64,000 nt of DNA, from the NCBI GenBank assembly GCA_027923965.1, contig AP026969.1:3968001-4032000 (forward strand), written 5' to 3'. The position numbers and the translations under genes were made by a program. The stretch's first letter is position 1. The number at the start of each line of letters is the position of its first letter. Source of the DNA: Comamonadaceae bacterium OS-1. Lineage in GTDB: Bacteria; Pseudomonadota; Gammaproteobacteria; Burkholderiales; Burkholderiaceae_C. Shown here one piece after another: positions 1 to 64,000 of the stretch. The notes below the pieces were generated by a model, which worked only from the letters and a program-made list of their open reading frames with translations, was not told the origin of the DNA and ran no database searches.

Positions 1-158
1 TCGTCAAGGCAGTGCAGTCAACGGATGGCAAAAGCAAGCTGGAAGCCGCCGGTTTCCGCGCCACCGGCACCAGCCGGGAAGACTTCACCCGCAGTATCGC
101 CGCCGACACCGCCAAGTGGGGCAAGGCCGTAGCGGCCACCGGCTTCAAGGCCGATTGA
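1..158 (+). CDS. C-terminal end of a Bug-family (TctC-like) solute-binding receptor, partial
   Basis: An open frame enters from the left edge and stops at a TGA at 156-158. The roughly 51 visible residues end in a conserved-looking tail with a TAKWGKAVAATGFKAD stretch, which resembles the C-terminal helix of Bug/TctC periplasmic receptors of tripartite tricarboxylate-type transporters. These receptors bind carboxylates or aromatic acids in the periplasm. The gene lies 29 bases before the tannase-like gene on the same strand, so the two may form one unit for aromatic ester or acid use; that is inference. The ligand cannot be told from the tail alone. Confidence 0.7.
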   Translation, partial: VKAVQSTDGKSKLEAAGFRATGTSREDFTRSIAADTAKWGKAVAATGFKAD

Positions 159-187
159 GTACCGACAAAAACACGCCAGGAGACACC

Positions 188-1855
188 ATGCACACCCCTT
201 TGCCCAAACACCCGGTCTTGCTCGCCAGCCTCGTGGCCAGCCTGGTCACCGCCTGCGGCGGCAGCGATGGCAACCCCGTGGCCGCGCCGCTGGATGCCAC
301 GGCCTCGGCGGCGGCCTGCAGCAAGCTGGCCGCCCAGTCCGGGCTGTCGGCCACCACCATCACCGGCCAGTACACGCCCGCAGGCACCAAGCGCCCCGGC
401 ACCGCCACCACCGGCGACTTCTTGCCCGGCCACTGCACGCTGGTGGGCAGCATCAACCCGCGCGTGGGCGTGGACGGTAAAAACTACGCCATCGGTTTCC
501 AGCTCAGCCTGCCCGACAACTGGAATGGCCGCTTTCTGTACCTGGGTGGCGGCGGTAACGACGGCACGCTGCGCGACACCAGCCTGAGCTCCAGCATCTC
601 CATCGGCACGCCCTCGCCGCTGGGCCAGGGCTATGCCGTGGTGTCCACCGACGGCGGCCACAGCGGCACCAGCGCACTGTTTGGCCTGGACCCTCAGGCC
701 CGCATCGACCACGCCTACAACGCCCACGACAAAACCGCCGTCAGCGCCAAGGAGCTGATCCGCCAGCGCTATGGCCGCCAGCCCGACAAGTCGTACTTTT
801 CGGGCTGCTCGGGTGGTGGCCGCCAGGGCATGGTGTTCTCGCAGCGCTTCCCCGACTACTTTGACGGCATCACCGCCGGGGCCCCGGCCATGCGCGTCTC
901 CAGCGGGGCCACGGTGGCCGCCATGTGGAACAACCGCAAGCTGACCGACATTGCCCCGCCAGACGGCGCGGGCCAGCCCATCCTGTCACAGGCCTTCAGC
1001 AACGCCGATCTGACGCTCACCGCCCAGGCCATCACCACCGCCTGCGATGCTGCCGACGGCGTGGCCGACGGCATGGTCAACAAGGTGCAGGCCTGCACTT
1101 TCGACCCCGCCGTGCTGCAGTGCGCCGGGGCCAAAACCGCCAGTTGCCTGAGCAGCGCCCAGGTGGGGGCCCTGAAAGACGTGTTCGGCGGCCCCAAGAA
1201 CACGGCGGGCGTGGCCCTGTACGCGGGCCAGCCCTGGGACCCCGGCCTGGCCGCCCCCGGCTGGCGCGCCTGGACGCTGGGCAGCTCCACCACCGCCATC
1301 CCCGATTCGCGCTACAACACCTTGATGCGCGATGCGCTGGTGCACGAGTTCTTCACCCCGCCAGACCCCACGTTCAGCGCCTTGAGCTTCAACTTCGACA
1401 CCGATCCGGCCCGCATGGCCTGGTTCTCGGCCATCTACGACACCTATGCCGATGCCACCCTGAGCGCCTACAAGAAGCACGGCGGCAAGCTGCTGCTGAT
1501 CCACGGCATGTCGGACCCGATCTTCTCGGCCACCGACACGCTGGACTACTATGCCCGCCTGAGCGCCAACAACGGCGGCCTGGCCGCCACCCAGAGCTTT
1601 GCCCGGACCTTCCTGGTGCCCGGCATGAACCACTGCTCGGGCGGCCCGGCCACCGACAGCTACGACTCGCTGCAAACCATGGTGGACTGGGTGGAAAAAG
1701 GCATCGCCCCCGAGACCATCCCCGCTGTGGCAACCGCCAGCAACAGCTACTACCCGAACCGCAGCCGCCCGCTGTGCGCCTACCCGCAGTACGCCCAGTA
1801 CAAGGGCTCGGGCAACATCGAAGAGGCCGCCAACTTCCGCTGCGTGGCCCCATGA
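188..1855 (+). CDS. Tannase/feruloyl esterase family lipoprotein
   Basis: A 555-residue secreted esterase. I chose the ATG at 188 because an AGGAG motif precedes it and the protein then starts with a lipoprotein signal whose lipobox V-T-A-C ends at Cys23. The family's CS-D-HC catalytic pattern is visible: Cys207-Ser208 in GCSGGG, Asp443 in GMSDP, and His482-Cys483 in MNHCSGG. In characterised members a disulfide joins the two Cys and holds Ser and His together. The family hydrolyses esters of phenolic acids such as gallate or ferulate; the real substrate here is unknown. The gene sits between a Bug receptor and a DUF3237 gene and overlaps the latter by four bases, which suggests translational coupling. 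Confidence 0.88.
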   Translation: MHTPLPKHPVLLASLVASLVTACGGSDGNPVAAPLDATASAAACSKLAAQSGLSATTITGQYTPAGTKRPGTATTGDFLPGHCTLVGSINPRVGVDGKNYAIGFQLSLPDNWNGRFLYLGGGGNDGTLRDTSLSSSISIGTPSPLGQGYAVVSTDGGHSGTSALFGLDPQARIDHAYNAHDKTAVSAKELIRQRYGRQPDKSYFSGCSGGGRQGMVFSQRFPDYFDGITAGAPAMRVSSGATVAAMWNNRKLTDIAPPDGAGQPILSQAFSNADLTLTAQAITTACDAADGVADGMVNKVQACTFDPAVLQCAGAKTASCLSSAQVGALKDVFGGPKNTAGVALYAGQPWDPGLAAPGWRAWTLGSSTTAIPDSRYNTLMRDALVHEFFTPPDPTFSALSFNFDTDPARMAWFSAIYDTYADATLSAYKKHGGKLLLIHGMSDPIFSATDTLDYYARLSANNGGLAATQSFARTFLVPGMNHCSGGPATDSYDSLQTMVDWVEKGIAPETIPAVATASNSYYPNRSRPLCAYPQYAQYKGSGNIEEAANFRCVAP

Positions 1856-2325
1856 GCCACGATGCGCTGATCGCCCCCACTCTGGCTTTCTTTGCCGACC
1901 TGTCGGTAAAAGTGGCCACCCCGCAGGAAGTGGGGGCCACCGCCTACGGCCAGCGCCGCCTGATCCCCATCCTGGGCGGCAGCGCCCGGGGCGATGGCTG
2001 GACGGCGCGGGTACTGCCCGGCGGGGCCGACGCGCAGCTGGTGGTCAACGCCACCCTGACCGAACTGGATGCGCGCTACTGCCTGGAAACCGATTGCGGC
2101 GACCTGATTTACGTGCACAACCGCGCCATCCGAACCGGCCCGCCGGAATTGATGGCCCGGCTGGTGCGCGGCGAGCCGGTGGACCCGGCGCAAATCTACT
2201 TCCGCTGCCTGCCGCACTTCGAAACCGCCGCCCCGGCCCTGCAGTGGATCAACGAGCGGCTGTTTGTGGGCAGCGGCGCGCGTTACCCACAGACGGTGGA
2301 GATGCGTTTTTTTACCGTGGGCTGA
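1852..2325 (+). CDS. DUF3237 family protein
   Basis: A 157-residue protein whose ATG overlaps the TGA of the tannase-like gene (ATGA at 1852-1855). The sequence shows the usual DUF3237 traits: a short soluble beta-rich protein with a GGSARGDGW segment near residue 40 and a Y-x-N/HN-R-x-I-R stretch near residues 85-90. The function of DUF3237 is not established. In Burkholderiales such genes are often found near aromatic-compound or Bug-receptor genes, and the overlap supports co-translation with the esterase. An AT-rich repeat follows the stop codon. Confidence 0.7.
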   Translation: MSHDALIAPTLAFFADLSVKVATPQEVGATAYGQRRLIPILGGSARGDGWTARVLPGGADAQLVVNATLTELDARYCLETDCGDLIYVHNRAIRTGPPELMARLVRGEPVDPAQIYFRCLPHFETAAPALQWINERLFVGSGARYPQTVEMRFFTVG

Positions 2326-2380
2326 TGCCGGGGGCAGGACGGCAGGCTGCCAGCAGCAGCTTGCCCATCTATTTTCAGCC

Positions 2381-2437
2381 TATTTTTTGGGCTCTAGCGC
2401 ATATTTGACCAGCATCAATAGCTACAAATTAGATAGC
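2381..2437. repeat. AT-rich intergenic repeat, copy 1
   Basis: The segment reads, in order, a T-rich tract, GCTCTAGCGC, a degraded GCGCTTAT-type half dyad, and AATAGCTACAAATTAGATAGC. The same modules recur near 4.4, 18.7, 29.5, 33.4, 38.0, 39.7, 47.5, 57.5, 62.0 and 62.2 kb. It lies between the DUF3237 gene and the persulfide dioxygenase gene. Confidence 0.7.
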
Positions 2438-2506
2438 AAACTGATCTTCTTTTGGCTACCGCGAGTTCACCGCACAATAGGCTCCACAGCATCCCCGGAG
2501 CCCCCC

Positions 2507-3616
2507 ATGCAACCGATCCAACTTTTCGACGCCGCCACCAGCACCTACACCTATGTGCTGGTGGACCCGACCAGCCATGCCGCCGCCATCATCGACCCGG
2601 TAGACACCCAGCTGGACCGCGACCTGGCGCTGCTGCAGTCCCAGGGCCTGTCGCTGGTATGGACGTTGGAAACGCATGCCCACGCCGACCACATTACCAG
2701 CGCGGGCCTGCTGGCCGAGCACGCCGGAGCCCAAACAGCGGCGCCTGCGGGCTGCGGTATCCAGGGCGCGGCGGTGCAGTTGCAGCATGGGGAATTGCTG
2801 CACTTTGGCGCTGAAACCCTGCAGGCCCTGCACACGCCCGGCCACACGGCGGGGAGCATGAGCTTTGTGTGGCGCGACCATGTCTTCACCGGCGACACCC
2901 TGCTCATCGGCGGCTGTGGCCGCACCGATTTCCAGTCGGGCAGCGCCGAGGCCATGTACCACAGCATCACCCAGATTCTATTTGCCCTGCCCGACACCAC
3001 ACGCGTCTGGCCGGGCCACGATTACCACGGCAAGACCCAGTCCACCATCGGGGCCGAGAAGTCGCTCAACCCGCGTATCGCCCACAAAACCCTGCCGGAA
3101 TTCATCGCCACCATGGCGGCCCTGCACCTGCCCCGCCCGCAGCGCATGGACGAAGCCGTGCCCGCCAATCGGGTCTTGGGCCTGCCCCACGAAGCCAGCC
3201 CGCTGGCCCCCCTGGTCCGCCCCGCCGAGGGCTACGCGGGCGACGTATCGCCGCAACTGGCCTGCCAGTGGTGGCAGGCAGGCGAGGCGGTGCTGATCGA
3301 CGTGCGCACCGATGCCGAACGCGCCTGGGTCGGCGAGGTGCCGGGTGCCGTGCCCTTGGCCTGGAAGCAGTGGCCCGGCATGGCCCTGAACCCCGATTTC
3401 GACGCTGGGCTGCAGGCCGCGCTGGCAGGCGGCAAAAAAGGCGTGCTGCTGTGCCGCAGCGGCGTGCGCTCCGTGGCGGCCGCCAAGCGCGCCACCGAGC
3501 TGGGGCTGCAGGCCTACAACATCCTCGAAGGCTTCGAAGGCGACCCGGATTCAGAAGCCCACCGGGGCCGCAAGGGCGGCTGGCGCTTCCACAACCTGCC
3601 CTGGCGTCAGGGGTAA
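2507..3616 (+). CDS. Persulfide dioxygenase-rhodanese fusion (ETHE1-like)
   Basis: A 369-residue fusion. The N-terminal metallo-beta-lactamase fold carries the metal motif HAHADH at residues 57-62, then a TPGHTAGS motif, a GDTLLIGGCGRTDF segment and the WPGHDY motif, all typical of ETHE1-type persulfide dioxygenases. The C-terminal rhodanese domain has the catalytic loop CRSGVRS with Cys316. Known Burkholderia fusions of this order oxidise glutathione persulfide to sulfite and can form thiosulfate from sulfite. I chose the ATG at 2507 because upstream codons in the same frame run through the repeat. The ETHE1 part seems complete and both active sites are intact. The gene is likely monocistronic. 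Confidence 0.9.
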   Translation: MQPIQLFDAATSTYTYVLVDPTSHAAAIIDPVDTQLDRDLALLQSQGLSLVWTLETHAHADHITSAGLLAEHAGAQTAAPAGCGIQGAAVQLQHGELLHFGAETLQALHTPGHTAGSMSFVWRDHVFTGDTLLIGGCGRTDFQSGSAEAMYHSITQILFALPDTTRVWPGHDYHGKTQSTIGAEKSLNPRIAHKTLPEFIATMAALHLPRPQRMDEAVPANRVLGLPHEASPLAPLVRPAEGYAGDVSPQLACQWWQAGEAVLIDVRTDAERAWVGEVPGAVPLAWKQWPGMALNPDFDAGLQAALAGGKKGVLLCRSGVRSVAAAKRATELGLQAYNILEGFEGDPDSEAHRGRKGGWRFHNLPWRQG

Positions 3617-3677
3617 CCACACGCGTGCCCCTGCGTTGGCGCATAGATAATGCGGGGAAAAATACCGGAGACGCAGG

Positions 3678-4445
3678 ATGAGTTTTCTCGCCATCGACAT
3701 TGGCAACACCCGTCTCAAGTGGTCGCTGTACGACACACCCCGCCCCGGGGCCACGCTGCTGGCCCATGGTGCCGAGTTTCTGGAAAACATCGACAAGCTG
3801 GCCGACGGCCCCTGGGCCAATCTGGCCGCGCCCAGCGCCATCCTGGGCTGCATCGTGGCCGGCGATGCCATCAAGCGCCGCGTGCTGGAGCAAATGGAGC
3901 TGTGGGACGTACACCCCCAATGGGTGGTGTCCAGCGCCGCCGAGGCCGGTTTGACCAACGGCTACGACCACCCCACCCGCCTGGGTGCCGACCGCTGGGT
4001 CGCCATGGTGGGCGCGCGCCACCGCATGCTGGCCCAGGGCCCCGAGCGGCCCATGGTGGTGGTGATGGTGGGCACGGCGGTGACGGTGGAGGCGGTGGAC
4101 ACCCACGGCCGCTTCCTCGGCGGGCTGATTCTGCCCGGCCACGGCATCATGCTGCGCGCGCTGGAGTCCGGCACCGCCGGCTTGCACGTACCCACCGGCG
4201 AGGTGCGGGTGTTTCCCACCAACACCAGCGACGCACTGACCAGCGGCGGCACCTATGCCATCGCCGGGGCCGTGGAGCGCATGGTGCAGCACGTGCGCCA
4301 GCACTGCAAAGCCGAGCCCGCCTGCTACATGACCGGCGGTGCGGGGTGGAAGATGGCGCCCAGCATGTCGGTGCCGTTCGAGCTGGTGGACAACCTGATT
4401 TTTGACGGTTTGCTGGCCATGGCGGCGGGCCGGTTCGTGAATTAG
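3678..4445 (+). CDS. coaX: Type III pantothenate kinase
   Basis: A 255-residue cytosolic kinase for the first step of coenzyme A synthesis (pantothenate to 4'-phosphopantothenate). The N-terminal phosphate-binding segment has the form [16 protein letters not shown], the middle carries [13 protein letters not shown], and [10 protein letters not shown] follows; these are the three conserved motifs of CoaX. The length is normal for the family. In related bacteria coaX usually follows birA, but here a rhodanese fusion gene precedes it. A repeat element follows the stop codon. Confidence 0.93.
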
Positions 4446-4510
4446 ATTTTCAAGCTTTTTAGGCCTCTAGCGCTTATTCTGTAAGCGTGAGAAGCTCTTA
4501 ATTCAATAGC
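4446..4510. repeat. AT-rich intergenic repeat, copy 2
   Basis: One of the better preserved copies. A GCCTCTAGCGCTTATTCTGTAAGCG dyad is followed by AGCTCTTAATTCAATAGC. It fills the gap between the convergent coaX and M20 amidohydrolase genes and ends seven bases before the stop codon of the latter, so it may act as a shared terminator. Confidence 0.8.
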
Positions 4511-4516
4511 AATCGT

Positions 4517-5707
4517 TTATAGCGGCTTGAGCCAGGCCTCGGCCAGCCGCACCCAGTAGGTGGCACCCAGCGGGATCAGATCGTCGTTGAAGTCGTAGCT
4601 GGGGTTGTGCAGCGTGCAGGGGCCTGCGCCGTGGCCCAGGGCGCGGTGGTCGCCGTCGCCGTTGGCAATGAAGCAGTAGGCCCCCGGCTTGGCCTGCAGC
4701 ATGTAGGCAAAGTCTTCCGCGCCCATGGTGGGCTCCTGGGTGACCACGTTGGCGGGGCCGACGATATCGGCCATCACCTGGCGGGCGAAGGCGGCCTCGG
4801 CGGCGTGGTTGATGGTGGGCGGGTAGTTGCGGGCAAACTCAAAGTCGCAGCGGGCACCGAAAGCTTCGCACAGGCTGTCGGCAATCTGGCGCATGCGGGC
4901 TTCGATCAGGTCCAGCACCTCCAGCGTGAAGGTGCGCACCGTGCCCTGCAGCTCCACGCTGTCGGGCACGATGTTGGTGGCCGAGCCGCCGTGCACCATG
5001 GTGACCGACACCACACCTGCGTCGATGGGCTTTTTGTTGCGGCTGATGATGGTCTGGAAGGCCAGCACCATCTGGGCCGCGATGGGCACGGGGTCGATAC
5101 CCATGTTGGGCATGGCGGCGTGGCTGCCCTTGCCGTGGATGGTGATCTTGAACTCGCTGCTGGAGGCCATCACCGGGCCGGGACTCAGGGCAAACTGGCC
5201 CACCGCCATGCCGGGCCAGTTGTGCATGCCAAACACCGCGTCCATGGGGAAGCGGGTAAACAGGCCTTCCTGCACCATCTCACGGGCACCGCCGCCGCCT
5301 TCTTCGGCGGGCTGAAAGATCAGGTAGACCGTGCCGTCGAAGTCGCGGTGCTCGGCCAGGTACTGCGCCGCCGCCAGCAGCATGGCGGTGTGGCCGTCGT
5401 GCCCGCAGGCGTGCATCTTGCCGGGGTGTTGGCTGGCGTGGGCAAAGGTGTTGAACTCCTGCAGCGGCAGCGCGTCCATGTCGGCACGCAGGCCAATGGC
5501 ACGCGGGGAGCTGCCGTTTTGCAAAATGCCCACCACGCCGGTGCCCGCCAGGCCCCGGTGGATGGGAATGCCCCATTCGGTGAGCTGGCGCGCCACCAGG
5601 TCGGCGGTCAGCACCTCCTGGAAGCTCAGCTCCGGGTGGGCGTGCAGCTCGCGGCGCAGGGCGGCAATGCCGGGGGCCTGGGCCACCAATTGGTCGATCA
5701 CGGGCAT
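4517..5707 (-). CDS. M20 family amidohydrolase (hippurate hydrolase/N-acyl amino acid amidohydrolase type)
   Basis: A 396-residue cytosolic metallopeptidase. The zinc motif MHACGHDGHTAMLL lies near residues 100-113, followed by the catalytic glutamate segment QPAEEGGGGA and a FGMHNWPG motif. A GTVRTF stretch marks the dimerisation domain and GAEDFAY the C-terminal zinc site. Family members remove acyl groups from amino acids, as in hippurate, indole-3-acetyl amino acids and N-acetyl amino acids; the substrate cannot be read from the sequence. It is divergent from the molybdopterin oxidoreductase gene with only 53 bases between the start codons. Confidence 0.9.
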   Translation of the reverse strand: MPVIDQLVAQAPGIAALRRELHAHPELSFQEVLTADLVARQLTEWGIPIHRGLAGTGVVGILQNGSSPRAIGLRADMDALPLQEFNTFAHASQHPGKMHACGHDGHTAMLLAAAQYLAEHRDFDGTVYLIFQPAEEGGGGAREMVQEGLFTRFPMDAVFGMHNWPGMAVGQFALSPGPVMASSSEFKITIHGKGSHAAMPNMGIDPVPIAAQMVLAFQTIISRNKKPIDAGVVSVTMVHGGSATNIVPDSVELQGTVRTFTLEVLDLIEARMRQIADSLCEAFGARCDFEFARNYPPTINHAAEAAFARQVMADIVGPANVVTQEPTMGAEDFAYMLQAKPGAYCFIANGDGDHRALGHGAGPCTLHNPSYDFNDDLIPLGATYWVRLAEAWLKPL

Positions 5708-5760
5708 GGCGCAGCTCCTGGATTTATCATCCAGCCATTCTGTCAGAAGGCCCCCATCGG

Positions 5761-7824
5761 ATGAATAAACCCACCCACACAGTACGTGGTGCCTGCCCGC
5801 ACGACTGCCCCGACACCTGCTCGCTGCTGACCACGGTGCAAGACGGCATCGCCATCAAGGTGCAGGGCAATCCGGCCCACCCGCACACCGACGGCGTGCT
5901 GTGCACCAAGGTCTCGCGCTACACCGAGCGCACCTACCACCCGGAACGCATCCTGCAGCCGCTCAAGCGCAGCGGCCCCAAGGGCTCGGGCCAGTACACG
6001 CCTGTAGGCTGGGACGTGGCGCTGGGCGACATCGCCGCCCGCCTGCAGGCCATTGCCGCCCGCAACCCCGAGGCCATCCTGCCCTACAGCTATGCGGGAA
6101 CCATGGGGCTGGTGCAGGGCGAAAGCATCGCCGCCCGCTTCTTCCACACCCTGGGCGCGTCGCTGCTGGACCGTACGATCTGCGCGTCGGCAGGCGGCGA
6201 AGGCCTGATCCACACGCTGGGCGGCAAGGTCGGCATGCAGGTGCAGTTTTTTGCCGAGTCGAAACTCATCCTGATCTGGGGCAGCAACTCGATCGGCAGC
6301 AATCTGCACTTCTGGCGCTACGTGCAGCAGGCCAAACGCGACGGCGCGCGGCTGGTGTGCATAGACCCGCGCAAGACCGAAACCGCCGAAAAGTGCCACG
6401 AACACATCGCCCTGCGCCCCGGCACCGATGCCGCGCTGGCCTTGGCCCTGATGCACCAGCTCATCACCCACGACTGGCTGGACCACGCCTACCTGGCCGA
6501 GCACACCGTCGGCTGGCCCGCACTGCGCGAACGCGCCCTGCAGTGGCCGCCGGAGCGCGCCGCCGAGGTCTGCGGCATCCCGGTGGAGCAAATTACGGCC
6601 CTGGCGCGGGACTATGGTCGGTGCTTTGTATCCGGGCAGCCCGCCGCCATCCGCCTGAACTACGGCATGCAACGCACCCGCGGCGGCGGTAACGCCACCC
6701 GCGCTGTGGTCAGCCTGCCCGCGCTGATAGGCGCCTGGCGGCACCGCGCAGGCGGCGTGCTGATGAGCAGCTCGGGCCAGTTCCCGGTGCAGCGCGCGGC
6801 CCTGCAGCGCCCCGATTTGCTGGCCGGGCGCAGGCCCCGCACCATCAACATGAGCACCATTGGCGATGCCTTGCTGGACATCACCGCAGCACCGATCGAG
6901 GCGCTGGTGGTCTACAACAGCAATCCCGTCGCCGTGGCCCCCGATTCCGGCAAGGTGGTGCAGGGCTTTGCCCGCGAAGACCTGTTCACCGTGGTGCTGG
7001 AGCATTTCCAGACCGATACCGCCGACTACGCCGACTACATCCTGCCCGCTACCACGCAGCTGGAGCACTGGGACGTGCACAGCGGCTACGGCCACACCGA
7101 TGCCTTGCTGAACCGCCCCGCGATCGCGCCGCTGGGCCAGTCCAAACCCAATACCCAGATCTTCCGGGAGCTGGCCGCCCACATGGGCCTGACGGACCCG
7201 TGCCTGGGCGAGAGCGACGAGGTGCTGTGCCGCACCGCCTATGGCGACCAGGTGGACTTTGGCGCGCTGCTGGAGCACGGTTTTGCGACGATTCCCCTGC
7301 CCGACGCGCCATTTGCCCACGGGCAGTTCCCAACCCCCTCGGGCAAGTGCGAGTTTTTCAGCGATAGGCTGGCAGCGCAGGGCCTGGATGGCTTGCCAGA
7401 CTACCTGCCCAACTACGAGGCGGCAGGAACATCCACAGAGTTTCCGCTGGCGATGATTTCACCGCCCGCGCGCAATTTCTTGAATTCCAGCTTCGTCAAT
7501 GTCACCAGCCTGCGCCAGATCGAAGGCGAGCCGCTGCTGGAAATCCATGCCGACGATGCCCTGCCACGGGGCATTACCAGCGGGGCCGTGGTACGCGTCT
7601 TCAACCAGCGCGGCACCTACCGCTGCAAGGCCAAGGTATCGGCCCGGGCCCGGGTGGGCGTGGTGAATGGGTTGGGGGTGTGGTGGCGCAAACTGGGGCT
7701 GGATGGCAGCAATGTGAACCAGCTCACCAGCCAGCAGCTGACCGATCTGGGCCGTGCGCCCACGTTTTACGACTGCCGGGTGGAGGTGGCGCTGGACGCC
7801 CCCCCGGCAACGGATGGCCACTAG
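5761..7824 (+). CDS. Molybdopterin oxidoreductase (bis-MGD, 4Fe-4S type)
   Basis: A 687-residue catalytic subunit of the DMSO-reductase superfamily. The N-terminus has a C-P-H-D-C-P-D-T-C cluster at about residues 12-20 and a further Cys near 47 in GVLCTK, which fits a 4Fe-4S site. A molybdopterin-dinucleotide-binding domain lies at the C-terminus (about 560-680). There is no signal peptide or Tat motif, so it should be cytosolic. No electron-transfer or chaperone partner is adjacent, so it appears to be a solitary enzyme. The substrate is unknown. Its TAG stop shares a CTAG palindrome with the stop of the small gene on the other strand. Confidence 0.87.
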   Translation: MNKPTHTVRGACPHDCPDTCSLLTTVQDGIAIKVQGNPAHPHTDGVLCTKVSRYTERTYHPERILQPLKRSGPKGSGQYTPVGWDVALGDIAARLQAIAARNPEAILPYSYAGTMGLVQGESIAARFFHTLGASLLDRTICASAGGEGLIHTLGGKVGMQVQFFAESKLILIWGSNSIGSNLHFWRYVQQAKRDGARLVCIDPRKTETAEKCHEHIALRPGTDAALALALMHQLITHDWLDHAYLAEHTVGWPALRERALQWPPERAAEVCGIPVEQITALARDYGRCFVSGQPAAIRLNYGMQRTRGGGNATRAVVSLPALIGAWRHRAGGVLMSSSGQFPVQRAALQRPDLLAGRRPRTINMSTIGDALLDITAAPIEALVVYNSNPVAVAPDSGKVVQGFAREDLFTVVLEHFQTDTADYADYILPATTQLEHWDVHSGYGHTDALLNRPAIAPLGQSKPNTQIFRELAAHMGLTDPCLGESDEVLCRTAYGDQVDFGALLEHGFATIPLPDAPFAHGQFPTPSGKCEFFSDRLAAQGLDGLPDYLPNYEAAGTSTEFPLAMISPPARNFLNSSFVNVTSLRQIEGEPLLEIHADDALPRGITSGAVVRVFNQRGTYRCKAKVSARARVGVVNGLGVWWRKLGLDGSNVNQLTSQQLTDLGRAPTFYDCRVEVALDAPPATDGH

Positions 7825-7982
7825 GCCGAAGTTGCCGACTTCTCGCTCTTGGTCTTCGCCGCTACGGGCGGTGCGCCCACCACTTGCCAGATGGTTTTAA
7901 ACCCGGTATCAGGGATCTGCAAAGGTTTGGTACGCGCTGCTTCAGGAGGGGTCGCGACAACCGCGGGAGCTTTCTTAGCCAT
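7821..7982 (-). CDS. Small Lys/Ala/Pro-rich protein of unknown function
   Basis: A 53-residue frame that begins MAKKAPAVVATPPEAA and has a central IPDTGFKTIWQVVGAPP segment, then a basic tail. The start ATG (7980-7982) has a GAAAG stretch about eight bases upstream. The stop TAG (7821-7823 on the minus strand) and the stop of the molybdopterin gene use the same CTAG. The hydrophobic centre between two charged, low-complexity ends suggests a structured peptide core, but I do not recognise the family. The clean tail-to-tail fit and codon-like composition support a real gene. Confidence 0.5.
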   Translation of the reverse strand: MAKKAPAVVATPPEAARTKPLQIPDTGFKTIWQVVGAPPVAAKTKSEKSATSA

Positions 7983-8205
7983 GGGCACTTTCAAATTTTT
8001 GGAGGGCCGATTGTCGCAGCCGCACCGCGTAAACCCCTACAAGATGCAGACACTTACGCGTCTCAGGGTCTGTGGCGTTGTTGATACGCGACAAACAAGC
8101 GCCTGCGCCAGGAAATCCTGCAAATAGGCCACTCCCGTTTTCGATGAAAATGGAGCCTGTTCGCGCACTCTTTGCGCCTGTTCCCCACCGCAGACCCACA
8201 TCACC

Positions 8206-8883
8206 GTGACCACTCCCCTCGCCCCGAAAGCTCCCAACACCCAAGCGCGCAAGCCCCGGCCGCAGCGCGTCCCCCACGGCAGGGTGGTGCACCCCCTGCT
8301 GCACACGCTGTATGACCTGTATCCCAAGGTTTTTGGCGCACAAGCTTTACCGCTAAAACTTGGCATCTTTCACGAACTGGTGGCCAACCACCCCGATCTG
8401 CTAGAAGCCAAGGCCTTACGCGAAGCTCTTGGGCAACACACCCGGTCCACCCGTTACCTGGAACAAGTCGCCACCGGCGTACACCGCCACGACCTGCAAG
8501 GCCTTCCTGTAGAGCCCCTGGCACCCGAGCATGTGCACCAGGCCATCATGGAAGTCGCCCGCCGTGACCGTGCAGGCAATAGCCCCGCAGCACAGGCCAA
8601 GCTGCGTTTGCGCCTACGCAATGCCTTCGAGGCCTCTGGATTGAGCCGCGGTGCGTATGCAGAACAGGTCAAACCCCCTCTGGAAGCCTGGAACGCCCTG
8701 CTGGACCACGCCTATACCGAAGACGGTGCGGCGGCAGCGAAGCGCGAAGCCTTGTTGAAAGCCTTTGAAAGCAGCGGCCAGACCTTGGCGCAGTTTGCCG
8801 ACATGTACGGCATGGACCTGGCCAGCACCGAAAACTCGCTGGAACAGGCCAAACAAGACCGGGCCAGCAAACAGGCCGAATAG
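8206..8883 (+). CDS. ProQ/FinO-domain RNA chaperone
   Basis: A 225-residue protein that starts with GTG at 8206. Residues about 25-105 form a ProQ/FinO domain: LYPKVFG, then PLKLGIFHEL, LREALGQHTRSTRYL and the tail motif RHDLQGLPVEPL. This domain binds structured 3' ends of small RNAs and mRNAs. A basic N-terminal tail precedes it, and an Ala/Gln-rich C-terminal extension of about 100 residues follows that I cannot assign. The gene is followed by a strong terminator. The GTG start is the only start near the domain, and the RNA-binding role is by family. Confidence 0.85.
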   Translation: MTTPLAPKAPNTQARKPRPQRVPHGRVVHPLLHTLYDLYPKVFGAQALPLKLGIFHELVANHPDLLEAKALREALGQHTRSTRYLEQVATGVHRHDLQGLPVEPLAPEHVHQAIMEVARRDRAGNSPAAQAKLRLRLRNAFEASGLSRGAYAEQVKPPLEAWNALLDHAYTEDGAAAAKREALLKAFESSGQTLAQFADMYGMDLASTENSLEQAKQDRASKQAE

Positions 8884-8965
8884 GTCCCGGTGGACCGTAG
8901 CGGCACGCCTGCGCTACGGAGTCCAGTAACGTGCAGAGAAACCTCCGCTTAAGCCACAAGGTAAA

Positions 8966-8989
8966 AAGCCCCAGTCATCGCTGGGGCTT
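8966..8989 (+). terminator. Terminator of the ProQ-family gene
   Basis: A nine-base-pair stem AAGCCCCAG/CTGGGGCTT with a six-base loop, followed by a short T-rich tract. It lies 82 bases after the stop of the ProQ-type gene. Confidence 0.8.
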
Positions 8990-9009
8990 ATTTACGAATG
9001 GCAGAAATT

Positions 9010-9036
9010 AAAAAACCCACACAAGGTGGGTTTTTT
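9010..9036 (-). terminator. Terminator after the tRNA and alpha operon (may work both ways)
   Basis: An AAAAAACCCAC/GTGGGTTTTTT hairpin with a five-base loop. Read on the minus strand it ends in a T-run 28 bases after the CCA end of the initiator tRNA. Confidence 0.85.
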
Positions 9037-9063
9037 AACTCGTAACACCTAAGTGCTACTGAT

Positions 9064-9140
<77 letters not shown>

Positions 9141-9150
9141 GTATGTTTCT

Positions 9151-9159
9151 ATTATAGCA
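9151..9159 (-). promoter_or_regulatory. Extended -10 promoter of the fMet tRNA
   Basis: The minus strand reads TGCTATAAT, a perfect extended -10 element. Ten bases separate it from the first base of the mature tRNA, the usual start distance. No good -35 box is visible. It lies in the short gap after the rplQ stop. Confidence 0.65.
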
Positions 9160-9161
9160 GC

Positions 9162-9560
9162 TTATGCTTGGTCTGCAGATATTTCTACAGCTTCTTTTAC
9201 ATCAGCACGGTCAACCAGTTCGACGAATGCCATAGGCGCATTGTCACCCACGCGGAAACCCATCTTCAAGATGCGGGTATAGCCGCCTGGACGGGCCTTG
9301 AAATGGGGGCCCAGGTCGTTGAACAACTTGGTCACGCTGTCGCGGTCACGCAGACGGTCAAAAGCCAGGCGGCGATTAGCGACAGTCGCTTCTTTGGCCA
9401 AAGTGATCATGGGTTCGATCACGCGACGCAATTCCTTGGCCTTGGGCAAAGTGGTCTTGATGGCCTCGTGCTCGATCAGCGAGTTCATCATGTTGCGCAG
9501 CATAGCAAGGCGGTGCGAGCTGGTGCGGTTAAGTTTACGAAGTCCGTGTCCGTGGCGCAT
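9162..9560 (-). CDS. rplQ: 50S ribosomal protein L17
   Basis: A 132-residue protein starting [17 protein letters not shown], the conserved L17 N-terminus. L17 binds 23S rRNA near the exit tunnel. It is the last protein gene of the alpha operon and follows rpoA by 124 bases. Only the tRNA-fMet gene lies behind it. Confidence 0.97.
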
Positions 9561-9684
9561 GGTGCATTCCTTTCAATTATTTTGACGCACAGCCGGATCA
9601 GGTACTGCGCGTTGCACGTGTCCTTTGCAGGACATTTTTAAAGACCGACGCAACACCGAAGTGCTGCACCGGCCCAATTTCCAA

Positions 9685-10677
9685 TTAACGCTTGTCCAAG
9701 CCAGCCGGTGGCCAGCTTTCAAGCTTCATACCCAAGGTCAGACCGCGCGAAGCGAGGACTTCCTTGATTTCATTCAGCGATTTGCGACCCAGATTAGGGG
9801 TCTTGAGCAATTCATTCTCGGTGCGCTGGATCAGATCACCGATGTAATAAATGTTCTCAGCCTTCAGGCAGTTCGCAGAGCGAACCGTCAATTCCAGCTC
9901 ATCCACAGGACGCAACAGAATCGGGTCAAACTGCGTGTTACCACGCGGTGCGGGCTGTTCAAACACGCCGGCCAATTCGCTGCCTTCCAACTGCGCAAAT
10001 ACTGCGAGCTGTTCGACCAGTATTTTAGCCGATGCGCGCACGGCATCTTCTGCCGAGATCGCACCATTGGTTTCGATCTCCACCACCAGCTTGTCCAGGT
10101 CGGTACGCTGCTCAACGCGAGCGCTTTCGACCGTGTAGCTCACGCGCTTCACGGGCGAGAACGAAGCATCCAGCACAATACGGCCAATCGACTTAGTCTG
10201 CTCATCCGCATACCGGCGCATGCTGCCTGGAACGTAACCACGGCCCTTTTCGACCTTGATTTGCATGTCCAGCTTGCCGCCTTGCGACAAATGCGCAATC
10301 ACGTGGTCTGGGTTGATGATTTCAACATCGTGCGGAGTCTGGATATCAGCCGCTGTGACCACGCCGTCGCCGTCTTTACGCAAGCTTAGGGTGACTTCAT
10401 CACGGTTGTGCAGCTTGAAAACAACGCCTTTGAGGTTCAACAAAATGTTCACGACATCTTCTTGAACACCGTCAATCGAAGAGTACTCATGCAGCACGCC
10501 TGCAATAGTCACTTCGGTTGCCGAATAACCCACCATGGACGACAACAGTACACGGCGTAGTGCATTACCCAATGTATGCCCGTAACCGCGTTCAAACGGC
10601 TCCAACGCAACTTTCGCACGGTTGTGGCCCAGTTGCTCAACGTTGATGGCTTTGGGTTTCAGCAAATTAGTTTGCAT
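9685..10677 (-). CDS. rpoA: RNA polymerase alpha subunit
   Basis: A 330-residue protein with the N-terminal assembly domain (residues about 20-230, with the [17 protein letters not shown] motif) and the C-terminal promoter-contact domain (about 250-320, with [12 protein letters not shown] and [16 protein letters not shown]). The C-terminal domain binds UP elements and activators. The gene has the usual place between rpsD and rplQ. Confidence 0.98.
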
Positions 10678-10785
10678 GCATGCTTCCTCTCAGTACCCCC
10701 AGCTCGTTACACCGGTAAGGCAAGTGTTGGTTCTAGACCGCAGTGCCCCGCAGCCTAGGAACAAAATCAAACGACAAATGCGGAA

Positions 10786-11409
10786 TTAACGCGAATACAA
10801 CTCAACGATCAGGGATTCGTTGACATCAGAAGCGAACTCATCACGGTCTGGTACCTTCTTGAAAATACCTTCGGTCTTTTCGATGCTGACTTCCACCCAT
10901 GCTGGCAAGCCCACTTGTTGCGCCAATTGCAGAGCTTCAACAATACGGTTTTGCTTCTTCGACTTGTCGCGAACAGCCACTACGTCGCCGGTCTTGACCA
11001 TGTACGAAGGGATGTTCACGCACTGGCCGTTCACCGTCATCGCCTTGTGCGACACCAGCTGGCGTGCTTCAGCGCGCGTGGAGCCGAAACCCATGCGGTA
11101 GACCACGTTGTCCAGACGCGATTCCAGCAGAAACAGCAGATTGGCACCGGTATTGCCCTTGCGGCGATCGGCTTCTTCGAAATAGCGGCGGAACTGACGC
11201 TCCAACACACCGTACATGCGCTTTACTTTTTGCTTTTCGCGCAGCTGCAAACCGAAGTCAGAAGTACGGGCACCAGAAGTGCGACCGTGTTGACCTGGCT
11301 TGGAGTCGAATTTAGCCTTGTCGCTGATCGAACGACGAGCGCTCTTCAGGAAAAGATCAGTACCTTCACGGCGGGAGAGTTTGGCCTTGGGACCGAGATA
11401 GCGTGCCAC
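10786..11409 (-). CDS. rpsD: 30S ribosomal protein S4
   Basis: A 207-residue protein with the primary 16S rRNA-binding S4 domain, seen as the [11 protein letters not shown] and [10 protein letters not shown] segments. In Enterobacteria S4 represses translation of the alpha operon; whether that holds here cannot be seen. The length and gene order are normal. Confidence 0.97.
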
Positions 11410-11516
11410 TTGAGCGTCCTTAAAATTTATCTTCCACGCAGAAACGTGGGAGCCATCTGCGCAATGCAGATGGCGGTGGGCTTATAAAAACCGGACCGAA
11501 ATGAATTCCGGTGAGA

Positions 11517-11921
11517 TTAGATGCGACGGCGCTTTTGAGGGCGGCAACCGTTGTGTGGAACGGGAGTCACATCTGCAATCGAGGTAATGCGGATACCGAG
11601 TGCACCCAGAGCGCGAACCGAAGATTCGCGGCCAGGACCCGGGCCTTTGATTTCGACATCAAGATTCTTGATACCTTGTTCAATGGCTGCACGACCAGCG
11701 ACTTCGGAAGCAACCTGGGCAGCAAAAGGAGTCGATTTACGCGAACCCTTGAAGCCCTGGCCACCGGAAGAAGCCCAAGACAACGCATTGCCTTGACGAT
11801 CAGTGATCGTGATGATTGTATTGTTAAATGATGCGTGCACGTGTGCGACACCGTCAGACACGTTCTTGCGAACCTTCTTACGTACGCGCTGCGATGCGTT
11901 GCTTTGCTGAGCTTTTGCCAT
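11517..11921 (-). CDS. rpsK: 30S ribosomal protein S11
   Basis: A 134-residue protein with [23 protein letters not shown] and a GxGPGRES motif followed by [13 protein letters not shown] at the end, all typical of S11. It lies 18 bases after rpsM and is part of the small-subunit platform. Confidence 0.97.
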
Positions 11922-11939
11922 AGTGATCTCTCAATCCCT

Positions 11940-12305
11940 TTATTTCTTCAATGAAGCTGCAGCCTTGCGCGGTCCCTTGCGGGTGCGTGCGTTGGTACGC
12001 GTACGCTGGCCACGCATGGGCAGACCACGACGGTGGCGGAAACCACGGTAGCAGCCGATGTCCATCAATCGCTTGATGTTCATCGTGGTTTCTCTACGCA
12101 AATCGCCTTCAATGGTGAAGAGAGCGATTTGGTCGCGGATCTTTTCCAGATCAGCATCGGTCAAGTCTTTGACCTTCTTGGAATATGCAATGTCGCAAGC
12201 TTCGCAAATCTTGCGAGCGCGGGTGCGACCGATACCAAAAATAGCGGTTAAGCCGATTTCGGAATGCTTTTGCGGCGGAATGTTAATACCAGCGATACGT
12301 GCCAT
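11940..12305 (-). CDS. rpsM: 30S ribosomal protein S13
   Basis: A 121-residue protein that begins [14 protein letters not shown] and ends with the basic tail [19 protein letters not shown] that reaches the P site. The helix-two-turn-helix segment [13 protein letters not shown] is present. Confidence 0.97.
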
Positions 12306-12328
12306 GTGCGTCCTCTAAAACTTTTCTA

Positions 12329-12442
12329 TCAACCTTGACGCTGTTTGTGGCGTGGATCTGTACAGATCACACGAACCACGCCCTTGCGCCGGATGACTTT
12401 GCAGTTGCGGCAAATTTTCTTAACCGAAGCTGAAACTCTCAT
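12329..12442 (-). CDS. rpmJ: 50S ribosomal protein L36
   Basis: A 37-residue protein with four zinc-ligand positions (CRNC near residues 11-14, Cys27 and His32). It begins [16 protein letters not shown] and ends RHKQRQG. It lies between secY and rpsM. In many bacteria infA sits next to it, but here no infA is found. Confidence 0.95.
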
Positions 12443-12528
12443 TTAATTCTCCTAAAACTCTGAATACCGTGCGATTGAATTCTCTGGAACAAAACACCAG
12501 AACCCATGACCAACTTTTCACTTACCAA

Positions 12529-13845
12529 TTACGCATTGGCAGAAGACTTGAAGTTAGCCTTTTTCAGCAATGACTCATACTGTTGAGACATCATGTAGTT
12601 TTGAACCTGGGCCATGAAATCCATGGTCACCACCACAATAATCAGCAGTGACGTTCCACCAAAATTAAATGGCACGTTGTATTTCAAGACCAATATTTCC
12701 GGAACCAAACACACAAAGGTGATGTACACCGCACCTGCCAAAGTCAACCTCAGCAATATCTTGTCGATATAGCGAGCAGTCTGTTCACCCGGACGAATAC
12801 CAGGAATGAACGCGCCGCTTTTCTTCAGGTTGTCTGCTGTTTCGCGGCTATTGAAAACAAGGGCCGTATAGAAAAAGCAGAAAAACACAATGGCACTGGC
12901 GTAGAACAACACATATACCGGCTGTCCTGGGCTCAGCATACCTGCGACATCTTTCAACCAGCGCAACGACTCAGATGCACTGAACCAGTTCACAACTGTT
13001 GCAGGCAACAAAATAATCGATGAAGCAAAGATCGGAGGAATCACACCAGCCATATTGAGCTTCAAAGGCAAGTGCGAAGACTGTCCGCCGTAAACCTTGT
13101 TGCCCACCTGCCGCCGTGCGTAATTCACCAAAATCTTTCTTTGACCACGTTCAACGAACACGACAAAGTAGGTGACTAAGGCAACCACTGCAACAATAAA
13201 GATGGATGCAATGATGCTCATAGCACCGGTACGCACCAACTCCAGCAAGCCACCAATCGAACCCGGCAGACCAGCCGCGATACCAGCGAAGATCAGGATG
13301 GAAATTCCATTACCCAAACCACGTTCAGTAATTTGCTCGCCCAACCACATCAAAAACATGGTTCCAGCGGTCAAACTCACGACAGCCGTCATACGAAACC
13401 CAAAACCTGGCGACAAAACAAGACCTGGAGAACTCTCCAAACCTGTAGCAATCACCAACGACTGGAACAGGGCAAGGCCCAAAGTGCCATAACGGGTGTA
13501 TTGGGTAATCTTGCGACGGCCAGACTCACCTTCCTTCTTCATCTGCTCAAACATCGGGACCACATAGCCCATCAATTGCATGATGATGGAGGCCGAGATG
13601 TAAGGCATGATGCCTAGGGCAAAGACGGTAAACCGGGACAAGGCGCCACCAGAAAACATATTGAACAAGCTCAATATGCCGCCTTGCTGGCCTTTAAAAA
13701 GCTGCTGCAGTTGCGTTGCGTCGATGCCAGGCACAGGAATGTGTGCACCGACACGATAGACAACCAGCGCAAGCAACAAAAACACCAAGCGACGACGCAG
13801 GTCGCCGAACTTACCCGTCTTTGCGATTTGAGCGCTAGTTGCCAC
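12529..13845 (-). CDS. secY: Sec translocase channel subunit SecY
   Basis: A 438-residue inner-membrane protein with ten predicted helices. The plug helix and [17 protein letters not shown] segment are visible near residues 55-70, and the conserved cytosolic loops with RTGAMS and [13 protein letters not shown] follow. SecY forms the protein-export pore with SecE and SecG. Its location inside the spc operon is standard. Confidence 0.98.
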
Positions 13846-13868
13846 CGAACGTTTCCTTCAACAAAAAC

Positions 13869-14300
13869 TTAAGCCAGGCTGCCACCGGCGGCTTCAATAG
13901 CCGCCTTGGCTGCTGCCGTAGCACCAATACCAGTGAACTTGATCGCCTTGGTCAGTTCGCCGGTCTTGATGACCTTGATGACTTTTGCCATCTCAGCGAT
14001 CAGACCTGCTTGCTTCAGTGCCAAACCGTCTACTTCAGACAGGCCCAGCTTTTCCAGCGCTTCCAGAGTGACTTCAGCGTTGTACTTCAGCAAATGCGAT
14101 TTGAAACCACGCTTAGGCAACCGGCGTTGCATAGGCATTTGACCGCCTTCAAAGCCGACCTTGTGGTAGCCACCAGCACGGGATTTTTGACCTTTGTGGC
14201 CGCGGCCAGAGGTCTTGCCCAGGCCAGAGCCAATACCGCGACCAACGCGACGCTTGGCGTGCTTTGCACCCGCTGCGGGCTTAATGCCATTGAGTTCCAT
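13869..14300 (-). CDS. rplO: 50S ribosomal protein L15
   Basis: A 143-residue protein starting [20 protein letters not shown] at the ATG 14298-14300; an in-frame TTG two codons upstream is less likely because the family starts MELN. The glycine-rich [19 protein letters not shown] segment is typical of L15. Confidence 0.96.
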
Positions 14301-14309
14301 CGTCAATCC

Positions 14310-14492
14310 TTAGATGATTTTGACCAGATAACTGATCTTGTTGATCATGCCGCGGACTTCGGGCGTGTCTTGCAATTCGCTTACGCTGCGAATCTTGCGT
14401 AGACCCAAGCCACGAACGGTTGCACGGTGCGATTCTTTGGTACCAATCGGGCTGCGAACCAGCGTCACTTTGAGTGTTTGTTGCGTTGTCAT
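14310..14492 (-). CDS. rpmD: 50S ribosomal protein L30
   Basis: A 60-residue protein with the L30 pattern [27 protein letters not shown]. It lies 14 bases after rpsE and ends ten bases before rplO. Confidence 0.96.
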
Positions 14493-14506
14493 TTGAATAA
14501 CCTTGC

Positions 14507-15031
14507 TCAGACGAAGATTTCTTCGACGTTTTTGCCGCGCTTGGCAGCAATGTCCGAAGGAGTGGTCGAATTACGCAATGCATCCAAGGTGGCACGCACC
14601 ATGTTGTATGGGTTCGACGAACCATGGCTCTTGGCCACGATATCGGTGATACCCATCACTTCAAACACTGCGCGCATAGGGCCGCCTGCGATGATGCCGG
14701 TACCCTTGGGGGCCGGTGCCATCATCACGTTGGCTGCGCCATGTTGGCCAGTCACTTTGTGGAAAACGGAACCGTTTTTCAGCGTGACCTTCACCATGTT
14801 GCGGCGGGCTTCTTCCATCGCTTTTTGCACAGCAGCAGGCACTTCTTTCGACTTGCCCTTGCCCATGCCAACGCGACCTTCGCCATCACCCACCACGGTC
14901 AAAGCTGCGAAACCAAGAATACGGCCACCCTTGACCACCTTGGTAACGCGGTTGACCGCGATCATCTTTTCACGCAGGCCGTCTTCAGGCCCTTCAGCCT
15001 TACCCTGCATTTTTCCTTGAACTTTAGCCAT
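14507..15031 (-). CDS. rpsE: 30S ribosomal protein S5
   Basis: A 174-residue protein with the S5 double-stranded RNA-binding segment [17 protein letters not shown] and the C-terminal GVTD-like [17 protein letters not shown] stretch. It acts in decoding accuracy. Confidence 0.97.
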
Positions 15032-15048
15032 GATTTATTCCGATCTGC

Positions 15049-15414
15049 TTAGAACTGCAAGCCAGCTTCGCGGGCAGCATCGGCAAGCGCCTTGACGCGT
15101 CCGTGGTACGCAAAACCTGAGCGATCAAACGCTACTTTTTCAACGCCGGCAGCTTTTGCTTTTTCAGCAATCAGCTTGCCAATGGCTTGTGCTGCGGTGG
15201 TGTTGCCACCCTTGCCAGCGCCGCCCAGCTCTTTGCGCACAGCCGCTTCTGCGGTCGATGCGCTGGCCAGAATCTTGGCACCGTCGCCAGAAATAACGCT
15301 GGCGTAGATGTGCAAGTTGGTACGGTTCACCGTCAGGCGTGCAACGCCTTGGGTTGCAATACGGATGCGGGTTTGACGCGCACGGCGGAGACGCTGTTCT
15401 TTTTTGGTCAACAT
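15049..15414 (-). CDS. rplR: 50S ribosomal protein L18
   Basis: A 121-residue 5S rRNA-binding protein. It ends with the conserved [26 protein letters not shown] pattern and begins [16 protein letters not shown]. Confidence 0.97.
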
Positions 15415-15425
15415 GTTGCGGCTCC

Positions 15426-15959
15426 TTATTTCTTCTTGGTTTCTTTGATCGTGATCTTCTCATCCGAATAACGGATGCCCTTGCCCTTGTAAGGCTCGGG
15501 GGGACGGATCGCACGAATCTCAGCAGCCACCTGGCCCACACGTTGACGGTCAGCACCCTTGATCAGAATTTCTGTCGGGGTGGGAGTTGCAACGGTGATG
15601 CCAGCAGGCATGTCGATATTGACGGGGTGGGAGTAACCCACGGCCAAGTTCAGCTTGGCACCTTGGGCGGCAGCTTTGTAGCCCACGCCAACCAGGCTCA
15701 GCTTCTTCTCGAAACCCTTGGTCACACCGACGACCATGTTGTTCACCAGCTGACGCATGGTGCCCGACATGGCATTGGCTTCACGGGACTCGTTGGCGGG
15801 GACAAACGTGAGTTTGCCAGCGTCATTGGTCACGGTAACCAGCGCATTTTGGGTCAACGACAGCGAACCGCCGGTGCCCTTGACATTGATTTGGTCGTCC
15901 TTGATTGCCACATCCACACCAGCGGGGATAGCAACAGGCATTTTTCCTACGCGAGACAT
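15426..15959 (-). CDS. rplF: 50S ribosomal protein L6
   Basis: A 177-residue protein made of two related domains. It begins [17 protein letters not shown] and ends with [16 protein letters not shown], the L6 signature near the C-terminus. Confidence 0.97.
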
Positions 15960-15975
15960 TTGCTAGTTCTCCTGC

Positions 15976-16371
15976 TTAAGCGACGTAGCACAAAACTTCG
16001 CCACCGATACCGGTTGCGCGGGCTTTGCGGTCCGTCATCACGCCTTGCGGAGTGGTAACAATTGCCACACCCAAGCCGTTCATGACTTGTGGAATGGCGC
16101 CGTGGCCTTTGTAAACACGCAGGCCGGGACGGCTAACGCGCTCAATACGTTCGATCACAGGGCGACCGGCGTAATATTTCAAGGTAATTTCGAGTTCGCT
16201 TTTGCCAGCTTCGGTTTTCACCTGGAAGCCGTCAATGTAGCCTTCGTCTTTCAAGACTTGGGCAATCGCGACCTTCACTTTGGATGAAGGAATCGATACA
16301 GTCGTTTTGGCCACCATTTGCGCGTTGCGGATGCGAGTCAGCAAGTCGGCGATGGGATCACTCATACTCAT
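15976..16371 (-). CDS. rpsH: 30S ribosomal protein S8
   Basis: A 131-residue protein beginning [17 protein letters not shown] and ending in [11 protein letters not shown]. In E. coli S8 represses the spc operon by binding near rplE; I did not detect that site here. Confidence 0.97.
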
Positions 16372-16392
16372 GTTTAGGTTCTCCTGCCTTAC

Positions 16393-16698
16393 TTACCAGC
16401 TGGCCTTGACCATACCGGGGATGTCGCCAGCAAAAGCCAGTTCGCGAATTTTTGCGCGAGCCAAGCCAAACTGACGGAATGTTCCACGAGGACGACCCGT
16501 GATGGCGCAACGGTTACGTTGGCGCGTCGGGTTTGCATTGCGTGGAAGCTTTTGCAAAGCCAAGCGGGCCGCAGCACGCTCGTCGTCGGTCTTCTTGGCA
16601 TCGGTCGAAATTGCTTTCAACTCTGCGTGTTTTGCTGCGTACTTGGCAACCAATTGGTCACGCTTGAGTTCACGCTGAATCAGAGCTTGTTTAGCCAC
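16393..16698 (-). CDS. rpsN: 30S ribosomal protein S14
   Basis: A 101-residue, zinc-free (C-minus) form of S14. It starts [17 protein letters not shown] and ends with [20 protein letters not shown], and the CxxC zinc motif of the short form is absent. Confidence 0.96.
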
Positions 16699-16706
16699 AC
16701 GTCACC

Positions 16707-17246
16707 TCAGTTCTTGAACGGAAAACGGAACCCGGCGAGCAGTGCCTTGCACTCTTCGTCATTCTTGGCCGTTGTCGTGATGCTGATATTGAGACCGCGC
16801 AAGGCATCGACCTTGTCGTACTCGATTTCAGGGAAAATGATCTGCTCTTTCACGCCGATGTTGTAGTTACCACGGCCATCGAAAGCGCGACCAGAGATAC
16901 CACGGAAGTCACGTACACGGGGCAGAGCCACGGTGACGAAACGGTCCAGGAACTCAAACATCTGCACGCCGCGCAAAGTCACCATGCAACCAATGGCCTG
17001 GCCTTCGCGGATCTTGAAGCCGGCGATAGCCTTCTTGGCCTTGGTCACGACGGGGCGCTGGCCTGCAATCTTGGTCAGATCGGCAACTGCGTTGTCCATG
17101 ACCTTCTTGTCGGATACCGCTTCGCTCACACCCATGTTCAGGGTGATCTTGGTGAAGCGGGGAACCTGCATCGGCGAGGTGTAGCCAAACTTGGCCATCA
17201 GCTCGGGAGCAACTTTGTCGCGATAGAGTTGTTGTAGACGTGCCAT
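16707..17246 (-). CDS. rplE: 50S ribosomal protein L5
   Basis: A 179-residue 5S rRNA-binding protein. The start at 17246 ([12 protein letters not shown]) aligns with the usual L5 N-terminus and length; an in-frame ATG two codons upstream (17252) overlaps the rplX stop as ATGA and could be used instead. Conserved segments such as [10 protein letters not shown] and [16 protein letters not shown] are present. Confidence 0.96.
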
Positions 17247-17248
17247 GC

Positions 17249-17569
17249 TCATGCAACCTTGATTTCTTCGCCGCTAGACTTGTAAACGCGGGTGCGCTTG
17301 CCATCTGCCAGCAACTTGATTCCAACACGATCAGCCTTGCCGGTAGCCGCATTGAAGATGGCTACGTTGGACTGGTGAATGGGCATATTCTTTTCAATGA
17401 TGCCGCCTGCCTCGCCCTTCATGGGGTTAGGTTTAGCGTGCTTCTTGACCATGTTGATGCCATCGACCAACAGGTAAGAGTCATCTTTGCGCAGCGCCAC
17501 GGTGCCGCGCTTGCCCTTGTCGCGCCCGGTGAGCACAACGACTTGGTCGCCTTTGCGAATTTTGTTCAT
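17249..17569 (-). CDS. rplX: 50S ribosomal protein L24
   Basis: A 106-residue protein that starts [20 protein letters not shown], the KOW motif of L24, which starts 50S assembly. It overlaps or abuts rplE and lies nine bases after rplN. Confidence 0.97.
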
Positions 17570-17578
17570 GGTGCGTCC

Positions 17579-17947
17579 TTACAGAACTTCAGGAGCCAGG
17601 GACACGATCTTCATGAACTTTTCGGTACGCAATTCGCGCGTCACGGGTCCAAAGATGCGGGTGCCGATGGGCTCCAGCTTTGCGTTGAGCAACACTGCTG
17701 CGTTGCCGTCGAATTTGACCAGCGAACCGTCTGCACGACGGATGCCTTTGGCCGTGCGCACCACCACTGCACTGTAGATCTCGCCTTTTTTGACGCGACC
17801 ACGTGGAGCGGCTTCTTTGATGCTCACTTTGATGATGTCGCCAACGCTAGCATAGCGACGCTTGGACCCGCCCAGCACCTTGATGCAGAGAACGGATTTC
17901 GCGCCAGTATTGTCGGCAACATCTAACCGGGATTCAGTTTGGATCAT
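17579..17947 (-). CDS. rplN: 50S ribosomal protein L14
   Basis: A 122-residue protein starting [19 protein letters not shown], the L14 signature. It is the first gene of this ribosomal run. Genes of the S10 operon such as rpsQ and rpmC do not precede it; a phosphatase gene does, so the S10 and spc operons are separated here. Confidence 0.97.
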
Positions 17948-18092
17948 GTCTATGTTTTCCCAACTTGCATCAGTTGAACCAGCTTGGAAGCCAACTCGCC
18001 TGATCAGTCTTGGGCCCGTCGTCCACGCTACAAACCACTCATAGCGCTTCCTTTGGGCAGAAGCATCGCTTTTTAGGAGCGAAGCCCACGAT

Positions 18093-18121
18093 TATGCAGA
18101 GTATTTGGCGACACGTCAACA
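18093..18121 (-). promoter_or_regulatory. Sigma70 promoter of the spc operon
   Basis: On the minus strand TTGACG (18116-18121) and CATAAT (18093-18098) are 17 bases apart. Together with a leader of about 140 bases before rplN this is the likely start of the ribosomal transcript. It lies between the rplN gene and the stop codon of the upstream phosphatase gene. Confidence 0.75.
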
Positions 18122-18151
18122 CCCCACGTTAAAAAACACGCCCAGGCACTG

Positions 18152-18973
18152 TCAGCGGGCGGCCAATACGGCTGCAACCACCTCGGCAAAGCCTGCGCCC
18201 CGCTCGTTGGAGGCGATGTAGGTGGGCTTGCAGGCCATTTGGGCCTCAAAACGTCGCACATTGGCCACACCAACGCTGTGCGGCAAGGCTTCGAACATGC
18301 GCTGGTCATTGGTGGAGTCGCCCACGTAAGCCCAGAGGTCGCGCTCTGTGGCCAGGTCGCGCCCCAGCAAAGTCTGGACGATCCAGCACGCACCCACCCA
18401 TTTGTCATGCCCACCAAACCAGCCATTGATATGGATAGAGCTGACCGTGGCGTGCATGCCCTCGGATTGCAAAATGGCTACGACCTGGGCGATCTTGGCG
18501 GGTGCCAGGTGGGTGAATTCGCTGTGGTCGAAGGCAATATCGGTTTCGCGCCCCGCCGAGTCTTGCGCCAGCAGGGTCCCGGGCACTTCGGCCAGCACCC
18601 GCCGTGCCACCTGCTGCATGCGCGCAAAGTTGGCGCTGCGTGTGCGGGCATCCTGGATATACAGTTTTGATAGCTGCTCATGCTTATGGGATAAGCACGG
18701 GAGGCCAATTTGGCTTGTATTTTGAAGAAGCGCCACCGCGCCGTTCTCTGCCACGATTGCATCCACCGGCCAGGTACGCGCAAACGGCTCGCTCCAACCC
18801 ACAGGGCGACCGGTGATGGCAATCACCACCAAGCCTGCTGCCTTTACATCCGCGAGGGCCTGCAACGCATCGGCGGTGATGGCGCCATCGGTCGTCAGGG
18901 TGTCATCGATATCGGTGAGAACGCCCGCCAGTCCGCGCCGCGCTGCCAGCGGCCATTGCGCCAGGGGCTTCAC
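18152..18973 (-). CDS. HAD-IIB family phosphatase with a repeat-encoded insertion
   Basis: A 273-residue cytosolic hydrolase. HAD motif I is DIDDTLTTDG with Asp21 and Asp23, motif II is the ITGRP segment near residue 53, and motif IV is GDSTND near residues 217-222. The type IIB cap fold is shared by sucrose-phosphate, mannosyl-3-phosphoglycerate and trehalose-6-phosphate phosphatases; the substrate is unknown. Residues about 84-105 are encoded by a copy of the intergenic repeat, in frame and without a stop. The gene overlaps glpD by four bases and is probably expressed behind it. Confidence 0.8.
   Translation of the reverse strand: MKPLAQWPLAARRGLAGVLTDIDDTLTTDGAITADALQALADVKAAGLVVIAITGRPVGWSEPFARTWPVDAIVAENGAVALLQNTSQIGLPCLSHKHEQLSKLYIQDARTRSANFARMQQVARRVLAEVPGTLLAQDSAGRETDIAFDHSEFTHLAPAKIAQVVAILQSEGMHATVSSIHINGWFGGHDKWVGACWIVQTLLGRDLATERDLWAYVGDSTNDQRMFEALPHSVGVANVRRFEAQMACKPTYIASNERGAGFAEVVAAVLAAR
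18662..18724. repeat. AT-rich repeat copy 3, inside a coding sequence
   Basis: It contains TTTTGATAGCTGCTCATGCTT, ATAAGCAC and GAGGCCAATTTGGCTTGTATTTT, the order seen in the intergenic copies. Here it lies inside the HAD phosphatase gene and stays open in that frame. Confidence 0.75.
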
Positions 18974-20568
18974 GCGGGCAAGGTCAGATACAGTTGCGCC
19001 AAAGCAAGGAATTCATCGGTTTGAGGATCAACACCGTTTTCTTCCCGCAGGATGTCACCCACCGCGGGGGCCAACGTGGCGGCCAGGCCTGCGTCCAGGA
19101 ATAGCAAGCGGCTGCGGCGAGCCAACACATCTTCCACGGTGCGCGCGTACTCAAATCGTGCCGCAAACCGCACCATGCCCTCGGTGACCCCGCCACCCAG
19201 CCAACGGTCTCCACCGGGCAAGGCTTGCACCGCAGGCCGCTCGGTGCCATACGCATGCAATCCGGGCGCATCGCTGATCTTGGGACGCTGTGCATCCACA
19301 GCCGTACCGGCCCCTATCAGACGCAAGGTGGAAGTCGTACCGGGCTTGCGGGGCTGCAGCAAATGCGCCACAAAACATTTGTCCAGCACGTCCTCAGCCA
19401 TGGCGCGGTAGGTGGTCCACTTGCCGCCGGTCACGGTGACCAAGCCACTTTTGCTGACAAGCACCGTATGTTCGCGGCTGATGCCCTTGGTGTTGCCACC
19501 GTCCTCGTCCTGCGGCTTGACCAGCGGGCGCAGACCTACCCAGACGCTTTTCACATCGGCACGCGTAGGGGCGCGGCTGAGGTAGCGGGCGGACTCACTC
19601 AGGATGAACTCCACCTCTTCCTTGAAGGGCCGCGGCTCGCGGGCCAGGTCGTCGCGCGGGGTGTCGGTGGTGCCCAGAATGACCTTGCCCAGCCAGGGCA
19701 CGGCAAACAACACACGGCCATCGGCGGTTTTGGGCACCAGCATGGCGTGGTCGCCGGGCAAAAATTCGCGGTCCACCACGATGTGCACACCCTGGCTGGG
19801 GGCCACCATGGGTTTGGCCACCCGGCCCGTGGCTTCGCCGTCCTGCTGGCGGAAGGCATCGACCCAGACACCGGTAGCGTTCACCACGCAACCTGCGCGC
19901 AAGGTGATCTTGGCACCGGTTTCGCGGTCTTCGCCGTGCACACCGGCGACCTTGCCGTCTTCGTGCAACAGGCCGGTGGCGGCGCAGTAGTTGACCACCA
20001 CCGCACCATGGGCGGCGGCGGTACGGGCCAGCACCAGGGCCAGCCGCGCATCGTCAAACTGGCCATCCCAGTATTTCACCCCGCCCTTGAGGCCCTGGGC
20101 CTGGACGGTGGGCAGGTACTGCAGGGTTTTATTGCGGCCTAAAAATTCTGTGGGGCCCAGGCCCGCCTTGCCCGCCAGCGCGTCGTACATCTTCAGGCCA
20201 ATGCCGTAGAACGGCGTATCCAGCAGCTTGTACGAGGGCATCACAAAGGCCAGCGGCTGGGCCAGGTGCGGCGCGTTGTTGAGTAGCGTGGTGCGCTCGT
20301 GCAAGGCCTCGCGCACCAGGGCGATGTTGCCCTGCGCCAGGTAACGCACGCCGCCGTGCACCAGTTTGGTAGCGCGCGACGAGGTGCCCTTGGCAAAGTC
20401 GTGCGATTCAACCAGGGCCACGCTGAAGCCCCGCGTGGCGGCATCCAGTGCCACGCCCAGGCCGGTGGCCCCACCACCGATCACCACGACATCGAAGCGG
20501 GCGGGGGCGGTCAATTGCGCCATCAACGCAGAACGCAGGGTAGCCAGGGGTGGGGATGCGAGTGTCAT
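18970..20568 (-). CDS. glpD: Aerobic glycerol-3-phosphate dehydrogenase
   Basis: A 532-residue FAD enzyme that oxidises glycerol 3-phosphate to dihydroxyacetone phosphate and passes electrons to the quinone pool at the inner membrane. The FAD motif VVIGGGATGLGVALDAATRG lies at residues 28-47 and is followed by GTSSRATKLVHGGVRYL. A SREHTVLVSKSGLVTVTGGKWTTYR block marks the C-terminal part. The gene stands just behind the terminator of the glycerol ABC operon and shares the regulon with glpK. Its own promoter should lie in 20569-20620. Confidence 0.95.
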   Translation of the reverse strand: MTLASPPLATLRSALMAQLTAPARFDVVVIGGGATGLGVALDAATRGFSVALVESHDFAKGTSSRATKLVHGGVRYLAQGNIALVREALHERTTLLNNAPHLAQPLAFVMPSYKLLDTPFYGIGLKMYDALAGKAGLGPTEFLGRNKTLQYLPTVQAQGLKGGVKYWDGQFDDARLALVLARTAAAHGAVVVNYCAATGLLHEDGKVAGVHGEDRETGAKITLRAGCVVNATGVWVDAFRQQDGEATGRVAKPMVAPSQGVHIVVDREFLPGDHAMLVPKTADGRVLFAVPWLGKVILGTTDTPRDDLAREPRPFKEEVEFILSESARYLSRAPTRADVKSVWVGLRPLVKPQDEDGGNTKGISREHTVLVSKSGLVTVTGGKWTTYRAMAEDVLDKCFVAHLLQPRKPGTTSTLRLIGAGTAVDAQRPKISDAPGLHAYGTERPAVQALPGGDRWLGGGVTEGMVRFAARFEYARTVEDVLARRSRLLFLDAGLAATLAPAVGDILREENGVDPQTDEFLALAQLYLTLPA

Positions 20569-20623
20569 AGCCTAAATTTCACCAATCAAACAAGCCCACC
20601 AAGCGCGAAGCATGCCGGGCCTC

Positions 20624-20658
20624 AAAAAAAAAGCCGCGTGCACCCATGTCCACGCGGC
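20624..20658 (-). terminator. Terminator of the glycerol ABC transporter operon
   Basis: On the minus strand GCCGCGTG/CACGCGGC form a stem with a ten-base loop, followed by nine T. It lies 42 bases after the stop of the substrate-binding protein gene and separates it from glpD. Confidence 0.85.
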
Positions 20659-20700
20659 GAGACGCATCAAGCTGATGGCATCTGTGTCAACGCAACCACG

Positions 20701-22431
20701 TTAACGGACCTTGCCATTCTTCCATGCGTTCAACAGCGTTTCGTAGGCGATGGTTTCACCCTTGGGCTTCTCATTGGCCAGCTTCTTCCACGGTGCACCC
20801 TTGTCGCTCAGGTACTTGTTGGGGTCACCCTTGGGATTGAGCTTGGGTGCGCAATGCGCCATGCCTGCACGCTCCAGCCGGGACATCACCTGGTCCATCT
20901 CTTCGGCCAGGTTGTCCATCGCGCCTTGCGGGGTCTTTTCACCCGTCACGGCCTGGGCCACGTTCTTCCACCACAGCTGGGCCAGCTTGGGGTAGTCGGG
21001 CACGTTGGTGCCGGTGGGGGTCCAGGCGACACGGGCGGGGCTGCGGTAGAACTCGATCAGGCCGCCGTACTTATTGGCGTTTTGCGTGAAGTAGTCGGCA
21101 CGGATATCGCTGTCTCGCACAAAGGTCAGTCCGGTAATCGACTTCTTCAGCGACACCGTCTTGCTGGTCACAAACTGGGCATACAGCCAGGCGGCGGCCA
21201 CTTTATCGGCATCGTGGTCCTTGAAGAAGGTCCACGAGCCTACGTCCTGGTAGCCGTTTTGCATGCCTTGCTTCCAGTACGGGCCGTTCGGGCCGGGGGC
21301 CATGCGCCACTTGGGGGTGCCATCGGCGTTCACCACGGGCAGGCCGGGCTTGACCATGTCGGCCGTGAAAGCGGTGTACCAGAAGATCTGCTGGGCAATC
21401 TGGCCCTGCGCAGGCACGGGACCCGACTCACCAAAGGTCATGCCCATGGCTTCCTTGGGTGCGTACTTCTTCATCCAGTCGATGTACTTGGTCAGGGCGT
21501 ACACGGCGGGAGGAGAGTTGGTGGCACCGCCGCGCGAGACCGATGCACCGACTGGTGTGCACTTGTCGGCACCTACACGGATACCCCACTCGTCCACCGG
21601 CATGCCGTTGGGAATACCCACATCCGCCGTACCGGCCATGGACAACCAGGCATCGGTAAAGCGCCAGCCCAGCGACGGGTCTTTTTTGCCGTAATCCATG
21701 TGGCCGTAGATCTGCTTGCCGTCGATCGTCTTCACGTCGTTGGTAAAGAACTCGGCGATGTCCTCATAGGCCGACCAGTTCTGCGGTACACCCAGGTCAT
21801 AGCCGTACTTGGCCTTGAACTTGTCTTTCAGGTCCTGGCGGGCAAACAGGTCGGCGCGGAACCAGTACAGATTGGCAAACTGCTGGTCGGGCAGTTGGTA
21901 CATCTTCTTGTCGGGTGCAGTGGTGAAGCTGGTGCCGATGAAGTCTTTCAGATCCAGATCAGGATTGGTGTAGTCCTTGCCCGCGCCCGCCATGTAGTCG
22001 GTCAGCGACAGAATTTTGCCGTAGCGGTAGTGCGTGCCAATCAGGTCCGAGTCCGACACCCAGCCGTCGTAAATCGACTTGCCCGACTGCATCGAGGTCT
22101 GCAGCTTCTCGACCACATCGCCCTCCTGGATCACGTCGTGCTTGACCTTGATGCCGGTGATTTCTTCAAACGCCTTGGCCAGGGTTTTCGACTCGTATTC
22201 GTGCGTGGTCAAGGTCTCGGACACCACAGAGATTTCCTTCACCCCCTTGGCCTGCAGCTTCTTGGCAGCATCCATGAACCACTTCATTTCAGCCGCTTGC
22301 TTGTCTTTGCTCAAGGTCGAAGGCTGGAACTCGCTGTCGATCCACTTCTTGGCAGCCGCCTCGTCGGCGAAAGCGTGGCCGGTCAGCGCGCAAGCCGCTG
22401 CAATGGCCAGTATGGAATAACGCATCTTCAT
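20701..22431 (-). CDS. glpV: Glycerol ABC transporter substrate-binding protein
   Basis: A 576-residue periplasmic protein. The start at 22431 gives a Sec signal peptide (MKMRYSILAIAAACALTGHAFA, cleavage before DEAAAKKW); an ATG two codons later is also possible. It is unusually long for a sugar-type receptor, as in the GlpV proteins of the glycerol transporter described in Rhizobium. It lies at the end of the glpSTPQUV order. In this family GlpV delivers glycerol to the GlpP-GlpQ channel. Confidence 0.85.
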   Translation of the reverse strand: MKMRYSILAIAAACALTGHAFADEAAAKKWIDSEFQPSTLSKDKQAAEMKWFMDAAKKLQAKGVKEISVVSETLTTHEYESKTLAKAFEEITGIKVKHDVIQEGDVVEKLQTSMQSGKSIYDGWVSDSDLIGTHYRYGKILSLTDYMAGAGKDYTNPDLDLKDFIGTSFTTAPDKKMYQLPDQQFANLYWFRADLFARQDLKDKFKAKYGYDLGVPQNWSAYEDIAEFFTNDVKTIDGKQIYGHMDYGKKDPSLGWRFTDAWLSMAGTADVGIPNGMPVDEWGIRVGADKCTPVGASVSRGGATNSPPAVYALTKYIDWMKKYAPKEAMGMTFGESGPVPAQGQIAQQIFWYTAFTADMVKPGLPVVNADGTPKWRMAPGPNGPYWKQGMQNGYQDVGSWTFFKDHDADKVAAAWLYAQFVTSKTVSLKKSITGLTFVRDSDIRADYFTQNANKYGGLIEFYRSPARVAWTPTGTNVPDYPKLAQLWWKNVAQAVTGEKTPQGAMDNLAEEMDQVMSRLERAGMAHCAPKLNPKGDPNKYLSDKGAPWKKLANEKPKGETIAYETLLNAWKNGKVR

Positions 22432-22520
22432 GTCTCGTCTCCTGATTGGTATGCACCCCCATGGAACACAAAGGCTTGCTCGGCTCTGGGGGAGAGTAAA
22501 GCCGAATCCTTGAACACCGA

Positions 22521-22829
22521 TCAACCCTTACGCATGATGACGGCCAGCAGCACCATGGACAGCACAAAGCTGATCCAGATCGACGGGTCACCATCCAGGC
22601 CGAACCACTCGGCAAACTTGCCGCTCAAGCCCACAAAAATCAGGTTCACGTAGGCCGCACTCAGCAGGCCCATGAACAGACGGTCACCCCGGGTGGTTTC
22701 CATCGGCAAAAAACCACGCCGCAAGGTGGTGGGCGACTTGATCTCCCACACCGTCATACCCGCCAACATCAGCGCGATGCAAATAAAGAAAACTGCGACC
22801 GGCAAGGTCCACGCCATCCACTCAAACAT
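22521..22829 (-). CDS. glpU: DUF2160 small membrane protein of the glycerol transporter
   Basis: A 102-residue protein with three hydrophobic segments (residues about 5-27, 52-70 and 83-98). It belongs to the DUF2160 family, found almost only inside glycerol ABC operons between glpQ and glpV. The exact role is not established; it may be an accessory subunit of the permease. Confidence 0.82.
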   Translation of the reverse strand: MFEWMAWTLPVAVFFICIALMLAGMTVWEIKSPTTLRRGFLPMETTRGDRLFMGLLSAAYVNLIFVGLSGKFAEWFGLDGDPSIWISFVLSMVLLAVIMRKG

Positions 22830-22855
22830 AGCAACTCCTTCGGTTCAACTTCGCT

Positions 22856-23660
22856 TCAAACTCGGCCCATCGCAAAACCTTTTGCGATGTAGTTGCGCAC
22901 AAACCAGATCACGATGGCACCTGGAACAATGGTCAGCACACCGGCCGCCGCCAGCGTGGCCCAGTCCATGCCAGAGGCCGACACCGTACGCGTCATGGTG
23001 GCAACGATGGGCTTGGCATTCACACTGGTCAAGGTGCGGGCCAGCAGCAGCTCGACCCAGCTGAACATGAAACAGAAGAACGCCGCCACGCCCACACCGG
23101 CCTTGATCAGCGGCAGGAAAATCGTGAGGAAAAAGCGCGGAAAGGTATAGCCGTCAATGTAGGCCGTCTCGTCGATCTCCCGCGGGATGCCGCTCATGAA
23201 ACCTTCCAGAATCCACACCGCCAGCGGCACACTGAACAGCAAGTGCGCCAATGCCACGGCCAAGTGTGTGTCCATCAGACCCACGGTGGTGTAGAGCTGA
23301 AAGAACGGCAGCAAGAACACTGCGGGCGGGGTCATGCGGTTGGTCAACAACCAGAAGAACACATGCTTGTCGCCCAGGAAGCTGTAGCGCGAGAACGCAT
23401 ACGCCGCAGGCAGCGAGACGGTGAGGGTGATCACCATGTTGATGCTGACGTAGATCAGGCTGTTGATATAGCCCGAGTACCACGACGGATCGGTCAGGAT
23501 GGTGTGGTAGTTGTCCCAGGTGAAGTGCTGGGGAAACAGCGAAAAGCTGGCCACGATTTCCTGGTTGGTCTTGAACGACATATTGACCATCCAGTAGATG
23601 GGCACCAGCGCAAAGACGATGTAGGCGAACAAAAAGATCGTCCGCTTTTGAAATTTGGGC

Positions 23661-23668
<8 letters not shown>
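22856..23668 (-). CDS. glpQ: Glycerol ABC transporter permease GlpQ
   Basis: A 270-residue inner-membrane permease of the MalG type. The start at 23668 overlaps the stop of glpP by eight bases. The EAA loop that contacts the ATPase is seen as REIDETAYIDGYTFPRFFLTI near residues 175-195. About six helices are predicted. The symbol follows the Rhizobium glycerol transporter and is not the E. coli phosphodiesterase. Confidence 0.87.
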
Positions 23669-25620
<1,952 letters not shown>

Positions 25621-25621
<1 letters not shown>

Positions 25622-26697
25622 TAGATAGTCCCCTTGCGTGCCGGGGCCAACAGCAAGGCTCCCTGGGCATCAAACACATAGGCCTGGGTGGCGTGGAAGT
25701 ACAGGTTCAAGGCCGTGCCCAGTTCAAAGTAATGCACCCCGGTGAGCTGGGCCACCAGCTCGCCGATGGGCGTGGAGACGTGGACAAAGGTGTCAGATCC
25801 CGAAATTTCGGCCAGCTCGACATGCCCAGCCAAGGCCACGTCGCCGGGGCGTTGCTGCACCCGCAGTGCACTGGCGCGCAGGCCTACCGTCAAGCCACCC
25901 GCCACGGTGGGTGGCAAGTCCAACGCCAGCAACGGCCCGGCCTGCAGCTGCACGCCACCCGATGCCGTGTGGCCCGCCGCCAGGTTCATCGGCGGGTCGC
26001 TGAAGGCCCGCGCCACGCGCAGCGATTGGGGCTGGTGGAACACCTCGGCCGTCGGGCCGTACTGCAGCAACTCACCGCCATCCATCACCGCGGTGTAGCC
26101 ACCCAGCAGCAAGGCCTCGCCCGGCTCCGTGGTGGCATAGACCACGGTGGATTCCCCGGCGGCAAACAGCGAGCTCAGCTCGTCGCGCAGCTCTTCACGC
26201 AGCTTGTAATCCAGGTTGACCAGCGGCTCGTCCAGCAGCATCAGCGGCGCGGCCTTGGCCAGGGCGCGGGCCAGGGCCACGCGCTGCTGTTGGCCGCCCG
26301 ACAGCTCGGACGGATAGCGGTCCAGGAACATCTCGATGTGCAGCTTCTCGGCCAGTGCACTGACCTTCTGGTCCATGTTCTTTTCGCCACGCAGCTTGAG
26401 CGGCGAAGCGATGTTGTCACGCACCTTGAGCGACGGGTAGTTGATGAACTGCTGGTAGACCATGGCTACATTGCGCTCGCGCACTGGCTGGCCGGTCACG
26501 TCCACACCGTCCACCTTGACCCGGCCATGGGTGGGCACATCCAGACCCGCCATGATGCGCATCAGGCTGGTCTTGCCCGCCTGGGTGGCCCCCAGCAGCA
26601 CGGTGACTGCGCCAGGCTGTGGGTCAATACCCATCGCGTACAGCCACGTCTGCGCACCCACCTTTTTGCTGATGCCTTCTAAGCTCAACTGCATCAT
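25621..26697 (-). CDS. glpS: Glycerol ABC transporter ATPase GlpS
   Basis: A 358-residue MalK-type ATPase and the first gene of the operon. Walker A is the variant GATQAGKTS, the signature is canonical ([16 protein letters not shown]) and Walker B ends in LLDEPL. The switch-loop His is missing: YATTEPGEA stands where YVTHDQ is expected. With GlpT this gives one canonical and one degenerate ATP site. The upstream region holds direct repeats and TTCG sites that probably bind the DeoR-type repressor. Confidence 0.88.
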
Positions 26698-26713
26698 GTT
26701 CCTTCACTGAAAT

Positions 26714-26836
26714 TTACATAAATCTTCGAATTTGATAATTATTGTTCGTTTGCGTTTCTTTTTTCTCAGTAACAACCCTTGGTATGTTCTTTGTCTTTCG
26801 TTTTAAAGTCGCCGTCACGACATTTACATAAACGAA
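26714..26836. promoter_or_regulatory. Control region between glpS and the glp repressor gene
   Basis: An AT-rich divergent region. ATTTACATAAA occurs twice in the same orientation (26714-26724 and 26822-26832). TTCG-type half sites lie at 26727-26732 (TTCGAA), 26747, 26797 and, as CGAA, at 26833. DeoR-family glycerol repressors bind sites rich in TTCG/CGAA, so this fits an operator cluster that controls both directions. No experiment supports it here. Confidence 0.5.
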
Positions 26837-26841
26837 ACTTT

Positions 26842-27609
26842 GTGAACCCTAACCCCCGACAACTGCTGCTGCTGCAGGCCGTGCAAGCCCAGGGCTCGCT
26901 CACCGTGGACCAACTGGCGGACAAACTGGGTGTGACCCTGCAGACCGTGCGCCGCGACGTGCAGCGCATGGCCGACGACGGCCTGCTCACCCGCTTCCAT
27001 GGCGGCGTGCGCGTGCCCAGCTCCACCATCGAGAACATCGCCCATCCGCAGCGGGAAAACCTGCACGCCGAGGGCAAGGCCCGCATCGCCCGCGCGGTGG
27101 CCGCCGAGGTGCCCAACGACTGCTCGCTGATCCTCAACATCGGCACCACCACCGAGGCCATCGCCAAGGCCCTGATGCAGCACAAGGGCCTGCGCGTCAT
27201 CACCAACAACCTGAACGTGGCCACCATCCTCAGCGCCAACCCGCAGTGCGAAGTCATCATCGTGGGCGGCGTAGTGCGCGGGCGCGACCGCGGCGTAGTG
27301 GGCGAGGCTGCTATCGATTTCATACGCCAGTTCAAGGTGGACATTGCGCTGATCGGCATTTCGGCCATAGAAATGGACGGCACGCTGCGCGACTTCGACT
27401 ACCGCGAAGTCAAGGTCTCGCAAGCCATCATCGGCCACGCCCGCGAGGTCTGGCTGGCGGCCGACAGCAGCAAGTTCAACCGCCCCGCCATGGTCGAAGT
27501 GGCCCGCCTGTCGCAGATCGACCGCCTGTTCACCGACGGCCCGGTGCCCGACCCCTTCACCGCCCTGCTGCGCGATGCCCAGGTGCGTAACCACATTGCC
27601 CTTGACTAG
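26842..27609 (+). CDS. glpR: DeoR-family repressor of glycerol genes
   Basis: A 255-residue regulator. I chose the GTG at 26842, which gives the standard N-terminus MNPNPRQLLLLQ; an ATG at 26779 would add 21 residues not seen in the family and would cover the control region. The DeoR helix-turn-helix (GSLTVDQLADKLGVTLQTVRRD) lies at residues 17-38, and a sugar-phosphate-binding domain follows with LNIGTTTEAIA and the GGVVRGRDRGVVGEAA segment. The likely effector is glycerol 3-phosphate. It is followed by glpK, 15 bases after its stop. Confidence 0.85.
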   Translation: MNPNPRQLLLLQAVQAQGSLTVDQLADKLGVTLQTVRRDVQRMADDGLLTRFHGGVRVPSSTIENIAHPQRENLHAEGKARIARAVAAEVPNDCSLILNIGTTTEAIAKALMQHKGLRVITNNLNVATILSANPQCEVIIVGGVVRGRDRGVVGEAAIDFIRQFKVDIALIGISAIEMDGTLRDFDYREVKVSQAIIGHAREVWLAADSSKFNRPAMVEVARLSQIDRLFTDGPVPDPFTALLRDAQVRNHIALD

Positions 27610-27624
27610 ACCCCCAGCCCCACC

Positions 27625-29118
<1,494 letters not shown>

Positions 29119-29149
29119 CCCCTTAGTTCTGAAGGGCAAAAGGCGCTAG

Positions 29150-29190
29150 AGGGTTAACCCTAGGACAAAGCATAGGGTTAACCCTATAAT
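29150..29190 (+). promoter_or_regulatory. Tandem palindrome promoter in front of a small gene
   Basis: The 12-base perfect palindrome AGGGTTAACCCT occurs at 29150-29161 and 29174-29185, with centres 24 bases apart. The second copy runs straight into TATAAT (29185-29190). AGGACA at 29162-29167 lies 17 bases upstream as a weak -35 box. The two operators therefore bracket the -35 box on one face of the helix, a classic repressor layout. The binding protein is unknown. Confidence 0.7.
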
Positions 29191-29228
29191 TCACTCCAAC
29201 GTCAACCCGATGTCTAGGAGTAAACACC

Positions 29229-29492
29229 ATGTCCACCAATACCCTGCAACTGACCCGCGCCAACCATGCCCCCGTCAGTTCTGCCCTGCAAGAATTCTCC
29301 GCCGCCGCTGGCAACCTGTTCGCCGCCCTGTCGGCCACGCTGTTCAAGACCGCCGAGCCCCGCGCCCTGACGGTGTTTGAAGAAGCCGAACAAGTCCGCA
29401 AGATGGCCGAAGCCTACGCCGACAGCGACCGTGGTTTTGCCGCCGACCTGTTCGCCGCCGCCGACCGCCACGAGATGGCCAACCGCAAGTAA
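29229..29492 (+). CDS. Small protein of unknown function
   Basis: An 87-residue protein that begins MSTNTLQLTRANHAPV and ends AADRHEMANRK, with a helical, Ala/Glu-rich centre and no signal peptide. It has a good ribosome site (TAGGAG) eight bases before the ATG. The C-terminal MAEAYADSDRGFAADLFAAA segment looks like a conserved helix. I do not recognise a named family. The promoter with two palindromes and the dedicated terminator show that it is a separately regulated unit. Confidence 0.75.
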   Translation: MSTNTLQLTRANHAPVSSALQEFSAAAGNLFAALSATLFKTAEPRALTVFEEAEQVRKMAEAYADSDRGFAADLFAAADRHEMANRK

Positions 29493-29506
29493 GGGGTTCA
29501 ACCCAC

Positions 29507-29532
29507 AAAAAAGGAGGCAATCCTCCTTTTTT
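29507..29532 (+). terminator. Terminator of the small gene (bidirectional)
   Basis: AAAAAAGGAGG/CCTCCTTTTTT with a four-base loop, 15 bases after the stop codon of the small gene. Confidence 0.88.
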
Positions 29533-29537
29533 GTTGT

Positions 29538-29600
29538 GCTATTTTTTCAATAGCTTGTCACGCTTACTGAATAAGCGCTAGAGACACTTTTTCCATAAAT
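29538..29600. repeat. AT-rich intergenic repeat, copy 4
   Basis: A well preserved copy: GCTATTTTTTCAATAGC dyad, CTTGTCACGCTTACTGAATAAGCG, then CTAGAGACACTTTTT. It lies just after a terminator and before the end of the convergent exporter gene. Confidence 0.85.
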
Positions 29601-29618
29601 TCACTACAGCACGCACAC

Positions 29619-30668
29619 TTAGTGCTTGTGGCGGTGGTGGATGTCCGGGAAATGCGCGTGGCTGTGCTGTAGCGCTGCATGCGGGTGCGGATGGCTATGC
29701 GGCTCCACGCCGTCCCATGCAAAGTCGTGGTCGTGCTGGTGGTGCACGTCGTGCCGGTGCCGGTGGGCGTGCGAGATAGCCACATGGGTATGCACATGCG
29801 CGTGGTGCTCGGTCAGATGCAACCACACGCCCGCCGCCATAAGGGCTGCAGCCGCCCAAAACGGCCCGGTCGTAGGCTCGCCAAAAACCAGCACCGCAAT
29901 AGCCGCCCCGACAAACGGCGCAACCGAGAAATACGCCCCGGTGCGTGCCGCCCCCAGCCCGCGCAGGGCCAGCACAAACAGCACCAGGCTCAGCCCGTAG
30001 CCGACAAAGCCGATGCCCAGCGCCGAGGCCCAAACCCCGCCGCGGGGCCACGCCGCACCCAGCGCCCAGCCCAGCCCGGTGTTCACCGCGCCGGCCACCA
30101 GCCCCTTGCAGCTGGCCACCCACACCGCGTCCGAAGCGGACACCTTGCGGGTCAGGTTGTTGTCGATGGCCCAGGCCAGGCAGGCACCCAGCAGCGCCAG
30201 TGGCCCCCAGCCCAGCAGCGCGGCGCTGCGGTCCGACCACGCCAGCACCGCCCCGCCCGCCACGATCAGCAGCATGCCCAGCACGATGCGGCGGTCGGCG
30301 TTTTCGCGGAATACCCACCAGGCCAGCACGGCCGTCAGCACCGACTCGAAGTTCAGCAGCAGCGAGGCGCTGGCCGCGGTGGTGTGCGCCAGCCCCCACA
30401 TCAACAGCAGCGGCCCCAGCACACCGCCGAACGCGATGGCACCGGCCATCCACGGCCATTGCGCACGCGGCAGGTTGGCGGGCTGCCAGCCCCGGTCGCG
30501 CAGCAGCCGCAGCACAAGCAAGCCGCCGCCGCTGCCCAGGTACAGCAAACCCGCCAGCACAAAGGGCGACATGCCGCCGCCCACCAACTGCTTGGCCAGC
30601 GGCGTGCTGGCCCCGAACAAAATGGCTGCGCCCAGGGCGGGCAGGGCTGCGCGGTGCAATGGGTTCAT
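29619..30668 (-). CDS. EamA-family (DMT) transporter with a His-rich C-terminal tail
   Basis: A 349-residue inner-membrane protein with about ten helices in two EamA repeats. The last 66 residues hold 25 histidines, many as H-x-H and HH, which suggests zinc, cobalt, nickel or cadmium binding. It starts two bases after the stop of the MerR-type regulator gene and is likely co-transcribed with it, so it is probably a metal-linked exporter. DMT proteins usually move amino acids or other small solutes; the metal role is inference from the tail and the neighbours. Confidence 0.8.
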   Translation of the reverse strand: MNPLHRAALPALGAAILFGASTPLAKQLVGGGMSPFVLAGLLYLGSGGGLLVLRLLRDRGWQPANLPRAQWPWMAGAIAFGGVLGPLLLMWGLAHTTAASASLLLNFESVLTAVLAWWVFRENADRRIVLGMLLIVAGGAVLAWSDRSAALLGWGPLALLGACLAWAIDNNLTRKVSASDAVWVASCKGLVAGAVNTGLGWALGAAWPRGGVWASALGIGFVGYGLSLVLFVLALRGLGAARTGAYFSVAPFVGAAIAVLVFGEPTTGPFWAAAALMAAGVWLHLTEHHAHVHTHVAISHAHRHRHDVHHQHDHDFAWDGVEPHSHPHPHAALQHSHAHFPDIHHRHKH

Positions 30669-30670
30669 AG

Positions 30671-31102
30671 TCAGCCCAAATGGGTGTGGCGTGCGGGCGA
30701 AGCCTCTACCTCCATCGCCGCCAGGCCTTGCAAGATGCCGCAGGCATCCACCGCCTGCTCCGATCCGCAGCGCTCGCGCAGGGCGCTCAACTGCAGCTTC
30801 AACTGCGCCAGTTCGCGGATGCGCTCGTCCACGTGGGCGATGTGCTGGTCAAACACCGCATTGACCGCGCGGCAATCGTCCGCCGGTCCATCGGCCAGCG
30901 CCAGCAGGGAATGGATTTCCGCGTGGCTCATGTCCAGCGCGCGGCAGTTGCGGATCAGGCGCAGCCGCTCCAGGTGCGCCGGGCCGTACACCCGGAAATT
31001 GCCCGTCGTGCGCGCAGGCGCAGGCAGCAGGCCTTCTTTCTCGTAGTAGCGCACCGTCTCCACGGAGCATTGCGCCACCTGCGCCAATTCACCAATCTTC
31101 AT
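30671..31102 (-). CDS. cadR: MerR-family Cd/Pb-responsive regulator (CadR/PbrR type)
   Basis: A 143-residue regulator. I chose the ATG at 31102 (MKIGELAQVAQ), the usual MerR start. The winged helix covers residues 1-70 with TVRYYEKEGLL. The metal-site cysteines Cys77, Cys112 and Cys121 match the CadR/PbrR pattern (C77, C112, C119-122). The His-rich tail seen in many CadR proteins is reduced to RHTHLG. It is divergent from the ATPase gene, and the promoter between them has the long MerR-type spacer. Confidence 0.86.
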   Translation of the reverse strand: MKIGELAQVAQCSVETVRYYEKEGLLPAPARTTGNFRVYGPAHLERLRLIRNCRALDMSHAEIHSLLALADGPADDCRAVNAVFDQHIAHVDERIRELAQLKLQLSALRERCGSEQAVDACGILQGLAAMEVEASPARHTHLG

Positions 31103-31123
31103 GGGGTCTTCCAAACAAAAGGG

Positions 31124-31154
31124 TTGACTCTATAGTAGCTTCAGGTTGCCTAAT
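31124..31154 (+). promoter_or_regulatory. MerR-type promoter/operator of the P1B ATPase gene
   Basis: TTGACT at 31124-31129 and CCTAAT at 31149-31154 are 19 bases apart. The spacer holds an imperfect dyad of the CTATAG-TA-GCTTCAGG type. The over-long spacer with a central dyad is the hallmark of MerR-activated promoters. Confidence 0.75.
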
Positions 31155-31180
31155 GGGCAAAACACCATCCCAAAAGCCCC

Positions 31181-33400
31181 ATGTCCGACCACACCCACCA
31201 CCACGAACACTCGCACGCCCATGGCCATGACCATGGCGAGGCAGCCTGTTGCGACAGCCACGCCGAGCCGGTGTTGGCCCCGCTGGGCGTACCGGTTACC
31301 GGCGGTGGTGGCGTGCAAACCCCCATCCGCATCCTGCAGATGGACTGCCCCACCGAGGAAGCGCTGCTGCGCGGCAAGCTGGGCGGCATGGCCGGGGTGA
31401 CGGGGCTGGAATTCAACCTGATGCAGCGCGTGCTGACCGTCACGCACATCCCCGAGGCACTCGAACCCATCCTGGCCGCCGTGCGCTCGCTGGGCTACAC
31501 GCCCGAGTTGGCCCAGGGCAGCGCGCCCCCCGCGCCCGAGCCCGCCAAACCCTGGTCACCGTTGGTCGTGGCCGGGGTGGCGGCCATCGCCTCCGAAGCC
31601 GCCCACTTCGCCGCCCTGCCCGCCTGGGTGCCCGCCCTGCTGGCACTGATGGCCATTGCCACTTGCGGCCTGACCACCTACAAAAAGGGCTGGGTCGCGC
31701 TGCGCAACCGCAACCTGAACATCAATGCGCTGATGAGCATCGCCGTGACCGGCGCGCTGCTGCTGGGCCAATGGCCCGAAGCCGCCATGGTGATGGTGCT
31801 GTTCACCCTGGCCGAGCGCATCGAGGCGATGTCGCTGGACCGCGCCCGCAACGCCATCCAGGGCCTGCTGCAACTGGCCCCCGAGCGCGCCACCGTGCAG
31901 CAGGCCGATGGCAGCTGGCTCGCGGTAGATGCCAAAACCGTGCCGCTGCAGGCCCGCGTGCGCATCCAGCCCGGCGAGCGCCTGGCGCTAGACGGCACCA
32001 TCACCGATGGCCGCTCCACCATTGACCAGGCCGCCATCACCGGTGAGAGCCTGCCGGTGGAAAAAGCCACAGGCGACAGCGTGTTTGCGGGCACGGTCAA
32101 CGCCGCCGGTTCGTTTGAGTACGTGGTGACCGCGCTGGCAGGCAACAGCACGCTGGCCCGCATCATCCACGCGGTGGAAGCCGCCCAGGGTGCCCGCGCG
32201 CCCACCCAGCGCTTCGTGGACCGGTTTGCCAAGGTCTACACCCCTATCGTCTTCGCCCTCGCGGTGCTGGTGGCCGTGCTGCCACCGCTGCTGGCGGGTG
32301 GCGACTGGTTTGCCTGGGTCTACAAGGCGCTGGTGCTGCTGGTGATTGCCTGCCCCTGCGCGCTGGTGATCTCCACCCCGGTGACCATCGTCAGCGGCCT
32401 GGCCGCAGCGGCGCGGCTGGGCATCCTGGTCAAGGGTGGCGTGTTCCTGGAGCAGGGCCGCAAGCTCGCCTGGCTGGCGCTGGACAAAACCGGCACGCTG
32501 ACCCACGGAGAACCGGTGCAAACCGACTTGGCCGTGCTGGACGGCAGCACACAGCCCGAGGCACGCAGCATCGCCGCCAGCCTGGCCAGCCGCTCCGACC
32601 ACCCGGTCTCCCGCGCCGTGGCCGATGCGGCGCAGCGCGACGGCATTGCCTTGTTGGAAGTGGCCAACTTCGAAGCCCTGCCGGGCCGCGGCACCCAGGG
32701 CGACATCCACGACCAGCGCTACCTGCTGGGCAACCACCGCCTCATCCACGAGCAAGGTCTGTGCTCCGACGCGCTGGAGACCCGCCTGTCCGCCCTGGAA
32801 ACCCAGGGCAAGAGCGTGGTGCTGCTGGCACATGAAAAGCAGGTCGTCGCCCTGTTCGCCGTGGCCGATACCGTCCGCGACAGCAGCCGCCAGGCCGTCC
32901 AGGAACTGCAGGCGCTGGGCATCCAGACCGTGATGCTCACCGGCGACAACCCCCACACCGCCCAGGCCATCGCCACCCAGGTCGGCATCACCGAGGCCCA
33001 TGGCGACCTGCTGCCGGAGGACAAGCTGAAGTTCATCGAGGACAAGATCGGCCAGGGCGTGGCGGTAGGCATGGTGGGCGACGGCATCAACGACGCGCCC
33101 GCCCTGGCCCGTGCCGACATCGGCTTCGCCATGGGCGCAGCGGGCAGCGGTACCGCCATCGAGACGGCAGACGTGGCCCTGATGGACGACGACCTGCGCA
33201 AGCTGCCCCGCTTCATCCGGCTGTCCCGCGCCACCCACACGCTGCTGGTGCAAAACATCTTGTTGGCGCTGGGCATCAAGGCGGTTTTTCTGGTGCTGAC
33301 GCTGATGGGCAGCGGCACCATGTGGATGGCCGTGTTTGCCGACGTGGGAGCGAGTTTGCTGGTGGTGGGAAACGGCCTGCGCCTGCTACGGTTTAAATAG
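31181..33400 (+). CDS. cadA: P1B-type heavy metal ATPase (Cd/Zn/Pb exporter)
   Basis: A 739-residue inner-membrane pump. A His-rich N-terminus (residues 1-28) precedes a metal-binding domain with MDCPTEE near residue 56. The transport motif is CPC at 391-393 in the VIACPCALVIS segment, the phosphorylation site is Asp435 in DKTGTLTH, and the hinge reads GDGINDAPALA. This set and a nearby CadR-type regulator fit a ZntA/CadA/PbrA exporter. The ATP motifs are intact. Its last codon and stop lie in a repeat. Confidence 0.93.
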   Translation: MSDHTHHHEHSHAHGHDHGEAACCDSHAEPVLAPLGVPVTGGGGVQTPIRILQMDCPTEEALLRGKLGGMAGVTGLEFNLMQRVLTVTHIPEALEPILAAVRSLGYTPELAQGSAPPAPEPAKPWSPLVVAGVAAIASEAAHFAALPAWVPALLALMAIATCGLTTYKKGWVALRNRNLNINALMSIAVTGALLLGQWPEAAMVMVLFTLAERIEAMSLDRARNAIQGLLQLAPERATVQQADGSWLAVDAKTVPLQARVRIQPGERLALDGTITDGRSTIDQAAITGESLPVEKATGDSVFAGTVNAAGSFEYVVTALAGNSTLARIIHAVEAAQGARAPTQRFVDRFAKVYTPIVFALAVLVAVLPPLLAGGDWFAWVYKALVLLVIACPCALVISTPVTIVSGLAAAARLGILVKGGVFLEQGRKLAWLALDKTGTLTHGEPVQTDLAVLDGSTQPEARSIAASLASRSDHPVSRAVADAAQRDGIALLEVANFEALPGRGTQGDIHDQRYLLGNHRLIHEQGLCSDALETRLSALETQGKSVVLLAHEKQVVALFAVADTVRDSSRQAVQELQALGIQTVMLTGDNPHTAQAIATQVGITEAHGDLLPEDKLKFIEDKIGQGVAVGMVGDGINDAPALARADIGFAMGAAGSGTAIETADVALMDDDLRKLPRFIRLSRATHTLLVQNILLALGIKAVFLVLTLMGSGTMWMAVFADVGASLLVVGNGLRLLRFK

Positions 33401-33450
33401 CTGCTCACGCTCTCCACACCAGCACGAGAGGCACTTTTTATATAAATTCC
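33392..33450. repeat. AT-rich intergenic repeat, copy 5
   Basis: A decayed copy: TTTAAATAGCTGCTCACGC, a broken dyad, then GAGAGGCACTTTTTATATAAATTCC. It contains the TAG stop of the ATPase gene (33398-33400) and ends just before the stop of the convergent kinase gene. Confidence 0.75.
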
Positions 33451-33453
33451 GGG

Positions 33454-36400
33454 TTACCGCACCCGCTGCAGTAAATCCAGCGCGGCTTCAAAGTCGTAGC
33501 CTGCAATGGCGGCCTGGAGGCTGTCGAACACGCCCGGCAGTAACTGTTTGAAAATGGCGGCGTGCTGGTGCAGCAGCTCGATGGCGTCGGCATCGTCGTC
33601 GCCCAACAAATGGACCAGCTGCTCGCACAGCGCCTGGGCATGCTCGGGGTCCACCGTCTCGGGGCTACCGGCTGGCAAACCTGCGGACGGCGCGGGCAGC
33701 AGCAGGGTGATGGCGGCAACCAGGGGGGCCAGCAGCTGGGTGGTGGCGGTGGCCAGGGCCTGGATGTCAGCCAACGGTTCTTGCCGGTAAATTGCGCGCT
33801 CCAGTTCGGAGGCGCTGGCCTGCAATGCCGTGGCACCGATGTTGCCCGCTGTGCCTTTGAGCGTGTGGGCCGTGCGCTCGGCGGCGGCGTAGTCGTTCTG
33901 GTCCAGGCGGTACAGAATTTCAGCCACGGCACCAGCCTGCCCGGCGGCAAATTTGTACAGAAAATCCTGGTACAGCGCCTGTTTGCCGAGGATGCGGCGC
34001 AGCCCCAAGTCAACATCCAGACCAGGAATACTGCGCAGGCTGGCCATGCCCCCCACGATGGCACCCGCCCCCACCGGCAGCGCGGCCACCGGTGCCGCCC
34101 GCGCGCTGCCCAGGCCACTGCGCGGCGCGATCCACTGGGCCAGGGCCTGCCACAACTCCTCGGGTTCGATGGGTTTGGCGACGAAGCCGTCCATGCCCGC
34201 ATCCAGGCAGCGCTGGCGGTCAGCATGCATGGCGTTGGCGGTCATGGCCACAATTGGCAGCGCGGCGTTGCGCGGGTCCTGGCGCAGCAGGCGGGTGGCG
34301 CTGATACCGTCCATCACCGGCATTTGCATGTCCATCAGCACCAGGTCGTAGAGCTGCTCCATCTGGTGGCTGTGGCCCACCATGTCGATGGCGCGTTGGC
34401 CGTTGTCGGCTATTTCGACCACAAAGCCGGCCTCAAACAGCAGCTCACACGCGACTTGCTGGTTGAATTCGTTGTCTTCTACCAGCAGGATGCGGGCACC
34501 GCTGCGCGAGGCCAGGGTCTCCATGGTCCGGGCGGTAGCCTGGGTATCGGGCGCGTCTTCGGCTGGCACGCGCTTGCGCCCCATCGCCGCCAGCATGGTG
34601 TTGAACAGCAGCGAGGCGTTCACCGGCTTGACCAGCAGATCCTGAATGCCCGCGGCCTGCGCCCCCTGCACCACTTCTTCGCGCCCGTACGCCGTCACCA
34701 GGATCGGCTTCGGCGCGGGCTGCAGCCCCAGCGCGGTGATGGCGTGCGCGGTCTGCAGACCGTCCATGCCCGGCATCTGCCAGTCCAGCATGGTGATGTC
34801 AAACGGGTAGCCCCCGGCGGCGGCGGCGCGCACCGCCGCCACGGCTTTGGCCCCTGAATCGACCGAGGCCACTTCAAAGCCCATGCTGCGCAGCATGTCG
34901 ACCAGCACCAGGGCGGCGTGGGCGTTGTCGTCCACCACCAGCACGCGCTTGCCCCGCATGTCCAGGTCGGCCAGGGCCGGGCGCTGGATGGCCTCGCCCA
35001 GGCCGAGCTGCGCGGTGAACCAGAAGCAGGAGCCTTGGCCGTAGCTGCTTTGCACCCCCACGCTGCCGCCCATGGCTTCGGCCAGGGCTTTGCTGATGGC
35101 CAGGCCCAGCCCGGTGCCGCCGTATTTGCGGGTGATGGAGCTGTCGGCCTGTTGGAAGCTTTGGAACAGGCGGCCGATTTGTTCTTCGGTCAGGCCGATG
35201 CCGGTGTCGCGCACTTCAAAGCGCAGCAGGGCGCTGTCGTCGGAGCCCGCCTGCAGGCGCACGGCCATGCTGATTTCGCCGCGTTCGGTGAATTTGATGG
35301 CGTTGTTGGCGAAGTTGATGAGAACCTGGCCCAGGCGCAGCGGGTCGCCGCGCAGGCTTTGCGGGACTTCGGGGGCCACGTCGCAGACCAGCTCCAGGCC
35401 TTTGGCGGCGGCTTTCTCGGCGACCACGTTGGCCACGTTTTCCAGCAGTTTGTCCAGCGCGAAGGGCAGGCTTTCGATGGACAGCTTGCCGGCTTCGACC
35501 TTGGAGAAGTCCAGGATGTCGTTGATCACGCCCAGCAGGTGCTGGCCGGACTGGCGGATCTTGGCCACGTAGTCGCGCTGGCGCGGGTTGAGCTCGGTTT
35601 TGAGGGCCAGGTAGGACATGCCGATGATGGCGTTCATGGGGGTGCGGATTTCGTGGCTCATGTTGGCCAGGAAGTCGGTTTTGAAGCGGTTGGCTTCTTC
35701 GGCCAGGTCTTTGGCCCGGCGCAGTTCGGCTTCGGCGTGTTTGCGCTCGCTGATGTCTTCCAGCACCCAGATGGCGGCGTCGGCAAACTCCCGCACCACC
35801 ACCCGCTGGCCCACCAGGCGCCCGGTAAAGCGCCGCCCGTCGGCCGTCCGATAGTCCTGCTCCTGCACCATGCGCTGCCCCTGGTCCATCACCCGCCGGG
35901 CTTCGCTCCGGAACGCATCGTGCTCCTCGGGTGTGGGAAACAGCAGGCCCAGGTTGCGGCCGCGCAAGCGCTCCACCGGCAAACCGACGATGGCCGAAAA
36001 GCCGACGTTGCACTGGCGGATCTGCCCGTCGGCGGTGAAGATCAGGCCGGACGGAATATTGTCAAAAATCACCTGCTGCTGCTGCATCACCTCGTGCAGG
36101 CGGTTCTCGCGCTCCTTGATGCCATCGATCACCTGCAGGTAGCCGGTAGACAGCACCGAGCCATCGGGCAGCGCCCGCGGCACCGACGCGCAGTGCACCC
36201 AGTGCACCTGGCCGTCGGGGCGGCGGATGCGGAAGTCGCGCGAAAACGCGTGCATTTTGCGCAGCGACGCCGCCGAGGATTCGACCAGCCCCGCCAGATC
36301 GTCCTCGTGCACGGTGGTATCCAGGGTCCGCGCATTGCTCATGCGCATGATGGCAGTCGCCGGAATCCCCAGGATTTCCTGCGCCCGGTCGCTGACGTAG

Positions 36401-37191
36401 GTGTAGCAGCTGCGGCCATCGGGAAAGCGCTGCAGCCGGTACACCAGCAACGGCAGGGCCGAGGTGATCTCGAACAAATCCTCTTGCGCCGCACGCTGCA
36501 CCGCCTCGGTCTCCAGTTTGGCACCGGCCTCCAGCAGGCGCAGCTGCTGGGCCTGGGCCAGCACCGCGGCGGCCTCGCGCTTGCGGTATTGCAGGTACAA
36601 GGCCACCACCAGGCCCAGGGTCAGCAGGCCCTGGAAAATGGTCAACCAGCGGGTGGTGGCCACCTGGCGCTGGGCCTCGACCGTGCGCCGGTCCATCATG
36701 GCCGACCCGGATTGGCGCGACTCCAGCGACAGCTCGCGGATCGGCACGTACAGCGCCGCCAATTTGTTCTGCAGCATCCGCAACTGGTCCGGGGTGGGCG
36801 CACGGGCCACCTGGTGATCGAACACCGGATCGGCCGCCGCCAAAAACGACTTGACATGCCAGTTGACATCCGCCAACCGGGCCTTGTCCTGCAGCAGAAA
36901 AAATGCCTCGCCCATCTCCAGGATGCTCGCCCGGCTATAAAACAGGTCGTAACGCAACTGCAGGTTTTCGTCGGTCTCGCTCTCGGGCGCGTACAGGCGG
37001 CGGTCCACCGCACCGGCCAAGCGGTGGTATTCCACCTCCAGCTGCGCCATGCTCCACACCACATTGCTGACGCTGCGGCGGCTGACGTTGCTCATGGTCT
37101 CTTGCTGGTGGTACTGGAATACGGCAATCGCCGCATACACGAGCGCCAAGACCACCGTCAATAGGACCAGAAGTTTGCTGCTGCGGTTCAT
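33454..37191 (-). CDS. Large hybrid sensor histidine kinase with two receivers and HPt
   Basis: A 1245-residue membrane sensor. I used the ATG at 37191 because it starts the first helix (residues about 5-25); an upstream GTG is possible. A periplasmic region ends at a second helix (about 182-200). Two PAS domains follow (about 235-350 and 365-480), then the HisKA box NMSHEIRTPMNAIIG near 510, the ATPase with a DTGIGL motif, receiver 1 (LDWQMPGMDG), receiver 2 (MDMQMPVMDG) and a C-terminal HPt domain with the phosphorylated His in RTAHTLKGTAGN. All relay parts are present in one protein, and no response regulator lies beside it. Confidence 0.93.
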   Translation of the reverse strand: MNRSSKLLVLLTVVLALVYAAIAVFQYHQQETMSNVSRRSVSNVVWSMAQLEVEYHRLAGAVDRRLYAPESETDENLQLRYDLFYSRASILEMGEAFFLLQDKARLADVNWHVKSFLAAADPVFDHQVARAPTPDQLRMLQNKLAALYVPIRELSLESRQSGSAMMDRRTVEAQRQVATTRWLTIFQGLLTLGLVVALYLQYRKREAAAVLAQAQQLRLLEAGAKLETEAVQRAAQEDLFEITSALPLLVYRLQRFPDGRSCYTYVSDRAQEILGIPATAIMRMSNARTLDTTVHEDDLAGLVESSAASLRKMHAFSRDFRIRRPDGQVHWVHCASVPRALPDGSVLSTGYLQVIDGIKERENRLHEVMQQQQVIFDNIPSGLIFTADGQIRQCNVGFSAIVGLPVERLRGRNLGLLFPTPEEHDAFRSEARRVMDQGQRMVQEQDYRTADGRRFTGRLVGQRVVVREFADAAIWVLEDISERKHAEAELRRAKDLAEEANRFKTDFLANMSHEIRTPMNAIIGMSYLALKTELNPRQRDYVAKIRQSGQHLLGVINDILDFSKVEAGKLSIESLPFALDKLLENVANVVAEKAAAKGLELVCDVAPEVPQSLRGDPLRLGQVLINFANNAIKFTERGEISMAVRLQAGSDDSALLRFEVRDTGIGLTEEQIGRLFQSFQQADSSITRKYGGTGLGLAISKALAEAMGGSVGVQSSYGQGSCFWFTAQLGLGEAIQRPALADLDMRGKRVLVVDDNAHAALVLVDMLRSMGFEVASVDSGAKAVAAVRAAAAGGYPFDITMLDWQMPGMDGLQTAHAITALGLQPAPKPILVTAYGREEVVQGAQAAGIQDLLVKPVNASLLFNTMLAAMGRKRVPAEDAPDTQATARTMETLASRSGARILLVEDNEFNQQVACELLFEAGFVVEIADNGQRAIDMVGHSHQMEQLYDLVLMDMQMPVMDGISATRLLRQDPRNAALPIVAMTANAMHADRQRCLDAGMDGFVAKPIEPEELWQALAQWIAPRSGLGSARAAPVAALPVGAGAIVGGMASLRSIPGLDVDLGLRRILGKQALYQDFLYKFAAGQAGAVAEILYRLDQNDYAAAERTAHTLKGTAGNIGATALQASASELERAIYRQEPLADIQALATATTQLLAPLVAAITLLLPAPSAGLPAGSPETVDPEHAQALCEQLVHLLGDDDADAIELLHQHAAIFKQLLPGVFDSLQAAIAGYDFEAALDLLQRVR

Positions 37192-37514
37192 GAAAGCGAC
37201 TCTCACGGCATGGCATGCTGACGAGCTCTCACATCTATGGGTTTTCTTCCTGGCCGGGTGCCGCGTGAGCCAATTTCGTCAGCCGCAGGATTCACTATGT
37301 GGGTAGAGCCAAGGTCACAGTTTTACCGAAAAAATCTGCATCCACCTGTAGCAAGCTCACAACCGCATGTAACAAACGAAAACGTATGTTTCTCTGTACG
37401 ATTCAATGGGCGCGGCGCGTAGGATGCCGCCACCACTGGGCATGATGGGGGTCCGAAAACCCGCTTGTCCCGCAGCCGCGTGTGGGGCATCCACTGGCCA
37501 GGAGCACAGAATCC
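37192..37514. other. 323-bp gap without a convincing gene
   Basis: The region between two divergent genes has AT-rich patches (about 37315-37410) flanked by GC-rich DNA. I see no good open frame with a ribosome site apart from the one that starts the DUF1398 gene. Promoters of both neighbours probably lie here, but no box is clear enough to name. Confidence 0.5.
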
Positions 37515-37922
37515 ATGAACGCAGATCTCCTACACCGTATGGCCCGCGCCACCCTCGCGGGCGACCTCCCCTTTCCCGAGATCGTGGGCCACCTGATGGC
37601 CGAGGGTGTGGAGTACTACCGGGTGGACTACGTTGCCCGGCACATGGCGTTTTACAACGCCGCAGGCAGCGTCGTCGTCGCCCCTCTGACGCTGGAGGGT
37701 CTGCCCGCCGTTGCCGCCGATTTCGATGCCCCGGCCCTCCAAGCCGCCATCCTCGACAGCCAGCGCCACGGCCAAAAATTCCGCCAGTTCTCCGACCGCG
37801 CCGTCCAGGCCGGCGTGCAAGGCTACTACGCCTTCCTGCGCGGCCAGCGGGTGGTGTACCTGGGGCGGCAGGGGGCGCAGCATACCGAATGGTTTCCGGG
37901 GGCGAAGCCCGGGGGGACATGA
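37515..37922 (+). CDS. DUF1398 family protein (YbcV-like)
   Basis: A 135-residue cytosolic protein. I chose the ATG at 37515 because AGGAG lies about ten bases upstream; an earlier in-frame ATG at 37482 lacks a site. The pattern EIVGHLMAEGVEYYRVDYVARHMAFY and the C-terminal GYYAFLRGQRVVYLGRQGAQHTEWFPGA match DUF1398. The family's role is unknown, with some members linked to stress. The gene stands alone. Confidence 0.75.
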   Translation: MNADLLHRMARATLAGDLPFPEIVGHLMAEGVEYYRVDYVARHMAFYNAAGSVVVAPLTLEGLPAVAADFDAPALQAAILDSQRHGQKFRQFSDRAVQAGVQGYYAFLRGQRVVYLGRQGAQHTEWFPGAKPGGT

Positions 37923-37960
37923 TGGGTGGGGAGGAATCCAATAGGCTGGCTTGCCAGGAC

Positions 37961-38017
37961 GCTATTTTTTCAATAGCTTCTCATGCTGACTGAATAAGCA
38001 CAAAAGCCACTTTTTAC
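37961..38017. repeat. AT-rich intergenic repeat, copy 6
   Basis: GCTATTTTTTCAATAGC dyad, CTTCTCATGCTGACTGAATAAGCAC, then GCCACTTTTTAC. It closely matches copy 4. It covers the stop codon of the M14 peptidase gene (38014-38016). Confidence 0.85.
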
Positions 38018-39150
38018 GCAGAAACCACCGCCAGCACCGCCCCCAACACACTAGCCCCCAGCTTCTTCGATCTGGCCCCACTCCACCCGCCCCGCGCATC
38101 CGGCAGGTTCGCATTGTCTTTAAAAGGCATTTCAACCGTGAACGCCAGGCAGCCAAACGTCTGCCCCACCCAGTTGGTCGCCAGACTCAGATTGGCCTGG
38201 CCCGGCGCGGCGCGGGGGTAGCCGACGACCGTTTGGAAGTCCGGGCTGGCGGCCAGCCAGGCGGCTTTGAAGGTGTCTTGCAGGGCTTCGATGTGCGGGC
38301 TGTAGCCGGGGGTGGCTTCGGTGCCGACGACGAAGTTGTAGGGCAGGTTTTCGTCGCCGTGCGCGTCCAGGAACAGGTCCAGGCCGACCTGCTGCATCTT
38401 CTGGCGCACGTAGAAGACCTCGGGCGACTTCTCCACGCTGGGCTCTTGCCATTCGCGGTTCAGGTTGGTGCCGACGGCGTTGGTGCGCAGGTTGCCCAGG
38501 GCGGCACCGTCGGGGTTCATGTGGGGCACGACGAAGAATTCGCAGTGCTGCAGCAGGGTGCGGCTGGTGGGGTCGTCGCGGTCCAGCAGGCGCTGCAGGA
38601 AGCCTTCGGCAAACCATTCGGCCATGGTCTCGCCGGGGTGCTGGCGGGCGATGAGCCAGACCTTCTTTTTGGGGCCGGTGGCTTGCAGATCACGGATATG
38701 CAGCAAGGTGATGTCGCGGCCCTGGTGGGTGGAGCCCAGGTGCTGCACCTCCACCAGGTCCGACAGGGAGGCGGTGCCCAGCAGGTCCAGGTGGCGCTCG
38801 TAAGAGTAGGGTTCGAAATAGGCGAAGTAGATGCGGTTGGCGCTGGGCGTGGTGCGCACGGTCATGACCTGGCCGTCATACGTGGTGGGCACGCGGAACC
38901 AGCGGCGGCGGTCGGTGCTGGCAACCATCTGGTAGCCATCCCAGCCAGGCGGGTAGGCGCTTTGGCCGGCGTTCAAAAACTTCAGCACCACCGGCACGCC
39001 CGCAGCGCCTTGCAAGCAGAAATAAAACCACTGGGCGAAGGCACTGGCGTTGTCGGGGCGGATCTGGAGCTGGATGTCTTGCGGGTCGGCCAGGCTGACC
39101 ACGGTGATCGCGCCCGCGTCGAACTGGCTGGAGATGTGCAGTTGTGTCAT
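38014..39150 (-). CDS. M14 family zinc carboxypeptidase (cytosolic CCP-like)
   Basis: A 378-residue cytosolic peptidase with no signal peptide. The start at 39150 gives MTQLHISSQFDAG, a typical start. A beta-sandwich N-terminal domain (residues 1-120) precedes the M14 domain. Zinc ligands are H and E in RQHPGETMAEW and H in FLDAHGDE; NREW is the substrate-binding motif; the catalytic Glu is in TVEMPF. This matches bacterial proteins related to eukaryotic cytosolic carboxypeptidases. The substrate is unknown. It is divergent from pgpA. Confidence 0.86.
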   Translation of the reverse strand: MTQLHISSQFDAGAITVVSLADPQDIQLQIRPDNASAFAQWFYFCLQGAAGVPVVLKFLNAGQSAYPPGWDGYQMVASTDRRRWFRVPTTYDGQVMTVRTTPSANRIYFAYFEPYSYERHLDLLGTASLSDLVEVQHLGSTHQGRDITLLHIRDLQATGPKKKVWLIARQHPGETMAEWFAEGFLQRLLDRDDPTSRTLLQHCEFFVVPHMNPDGAALGNLRTNAVGTNLNREWQEPSVEKSPEVFYVRQKMQQVGLDLFLDAHGDENLPYNFVVGTEATPGYSPHIEALQDTFKAAWLAASPDFQTVVGYPRAAPGQANLSLATNWVGQTFGCLAFTVEMPFKDNANLPDARGGWSGARSKKLGASVLGAVLAVVSA

Positions 39151-39186
39151 CTGTGGATTATGTCCGCGCCCCCGATAATCGACCGG

Positions 39187-39708
39187 ATGGAATCCCCTTT
39201 GCCCCGCCCCTCGATCCGCCGCCCCACGGTGCGTTTTTTGCTGTCGCACCCGGCCCATTTCATCGCCCTGGGTTTTGGCTCGGGCCTGAGCCCGGTGGCA
39301 CCGGGTACCGCAGGCACGCTGTGGGCTTGGCTGGCATTTCTCGTAGTCCAGCCGCTGCTGACGCAGGGGCAGATGGCTTGGCTGTTGGTGGCCGGGTTTT
39401 TCGTCGGCTGGTGGGCCTGCACGGTGTGCGCGCGCGATATGAACGTGGCCGACCCGGGGGCGATTGTGTGGGACGAGATCATCGCGTTCTGGCTGGTGCT
39501 GTGGCTGGTGATGCCCACGGGCCTGGTCGGGCAGTTGGTGGCGTTTGGGCTGTTCCGCTACTTTGACGCGGCCAAGCCGGGGCCGGTGGCCTGGGCCGAC
39601 CAGGCGTTCAAGGGGCTGAACGCGCGCGGCGGCTTTGGCATTATTTTTGACGACCTGGTGGCGGCGTTTTGCACGCTACTGGTGATCGCCCTGTGGCGGT
39701 TTTTGTAG
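39187..39708 (+). CDS. pgpA: Phosphatidylglycerophosphatase A
   Basis: A 173-residue inner-membrane phosphatase that makes phosphatidylglycerol from its 3-phosphate. The motifs FGSGLSPVAPGTAGTL near residue 30, VWDEI and FDAAKPGP are those of PgpA. An in-frame ATG at 39160 would add nine residues; neither start has a clear ribosome site. It is followed by pncC, the common pair in these bacteria, with a repeat between the two. Confidence 0.9.
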   Translation: MESPLPRPSIRRPTVRFLLSHPAHFIALGFGSGLSPVAPGTAGTLWAWLAFLVVQPLLTQGQMAWLLVAGFFVGWWACTVCARDMNVADPGAIVWDEIIAFWLVLWLVMPTGLVGQLVAFGLFRYFDAAKPGPVAWADQAFKGLNARGGFGIIFDDLVAAFCTLLVIALWRFL

Positions 39709-39709
39709 C

Positions 39710-39770
39710 ACTACATTTTTAATAGCTTCTCATGCTTACCCTACCAGCGCTAGTGGCCGATTTGATGCTT
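39710..39770. repeat. AT-rich repeat, copy 7, at the start of pncC
   Basis: CTACATTTTTAATAGCTTCTCATGCTTACCCTACCAGCGCTAG. It ends inside the pncC coding region and supplies its ATG at 39732. Confidence 0.7.
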
Positions 39771-40247
39771 GAAAAGAAGTGGTTTCTGGCTACCGCCGAA
39801 AGTTGCACCGGCGGCATGATCGCCGCGGCCTGCACCGATCTGGCGGGGTCGAGTACCTGGTTTGAACGTGGCTTCGTCACCTATTCCAACGCCGCCAAAA
39901 CCGAGATGCTGGGGGTGGATGCCGCGCTGATCGCCCGGCACGGCGCGGTCAGTGAAGCCGTGGCAAGGGCCATGGCGGCGGGGGCGCTGGCCCATTCGCA
40001 CGCCCAGGCGGCAGTGGCGGTGACCGGCGTGGCCGGGCCCAGCGGCGGCAGTGCCGACAAGCCGGTGGGTACGGTGTGGTTCGGCTTTGCTGTGGCCGGA
40101 CAGGTGACCGCGGAGTGCCGACACTTTCCCGGCGACCGGGCCGCCGTGCGGGCGGCTACGGTGCAGCATGCGCTGGGGCGGCTGGTGGAGCTGCTAGGCC
40201 AGCGGCCTATTCCACAGCCTAGTCCGCGTCTGTCGCCAGGCGGCTGA
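39732..40247 (+). CDS. pncC: Nicotinamide-nucleotide amidase (CinA C-terminal type)
   Basis: A 171-residue enzyme that deamidates nicotinamide mononucleotide in NAD recycling. The catalytic segment TAESCTGGMIAA lies near residues 20-31, and the GVAGPSGG motif follows. The N-terminal domain of CinA is absent, as in most short PncC proteins. The first codons (MLTLPALVADL) come from a repeat element, so the true start could also be the next in-frame ATG at 39765. The 3' end overlaps the response regulator gene by 29 bases in a tail-to-tail way. Confidence 0.9.
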   Translation: MLTLPALVADLMLEKKWFLATAESCTGGMIAAACTDLAGSSTWFERGFVTYSNAAKTEMLGVDAALIARHGAVSEAVARAMAAGALAHSHAQAAVAVTGVAGPSGGSADKPVGTVWFGFAVAGQVTAECRHFPGDRAAVRAATVQHALGRLVELLGQRPIPQPSPRLSPGG

Positions 40248-41199
40248 TGCGCTCGATGGCATCGGCCATCCAGTCTGGCTGCAGCGCAGCGGGTTTGCCG
40301 CCGGTGCGCAGAGACACCACCAGGCCATCGGGATGGGCCTCGACATGGACGCTGCCACCCCAGTACGACAACCACGCCAGCCAGGCCACGGTGGCCGCAG
40401 ACGGCGGCTCGTGCGAGGCCGCATCCAGCAGCCAGGTGATGACCGGGCGGCTGGTGAGCCTGGCGGTATGGCCCTGCAGCAGCACCAGGCCCGGCAGCAC
40501 ATCGGCCAGTGCCTGCAAGGCTGCTGTGGCGTTGTCCACACCAGCAAAGCGTGGCTGCAGGCTGGCCAGGGCCTGGCCGATGGCGATGCTGCGCTGGGCT
40601 TCGTACTGCATCAGCTCGGCGTGGTCCATGCTGCGCCAGTCGATGGGCGGCAACGCGCAGCTGCTGAACTCGGCCGTCTGCAGGTAGAGCTGCAAGCCGC
40701 GCTCGTTGTCCACATGCAAAAAGCCCGCGCACACCACAGCCAGCTGCGAGATACGGCTGGCCAGTAGCTGCTGGCGCTGCACGGCCATTTTTTCGCGCAG
40801 CAGGTCGTCGCGCTCGCAGCGGGTTTCGGCCAGTTCCAGGGCGTTGCGCATGTCGGAGCGCAGCAGCTCCAGGTCCCAGGGCTTGGTGACGTAGCGGTAG
40901 ATTTCCCCGGTGTTGATGGCCTCGATGGCCTCACCCAGCTCGGAGTAGGCGGTAGTGAGCATGCGCACCATCTGGGGGTGGTGCTCGCGGGCGTAGCGCA
41001 GCAGCTCGTTGCCTGTGGCACCCGGCATGCGCTGGTCGGTGATCAGCACGGCGATTTCGGCACCCCGTGCCCGCAGCACGGCCTTACCCTCCTCCACCGA
41101 CAGGGCGGTAAGCACCGGCGCCATGGGGTTGATCAGACGCTCAAAGTATTTGAGGGCCATTGGTTCGTCGTCAACGTACAGGATCTTGTCGGGTCTCAT
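40219..41199 (-). CDS. Response regulator, PhcQ/PhcR-like
   Basis: A 326-residue cytosolic protein. The start at 41199 gives MRPDKILYVDDEPMALKYF, the usual receiver start. The receiver covers residues 1-120 with acidic pocket D-D-E, phosphorylated Asp in LITDQRMPG, and KPW. A coiled segment follows (125-160), then a C-terminal part of about 170 residues with no domain I can name and no histidine-kinase boxes. The order methyltransferase, histidine kinase, response regulator is the same as phcB-phcS-phcR/phcQ of Ralstonia. It lies 153 bases behind the kinase gene. The assignment is inference. Confidence 0.7.
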   Translation of the reverse strand: MRPDKILYVDDEPMALKYFERLINPMAPVLTALSVEEGKAVLRARGAEIAVLITDQRMPGATGNELLRYAREHHPQMVRMLTTAYSELGEAIEAINTGEIYRYVTKPWDLELLRSDMRNALELAETRCERDDLLREKMAVQRQQLLASRISQLAVVCAGFLHVDNERGLQLYLQTAEFSSCALPPIDWRSMDHAELMQYEAQRSIAIGQALASLQPRFAGVDNATAALQALADVLPGLVLLQGHTARLTSRPVITWLLDAASHEPPSAATVAWLAWLSYWGGSVHVEAHPDGLVVSLRTGGKPAALQPDWMADAIERISRLATDAD

Positions 41200-41352
41200 A
41201 AGGTGCCTTGCCAGGTTTATCAACAGAGAAAGACTGGAAATACAGGGCTGCACAAGCCCCTGGTCCAGCCACGAAAGTCATCGCATTGCGCCGACACCGC
41301 ACCAGGTCCATGCCGGTGCAATGCGGTGGAGTGCGGAACAAACGGGGCCCAT

Positions 41353-42702
41353 TCAGACATTTTGGTGGGCCAGTCCGAGGTCAAACGCAAATTCGGTCCA
41401 CGCGCCGGGCTCGCTGCTGACGCGCAGCGAACCGCCGTGGCGCTGCACGATGGCATAGCTCACGCTCAGGCCCAGGCCCAGGCCCTTGCCCACGTCGCGG
41501 GTGGTGAAAAACGGCTCGAACACCCGGGCCAGGTGCTCGGGCTGGATGCCGGTACCGTTGTCGCGCACGGTCACCTCCAGCCGGTCGCCCTGCCGCACCG
41601 CCCGCACCTCGATGCGCGGGTTGGCTCGGGCGGCTTTGTGCAAGGCCAGCGCGGCATTGCCCAGCAGGTTGATGAGCACGCCGATCAGCGCAGGCTCGTC
41701 GCCGCGCACGTGGGTGTCCATGGGCAACTCGACCGGCACAGCGATACCTTTGAGCTCAAACCCCGTCAGGCGCAGCGCCGATTGCAGGGCTTTTTCAAAC
41801 AGGAAGATGCGGCTGCTACTGGCATCGCCGGGCTGCTGGTAGGCAAAGGTCTTCAGGTCGGAGACGATGCTTTGCACCCGCTGCATGCCCTCTTTGGCAT
41901 CGCCCAGGCTTTCCTGCAGGTCGGCGTTTTTCAGCACCGCAGGGTCCATCAGCGACATGTTGAGGGCCATCAGGCTGTAGTTGACCGGGTTGTTGACCTC
42001 GTGCAGCAAGCCCGCCGCCAGGGTGCCCAGCGCGGCCATTTTTTCCTGCTGCATCATGTGGCCCTTGATGTCGGCCAGGGCCTGGTTGGTGTGCTGCAGC
42101 GCCGCGTTCTTCAGCTGGATTTCTTTTTTCAGCCGAAACGACAGCCAGCGCCAGCGTTCGTTGTAGACAGCCAAGGCAATACCGATGATGGCGTAGAACA
42201 GCATGAACAAGGCATTGCCCCCAAATGCATGAAAGTCCCGGATACCGCCCTGGCGCCAGACACAGGCCACGCAGTAAGCGGCCAAGGTCAAGGTACCAAA
42301 AAACACCGCTTCCATGAAAGAGATCGGCAAGAAAAAGGCCATGCCGCTGAGCACAAAGGTCAGACCGACAAAGTAGATCGACTGCTCGCCGTTGGTTTTA
42401 TAAATCATCCAGGACACCATGGCCTGGGGGACGCATAGCCAGAAGTACGTCAGCATCTTGATGTGGTCACGGCCCCAGGCGCACTGGTAGCTCAAGAGCA
42501 CCAGCCCGATCACCACGCAGGCAGCGACGCGCAAACGCAAAAATTCCGGGGCGAACTGGGGGTAAAAAATATGGTCCAGCGCCAGCCCGGCCAACACCAA
42601 TACGATGGTCATCAGGCAGGCGGCCCGGCTGTTGAAAATCAGGTAGCCGTGCAGCTCTTGCCGGTAGGCAGCATCTTTGCGCGGCTGTATGAAACGCATC
42701 AT
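41353..42702 (-). CDS. Membrane sensor histidine kinase, PhcS-like
   Basis: A 449-residue sensor. The N-terminal half carries about six hydrophobic helices (residues 28-205) and no large periplasmic domain, which fits sensing of a hydrophobic signal in the membrane. The HisKA box reads GLLHEVNNPVNYSLMALNMS near residue 255, and the ATPase has DNGTGI and GKGLGLGLSVS. The ATG overlaps the stop of the methyltransferase gene (ATGATG around 42702), so the two are coupled. PhcS of Ralstonia senses 3-hydroxy fatty acid methyl esters; a similar role here is inference. Confidence 0.82.
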   Translation of the reverse strand: MMRFIQPRKDAAYRQELHGYLIFNSRAACLMTIVLVLAGLALDHIFYPQFAPEFLRLRVAACVVIGLVLLSYQCAWGRDHIKMLTYFWLCVPQAMVSWMIYKTNGEQSIYFVGLTFVLSGMAFFLPISFMEAVFFGTLTLAAYCVACVWRQGGIRDFHAFGGNALFMLFYAIIGIALAVYNERWRWLSFRLKKEIQLKNAALQHTNQALADIKGHMMQQEKMAALGTLAAGLLHEVNNPVNYSLMALNMSLMDPAVLKNADLQESLGDAKEGMQRVQSIVSDLKTFAYQQPGDASSSRIFLFEKALQSALRLTGFELKGIAVPVELPMDTHVRGDEPALIGVLINLLGNAALALHKAARANPRIEVRAVRQGDRLEVTVRDNGTGIQPEHLARVFEPFFTTRDVGKGLGLGLSVSYAIVQRHGGSLRVSSEPGAWTEFAFDLGLAHQNV

Positions 42703-44108
42703 TGCGCCACGCCGCCGACGGTGGATTCGGAAAAAATATTCAGCCCGGTGGCATCGGTGTAGACCGTGGTGTCCTGCAGGCCCGGCGGCAAGATTCTTTG
42801 CACATCGGCCTCGTCGCGGCAAATCAAATGCCACTCCAGAAAGTGCTCCATCCAGCGCCGCTCGGGGTTGCTGGAATGCACATTGGTCAGCAGCAGTTTG
42901 CCACCCACGCGCGACTGGTTGGCCATGTAGCGGATCAGGCGGTTGCACACCTTGTCCGTCAGATAGTCGAACAGACCGGCGCAGTACACGTAGTCAAAAC
43001 GCTCGGCCTCGGGCAGCGGTTGGGTCAGGCTGGCGCGTTTGAGCAACTGGTGGACCGAGGCGTGCTGCAGCGTGAGGTGCAGGGTTTTGCCGGTGCCTTT
43101 GTGCAGGGTGTCCAGCACCTGGCGGGTATGGTCCAGGGTTTCTTCGCTGAAATCCACCAGCACGAATTCCAGGCGATCGAAATACGGACTCGATTGCACC
43201 AGCCGCTGGATTTCCAGGGCCGGGCCACAGCCGATATTCAGCACCCGCATCGGGCGCCGGGCCTGTACAGCCTGCGCGGCCAGTGCCTCCAGCCGGTCGA
43301 ACAAGAGGGCGATACGGTTGCGGTGGGCCTGCGCCACACCGGCCTGCAAAAACATGAAGTTGACCAGCTGGAAATAGCTGCTGGGGCCCTGCCGGGGGTC
43401 GCCCACGATCTGGTTCACCATCTCGTAGTCGCCCGCATAGCCCAGCGGCTTGGAGAAGGTGCGGTGCACGAACGGCGCGCGCAGGATCAGCGGATGGATG
43501 GCGCTCTGGGCAAAGCTGCGGTGCAGGGGTACCAGCGCATCGGGCACCAAGGCGGCCTCCCGGTCAAACCACAGCAGGTACTCGCGGCCCTTGTGCAGCA
43601 GGGGCGTGCCCAGCTCGACAAACACTTCGGGCGGGATGCGACCGTCGGCATCGCGCGGCAGGCGGCCCGCCACGTCGAGCTGGTCGATCCAGCGGGCCAC
43701 CTCGAAAAAATAGGCCCGCATCTCACCCACCACCACCTGGTAGTCACGGCGCACGTTGAAGCGGCTGGCCCAGTCCTGCACAAAGGCAGTCGCAGCTTCC
43801 CCGGCGGCGGCGGGGCCGGCCTGGATGGGCCCCACCTCGTTCCACGCATCCATCAAGCCCACCGACACCACCACCATCAGGCCGGTGTTGACCAGACTGA
43901 CGACGACGGCCCGGCCCTGGTAGACGATCTGCTGGGCAGCGCGTACGGTCAGATCGTGCAACATCTCACTCACCTGCACCAGGGCATCGGGGTTGTACAC
44001 CTCCATCACCAAGGAGCCCCGCTGGTGGCTGATGAGGGTTGCGCGCACCGCTTCGTGCTTGCTGTTGCGGAAGCTGATCACCGGATGGATGGCGGTTAAG
44101 GACTGCAC
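42699..44108 (-). CDS. SAM-dependent methyltransferase, PhcB-like (3-hydroxy fatty acid methyl ester synthesis)
   Basis: A 469-residue protein. The N-terminal 100 residues look PilZ-like (EVYNPDALVQVSEML). A middle region carries KPLGYAGDYEMVNQIVGD, a motif I associate with proteins annotated as extracellular-factor biosynthesis. The C-terminal methyltransferase has the SAM motif VLNIGCGPALEI near residue 290. In Ralstonia PhcB makes 3-hydroxy palmitate or myristate methyl ester, the signal read by PhcS. The gene heads a three-gene unit with the sensor and response regulator. The family match is good, but the product has not been shown. Confidence 0.75.
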   Translation of the reverse strand: MQSLTAIHPVISFRNSKHEAVRATLISHQRGSLVMEVYNPDALVQVSEMLHDLTVRAAQQIVYQGRAVVVSLVNTGLMVVVSVGLMDAWNEVGPIQAGPAAAGEAATAFVQDWASRFNVRRDYQVVVGEMRAYFFEVARWIDQLDVAGRLPRDADGRIPPEVFVELGTPLLHKGREYLLWFDREAALVPDALVPLHRSFAQSAIHPLILRAPFVHRTFSKPLGYAGDYEMVNQIVGDPRQGPSSYFQLVNFMFLQAGVAQAHRNRIALLFDRLEALAAQAVQARRPMRVLNIGCGPALEIQRLVQSSPYFDRLEFVLVDFSEETLDHTRQVLDTLHKGTGKTLHLTLQHASVHQLLKRASLTQPLPEAERFDYVYCAGLFDYLTDKVCNRLIRYMANQSRVGGKLLLTNVHSSNPERRWMEHFLEWHLICRDEADVQRILPPGLQDTTVYTDATGLNIFSESTVGGVAQ

Positions 44109-44431
44109 AGATTAGGGGCACCAGCAAGAGTTAGACCTGCAGGAATTCACGGCCTATCGGTCAAGGCGGAATGACCGTACTGGGGCAACATGTTGTACGT
44201 TCGGCACGTGAAAGTCAAAATGGACGCGATGGCCAACCGAATGGCAGTTGCCCGAATACAGCCTGTGCCCCACCCGATACGCCCATGTTTTGTCACGTTC
44301 AGCCTTCCGCAAAACCCCAAACAAGCTCCAAAATTCCCGCTTGTAGCGGCCCCACGAAATGCAAATTTCACCGGTAGTCTATACATTACCAATGCATTCA
44401 AAATGTAATAAATTGAAACTCGAATAAAGCC
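44109..44431. other. Divergent control region of the phc-like operon
   Basis: A 323-bp gap with no gene. Its right end is AT-rich. TACATT at 44382-44387 and AATGTA at 44402-44407 form an inverted pair around a central ATGCAT, which would suit a dimeric regulator. It lies upstream of both the methyltransferase gene and the NTF2-like gene. Confidence 0.45.
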
Positions 44432-44917
44432 ATGCACTCCCACCAAACCACGCTGGAACGCTTCTACACCGCCTTCGCCCAACTCGATGCGGACACCATG
44501 GCGGCCTGCTATGCGCCTGATGCGCAGTTTGAGGACGCGGTGTTTTCGTTGCGGGGCCAGCGGGAGGTCGGAGGCATGTGGCGCATGCTGTGTGCGGCCA
44601 CCCGTACCCAGGGCCGGGATGTGTGGAAGCTGGAGTTCAGTGGCCTGCAGGCCGATGCCACCACCGGCCGGGCCCATTGGGAGGCGCACTACCGGTTCAG
44701 TGCGACCGGGCGACTGGTGCACAACCGGATCGACAGCACTTTCAGCTTCAACCCGCAGGGGCTGATCGTGAACCATGTGGACCGGTTTGATTTTTGGGCC
44801 TGGTCGCGCCAGGCCCTGGGCACGCCGGGGCTGTTGCTGGGCTGGACACCGTTTCTGCGGGCCAAGGTACGCCGAAAAGCTGCCGCCAATTTACAGAAGT
44901 TTTTGGCCAGGCCGTGA
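44432..44917 (+). CDS. SnoaL/NTF2-like domain protein
   Basis: A 161-residue cytosolic protein that begins MHSHQTTLERFYTAFAQLD. The cone-shaped NTF2 fold is suggested by FYTAFAQLDADTMAACYAPDAQFEDAVF and the later WEAHYRFSATGRLVHNRIDSTF. Such proteins are small enzymes (isomerases, dehydratases) or binding modules; the function is unknown. A basic tail (RRKAAANLQKFLARP) ends the protein. The ATG follows an AT-rich stretch that could hold the promoter. Confidence 0.72.
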   Translation: MHSHQTTLERFYTAFAQLDADTMAACYAPDAQFEDAVFSLRGQREVGGMWRMLCAATRTQGRDVWKLEFSGLQADATTGRAHWEAHYRFSATGRLVHNRIDSTFSFNPQGLIVNHVDRFDFWAWSRQALGTPGLLLGWTPFLRAKVRRKAAANLQKFLARP

Positions 44918-44971
44918 GCCTCAACTATCGCCAAAGGCAGTAGAGGCTCACAGCAAGCAAGGTACCGCGGC

Positions 44972-45793
44972 TCAGGTCATGCCGTGGCACTTTTTGTACT
45001 TCTTGCCGCTGCCGCAAGGGCAGGGGTCGTTGCGGCCCGGCGTGGCTTCGACGCGCACGGTTTCCACCCGCGGGCCGATGCTGCGCCAGAGCGCGCGCAG
45101 GTCGTATACCGCCCACAGGGCTTCGCCGAAGGCTTCCATGCGGGCCATGGACATGCTGGGGGGCGGCTCTTCGCCGCCCTCTTCGTCGGGGCCATAGGCA
45201 GACACTTCGGCCGGGCCGGTGTCGTCTTCGGTGAGTGCCACGATGGCCTCCAGGCCGGCATCCAGGGCCTTCACGGCTTCTTTGTCCTTGGGCGGGGCGA
45301 CCCACTCTTCCGGCCAGGATTCGACCGCGAACATGAAGCCCAGGGCCCACACCTGGCCGAAGGCGGGCAGCGGGCCGTCCTCTTCCTCTTCACCCTGCAG
45401 GGCTTCGGCACGTTCTTCGGGGCTGAGCGACAGCATCATGCCGCGCACGTCCAACACCTCGGGGGAGTAGGCTTTCTCGTCCGACAGGTTGCGTACGTCT
45501 TCTGCGTCCAGCGCGGCGGTCACCTCGTCCCAACGGCGATTCCATAACGCCATGAAGGCATCCTTCTGCGCATCGTCGGCAAAACTGCCTTCGCCGTCTT
45601 CGCCGATGTCGAGCAGCACCGACAGGTATTCGCCGGGAGCGATGGGCTTGCGGCCACATACCAGGGCGGCCATGAAGCCTTCGCAAAATTCCCACTGCGG
45701 GGTTTCGTCAAAGCGCTCGCGCAGGTCTTCCAGGATCACGTCCAGGGCATCAAAGTCTTCGGGCTGCAGGGGGGAAAGAGGGGTCGAGGTCAT
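44972..45793 (-). CDS. YecA/UPF0149 protein with C-terminal SEC-C zinc motif
   Basis: A 273-residue cytosolic protein. The N-terminal YgfB/YecA domain covers residues 1-180 and a long acidic stretch follows. The C-terminus has [18 protein letters not shown], the SEC-C zinc-binding motif with C-x-C and C-H. I used the ATG at 45793. The role is unknown, although SEC-C domains bind ribosomes or protein partners, as in SecA. Confidence 0.85.
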
Positions 45794-45854
45794 AGAGATC
45801 ACCGGTGGCAAAGCCCCAGTTTAGCCAGTAGCATCGCGCCCAGGAGAAATGTCT

Positions 45855-47513
45855 ATGCTGGAATACTTGAATACGGTCTACCCCATCCGCTACACCGCCA
45901 TGGGGCTGTGTGTGATGGGCCTGCTGCTGAGCCTGTTCAGCCTGGTGGCCTTCCACACCGGGTTGCCGGCACTGCTGGTATTTGGCGGGCTGGTGGCGCT
46001 GGGTGTTTTTGACCTGCGCCAGACCAAGAAGTCGGTGCTGCGCAACTACCCGGTGATAGGCCACATGCGCTACATGCTGGAGTACGTGCGCCCGGAGATC
46101 CGCCAGTACTTCATCGAGGCCGACAACGAAGCCAACCCCTTTTCGCGGTCTCAGCGCTCGCTGGTGTACCAGCGCGCCAAGAGCGACATCGACAAGCGCC
46201 CGTTTGGCACCCAGCTGGATGTGCTGGCCGAGGGCTACGAGTGGATCAACCACTCGGTCGCCCCCACCGTCACGCCCTCGCACGACTTTCGCACCACCAT
46301 CGGGCTGGACAGCCGCACCGGGCTGCAGGCCAGCAGCTCCAGCTGCACCCAACCTTACAGCGCCAGCGTTTTCAGTATTTCGGCCATGAGCTTTGGTGCG
46401 CTGTCGGCCAATGCCATCCTGGCGCTGAACCAGGGGGCCAAGCAGGGCCACTTTGCGCACGACACGGGCGAGGGCTCCATCTCCGTGCACCACAAGACCC
46501 ACGGCGGGGACCTGGTGTGGGAAATCGGCTCGGGCTACTTTGGCTGCCGCAACGACGACGGCACGTTCAGCCCCGAACGCTTTGCCGCCAACGCCGCCAA
46601 CCCGCAGGTCAAGATGATCGAGCTCAAGCTCAGCCAGGGGGCCAAACCCGGCCACGGCGGCGTGCTGCCCGGCCCCAAGGTCAGCGCCGAGATTGCCGAG
46701 GCCCGCGGCGTGCCCGAGGGGGTGGACTGCGTCTCGCCCTCGTCCCACAGCGCATTCAGCACGCCCGTCGAGATGATGCTGTTCATCGCCCGGCTGCGCG
46801 AACTGTCGGGGGGCAAACCCACCGGCTTCAAGCTGTGCATCGGCCACCCCTGGGAATGGTTTGCCATGGTCAAGGCCATGCAGACCACCGGCATCACGCC
46901 CGACTTCATCGTGGTGGACGGGGCCGAGGGCGGCACCGGCGCGGCACCGCTGGAATTTACCGACCACGTGGGCGCACCGCTGCAAGAGGGCCTGCAACTG
47001 GTGCACAACACCCTGCGCGGCGTGGGTCTGCGCAGCCGCATCCGTCTGGGCTGCGCGGGCAAGGTGGTCAGCGCCTTCGACATTGCGCGGATGATGGCGC
47101 TGGGGGCCGACTGGTGCAATTCCGCCCGGGGCTTCATGTTTGCGCTGGGCTGCCTGCAGGCCCAGGCCTGCCACACCGGCCACTGCCCCACGGGCGTGAC
47201 CACCCAGGACCCGGTGCGCCAGCAGGCGCTGATCGTGCCCGACAAGGCGGTACGGGTGTTCAACTTCCACCAGAACACGCTCAAGGCACTGAAAGAGATG
47301 GTCCAGGCCGCCGGGCTGATGCACCCGGGCGAGATCACCGCCCACCACATCGTGCGGCGCGTCAATGAAACCGGGGTCAAGCTGCTGGTCAGCATCATGC
47401 CGCCGCTGCCCATGGATGCCCTGCTGGACCGGGACATCAGCGCCCTGCCCAACGTCTTCAAGTTCTACTGGCCGCGCGCCAGCGCCGACAGCTTCACGCT
47501 ACAAATTGAATAG
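45855..47513 (+). CDS. Membrane-anchored FMN-binding glutamate synthase domain protein
   Basis: A 552-residue protein. I chose the ATG at 45855 because AGGAG lies eight bases upstream; an ATG at 45849 is too close to it. Two hydrophobic helices (residues about 12-58) precede a glutamate-synthase-type FMN barrel. Conserved segments are ISAMSFGALS, GEGSISVHH, QGAKPGHGG and the loop VDGAEGGTGAAP. The family is related to GltB but lacks the glutaminase and large parts of the enzyme; its reaction is not established. The last codons and TAG come from a repeat. Confidence 0.83.
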   Translation: MLEYLNTVYPIRYTAMGLCVMGLLLSLFSLVAFHTGLPALLVFGGLVALGVFDLRQTKKSVLRNYPVIGHMRYMLEYVRPEIRQYFIEADNEANPFSRSQRSLVYQRAKSDIDKRPFGTQLDVLAEGYEWINHSVAPTVTPSHDFRTTIGLDSRTGLQASSSSCTQPYSASVFSISAMSFGALSANAILALNQGAKQGHFAHDTGEGSISVHHKTHGGDLVWEIGSGYFGCRNDDGTFSPERFAANAANPQVKMIELKLSQGAKPGHGGVLPGPKVSAEIAEARGVPEGVDCVSPSSHSAFSTPVEMMLFIARLRELSGGKPTGFKLCIGHPWEWFAMVKAMQTTGITPDFIVVDGAEGGTGAAPLEFTDHVGAPLQEGLQLVHNTLRGVGLRSRIRLGCAGKVVSAFDIARMMALGADWCNSARGFMFALGCLQAQACHTGHCPTGVTTQDPVRQQALIVPDKAVRVFNFHQNTLKALKEMVQAAGLMHPGEITAHHIVRRVNETGVKLLVSIMPPLPMDALLDRDISALPNVFKFYWPRASADSFTLQIE

Positions 47514-47943
47514 CTGCTTGTGCCGATGTACCCAGCGCTAGCAGCCTTTTTTTCATGGAAAGCACGGCCTTGTCCTTGCTCAGCAGCAAGGCCTGGTGGG
47601 CCACGGCCAGGTCGATGAAGCACTGGTCGTCCGGATCTTTGCAGATGGCCGTGGTGCGCGGGGCCACCTCTACCAGGGTAGCGTAGCGGTCGAACCGGGC
47701 CAGCACATCGGCCTTGCTGAGTTGGTAGTAGGCCAGTTTGGGGATGAGGTGGGTGTAGTCCAGCACCCGCTCTAGCTCGTTGCGCATGTGTTGCGTGGCC
47801 AGCCAGCGCAGTTGGCCGCTGGCCAGCGCGGGCTGCAGCGGCTTGGAGGCCTTGTCGTCAAAGATGAATACGTCCAGCACGATGTTGGTGTCGATCACCA
47901 CCGTGTGCGGGCCCGCGCCCAGCTCCAGCGGCTTATTTGGCAT
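47494..47943 (-). CDS. PIN-domain protein (possible RNase)
   Basis: A 149-residue cytosolic protein. The PIN fold has acidic residues in VIDTNIVLDVFIFDD (near 15) and in the KDPDDQCFIDLA segment (near 105), typical of metal-dependent RNases. The start at 47943 overlaps the end of rlmL by 11 bases. The 3' end overlaps the convergent glutamate-synthase-like gene by 20 bases and is made of repeat sequence. No partner antitoxin is next to it, so I do not call it a toxin. Confidence 0.75.
   Translation of the reverse strand: MPNKPLELGAGPHTVVIDTNIVLDVFIFDDKASKPLQPALASGQLRWLATQHMRNELERVLDYTHLIPKLAYYQLSKADVLARFDRYATLVEVAPRTTAICKDPDDQCFIDLAVAHQALLLSKDKAVLSMKKRLLALGTSAQAAIQFVA
47499..47555. repeat. 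AT-rich repeat, copy 8, shared by two convergent gene ends
   Basis: CTACAAATTGAATAGCTGCTTGTG, a degraded dyad, then CAGCGCTAGCAGCCTTTTTTT. It encodes the last residues of the glutamate-synthase-like protein and the last 20 or so residues of the PIN protein on the other strand. Confidence 0.7.
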
Positions 47944-49141
47944 CGGTGTCGGCACCGCGCCGCGCCGACCCGGCCACCATGTCGAAGCGGAACAAACGGC
48001 ATTCGATGGGGCCGTTCCACATCGGCACGCGGCGCGACTCTTTCAGGCGCATCTTGCCGGGCAGCTTCAGGTCGGGGGTGAGGATCCAGCCGGTCCAACC
48101 TGCGTAGTTGCGCTTCCAGTGGGTGGCCAGTTGGGGGAAGAAGTCACTACCACCATCATCGGTCTGTGCAGCTTCGCGGCGACCGGCGACACCGGCCACC
48201 TCGATCCGCTCGCCATAGGGCGGGTTCAGCAGCATCACGCCGGAGGGCGCGGGCGGCATGCGCTGCAAGGCATCGCCACCACGGAACTCGACCACACCCG
48301 TGACCCCGGCGCGCTCGGCGTTGCGGGTGGCGAAATCGACCATCCGGAAGGACACATCGCTGCCGAAAATCTGCGTCTGTGGCTCGTGCTCGGCCTCGGC
48401 CGCCTGGTCCTGGATAGCCGACCACACGTGGGGCTGGAACGGCAGCAGCTTCTCAAAACCAAAGCGGCGCAGGCTGCCCGGCGCGATGTTGCAGGCGATC
48501 TGCGCGGCCTCGATGGCGATGGTGCCGCTGCCGCAGCAGGGGTCGTAGAAGGGCGTGGTGCCGTCCCAGCCGCTGGCGGCAATCATGGCGGCGGCCAGGG
48601 TTTCCTTGAGCGGGGCATCGCCCTTGTCTTCGCGCCAGCCGCGCTTGAACAGCGCGTCGCCCGAGGTGTCAATGTAGATGGTGGCGTGCTCGGTGGTCAG
48701 GTGCAGGTAGATGCGCACATCGGGCCACTGCACGTTCACATCGGGGCGCACACCGGTCTTGAAGCGGAAGCGGTCGGCCACGGCATCCTTGACCTTCAGG
48801 GCGGCGAAGTTCAGCGAGGTCAGCGGGCTGTGCTGCGCGGTGACTTCGATCTTGAAGCTTTGCTTGGGCGTGAACCAGATCTCCCAGGCCACGTTGCTCG
48901 CCGCTTCGTACAGGTCTTGCTCGTTGCGGTAGGGTGTGCTGGACAGCTCGATCAGCACCCGCTGCGCCAGGCGGCTGTGCAAATTGAGCCGCATCGCGTC
49001 GCGCCACGACGAGCGCACCAGCACCCCGCCCCGGTGCGAGCGCAAATCCTCGCCCTGCAGCCCGGTAATCGCGTGCACTTCTTCGGCCAGCAGCTCTTCC
49101 ACGCCAGCGGCGCAGGGTAAAAATAATTGGAGTTGGTTCAT
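47933..49141 (-). CDS. rlmL: 23S rRNA m2G2445 methyltransferase (RlmL)
   Basis: A 402-residue RNA methyltransferase. A THUMP domain covers residues 45-155 and the methyltransferase follows with SAM-binding FYDPCCGSGTIAIEAAQ and catalytic NPPYGER. The E. coli protein is a fusion with RlmK; here only the RlmL half exists, which is normal for Betaproteobacteria. It begins MNQLQLFLPCAAGVEELLAEE. Its end overlaps the PIN gene. Confidence 0.9.
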   Translation of the reverse strand: MNQLQLFLPCAAGVEELLAEEVHAITGLQGEDLRSHRGGVLVRSSWRDAMRLNLHSRLAQRVLIELSSTPYRNEQDLYEAASNVAWEIWFTPKQSFKIEVTAQHSPLTSLNFAALKVKDAVADRFRFKTGVRPDVNVQWPDVRIYLHLTTEHATIYIDTSGDALFKRGWREDKGDAPLKETLAAAMIAASGWDGTTPFYDPCCGSGTIAIEAAQIACNIAPGSLRRFGFEKLLPFQPHVWSAIQDQAAEAEHEPQTQIFGSDVSFRMVDFATRNAERAGVTGVVEFRGGDALQRMPPAPSGVMLLNPPYGERIEVAGVAGRREAAQTDDGGSDFFPQLATHWKRNYAGWTGWILTPDLKLPGKMRLKESRRVPMWNGPIECRLFRFDMVAGSARRGADTDAK

Positions 49142-49219
49142 GGGATCGGTGCCAAAGTGGGACGCGGAGCGGGTCCGCTGGGAGGCGTGGAGTATCCCAT
49201 AGGGGGTTGTGCGCTACTT

Positions 49220-49513
49220 TTATCTGCGGGAACCACCGTAACCCGGCTTTCTGCGCTGGTGGCGGACGACGACGATGTGGATACCCGCGTCCGCAGCACG
49301 ATAGATCACCGAATACGGAAAAACCTGGAACGGAAACATGCGCCGCCCGCGTGCGCCTGGTGTGCCGATACCGGGAAATTCGACCAGTAGCGCCACCACA
49401 CGTTCAAACTCGTCAAGGAAACGCCGGGCCACCAGCGGCCCCGCTTGGGAAGCGTAGAAATCCAGGGCATCCGCAATATCCTGCTCAGCCCCAGGATGGA
49501 GCGTGTAGCTCAC
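49220..49513 (-). CDS. ParE/RelE-family toxin
   Basis: A 97-residue protein that starts MSYTLHPGAEQDIADALDFY. The ParE pattern with ARRFLDEFERVVALLVEFPGIGTP and the Arg-rich RRMFPFQVFPYSVIYRA core is clear. The C-terminal basic tail is complete. It overlaps the antitoxin gene by four bases (ATGA), the normal order antitoxin then toxin. The target may be DNA gyrase (ParE) or the ribosome (RelE); the sequence does not decide. Confidence 0.85.
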   Translation of the reverse strand: MSYTLHPGAEQDIADALDFYASQAGPLVARRFLDEFERVVALLVEFPGIGTPGARGRRMFPFQVFPYSVIYRAADAGIHIVVVRHQRRKPGYGGSRR

Positions 49514-49737
49514 GCGGGCCAGCGGGCACGCAGGCGGGCCATAGCCTCCTGCCCTGGCACGGCGATCACGTTGCCGGCGGCCACCGCGGCTTCGCGCTGG
49601 TCGGCCACCTGGTCCCAGGCGGCTTCTACGTCCGGGTCTACGTCAAGGCTGGCAATCAGCTTTTCCAGCAAATGCGCGCGGTGTGCGGGCGTGAGCTGCA
49701 AGACTTCGGCTTCCAGGATTTCGAGAGATGTGCGCAT
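49510..49737 (-). CDS. Antitoxin of the addiction module component type
   Basis: A 75-residue protein that begins MRTSLEILEAEVLQLTPAHR, typical of the addiction module component family that pairs with ParE/RelE toxins. The start has a GGAGG site ten bases upstream. Its helix-rich body fits a toxin-binding antitoxin. Two inverted repeats in front of it are likely operators for self-repression. Confidence 0.83.
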   Translation of the reverse strand: MRTSLEILEAEVLQLTPAHRAHLLEKLIASLDVDPDVEAAWDQVADQREAAVAAGNVIAVPGQEAMARLRARWPA

Positions 49738-49756
49738 ACCGTGAACCTCCAGAACT

Positions 49757-49793
49757 GCCACAGGTGGCTGATGCTAGCTTGCCACAAAGTGGC
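49757..49793 (-). promoter_or_regulatory. Paired operator sites of the toxin-antitoxin operon
   Basis: Two near-identical dyads, GCCAC-AG-GTGGC at 49757-49768 and GCCAC-AAA-GTGGC at 49781-49793, with centres about 24 bases apart. They fill the gap between the antitoxin gene and the rpoN stop codon. Such tandem dyads suit cooperative autorepression by a toxin-antitoxin complex. Confidence 0.65.
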
Positions 49794-51371
49794 TTAAAGC
49801 GCCTTGCGCAGATTCGTCGGCGCAATCCGCAGGGCTTCGCGGTACTTGGCCACGGTGCGGCGGGCGCATTCGATGCCTTGCTCTTTCAGCATGTCGGACA
49901 GCTGGCTGTCGCTGAGCGGCTTTTTCAGGTCTTCGGAGGCGACGAACTGCTTAATGAGTGCGCGCACCGCGGTGCTGGAGGCATTGCCGCCGGTCTCGGT
50001 GCCCAGGGACGAGCCAAAGAAGTATTTCAGCTCGAAGGTGCCGTAGGGCGTGGCCATGTACTTGGCGGTAGTCACGCGGCTGATGGTGGATTCGTGCAGG
50101 CCCAGTTCGTCGGCAATCTCGCGCAGCACCAGGGGCCGCATGGCCAGCGCGCCGTGGCTGAAGAAGCTTTTTTGCCGCTCCACGATGGCGTTGCTGACCC
50201 GCAAAATGGTGTCGAAGCGCTGCTGGATGTTCTTGATGAACCAGCGGGCCTCCTGCAGGCGTTGCTGCAGGGCGGCGTTGTTCGACGCATCCTTGCCGCC
50301 GCCCTTGTGCTGGCGCAGGGCGTTGGCGTAGATGTCGTGCACGCGCAGGCGCGGCATGACCTCGGGATTCAGCACTACCCGGAACTTGGCGTTGGCACCC
50401 CGGCCCACCTTGGCGACGATCACGTCGGGCACCACGATATTGCGCTCCACGTCCACAAAACGGCGGCCGGGCTTGGGCTCCAGACGGGCGATCAGCGCGA
50501 TCGCGGCCTTGATGTCGGCATCGCTGGCCTGGCAGAGCTGGGCCAGGCGCTTCACGTCGCGCCGGGCCAGCAGGTCCATGGGCTGGCGGCAGATACGCAG
50601 CGCGGTTTTGCGCACCGGGTCGTTGCCCATGGTGGATTGCAGCGCCTTGAGCTGCAGCACCAGACATTCGCCCAGGTGGGTAGCCCCCACCCCCGCGGGC
50701 TCCAGGCTTTGCAGCAGGCGCAGGGCCACGGTAAAGCGGTGCACCAGCTCTTCCTGGGCCTCCAGGTCGTCGCCCGCCAGGCCCTGGGCCAGGGTGGCCA
50801 GGTCGTCTTCCAGGTAACCGTCGTCGTTCAGCGATTCGATCAGGAAGCGCAGTGCCGCCTGGTCCACCTCGCCCAGGCGCAGCGCCAGCGCCTGGCGGTG
50901 CAGAAAGCTGGTCAGCGATTCCTGGTTGCGGGCCAGCTCGGTGGCATCGGCTTCGCCGTCTTCGCCCAGGTTGTTCTGGCGCGCGGGGGCGTCACCGCCC
51001 CACTCGCTGTCGTCGGGCTTCATCTCGGAGGTGCCGTCGCCGTCCCAGCTGGTATCGTCGCCGCCGGTCAGCGGAGATTCCGAATCATTTGAGCCCTCCG
51101 TGCTTGCCTCGCTTGTGTATTCAGCTACAGAAGTAGGAGCAGATTCGGTTTCGCGGTCGCCCGCGCTGACGGGCGTGTCGGCCTGGGCCAGACCGAACTC
51201 CTCGCGCGGCGCGTCGTCCAGGTTGCGCTCCAGAAACGGGTTGTCGTCCAGCATCTGGTCCACTTCCTGGCTCAGCTCCAGGGTGGAGAGCTGCAACAGA
51301 CGGATGGACTGCTGCAACTGGGGCGTGAGCGCCAGGTGCTGGGAAACGCGTAGGGAGAGGCCTTGCTTCAT
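49794..51371 (-). CDS. rpoN: RNA polymerase sigma-54 factor
   Basis: A 525-residue sigma factor. The start at 51371 gives MKQGLSLRVSQHLALTPQLQ, the Gln/Leu-rich region I. An acidic linker of about 110 residues (60-170) follows, partly repeat-derived. The core-binding domain, helix-turn-helix and the RpoN box ARRTVAKYREAL near the C-terminus are intact. It directs transcription at -24/-12 promoters. The gene follows lptB by seven bases; the usual downstream neighbours hpf and ptsN are absent. Confidence 0.96.
   Translation of the reverse strand: MKQGLSLRVSQHLALTPQLQQSIRLLQLSTLELSQEVDQMLDDNPFLERNLDDAPREEFGLAQADTPVSAGDRETESAPTSVAEYTSEASTEGSNDSESPLTGGDDTSWDGDGTSEMKPDDSEWGGDAPARQNNLGEDGEADATELARNQESLTSFLHRQALALRLGEVDQAALRFLIESLNDDGYLEDDLATLAQGLAGDDLEAQEELVHRFTVALRLLQSLEPAGVGATHLGECLVLQLKALQSTMGNDPVRKTALRICRQPMDLLARRDVKRLAQLCQASDADIKAAIALIARLEPKPGRRFVDVERNIVVPDVIVAKVGRGANAKFRVVLNPEVMPRLRVHDIYANALRQHKGGGKDASNNAALQQRLQEARWFIKNIQQRFDTILRVSNAIVERQKSFFSHGALAMRPLVLREIADELGLHESTISRVTTAKYMATPYGTFELKYFFGSSLGTETGGNASSTAVRALIKQFVASEDLKKPLSDSQLSDMLKEQGIECARRTVAKYREALRIAPTNLRKAL
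51084..51147. repeat. Possible decayed repeat inside the rpoN linker
   Basis: On the minus strand the segment reads GTAGCTGAATACACAAGCG, then GAGGGCTCAAATGATTC, which resembles the modules of the AT-rich repeat. The local base composition is lower in GC than the rest of rpoN. The match is weak. Confidence 0.3.
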
Positions 51372-51378
51372 CGTGCGA

Positions 51379-52143
51379 TCACATGCGGAAGTGCTCGCCC
51401 AGGTAGACCCGGCGGACATCGGCGTTGTCGACGATCTCGGACGGCGTACCTTGGGCCAGCACGTTGCCGTCGCTGATGATGTAGGCGTGGTCGCAAATAC
51501 CCAGGGTTTCGCGCACGTTGTGGTCGGTGATCAGCACACCGATGCCGCGCGACTTCAAAAAGCCGATGATGCGCTGGATCTCGATCACCGCAATCGGGTC
51601 GATACCGGCAAACGGCTCGTCCAGCAGGATAAACCGCGGCTGGGTGGCCAAGGCGCGGGCAATTTCCACCCGGCGGCGCTCGCCCCCGGACAAGGACAAG
51701 GCGCTGGACTGGCGCAGGTGCTCGACCCGCAAATCCTCCAGCAAGGCCGTCAGGCGCTGCTCGATGACCTCTTTGGTCAGCGACTTGCCGGCTTCATCAA
51801 ACTGCAACTCCAGCACGGCGCGCACGTTTTCTTCCACCGTGAGCTTGCGAAAAATCGAGGCCTCTTGCGGCAAATAGCTCAGGCCCAGGCGCGAACGGCG
51901 GTGGATGGGCATGTGCTCCACCGGCTGGCCGTCGATGGAAATGCTGCCGCCGTCGGCCCGCACCAGGCCCACGATCATGTAGAACGACGTGGTCTTGCCC
52001 GCGCCGTTGGGGCCGAGCAGACCCACCACTTCGCCCTTTTTGACCGCCAGGGTCACGTCTTTGACGACTTTGCGGCTGCCGTAGGCCTTTTGCAGGTGGC
52101 GGGCTTCCAGACGGCTTTCTGCTGCGGCGAGCGGGCCCGTCAC
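51379..52143 (-). CDS. lptB: LPS export ABC transporter ATPase LptB
   Basis: A 254-residue cytosolic ATPase that powers lipopolysaccharide extraction with LptFG. Walker A is GPNGAGKTT, the signature LSGGERRRVEIARAL, and Walker B ends in LLDEPFAGID. The H-loop reads LITDHNVRETL. It overlaps lptA by four bases and is followed by rpoN. Confidence 0.96.
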   Translation of the reverse strand: MTGPLAAAESRLEARHLQKAYGSRKVVKDVTLAVKKGEVVGLLGPNGAGKTTSFYMIVGLVRADGGSISIDGQPVEHMPIHRRSRLGLSYLPQEASIFRKLTVEENVRAVLELQFDEAGKSLTKEVIEQRLTALLEDLRVEHLRQSSALSLSGGERRRVEIARALATQPRFILLDEPFAGIDPIAVIEIQRIIGFLKSRGIGVLITDHNVRETLGICDHAYIISDGNVLAQGTPSEIVDNADVRRVYLGEHFRM

Positions 52144-52760
52144 TTCTGCGCGCCCTCGAGCGTGGTGCTGGAGCGCAGCGCCGGGCTGGCGCTGCCCGCA
52201 GGGGCAGAGGCGGCCGGAGCCACCACCTTGGGGGTCAGCATGGCGCGCACACGGCCGTTTTGGCCGCCGGGGTTGTTGGCGGGGGTGCCGTTGTCCACCG
52301 TAAAGACATCGGTGGTGTTGTCGTAGACGATGACACCGCCGGTGACTTCGTCATTGACTTTGCTGCCCAGCAGGCGGCGCATCACCGCGCGCTTGATGAA
52401 ACGCACGTTGTCCAGCTTGCTGCTGTACTCGATGGTTTCGCCCTCGCCTTCGATGTATTCGTCCACGCCGTCGCGCTTTTGCTTGAAGTAAGCCAGCTTG
52501 CCGGGCTCGGCGGTGACGATGCCGATCTGGTTGCCCTCGGCATCCTGGCGCACATCCACCCGGGCACCCCGGATGACGATGGTCCCCTTGGTCAGGACCA
52601 CGCGACCCGTGAACACATTGGTTTGCTTCAGGTCGTCGTAGCGCATGGCATCGGATTCGACGTTCATGGGCTTGAGGCGGTCGGCTTTTTCAGCCCAGGC
52701 AGAGCCGCCCGCGCAAGCGCATAGCAACAAGAGGATGAGAGTGTGGTAGGCGTTTTTCAT
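52140..52760 (-). CDS. lptA: Lipopolysaccharide transport periplasmic protein LptA
   Basis: A 206-residue periplasmic bridge protein. A signal peptide (MKNAYHTLILLLLCACAGGSAWA) precedes the OstA-type beta-jellyroll with VFTGRVVLTKGTIVIRGARVDV and VRFIKRAVMRRL. It forms the LPS bridge between LptC and LptD. lptC and kdsC, usual upstream genes, are not found in front of it; a terminator and dsbA are. Confidence 0.9.
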   Translation of the reverse strand: MKNAYHTLILLLLCACAGGSAWAEKADRLKPMNVESDAMRYDDLKQTNVFTGRVVLTKGTIVIRGARVDVRQDAEGNQIGIVTAEPGKLAYFKQKRDGVDEYIEGEGETIEYSSKLDNVRFIKRAVMRRLLGSKVNDEVTGGVIVYDNTTDVFTVDNGTPANNPGGQNGRVRAMLTPKVVAPAASAPAGSASPALRSSTTLEGAQK

Positions 52761-52810
52761 AGAGGCACGAATCTTGCAGATGATTGTACCGGTCGATTGG
52801 CTTGACCCAG

Positions 52811-52833
52811 AAAAAAGCCCGCAAAAGCGGGCT
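52811..52833 (-). terminator. Terminator of the dsbA-type gene
   Basis: On the minus strand AGCCCGC/GCGGGCT with a TTTT loop, followed by a T-run. It lies 27 bases after the stop of the dsbA-type gene and isolates it from lptA. Confidence 0.87.
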
Positions 52834-52859
52834 GGATTGTCCGGGCAAGCGGGGGGCGG

Positions 52860-53513
52860 TCAGGTTTTCTGCTGCGACACCAGGTAATCCACCACCGTCA
52901 GGCCGCGCTCCATCGACTGGGCTTGCGTGCCGTCGGTGTAGAAGCGCCCGGCCACGCCCATGGCGGGCACACCGGCCACTTTGTAGGCCTCTTGCAACTG
53001 CGCGGCTTTGCGCACCTTGGTGGCCACCGAGAACGAGTTGTAGGTTTCCACAAACTTGGCTTTGTCCAGGCCCTGCTTGATGGCCCAGTCGATCACCAGA
53101 TTGTCTTTGTCCAGCTTTTGCCGCTCGACATGGATGGCGTTGAACACTTTTTCGTGCACCGCCTCCAGCTGGCCCATGGCTTCCAACGTGTAGTAGAGCT
53201 TTTGCGGCGGGATAAAGCTGTCCTGGAACACCACCGGCACGCGGCGGAAAGCCACGTTCTTGGGTAGCTTCTTGAGCCAGGCGACCAATGCAGGCTCAAA
53301 GGCAAAGCAGTGCGGGCAGGCGTACCAGAAGAACTCGATCACCTCGACCTTGCCCGCCGGGGCTTCGGTGGGAACGGGCTTGTCCAGCACCAGGTAGTCG
53401 GTACCTGCCACAGGCGGCTTGCCCTGCGCGTGGGCGCTGCCGAAAGGGGACAGAACCAGGGCCGAGCCCGCCAGAACGCTGGCAGAGGTCAGGGAAAACT
53501 CACGACGTTTCAT
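52860..53513 (-). CDS. dsbA: DsbA-type thiol:disulfide interchange protein
   Basis: A 217-residue periplasmic oxidase. The thioredoxin fold carries the active site C-P-H-C at residues 66-69 and a cis-Pro loop (VAGVPAMGV). The signal peptide begins MKRREFSLTS and contains RREFSL, close to the Tat consensus R-R-x-F-x-L, followed by a hydrophobic core and AHA cleavage site. The protein thus may be exported by Tat, or this is a Sec signal with a chance match. It has its own terminator. Confidence 0.88.
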   Translation of the reverse strand: MKRREFSLTSASVLAGSALVLSPFGSAHAQGKPPVAGTDYLVLDKPVPTEAPAGKVEVIEFFWYACPHCFAFEPALVAWLKKLPKNVAFRRVPVVFQDSFIPPQKLYYTLEAMGQLEAVHEKVFNAIHVERQKLDKDNLVIDWAIKQGLDKAKFVETYNSFSVATKVRKAAQLQEAYKVAGVPAMGVAGRFYTDGTQAQSMERGLTVVDYLVSQQKT

Positions 53514-53595
53514 TGCTAATCACTCCTTGTGGGGGTCAGAGGTGGCTGGGTTGAAAAAGTTCAGCCCGGATGTCACCGTTAGATACAACGCCAAA

Positions 53596-54300
53596 CTAAC
53601 GCTGTACGCGGACCAGGGTGGTGTCGCCACCGGCACTTTCCAGCTTGTCTTTGGCGCGCTCGGCATCGTCGCGCTTGGCGTAGGGGCCCATGCGCACGCG
53701 GTAGACCGTGCGGCCCGACTGTTCGCGCTCGGTCACCTTGGCTTCCATGCCCATCATGGCCAGCTTGGCGCGCTGGGCTTCGGCATCTTCGGTGGTGCGG
53801 AAGGCCCCGGCCTGCACAAAGTATTCAAACGGCTCGGCGGTGGGGGCCAGCGCGGGTGCGGCGGTGGACACTGTGGTTGGCGCCGCCTTGGCTTTGGCCT
53901 TGGCCAGATCGCCCAGGGGGTCGGCGCTGGTCGTGGGAGCGCTGGCAGCGGGTTTGGGGTCCGGCTTGGGCTTGGCCGCCACCGACACCGCCGGGGCTGC
54001 AGGCAGCACGGCAGGCGGTGGCACGGCCACGGTAGGCTCGGGGGCGGGTTCGGGTGTGGCCGCAGGCACGACCGGGCGCACCGGATTTTTGCCGTGCAGC
54101 GGGGTGTTGGGGTCCCAATCCTTGTTCTTCTGGGTTTCGGCGGCATCGTGGTCGGCACCGCTGATCTGGGTTTTGCCGCTCATGAACGGAATCGGCACCT
54201 TGGTGACGTACACCGCCACCGCCAGCGCCGACCCCAGGCCTACCACCACCCCGACGATGAAGCCGATGATGGTGCCGCCGCTTTGCTTTTGCTTTTTCAT
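53596..54300 (-). CDS. SPOR-domain membrane protein
   Basis: A 234-residue inner-membrane protein. A helix at residues 10-31 follows a short cytosolic start. A Pro/Ala-rich linker of about 100 residues leads to the SPOR domain (FEYFVQAGAFRTTEDAEAQ to VRMGPYAKRDDAERAKDKL), which binds denuded peptidoglycan at division sites. It resembles FtsN/DedD-like proteins and lies directly downstream of argS, as in many Comamonadaceae. Confidence 0.88.
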   Translation of the reverse strand: MKKQKQSGGTIIGFIVGVVVGLGSALAVAVYVTKVPIPFMSGKTQISGADHDAAETQKNKDWDPNTPLHGKNPVRPVVPAATPEPAPEPTVAVPPPAVLPAAPAVSVAAKPKPDPKPAASAPTTSADPLGDLAKAKAKAAPTTVSTAAPALAPTAEPFEYFVQAGAFRTTEDAEAQRAKLAMMGMEAKVTEREQSGRTVYRVRMGPYAKRDDAERAKDKLESAGGDTTLVRVQR

Positions 54301-54313
54301 ACGTGCTATTTAT

Positions 54314-54386
54314 TACATGGGACTTGCGCAGCGCCCCTGTATCGCCCTTCGGGCTTACAGGGGGAGCTTGCGTAAGTCCTGTTACA
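54314..54386. repeat. Long imperfect palindrome between argS and the SPOR gene
   Basis: The arms are ACATGGGACTTGCGCA and TGCGTAAGTCCTGTTACAT, with inner stems CCCCTGTA/TACAGGGG and GCCC-TTC-GGGC. The whole folds into one hairpin of more than 60 bases. It lies between two co-directional genes, ends two bases before the stop of argS, and could be an attenuator or a small mobile repeat. Confidence 0.7.
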
Positions 54387-56079
54387 TTTTTTCTGGGGCA
54401 CTCACCCCGAGTACCGCCAAACCATTGTGCAGCACCTGGGCGCAGGCGGCGACCAGGGCCAGGCGGGCCAGTTTGAGGGTCTCGTTGTCTACCAACACGC
54501 GCTCTGCATCGTAGTAGCTGTGCAGGTTGGCGGCCAGTTCGCGCAGGTAGAAGGTCACGTCGTGCGGCGCAAAGCCGTCGGTGGCATTGGTCAGCATCTC
54601 GGGGTACTTGGCCAGTTGCAGCATCAGGGTCTGGGCCTGGGGCACCAGCAGGCTGGACAGGTCTACGCCTTGCAGGCTGGCCACATCGCCCGCCCAGTCA
54701 CGCAGCATTTTGCAGATGCGGGCATGGGCGTACTGCACGTAGTAGACCGGGTTGTCGTTGTTCTGCGAGCGGGCCAGGTCGATGTCGAAGGTGTATTCGG
54801 TATCGGGCTTGCGGCTGAGCAGGAAGAAGCGCACCGCGTCCTTGCTGGTCCAGTCGATCACGTCGCGCAGCGTGACGTAGCTGCCCGCGCGCTTGGAGAT
54901 TTTGACCTCTTCGCCGCCGCGCACCACCCGCACCATGGTGTGCAGCACGTAGTCGGGGTAGCCCAGCGGGATGCCCACGTTGGCGGCCTGCAGTCCGGCG
55001 CGCACGCGGGCGATGGTGCCGTGGTGGTCGGTGCCCTGGATGTTGACCACCTTGGTGAAACCGCGCTGCCATTTGGCGATGTGGTAGGCCACGTCGGGCA
55101 CAAAGTAGGTGTAGCTGCCGTCCGTCTTGCGCATCACACGGTTCTTGTCGTCACCGTAGTCGGTGGACTGCAGCCACAGCGCGCCGTCTTGCTCGTAGGT
55201 CTTGCCCGCGTCTTGCAGCAGCTGCACCGTGGCATCGACCTTGCCGCTGGTGTACAGGCTGGACTCGAGGTAGAAGTTGTCGAACTTCACCTGGAAGGCC
55301 TGCAAATCCAGGTCTTGCTCGCGGCGCAAATAAGCCACGGCGAAGGCGCGGATGGAATCCAGGTCTTCCACATCACCCGAGGCCGTAACTTCGCGGTCGT
55401 CGGCCTTGACGGTCTTTTGGGCCAGAAAGTCGTTGGCAATGTCGGCGATGTACTCACCGTTGTAGAAGTTCTTGCTGACCGGGTTGTCCGCCTCGGTAGG
55501 CCAGCAGGTGTCGCCCGGCTTGAAGCCCTTGGCGCGCAACTGCGTGCTGGTGGCCAGGGTGCCGATCTGCACGCCTGCGTCGTTGTAATAGAACTCGCGG
55601 TACACGTCCCAGCCCTGGGTGGCGTACAGGTTGCAGATGGCGTCGCCCAAGGCCGCCTGGCGGCCATGGCCTACGTGCAGCGGGCCGGTGGGGTTGGCCG
55701 AGACAAATTCCACCAGAATGTGCTGGCCATTGGCGGGCTGCACGCCAAAGCTGGCCCCGGCGGCCAGCACTTCGCGCACGATTTCCTGCTTGGCGGCGGG
55801 TTTTAGTTTGATGTTGATAAAGCCCGGCCCGGCGATGTCGATGGCCTCGACCCATTTTTCGAACGCAGGCTGTTCCAGCAGCGCTGCGCGCAGGTTTTCA
55901 CCCAGTTGGCGCGGGTTCAGCTTGAGCGGCTTGGCCAGTTGCATGGCGGCGGTACAGGCGAAATCGCCATGGGCCGCGACCTTGGGAGACTCGAACGCGG
56001 CTTTGGCACCGGCGCCGGGGGCAATTTTTTCTAGCCCGACGGCCAGCGCCGCGAGCAATTCATGTTTGACTGAGAGCAT
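54382..56079 (-). CDS. argS: Arginyl-tRNA synthetase
   Basis: A 565-residue class I synthetase. HIGH reads [14 protein letters not shown] near residue 135 and KMSK reads [10 protein letters not shown] near 375; the missing lysine in KMSK is typical of ArgRS. The N-terminal additional domain and the C-terminal anticodon-binding DALR domain are present. A start at 56079 ([12 protein letters not shown]) fits the family. Confidence 0.96.
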
Positions 56080-56200
56080 GCAGCGATTTTACGGGGGCCG
56101 TCATCCGACTTGCGGGAAGCGCCGTTATAGGGTGCAATCCGTCGGTGCAGCGCTGCGCTGTACACAGGATTACTCCCATTCCACCTCTTCTGGAGCTTGC

Positions 56201-56515
56201 ATGAAACAACTCTTTCCCCTGATCGCCGCCCTGGGTATGGCCTTTTCGCTGGGCGTGGCCCACGCCGAAGACAAGCCCAAGACCGCCCAGCAGACCAAAA
56301 TGACCACCTGCAATGCCGACGCCAAGACCAAGGCGCTCAAGGGCGATGAGCGCAAAACCTTCATGAAGACCTGCCTGAGCGCCAAAGCCGAAGCCCCCGC
56401 CGCCGATGACGGCAAGACCGCACAGCAAAGCAAGATGGTCACCTGCAACAAGGACGCGACCGGCAAAAAGGGCGACGAGCGCAAGAAGTTCATGAGCGAG
56501 TGCTTGAAGGGCTAA
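56201..56515 (+). CDS. psiF: PsiF-family periplasmic protein
   Basis: A 104-residue exported protein. A signal peptide (MKQLFPLIAALGMAFSLGVAHA) is followed by two PsiF repeats that each contain Q-x-K-M-x-x-C and a K-x-F-M-x-x-C segment, so four conserved Cys. In E. coli psiF is phosphate-starvation induced; the function is unknown. A terminator lies 20 bases after the stop. Confidence 0.85.
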   Translation: MKQLFPLIAALGMAFSLGVAHAEDKPKTAQQTKMTTCNADAKTKALKGDERKTFMKTCLSAKAEAPAADDGKTAQQSKMVTCNKDATGKKGDERKKFMSECLKG

Positions 56516-56534
56516 GCCTCTTCTCTCCTCTCCC

Positions 56535-56560
56535 AAAAACCCGGTCAGCCGGGTTTTTTT
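56535..56560 (+). terminator. Terminator of the psiF-like gene
   Basis: AAAAACCCGG-TCAG-CCGGGTTTTTTT. It overlaps the last codons of the convergent LysR gene. Confidence 0.88.
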
Positions 56561-57477
56561 ACGTCCGCCCCGGTCCAGAACCCCGGCTGGCTGTAGTGCA
56601 GCTTCAGAAAATCGATCCACAGCCGAACCCGCAGTGGCAAATGCTTGCGCTGGGCAAAAACGGCGTAAATGCCGTTGGGCGGCGCGGCAAATGCGTCCAG
56701 CACCGACACCAGTTGGCCGCTGGCGATCTCGGCCTCCACCTCCCAGGTGCTGCGCCAGGCGATGCCGTAGCCCGCCAGGCACCAGTCGTGCAGCACCTGG
56801 CCGTCCGAGCAGTTCAGCGGGCCACTGGGTTTGGCGTAGAACACGTCCGGGCTGCCCGGCGCAGTGAACGCCCAGCCCCGGGTTTGCGAGGCCTCGCTGG
56901 ACAGGGCCAGGCAGTCGAATTTGGCCAGGTCGGCGGGCTGCTGCGGCGTGCCATGCCGCTTTAAAAACGCCGGGGTGGCCACGCACAGGCGGCGGTTGTC
57001 GGCCAGGCGCACGCTGACCAGGCTGGAGTCGGGCAAATCGCCCACCCGCACCGCGCAGTCAAAACCCTCGCCGCCCAGGTCCACCACCCGGTCGCTCAGG
57101 TTCAGGGTCACGGTGACATCCGGGTGCTGCTCGCGAAACCACGGCACCAGCGGGGCCACATGGCGGCGGCCAAACCCGGCGGGCGCGGTGATACGCAGGT
57201 GGCCGCTGGCCTGCATGCCCCCGGCGGACACGCTGGCCTCTGCATTGGCCAGGTCGGCCAGCACGCGCTGGCAGTCTTCCAGAAACGCGCTGCCCTCGTG
57301 GGTGAGGCTGATGCGCCGGGTGGTGCGCAGCAGAAGCTTCACGCCCAGGCGCTCCTCCAGCGCGTCCAGCCGCCGCCCGATGATGGCCGGGGCCACGCCC
57401 TCGGCCTGGGCCGCCGCGGTCAGGCTGCCGCGCGCCACCACGGCAACGAAGGATTCCAGGGTTTTCAGGCGGTCCAT
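56545..57477 (-). CDS. LysR-type transcriptional regulator
   Basis: A 310-residue regulator with an N-terminal winged helix (GSLTAAAQAEGVAPAIIGRRLDALEERLG at residues 17-45) and a substrate-binding domain. Its last five codons (VKKPG and stop) are encoded by the psiF terminator. No obvious target is next to it, and the divergent neighbour is a repeat and the CoA-transferase gene. The group is the one that starts MDRLKTLESFVAVV, common in Burkholderiales. Confidence 0.9.
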   Translation of the reverse strand: MDRLKTLESFVAVVARGSLTAAAQAEGVAPAIIGRRLDALEERLGVKLLLRTTRRISLTHEGSAFLEDCQRVLADLANAEASVSAGGMQASGHLRITAPAGFGRRHVAPLVPWFREQHPDVTVTLNLSDRVVDLGGEGFDCAVRVGDLPDSSLVSVRLADNRRLCVATPAFLKRHGTPQQPADLAKFDCLALSSEASQTRGWAFTAPGSPDVFYAKPSGPLNCSDGQVLHDWCLAGYGIAWRSTWEVEAEIASGQLVSVLDAFAAPPNGIYAVFAQRKHLPLRVRLWIDFLKLHYSQPGFWTGADVKKPG

Positions 57478-57485
57478 GGCGATTT

Positions 57486-57545
57486 ATAAAAAATAGGGCC
57501 CTAGCGCTTATTGCATGAGCGCAAGCAGCTATTTATTCAATAGCA
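57486..57545. repeat. AT-rich intergenic repeat, copy 9
   Basis: TAGGGCCCTAGCGCTTATTGCATGAGCGC, then AAGCAGCTATTTATTCAATAGC. A well preserved copy. It covers the last codons and stop of the CoA-transferase gene. Confidence 0.85.
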
Positions 57546-58719
57546 TCAAGGACTGGATCTCGGCATCGCCATAGCCCAGCTCGCGCAGCAGCTCGGCACT
57601 GTGTTCGCCCAGGCGCGGCGGGTCCAGGCGCAGGCCGGGGCGCTGGCCGTCCAGTGTCAAAGGCAGCAGCACGGTGTGGGTGGCGCGGCCATCGGGCAGG
57701 GTCATGGGGGCCAGGCCGCCGGTGGCTTGCAGGTGCGGGTCGTCCAGCAAATCGTGCGGGCGGGTGATGGGGGCAAACGGCAGCGCGTGGCGCTCAAACA
57801 CCTCGGCGATATGGGTGGCGCTGAAGGCGGCCATACGCTCGCGCAGCAGCGGCATCATCCACTCGCGGGCGCGCACCCGGTCGTTGTTGCTGGCCAGACG
57901 CGCGTCGTATTGCAAATCGCCCAGATCAAAAGCCTCGCAAAACACCTTCCAGGCCGTGTTGCTGACCACGGCCAGAAAGATCTGCTCCCCGCCCTGCACG
58001 CTGAACACGTCGTAAATGCCCCAGGGAGAGATGCGGGCGGGCATGGGCGCGGCAGGCTGGCCGGTCACGGCGTACTGCAGCATGTGCTGGGCCACCAGAA
58101 ACACGTTGTTCTCGAACAGCGCGCTCTGCACCTCCTGGCCCAGGCCCGTTTTCTCTCGCTGGGCCAGGGCCGCCATGGCCCCGATCGCACCAAACATGCC
58201 GCCCATGATGTCGTTCACGCTGGTGCCCGCGCGCAACGGGTCGCCGGGGCGGCCGGTCATGTAGGCCAGGCCGCCCATCATTTGCACCACCTCGTCCAGC
58301 GCGGTGCGGTGGTCGTAAGGGCCGGGCAGAAAGCCCTTGTGGCTGACGTAAATCAGGCGCGGGTTCAGTTTTTTGAGCGTGGCGTAGTCCAGCCCCAGCT
58401 TGGCCATGGTGCCGGGCTTGAAGTTCTCGCTGACGATGTCGGCGGTGGCGATCAGGCGTAGCGCGGCCTCCTTGCCCTCGGGGGTTTGCAAGTCCAGCGC
58501 CAGGCTTTTCTTGTTGCGGTTGAACAGGGCGAAGAATCCCGCGCCCGAGCCCAGCAGCTGCCGGGTGCTGTCGCCCTCGCGGCCATGGCCTATGGGTTCG
58601 ACCTTGATCACCTCGGCCCCCAGGTCGCCCAGCACCAGGCCGCAGGTGGGGCCCATCACCATGTGGGTGAATTCGACGACGCGGATGTGGGCGTAAGGCA
58701 ATGCGTTGGCTTCAGACAT
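57529..58719 (-). CDS. Family III (CaiB/BaiF) CoA-transferase
   Basis: A 396-residue cytosolic enzyme. The catalytic Asp170 in GTSVNDIMGGMFG corresponds to Asp169 of family III members. The N-terminus (IRVVEFTHMVMGPTCGLVLGDLGAEVIKVEP) is typical. The gene overlaps the HMG-CoA-lyase gene by eight bases. A role in activating HMG, glutarate or itaconate with succinyl-CoA fits the neighbour, as human SUGCT does, but this is inference. Confidence 0.85.
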   Translation of the reverse strand: MSEANALPYAHIRVVEFTHMVMGPTCGLVLGDLGAEVIKVEPIGHGREGDSTRQLLGSGAGFFALFNRNKKSLALDLQTPEGKEAALRLIATADIVSENFKPGTMAKLGLDYATLKKLNPRLIYVSHKGFLPGPYDHRTALDEVVQMMGGLAYMTGRPGDPLRAGTSVNDIMGGMFGAIGAMAALAQREKTGLGQEVQSALFENNVFLVAQHMLQYAVTGQPAAPMPARISPWGIYDVFSVQGGEQIFLAVVSNTAWKVFCEAFDLGDLQYDARLASNNDRVRAREWMMPLLRERMAAFSATHIAEVFERHALPFAPITRPHDLLDDPHLQATGGLAPMTLPDGRATHTVLLPLTLDGQRPGLRLDPPRLGEHSAELLRELGYGDAEIQSLMLLNK

Positions 58720-59656
58720 TCTGGAATCCTTGGGTGAAATTTTTGGGCAGCCCGGCCTCGGGGGTCATGCCGTAGATGGCTTCGCCGGGCAGCCCGGCCT
58801 GCAGCGGGGCGCGGGCCTGGAACAGCGTGGCCAGGTCGATGCCAGTGGCAATGCCCATGGCCTCGAACATGAAGACCAGGTCTTCGGTGACCACATTGCC
58901 TGACGCACCCGGCGCATACGGGCAGCCGCCCAGCCCGCCCAGCGACGCATCGAAAGTGCGCACGCCCGCCTCGTACGCGGCCAGGCAGTTGGCCAGACCC
59001 AGGCCGCGGGTGTTGTGCATGTGCGCCGCCCCGGCCTTGTCGCCAATCTCGGCCCGCAGCGCCAGGAACAAACGCCGCACCTGCGCCGGGTTGGCCATGC
59101 CGGTGGTGTCCGACAGACCCACCTCGTCCACACCCACCCGCACCAGCGCAGAAGCCAGCCACAGCACCTCGGCATCGGGCACCGCGCCCTGCAAGGTGCA
59201 GCCAAAGGCAGTGGACATGCCCACCTCAATGGGCACGGCGGGCGCGGTGGCGTTGCGCAACTCCACGATGCGCCCCACCTCGGCCACCATCTCCTCACGG
59301 GTTTTGCGCACATTGGCCAGGGAATGGGCGGCGCTGGCCGACACGGGGATGGTCAGCTTGTGCACGCCCGCTGCGAGCGCCGCCTCGGCCCCGCGCAGAT
59401 TCGGCACCAGGGCCATCACCGTCCAGCCGGGCAAGCCCAGTGCGTGGCGCACCACTTCGGCCACGTCGGCCATTTGCGGCAGCAGCTTGGGCGGCACGAA
59501 GGAGCCCACCTCCACCTCGCGGATGCCGCTGGCGTGCAGAGCATCCAGCCAGCGCAGCTTGTGCGGTGTGGCCATGGTGGCTGCCACCGACTGCAGGCCG
59601 TCGCGCGGGCCGACTTCGCTGATCAACACGCCCAGCGGTGGGTTTAGCGTGGCCAT
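58712..59656 (-). CDS. HMG-CoA lyase family protein
   Basis: A 314-residue cytosolic enzyme of the HMG-CoA lyase/DRE-TIM group. I chose the ATG at 59656 because GAAGG lies six bases upstream; an ATG at 59662 abuts it. The signature GVGPRDGLQ appears as SEVGPRDGLQ, and the C-terminal active-site loop is GGLGGCPYAPGASGN with the catalytic Cys. HMG-CoA lyase cleaves HMG-CoA to acetyl-CoA and acetoacetate, the last step of leucine catabolism; citramalyl-CoA lyase is an alternative. Confidence 0.87.
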   Translation of the reverse strand: MATLNPPLGVLISEVGPRDGLQSVAATMATPHKLRWLDALHASGIREVEVGSFVPPKLLPQMADVAEVVRHALGLPGWTVMALVPNLRGAEAALAAGVHKLTIPVSASAAHSLANVRKTREEMVAEVGRIVELRNATAPAVPIEVGMSTAFGCTLQGAVPDAEVLWLASALVRVGVDEVGLSDTTGMANPAQVRRLFLALRAEIGDKAGAAHMHNTRGLGLANCLAAYEAGVRTFDASLGGLGGCPYAPGASGNVVTEDLVFMFEAMGIATGIDLATLFQARAPLQAGLPGEAIYGMTPEAGLPKNFTQGFQNV

Positions 59657-59699
59657 AGACATCCTTCGTAGACGGGCCCGCAGGCCATTACCTTCAATT

Positions 59700-59757
59700 T
59701 TGTCACGTATAAATACAATTTAACCTTCTTAATGCGCCTTAAAGGTTGGAATACAGT
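59700..59757. promoter_or_regulatory. Divergent control region of the HMG-CoA lyase and glcB genes
   Basis: TTGTCACGTATAAATACAA (59700-59718) is a partial dyad. AACCTT at 59722 and AAGGTT at 59742 form a second dyad. TTAATG and TACAGT, 17 bases apart, could be the glcB promoter. Confidence 0.4.
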
Positions 59758-59811
59758 AGGCCCATCGTTTGCTTTATTCTCCATCCCACACCATTCCCAA
59801 GGCACTCCACC

Positions 59812-62013
59812 ATGACCGCACGCACCACCCGCCACCAGCTCCAGGTTGCCACCGTTCTCGAACGTTTCATTGACGAAAAAGTGCTGCCCGGCACCGGCGT
59901 GGACAGCGCCCGATTCTGGGCCGGTTTTGATGCCATCGTGGCCGACCTGGCCCCCAAGAATATCGCCTTGCTGGCCGAGCGCGACCGCCTGCAGCTGGAG
60001 TTGGATGCCTGGCACAAGGCCCACCCCGGCCCCATCACCGCAGGTGATCCGTCCAATCCTCGCGACATGACCCATTACCGCGCGTTTCTGGAATCCATCG
60101 GCTACCTGGTGCCCATGCCTTTAAATGTGACCGCCACGACCGCCAATGTCGATGCCGAACTGGCCCTGCAGGCCGGGCCGCAGCTGGTGGTGCCGGTGCT
60201 GAACGCCCGCTACGCCCTGAACGCCGCCAATGCCCGCTGGGGCAGCCTGTACGACGCGTTGTACGGCACGGACGCGATTCCCGAGACCGGTGGCGCCGAA
60301 AAGGGCAAGGGCTACAACCCGGTGCGCGGCGCCAAGGTCATCGCCTTCGCCCGCAATGTGCTCGACCAGGCCGCTCCGCTGGCCAACGGCTCGCACAAGG
60401 AAGCCACCGGCTACAGCGTGCAGCATGGCCAGCTGGTCATCAACCTGCACAACAGCAGCACCAGCCTGGCCCATCCTGAGGCCTTCATCGGCTACCAGGG
60501 CGCACCCGCAGCCCCCACCTCCATCCTGCTGCAGCACAACGGCCTGCACATCGACATCCAGATCGACCGCAGCACGACGATTGGCAAAACCGACGCAGCC
60601 GGTATCAGTGACGTGGTGCTGGAAGCCGCGCTGTCCACCATCCTCGACCTGGAAGATTCGGTGGCGGTGGTGGATGCCGAAGACAAGGTGCTGGCCTACA
60701 GCAACTGGCTCGGCATCCAGCTCGGCACGCTGACCGAAGAAGTGCAAAAAGGCAGCGGCAGCTTCACCCGCCGCCTGAACCCCGACCGGGTGTACACCGC
60801 AGCCAACGGCGGCCAGGTCACCCTGCATGGCCGTTCGCTGATGTTTGTGCGCAACGTCGGCCATTTGATGACCAACCCGGCCATTTTGTACGGCAACAAC
60901 CAAGAAATCCCCGAAGGCATTCTGGACGCAATGGTCACCGTCACCATCGCCATGCACGACCTGCAACGCAAGGGCAACTCGCGCACCGGCAGCGTCTACA
61001 TCGTCAAGCCCAAGATGCATGGCCCGGCCGAAGTGGCCTTTGCCTGCGAGCTGTTTGGCCGCGTGGAAGCCGTGCTGGGCCTGCCGGAAAACACCGTCAA
61101 GCTCGGCATCATGGACGAAGAGCGCCGCACCAGCGTCAACCTGAAAGCCTGCATCGCGGCGGCCAGCGCCCGCGTGGCCTTCATCAACACCGGCTTCCTG
61201 GACCGCACCGGCGACGAGATGCACACCGCCATGCACGCCGGCCCCATGATCCGCAAGGGTGACATGAAGTCCAGCACCTGGATCGCGGCCTACGAGAAAA
61301 ACAATGTGCTGGTGGGCCTGAGCTGCGGCCTGCGCGGCAAGGCGCAGATCGGCAAAGGCATGTGGGCCATGCCCGACCTGATGCATGCCATGCTGGAACA
61401 AAAAATTGCCCACCCCAAGGCCGGTGCCAACACCGCCTGGGTGCCCAGCCCCACCGGTGCCACCCTGCACGCCCTGCACTACCACCAAGTCAAGGTGTCG
61501 GACATCCAGATCGGCCTGGAAAAAATCGATGCCAACGGCGAGCGCGACCACATCCTCAACGCCCTGCTGCAAATCCCGGTGACCGCCACGCCAAACTGGA
61601 GTGCCGCCGAGAAGCAGCAAGAGCTGGACAACAACGCCCAAGGCATTCTGGGCTACGTGGTGCGCTGGGTGGACCAGGGCGTGGGCTGCTCCAAGGTGCC
61701 CGACATCCACAACGTCGGCCTGATGGAAGACCGCGCCACCCTGCGCATCAGCAGCCAGCACATGGCCAACTGGTTGCTGCACGGCGTGGTGACCCAGGCC
61801 CAGATCACCGAAACCTTCGAGCGCATGGCCGCCGTGGTGGACGGCCAGAACGCGGGCGACGCGGTATACCAAAATATGGCGGGCCACTTTGGCACGTCGG
61901 CGGCGTACAAAGCGGCGTGTGATTTGGTGTTCAAGGGCCTGGAGCAGCCCAGCGGCTACACCGAGCCCCTGCTGCACGCCTGGCGCTTGAAGGTGAAGGC
62001 GGGTACGGCTTGA
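59812..62013 (+). CDS. glcB: Malate synthase G
   Basis: A 733-residue cytosolic enzyme that condenses glyoxylate with acetyl-CoA to malate. The start at 59812 gives [20 protein letters not shown]; the earlier in-frame ATG lacks a ribosome site. Conserved segments such as [37 protein letters not shown] and [14 protein letters not shown], and the large beta-clip insert, are typical of form G. It may act with the lyase pair, which makes acetyl-CoA, but no glycolate oxidase gene is near. Confidence 0.96.
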
Positions 62014-62020
62014 GGCAAAT

Positions 62021-62080
62021 GCTATTGAATTAGTAGCTTCTTGCGCATATAGAATAAGCGCTGAATGCCGATTTGACAAC
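62021..62080. repeat. AT-rich intergenic repeat, copy 10
   Basis: GCTATTGAATTAGTAGC dyad, then TTGCGCATATAGAATAAGCGCTG. It lies right after the glcB stop codon. Confidence 0.8.
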
Positions 62081-62081
62081 T

Positions 62082-62109
62082 AAAAATGGCACCTGCGGGT
62101 GCCATTTTT
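62082..62109 (+). terminator. Terminator of glcB
   Basis: AAAAATGGCACC-TGCG-GGTGCCATTTTT, a perfect twelve-base-pair stem with T-run. It follows repeat copy 10. Confidence 0.9.
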
Positions 62110-62136
62110 GATGGAAAAAGGATGTGGAGTCGTCCA

Positions 62137-62190
62137 CTACTGAAATCGTAGCTTCCTGTGCTGGCTGGATAAGCACAAAGTGCTGATTTT
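62137..62190. repeat. AT-rich intergenic repeat, copy 11
   Basis: CTACTGAAATCGTAGC dyad, TTCCTGTGCTGGCTGGATAAGCACAAAGTGCTGATTTT. A decayed copy about 115 bases after copy 10; the two flank the glcB terminator. Confidence 0.7.
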
Positions 62191-62204
62191 GTACCTCAAT
62201 GCAA

Positions 62205-62226
62205 AACGGCAGCCTAAGCTGCCGTT
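62205..62226. terminator. Further hairpin downstream of glcB
   Basis: AACGGCAGC/GCTGCCGTT with a CTAA loop. It lacks a T-run on the plus strand; on the minus strand four T follow, so it may end the small minus-strand frame at 62300-62377. Confidence 0.5.
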
Positions 62227-62299
62227 GTACGGGGGTCTCACCGCGCCGGGTCTACCGGGCCACCGGGAAAAAGCCCCTGGTGTTTGGAATTTCGGTCAA

Positions 62300-62377
62300 T
62301 CAGCGGGCTGGCATGCGGCGGCGATCACGGTCGTCGGAGGGCCAGTTGTATTCGGTGGTGTAGTGCATTGTGGTCAT
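62300..62377 (-). CDS. Possible 25-residue small protein
   Basis: A short frame that reads MTTMHYTTEYNWPSDDRDRR and then RMPAR. It has a strong AAGGAG ribosome site six bases before the ATG (62375-62377), rare by chance. It is followed by a hairpin at 62205-62226. There is no family I recognise; it could be a leader peptide or a small protein with an acidic-basic ending. Confidence 0.4.
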   Translation of the reverse strand: MTTMHYTTEYNWPSDDRDRRRMPAR

Positions 62378-62437
62378 CGGGAATCTCCTTGTGCATCTAC
62401 AACGAGGCACCCGGGGATTCGGTTGACAACTTTTTTC

Positions 62438-62601
62438 AGGCGACGCTGAATGAGTCTCCGCGAGGCGGCGCGCCCTGGATCGGGATGGGATGCAAGGCGC
62501 AAACCGCAGACATAGCTTGGGCTATGACGAGGATTTGCAACGCCGCAGACCGCTCGAGGCCAGGGATGCGCAGACCGCGAGGGACTTGTTCAGCGTTGCC
62601 T
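62438..62601. mobile_element. MITE-like large inverted repeat
   Basis: The left end reads AGGCGACGCTGAATGAGTC and the reverse complement of the right end AGGCAACGCTGAACAAGTC. The arms continue to match imperfectly for about 75 bases (GCGAGGCGG..., CCTGG, GATGCAAGGCGCAA / CGTTGCAAAT) towards the central CATAGC-TTGG-GCTATG. There is no open frame inside. It abuts the stop codon of the ABC ATPase gene. The structure suits a non-autonomous element or a large REP-type hairpin. Confidence 0.65.
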
Positions 62602-63689
62602 CAAGCCACTGCATCCTCGAATACATGGGCCTGGCCCATCACGGTAATTTCCACGGTGGAACCTACGGGCGGGATGTGGATGGCCGGGCTGCGTACCAGC
62701 AGCGGGGGGGTGGCCGATGGCGCGTCGGTCTGGGGATTGCCCAGCAGGCGCACCGTCAGGCCGCACAGCGCGCCGCCAAAGTCAATGTCTTCCACCACAC
62801 CCAGGCAGGCCTCGGCATCGGTGTCCATGGGGTCCACCGGCACGGGGGTCAGTTGCAGCTGCTCAGGACGCAGCATGATCTGTACCGGGCCTTTGCGCTG
62901 GCTGTCGTCGGCGGCGATCACGCCCAGGGCGCAGGTGGCCCAGCCTTGCGACAGTTGTGCGGGCAACACAATGGTTTCGCCCAAAAACTGGGCCGTGGCG
63001 GCATCGGTGGGGCGCAGGTACAGGCTGTGTGGCGGGCCCACCTGGGCCAGGCGGCCTGCGCGCATCACCGCCACCTGGTCGGCAAACGACAGGGCTTCGG
63101 CCTGGTCGTGGGTGACCAGAATGGTGGTGATACCGGCGGCACCGAGCAGCTGGGCCACGGCTTTGCGGGTGCTGGCGCGCAGGCCGGTGTCCAGGGCCGA
63201 AAAGGGTTCGTCCAGCAGCATCAGGCGCGGCCTTTGGGCCAGCGCACGGGCCAGGGCCACGCGCTGCTGCTGGCCACCGGAGAGTTCATGCGGGCGGCGG
63301 GTGAGCATGGCGGGGTCGAGCGCCACCATTTGCATCAGCTCGGTAATGCGCTGGGCGCGGTCGGGCGCGTTGCGGGCCAGGCCGAAGCCGACGTTATCGG
63401 CCACGCTCAAATGCGGAAACAGCGCACCTTCTTGCGGCACAAAGCCGATGCCGCGCCGGTGGGCGGGGATGGCGTTGGGGCCGTCGGCCAGCGTCTGGCT
63501 GCCCAGGGTGACGCGGCCCACGTCCGGGGCTTCAAAGCCCGCGATGATGCGCAACAGCGTGGTTTTGCCCGAGCCGGACGGGCCGACGATGGCGGTACGG
63601 CTGCCTGCGGTGACCTGCAGATCGACACCGGCCAGTGCCACTTGGGGGCCGTAGCTTTTGCGCACGGCGTGTAATTCGAGAAAACCCAT
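62601..63689 (-). CDS. ABC transporter ATPase of the iron(III) type (FbpC-like)
   Basis: A 362-residue ATPase. The ATG at 63689 starts MGFLELHAVRKSYG; an upstream TTG is less likely. Walker A is GPSGSGKTT, the signature [17 protein letters not shown], Walker B LLDEPFSALD, switch His in LVTHDQAEAL. A TOBE domain follows residue 240. The next gene encodes an FbpB-like permease, so the set is probably a ferric-iron (or related) importer; thiamine or putrescine cannot be excluded. The stop is followed by the inverted repeat. Confidence 0.85.
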   Translation of the reverse strand: MGFLELHAVRKSYGPQVALAGVDLQVTAGSRTAIVGPSGSGKTTLLRIIAGFEAPDVGRVTLGSQTLADGPNAIPAHRRGIGFVPQEGALFPHLSVADNVGFGLARNAPDRAQRITELMQMVALDPAMLTRRPHELSGGQQQRVALARALAQRPRLMLLDEPFSALDTGLRASTRKAVAQLLGAAGITTILVTHDQAEALSFADQVAVMRAGRLAQVGPPHSLYLRPTDAATAQFLGETIVLPAQLSQGWATCALGVIAADDSQRKGPVQIMLRPEQLQLTPVPVDPMDTDAEACLGVVEDIDFGGALCGLTVRLLGNPQTDAPSATPPLLVRSPAIHIPPVGSTVEITVMGQAHVFEDAVA

Positions 63690-63695
63690 TGCCAA

Positions 63696-64000
63696 TTACC
63701 GTCCAGCAGTTCGTTTGGATTGCACGTAGAGAAGCCAGGTCATGGGCATGGACAGCAGCACCATCATCAGCGCGTAGGGGGCGGCGGCGGCGTAGTCGAT
63801 CTCGCTGCTGAAGGCCCAGAACGCGGTGGCCAGGGTTTGCGTGCCGGTGGGGGCCAGCAGCAGGGTGGCGGTGAGCTCGTTGGTAATGCCCAGCGCCACC
63901 ATCGCCATGCCCGCGGCAGCCCCGGGTGCGGCCAGCCGCAGGGTAATGGACCACAGCGCCTGGGTAGGCGTGCGGCCCAGACTGCGGGCGGCGTATTCCA
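63696..64000 (-). CDS. ABC transporter permease of the FbpB type, C-terminal part
   Basis: The frame enters from the right edge and ends at a TAA at 63696-63698. About 101 residues are visible. The EAA loop [20 protein letters not shown] is at the edge, and a helix-rich end ([20 protein letters not shown]) follows. It lies seven bases before the ATPase start. The N-terminal part is outside the window. Confidence 0.85.

What the first reader, a model, noticed from the sequence alone, without database searches (positions are those of the whole stretch)
40219..44108. A phc-like quorum-sensing locus: methyltransferase, membrane kinase, response regulator
Three same-strand genes encode a SAM methyltransferase with the KPLGYAGDYEMVNQ motif, a multi-helix histidine kinase coupled to it by an ATGA overlap, and a receiver-domain regulator. 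This order is that of phcB-phcS-phcR/phcQ, which in Ralstonia makes and senses 3-hydroxy fatty acid methyl esters. The regulator lacks the kinase domain of PhcR, and no PhcA-type LysR gene is adjacent. It may be a reduced version of the system with an unknown signal and output.
Basis: partly seen in the sequence, partly recalled or inferred. Interest (0 to 1): 0.75.

Follow-up and report, generated by a model that had tools for sequence, protein, structure and literature searches.

The report
Phc signalling operon that lost phcR
A Rhodoferax-like bacterium carries three of the genes by which Ralstonia makes and senses a fatty-acid-ester signal, but one regulator gene has been deleted and the usual master switch was not found, so the signal probably acts through something else.

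Summary
They are full-length relatives of Ralstonia PhcB (53%), PhcS (50-52%) and PhcQ (42-43%). The third gene is phcQ, not a shortened phcR: PhcR and PhcQ receiver domains form two separate groups and the window protein lies among PhcQ. The operon once held phcR. The closest relative (PhcB 95% identical) has it between phcS and phcQ; the window keeps only decayed ends. On a tree of 48 loci, loss or truncation of phcR needs at least five changes, while phcB, phcS and phcQ stay together. After the deletion these three show no sign of relaxed selection. No PhcA orthologue was found in this genome, nor in the phc-bearing genomes tested outside Ralstonia, Cupriavidus and one sister group; no PhcX orthologue either. 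Best reading: a working PhcB-PhcS-PhcQ module, probably using a 3-hydroxy fatty acid methyl ester, with PhcS signalling to PhcQ and an output other than PhcA. Operon identity and phcR deletion are shown; signal, phosphotransfer and output are inferred. phc clusters in other Betaproteobacteria are already in print; the repeated phcR loss and the PhcA-free state are not stated in the texts I read.

The parts
42699..44108 (-). phcB: SAM-dependent methyltransferase, predicted signal synthase, 469 aa
   Evidence: residues invariant in 32 of 32 homologues include R22 and KPLGYAGDY
41353..42702 (-). phcS: membrane histidine kinase, 449 aa, H234 as predicted phospho-acceptor
41234..41360 (-). scar of phcR: the start of the gene and about its last 100 bases, out of frame and decayed
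   Evidence: 58 bases here against 1085 in sibling G624; alignment of both ends; intact phcR in G624 and G158
40219..41199 (-). phcQ: response regulator, receiver plus a C-terminal domain without a clear Pfam match, 326 aa, D55 as predicted phospho-acceptor

Best explanation
This is a phcB-phcS-phcQ signalling operon from which phcR has been deleted. SHOWN: the three genes are orthologues of the Ralstonia and Cupriavidus genes; phcR is reduced to a scar; key catalytic and phospho-acceptor residues are kept; no PhcA or PhcX orthologue was found in the genome. INFERRED: PhcB methylates a 3-hydroxy fatty acid to a diffusible methyl ester; PhcS senses it and changes the phosphorylation of PhcQ, through H234 and D55; PhcQ, which has no recognised DNA-binding domain, acts by binding another protein. 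In Ralstonia that partner is reported to be PhcA; here it must be something else, for instance another transcription factor, PhcB itself or a further two-component protein.
For: Identity and order of the genes. Methyltransferase tree with outgroup puts the window with all PhcB rows, 97*. Receiver tree separates PhcR from PhcQ with the window in PhcQ, SH-aLRT 100. phcR scar against the siblings and no phcR elsewhere in the genome. dN/dS 0.09-0.13 against the sibling and no excess of changes on the window branch. PhcQ D10, D11, D55, T83, K106 invariant in 45 of 45 and PhcS H234 aligned with the Ralstonia HEINNPVN histidine. No PhcA orthologue in the own genome (at 1e-25; at 1e-45, all 48 candidates scored). 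In Ralstonia PhcQ matters more than PhcR (PMC8578825, abstract) and binds PhcA (PMC13320629, abstract and passages).
Against: No measurement of any signal, phosphotransfer or regulon in this organism. Sequence identity to Ralstonia is about 50%, so the acyl chain or even the substrate may differ. The name PhcA for my query gene rests on its place by the phc operon, its C-terminal tail and my recall of its first residues; no call names it. A LysR protein too distant to recognise could still do PhcA's work. Selection figures rest on few changes.
Confidence: 0.72

Rival explanations
1. The module works as described but PhcB makes a different signal, with another acyl chain or another carboxylic acid, and PhcS has shifted with it.
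For: PhcB and PhcS of the window's family stand apart from the Ralstonia/Cupriavidus/Oxalobacteraceae group, 99* in the methyltransferase tree and 100* in the joint tree. Ralstonia strains already differ in making 3-OH MAME or 3-OH PAME (PMC8578825, introduction).
Against: 53% identity along the whole PhcB with the KPLGYAGDY and CGPA blocks kept; nothing in the sequence points to another substrate.
Confidence: 0.25
2. A LysR regulator too far diverged to be seen as PhcA takes PhcA's place as partner of PhcQ.
For: Generic LysR matches of 24-32% exist in 12 of the 18 other phc-bearing genomes without PhcA.
Against: phc-free genomes of the same family have matches just as good (25-34%), and the own genome has none at E <= 1e-25 there. 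PhcA of Ralstonia and Cupriavidus is 70-100% conserved, so a sudden drop to 30% would be odd.
Confidence: 0.15
3. Loss of phcR marks the start of decay and the operon no longer works here.
For: phcR is gone in this genome while the nearest sibling keeps it.
Against: Intact reading frames, dN/dS 0.09-0.13, changes unique to the window 6/5/8 against 8/9/5 in the sibling that keeps phcR; other lineages without phcR also keep phcB, phcS and phcQ.
Confidence: 0.07
4. The third gene is a PhcR that has lost its kinase domain.
For: It has a receiver and stands next to phcS.
Against: Receiver tree; full PhcQ length and matching C-terminal domain; siblings carry both genes. Receiver-only PhcR does exist, in Paraburkholderia-type operons (24 of 99 loci), always beside a separate PhcQ.
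Confidence: 0.01

Closest known systems
Phc quorum sensing of Ralstonia (phcBSRQ plus phcA)
   Same: phcB, phcS and phcQ in the same order, full length, 53%, 50-52% and 42-43% identical; conserved phospho-acceptor residues
   Different: phcR deleted; no PhcA and no PhcX orthologue found in the genome; signal unknown
phcBSRQ operons of the same GTDB genus and family (Rhodoferax sp. WC2427 = probably G624; G158; others)
   Same: phcB, phcS, phcQ up to 95%, 96% and 94% identical; shared flanking genes; no PhcA orthologue in the 17 genomes of the family tested
   Different: G624, G158 and most others keep a full phcR; G625 and G622 lack it as the window does
phc operons of Paraburkholderia, e.g. 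the plasmid of P. graminis PHS1 (L023)
   Same: phcB, phcS, phcQ; no PhcA orthologue in the six such genomes tested (one of them titled Burkholderia sp.)
   Different: PhcR cut down to its receiver (24 loci) or to an end remnant (L058) rather than removed
phc operons of Janthinobacterium without phcR (L074, L104, L119)
   Same: phcB, phcS, phcQ with no phcR and no PhcA orthologue
   Different: only 4-16 bases between phcS and the PhcQ match, no scar seen; a separate loss on the tree

Membership tests
Phc quorum-sensing system | PhcB-type methyltransferase | tested here: met
   53% over the whole length to probable Ralstonia PhcB; one group with PhcB against outgroup, 97*
Phc quorum-sensing system | PhcS-type membrane kinase beside phcB | tested here: met
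   50-52%, ATGA overlap, HEVNNPVN kept
Phc quorum-sensing system | PhcR (receiver plus kinase) in the operon | tested here: not met
   only a scar; none elsewhere in the genome
Phc quorum-sensing system | PhcQ in the operon | tested here: met
Phc quorum-sensing system | PhcA as output regulator | tested here: not met
   no match in the own genome at E <= 1e-25 or 1e-45 with all 48 candidates scored
Phc quorum-sensing system | makes and senses 3-OH MAME or 3-OH PAME | not testable with these tools
   needs mass spectrometry and mutants
PhcQ family | receiver groups with PhcQ, not PhcR | tested here: met
   clean split, SH-aLRT 100, 80 rows, few columns and some long branches
PhcQ family | PhcQ-type C-terminal domain | tested here: met
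   aligned over the whole length with 45 PhcQ-position proteins
PhcR family | receiver of PhcR type plus histidine kinase part | tested here: not met
   no kinase match in Pfam
histidine kinase (C-terminal part of PhcQ as a degenerate kinase) | detectable likeness to kinase domains | tested here: inconclusive
   hhalign probability 0.2% to PhcR and 1.7% to PhcS kinase parts, positive control 99.5%; the structure list covers residues 2-137 only
Lqs system | LqsR/PhcX orthologue | tested here: not met
   no match in the own genome at E <= 1e-20 with a PhcX-like query; LqsA and LqsS were not searched for

The most novel reading that the evidence does not exclude
Most bacteria that carry phcB-phcS-phcQ have no PhcA: the core from signal to PhcQ is wider, and perhaps older, than the PhcA circuit known from Ralstonia; PhcR is a dispensable accessory lost again and again; and PhcQ drives a still unknown output in Rhodoferax, Janthinobacterium and Paraburkholderia. 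The window genome, with phcR recently deleted and a near-identical sibling that keeps it, is a natural experiment on what PhcR is for.
Probability: 0.6. Interest if true: 0.65.

Novelty: new variant of a known kind. Interest (0 to 1): 0.5.

Why it matters
Phc signalling has been studied mainly in a plant pathogen, with PhcA as its output and PhcR as the classic partner of PhcS. The comparison here says that the common part is PhcB-PhcS-PhcQ and that neither PhcR nor PhcA is needed for the module to be kept. That agrees with Ralstonia genetics, which gives PhcQ the larger role, and makes PhcQ's other partner a question that can be studied in harmless environmental bacteria.

Tried and rejected
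PhcQ as a receiver fused to a degenerate histidine kinase: suspected from an H-box-like stretch. Profile comparison gave no support (0.2% to PhcR's kinase part, 1.7% to PhcS's; control PhcR against PhcS 99.5%). Left open. Apart from receiver matches no Pfam family matched more than 4 of 45 members, the best at E 0.011.

An output gene next door: flanking genes shared by related loci (UPF0149 in 10, SnoaL-like in 7, CinA in 8, PIN-like in 13, a 402-aa methyltransferase in 11 of 18 loci) look like plain synteny. Fusions of the PhcQ C-terminal part: none seen; of 22 hits 21 list only the receiver domain and one, 220 aa long, lists none.

PhcA candidates: LysR genes near the Cupriavidus operon looked like OxyR (L122, L123) and a GcvA-like protein (L124, L125) and were dropped; these names are my reading. 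The LysR gene near the Ralstonia operon was taken as PhcA; its name rests on place, a charged C-terminal tail such as PMC13320629 describes, and recall.

Literature: six full-text searches (one search found nothing). Among the papers listed I saw none on phc genes in Rhodoferax. PMC10653808 (section 17 and passages; figures not held, supplements not opened) maps phc clusters by genus, Hydrogenophaga among them, and searched for PhcA orthologues; its figure may already show genera without PhcA. So 'new' means not stated in the text I read.

Correction of a note: entries 3 and 4 of the notebook give 18 genomes for group g239; the list shows 16, and genomes of that group without a match may be among the 175 not listed.

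Full report
WHAT IS THERE. The window lies in a single-contig genome of 5.12 Mb. Its nearest named protein relatives are Rhodoferax (P0001, 95%, Rhodoferax sp. WC2427; the 4,778,649-base contig of P0001 has the length of contig C1 of G624, so I take G624 for that strain). On the minus strand stand a methyltransferase (44108-42699), a kinase overlapping it by ATGA (42702-41353) and a receiver protein (most likely 41199-40219).

IDENTITY. A methyltransferase match was found in 18 of 250 genomes of the same family; 14 are full-length (52-100%), 4 match only the catalytic part at 29-34%. In the genus it is 8 of 8, in 120 genomes spread over the order 5 of 120, one of them partial. A plasmid of Paraburkholderia graminis carries methyltransferase, kinase, short receiver and long receiver in a row, 53%, 50% and, for the long receiver, 43% identical to the window. 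Four genomes of group g239 have the order PhcX-like gene, phcB, phcS, phcR, phcQ (g239 holds 16 of the 54 positive genomes). I call them Ralstonia because PMC10653808 (section 17 read) reports PhcX as immediate neighbour there; no call names them. Window against these four: PhcB 53%, PhcS 50-52%, PhcQ 42-43%, PhcR 37% over the receiver and some residues after it.

PHCQ, NOT PHCR. In a tree of 80 receiver domains the 34 PhcR-position rows lie on one side of a branch and the 45 PhcQ-position rows plus the window on the other, SH-aLRT 100; the tree has few columns and some long branches. The window protein aligns over its whole length with 45 PhcQ-position proteins, and JGI names close relatives PhcQ (P0248, P0253).

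PHCR WAS DELETED. In G158 (PhcB 85%) and G624 (PhcB 95%) a full phcR stands between phcS and phcQ. Nucleotide alignment with G624 runs from window 47000 to 41352 (93.7%) and again from 41293 to 38023 (89.5%); where the window has 58 bases the sibling has 1085. With G158 the blocks end at 41325 and begin at 41289. The scar keeps the start of phcR and about its last 100 bases with a further small gap. A phcR query finds in the own genome only PhcQ's receiver (42%) and an ordinary kinase (29%). The scar has drifted beyond a clean cut, which speaks against an assembly error, but I saw no reads.

REPEATED LOSS. Of 107 loci entered, 2 are the same contigs as others and 2 are cut by contig ends; the other 103 all have phcB, phcS and phcQ hits. 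Without 4 loci with a broken gene (L080, L083, L105, L107) 99 remain: phcR full in 67, receiver only in 24, absent in 6 (window, L074, L104, L119, L191, L193), remnant or split in 2 (L058, L076) (classes set by simple rules on BLAST hits). On a tree of 48 of these 99, picked by me to spread over the groups, full against not full needs at least 5 changes: the window, G625 (L191), G622 (L193), a Janthinobacterium group and a Paraburkholderia-type group (quick search, SH-aLRT only). Such counts cannot tell gain from loss; the scar in the window and the remnant in L058 show loss there. G625 is a 71% complete genome, but its contig runs unbroken across the spot.

STILL UNDER SELECTION. Window against G624: dN/dS 0.10, 0.09 and 0.13 for phcB, phcS and phcQ; with G158 as outgroup, amino-acid changes unique to the window are 6, 5 and 8, unique to the sibling 8, 9 and 5. 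Small numbers, but no sign of decay.

NO PHCA FOUND. A LysR gene about 10 kb downstream of phcQ, on the other strand, in the probable Ralstonia genomes was taken as phcA. As query at E <= 1e-25 over 60 genomes, 23 of them phc-bearing, a close match (71-94%) came up in 4: one g239 (Ralstonia), two g219 (Cupriavidus) and one g221. The own genome had no match; of the other 18 phc-bearing genomes 6 had none and 12 had generic LysR matches of 24-32%, much as the 37 phc-free genomes (matches of 25-34% where any). At E <= 1e-45 over 38 phc-bearing genomes (the own genome is in both calls) 14 have PhcA: 6 of 6 Ralstonia and 8 of 8 Cupriavidus; none of 4 in the window's genus, of 5 Paraburkholderia and 1 Burkholderia sp., or of 14 others (Janthinobacterium, Pseudoduganella, other Oxalobacteraceae, two Burkholderiaceae MAGs). 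In larger genomes only 35 or 55 candidates were scored; several genomes are incomplete MAGs. The PhcX-like query has no match in the own genome, at most 29-36% over part of its length in the 17 genomes of family f1, 28-36% in the two g235 genomes, but 47-100% in the two Ralstonia, two Cupriavidus, one g221 and three f38 genomes.

HOW IT MAY WORK. In Ralstonia PhcB makes 3-OH MAME or 3-OH PAME and PhcS senses it (PMC8578825, introduction read). PhcS H230 is taken to pass phosphate to PhcR, PhcQ and ChpA, PhcR contributing least (PMC11960443, passages). Deleting phcQ alters 96.8% of the positively QS-dependent genes, deleting phcR 22.9% (PMC8578825, abstract). PhcQ binds and stabilises PhcA (PMC13320629, abstract and passages). 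An earlier paper found PhcQ to act on signal production rather than on transduction to PhcA (PMC6989110, passages), which would also fit a PhcQ that works without PhcA. The window keeps the matching residues: PhcS H234 at the Ralstonia HEINNPVN histidine, PhcQ D55 with D10, D11, T83, K106 (45 of 45), and PhcB R22 (32 of 32), the site of the R22C change in PMC6989110. The simplest mechanism is signal, PhcS, PhcQ, then a partner that is not PhcA. Everything beyond gene content is inference.

VERDICT. A real, conserved and probably working PhcB-PhcS-PhcQ module; not a complete Phc system, since PhcR and PhcA were looked for and not found. New variant of a known kind.

Noticed in passing
G397:C1:2597463-2599742: In this probable Ralstonia genome the phcA query matches in two pieces about 1.2 kb apart, so the gene looks interrupted; intact copies exist in six other genomes of the group.
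   Followed up: no
G037:C49:435-1415; also G082 and G372: In family f38 a PhcX/LqsR-like gene (47-48%) stands beside phcB on the opposite strand, a linkage that PMC10653808 names only for Hydrogenophaga, Cupriavidus and Ralstonia.
   Followed up: no
L110, L120: Operons of Paraburkholderia sp. BCC1886 and P. ferrariae nest among Cupriavidus ones, yet these genomes show no PhcA: the operon may have been transferred without phcA.
   Followed up: partly
L023 (NZ_CP024936.1): A phcB-S-R(receiver only)-Q operon lies on a 494-kb plasmid predicted to be conjugative.
   Followed up: no
window 43854-44081, PhcB residues 10-85: The PhcB model has an N-terminal part of six strands that reminds me of PilZ barrels; it holds the invariant R22. 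Not confirmed by any search.
   Followed up: partly
window 33454-37206 (minus strand): A 1250-aa hybrid histidine kinase with two receivers (receivers, the rest my reading) ends about 3 kb downstream of the operon; a link was not examined.
   Followed up: no
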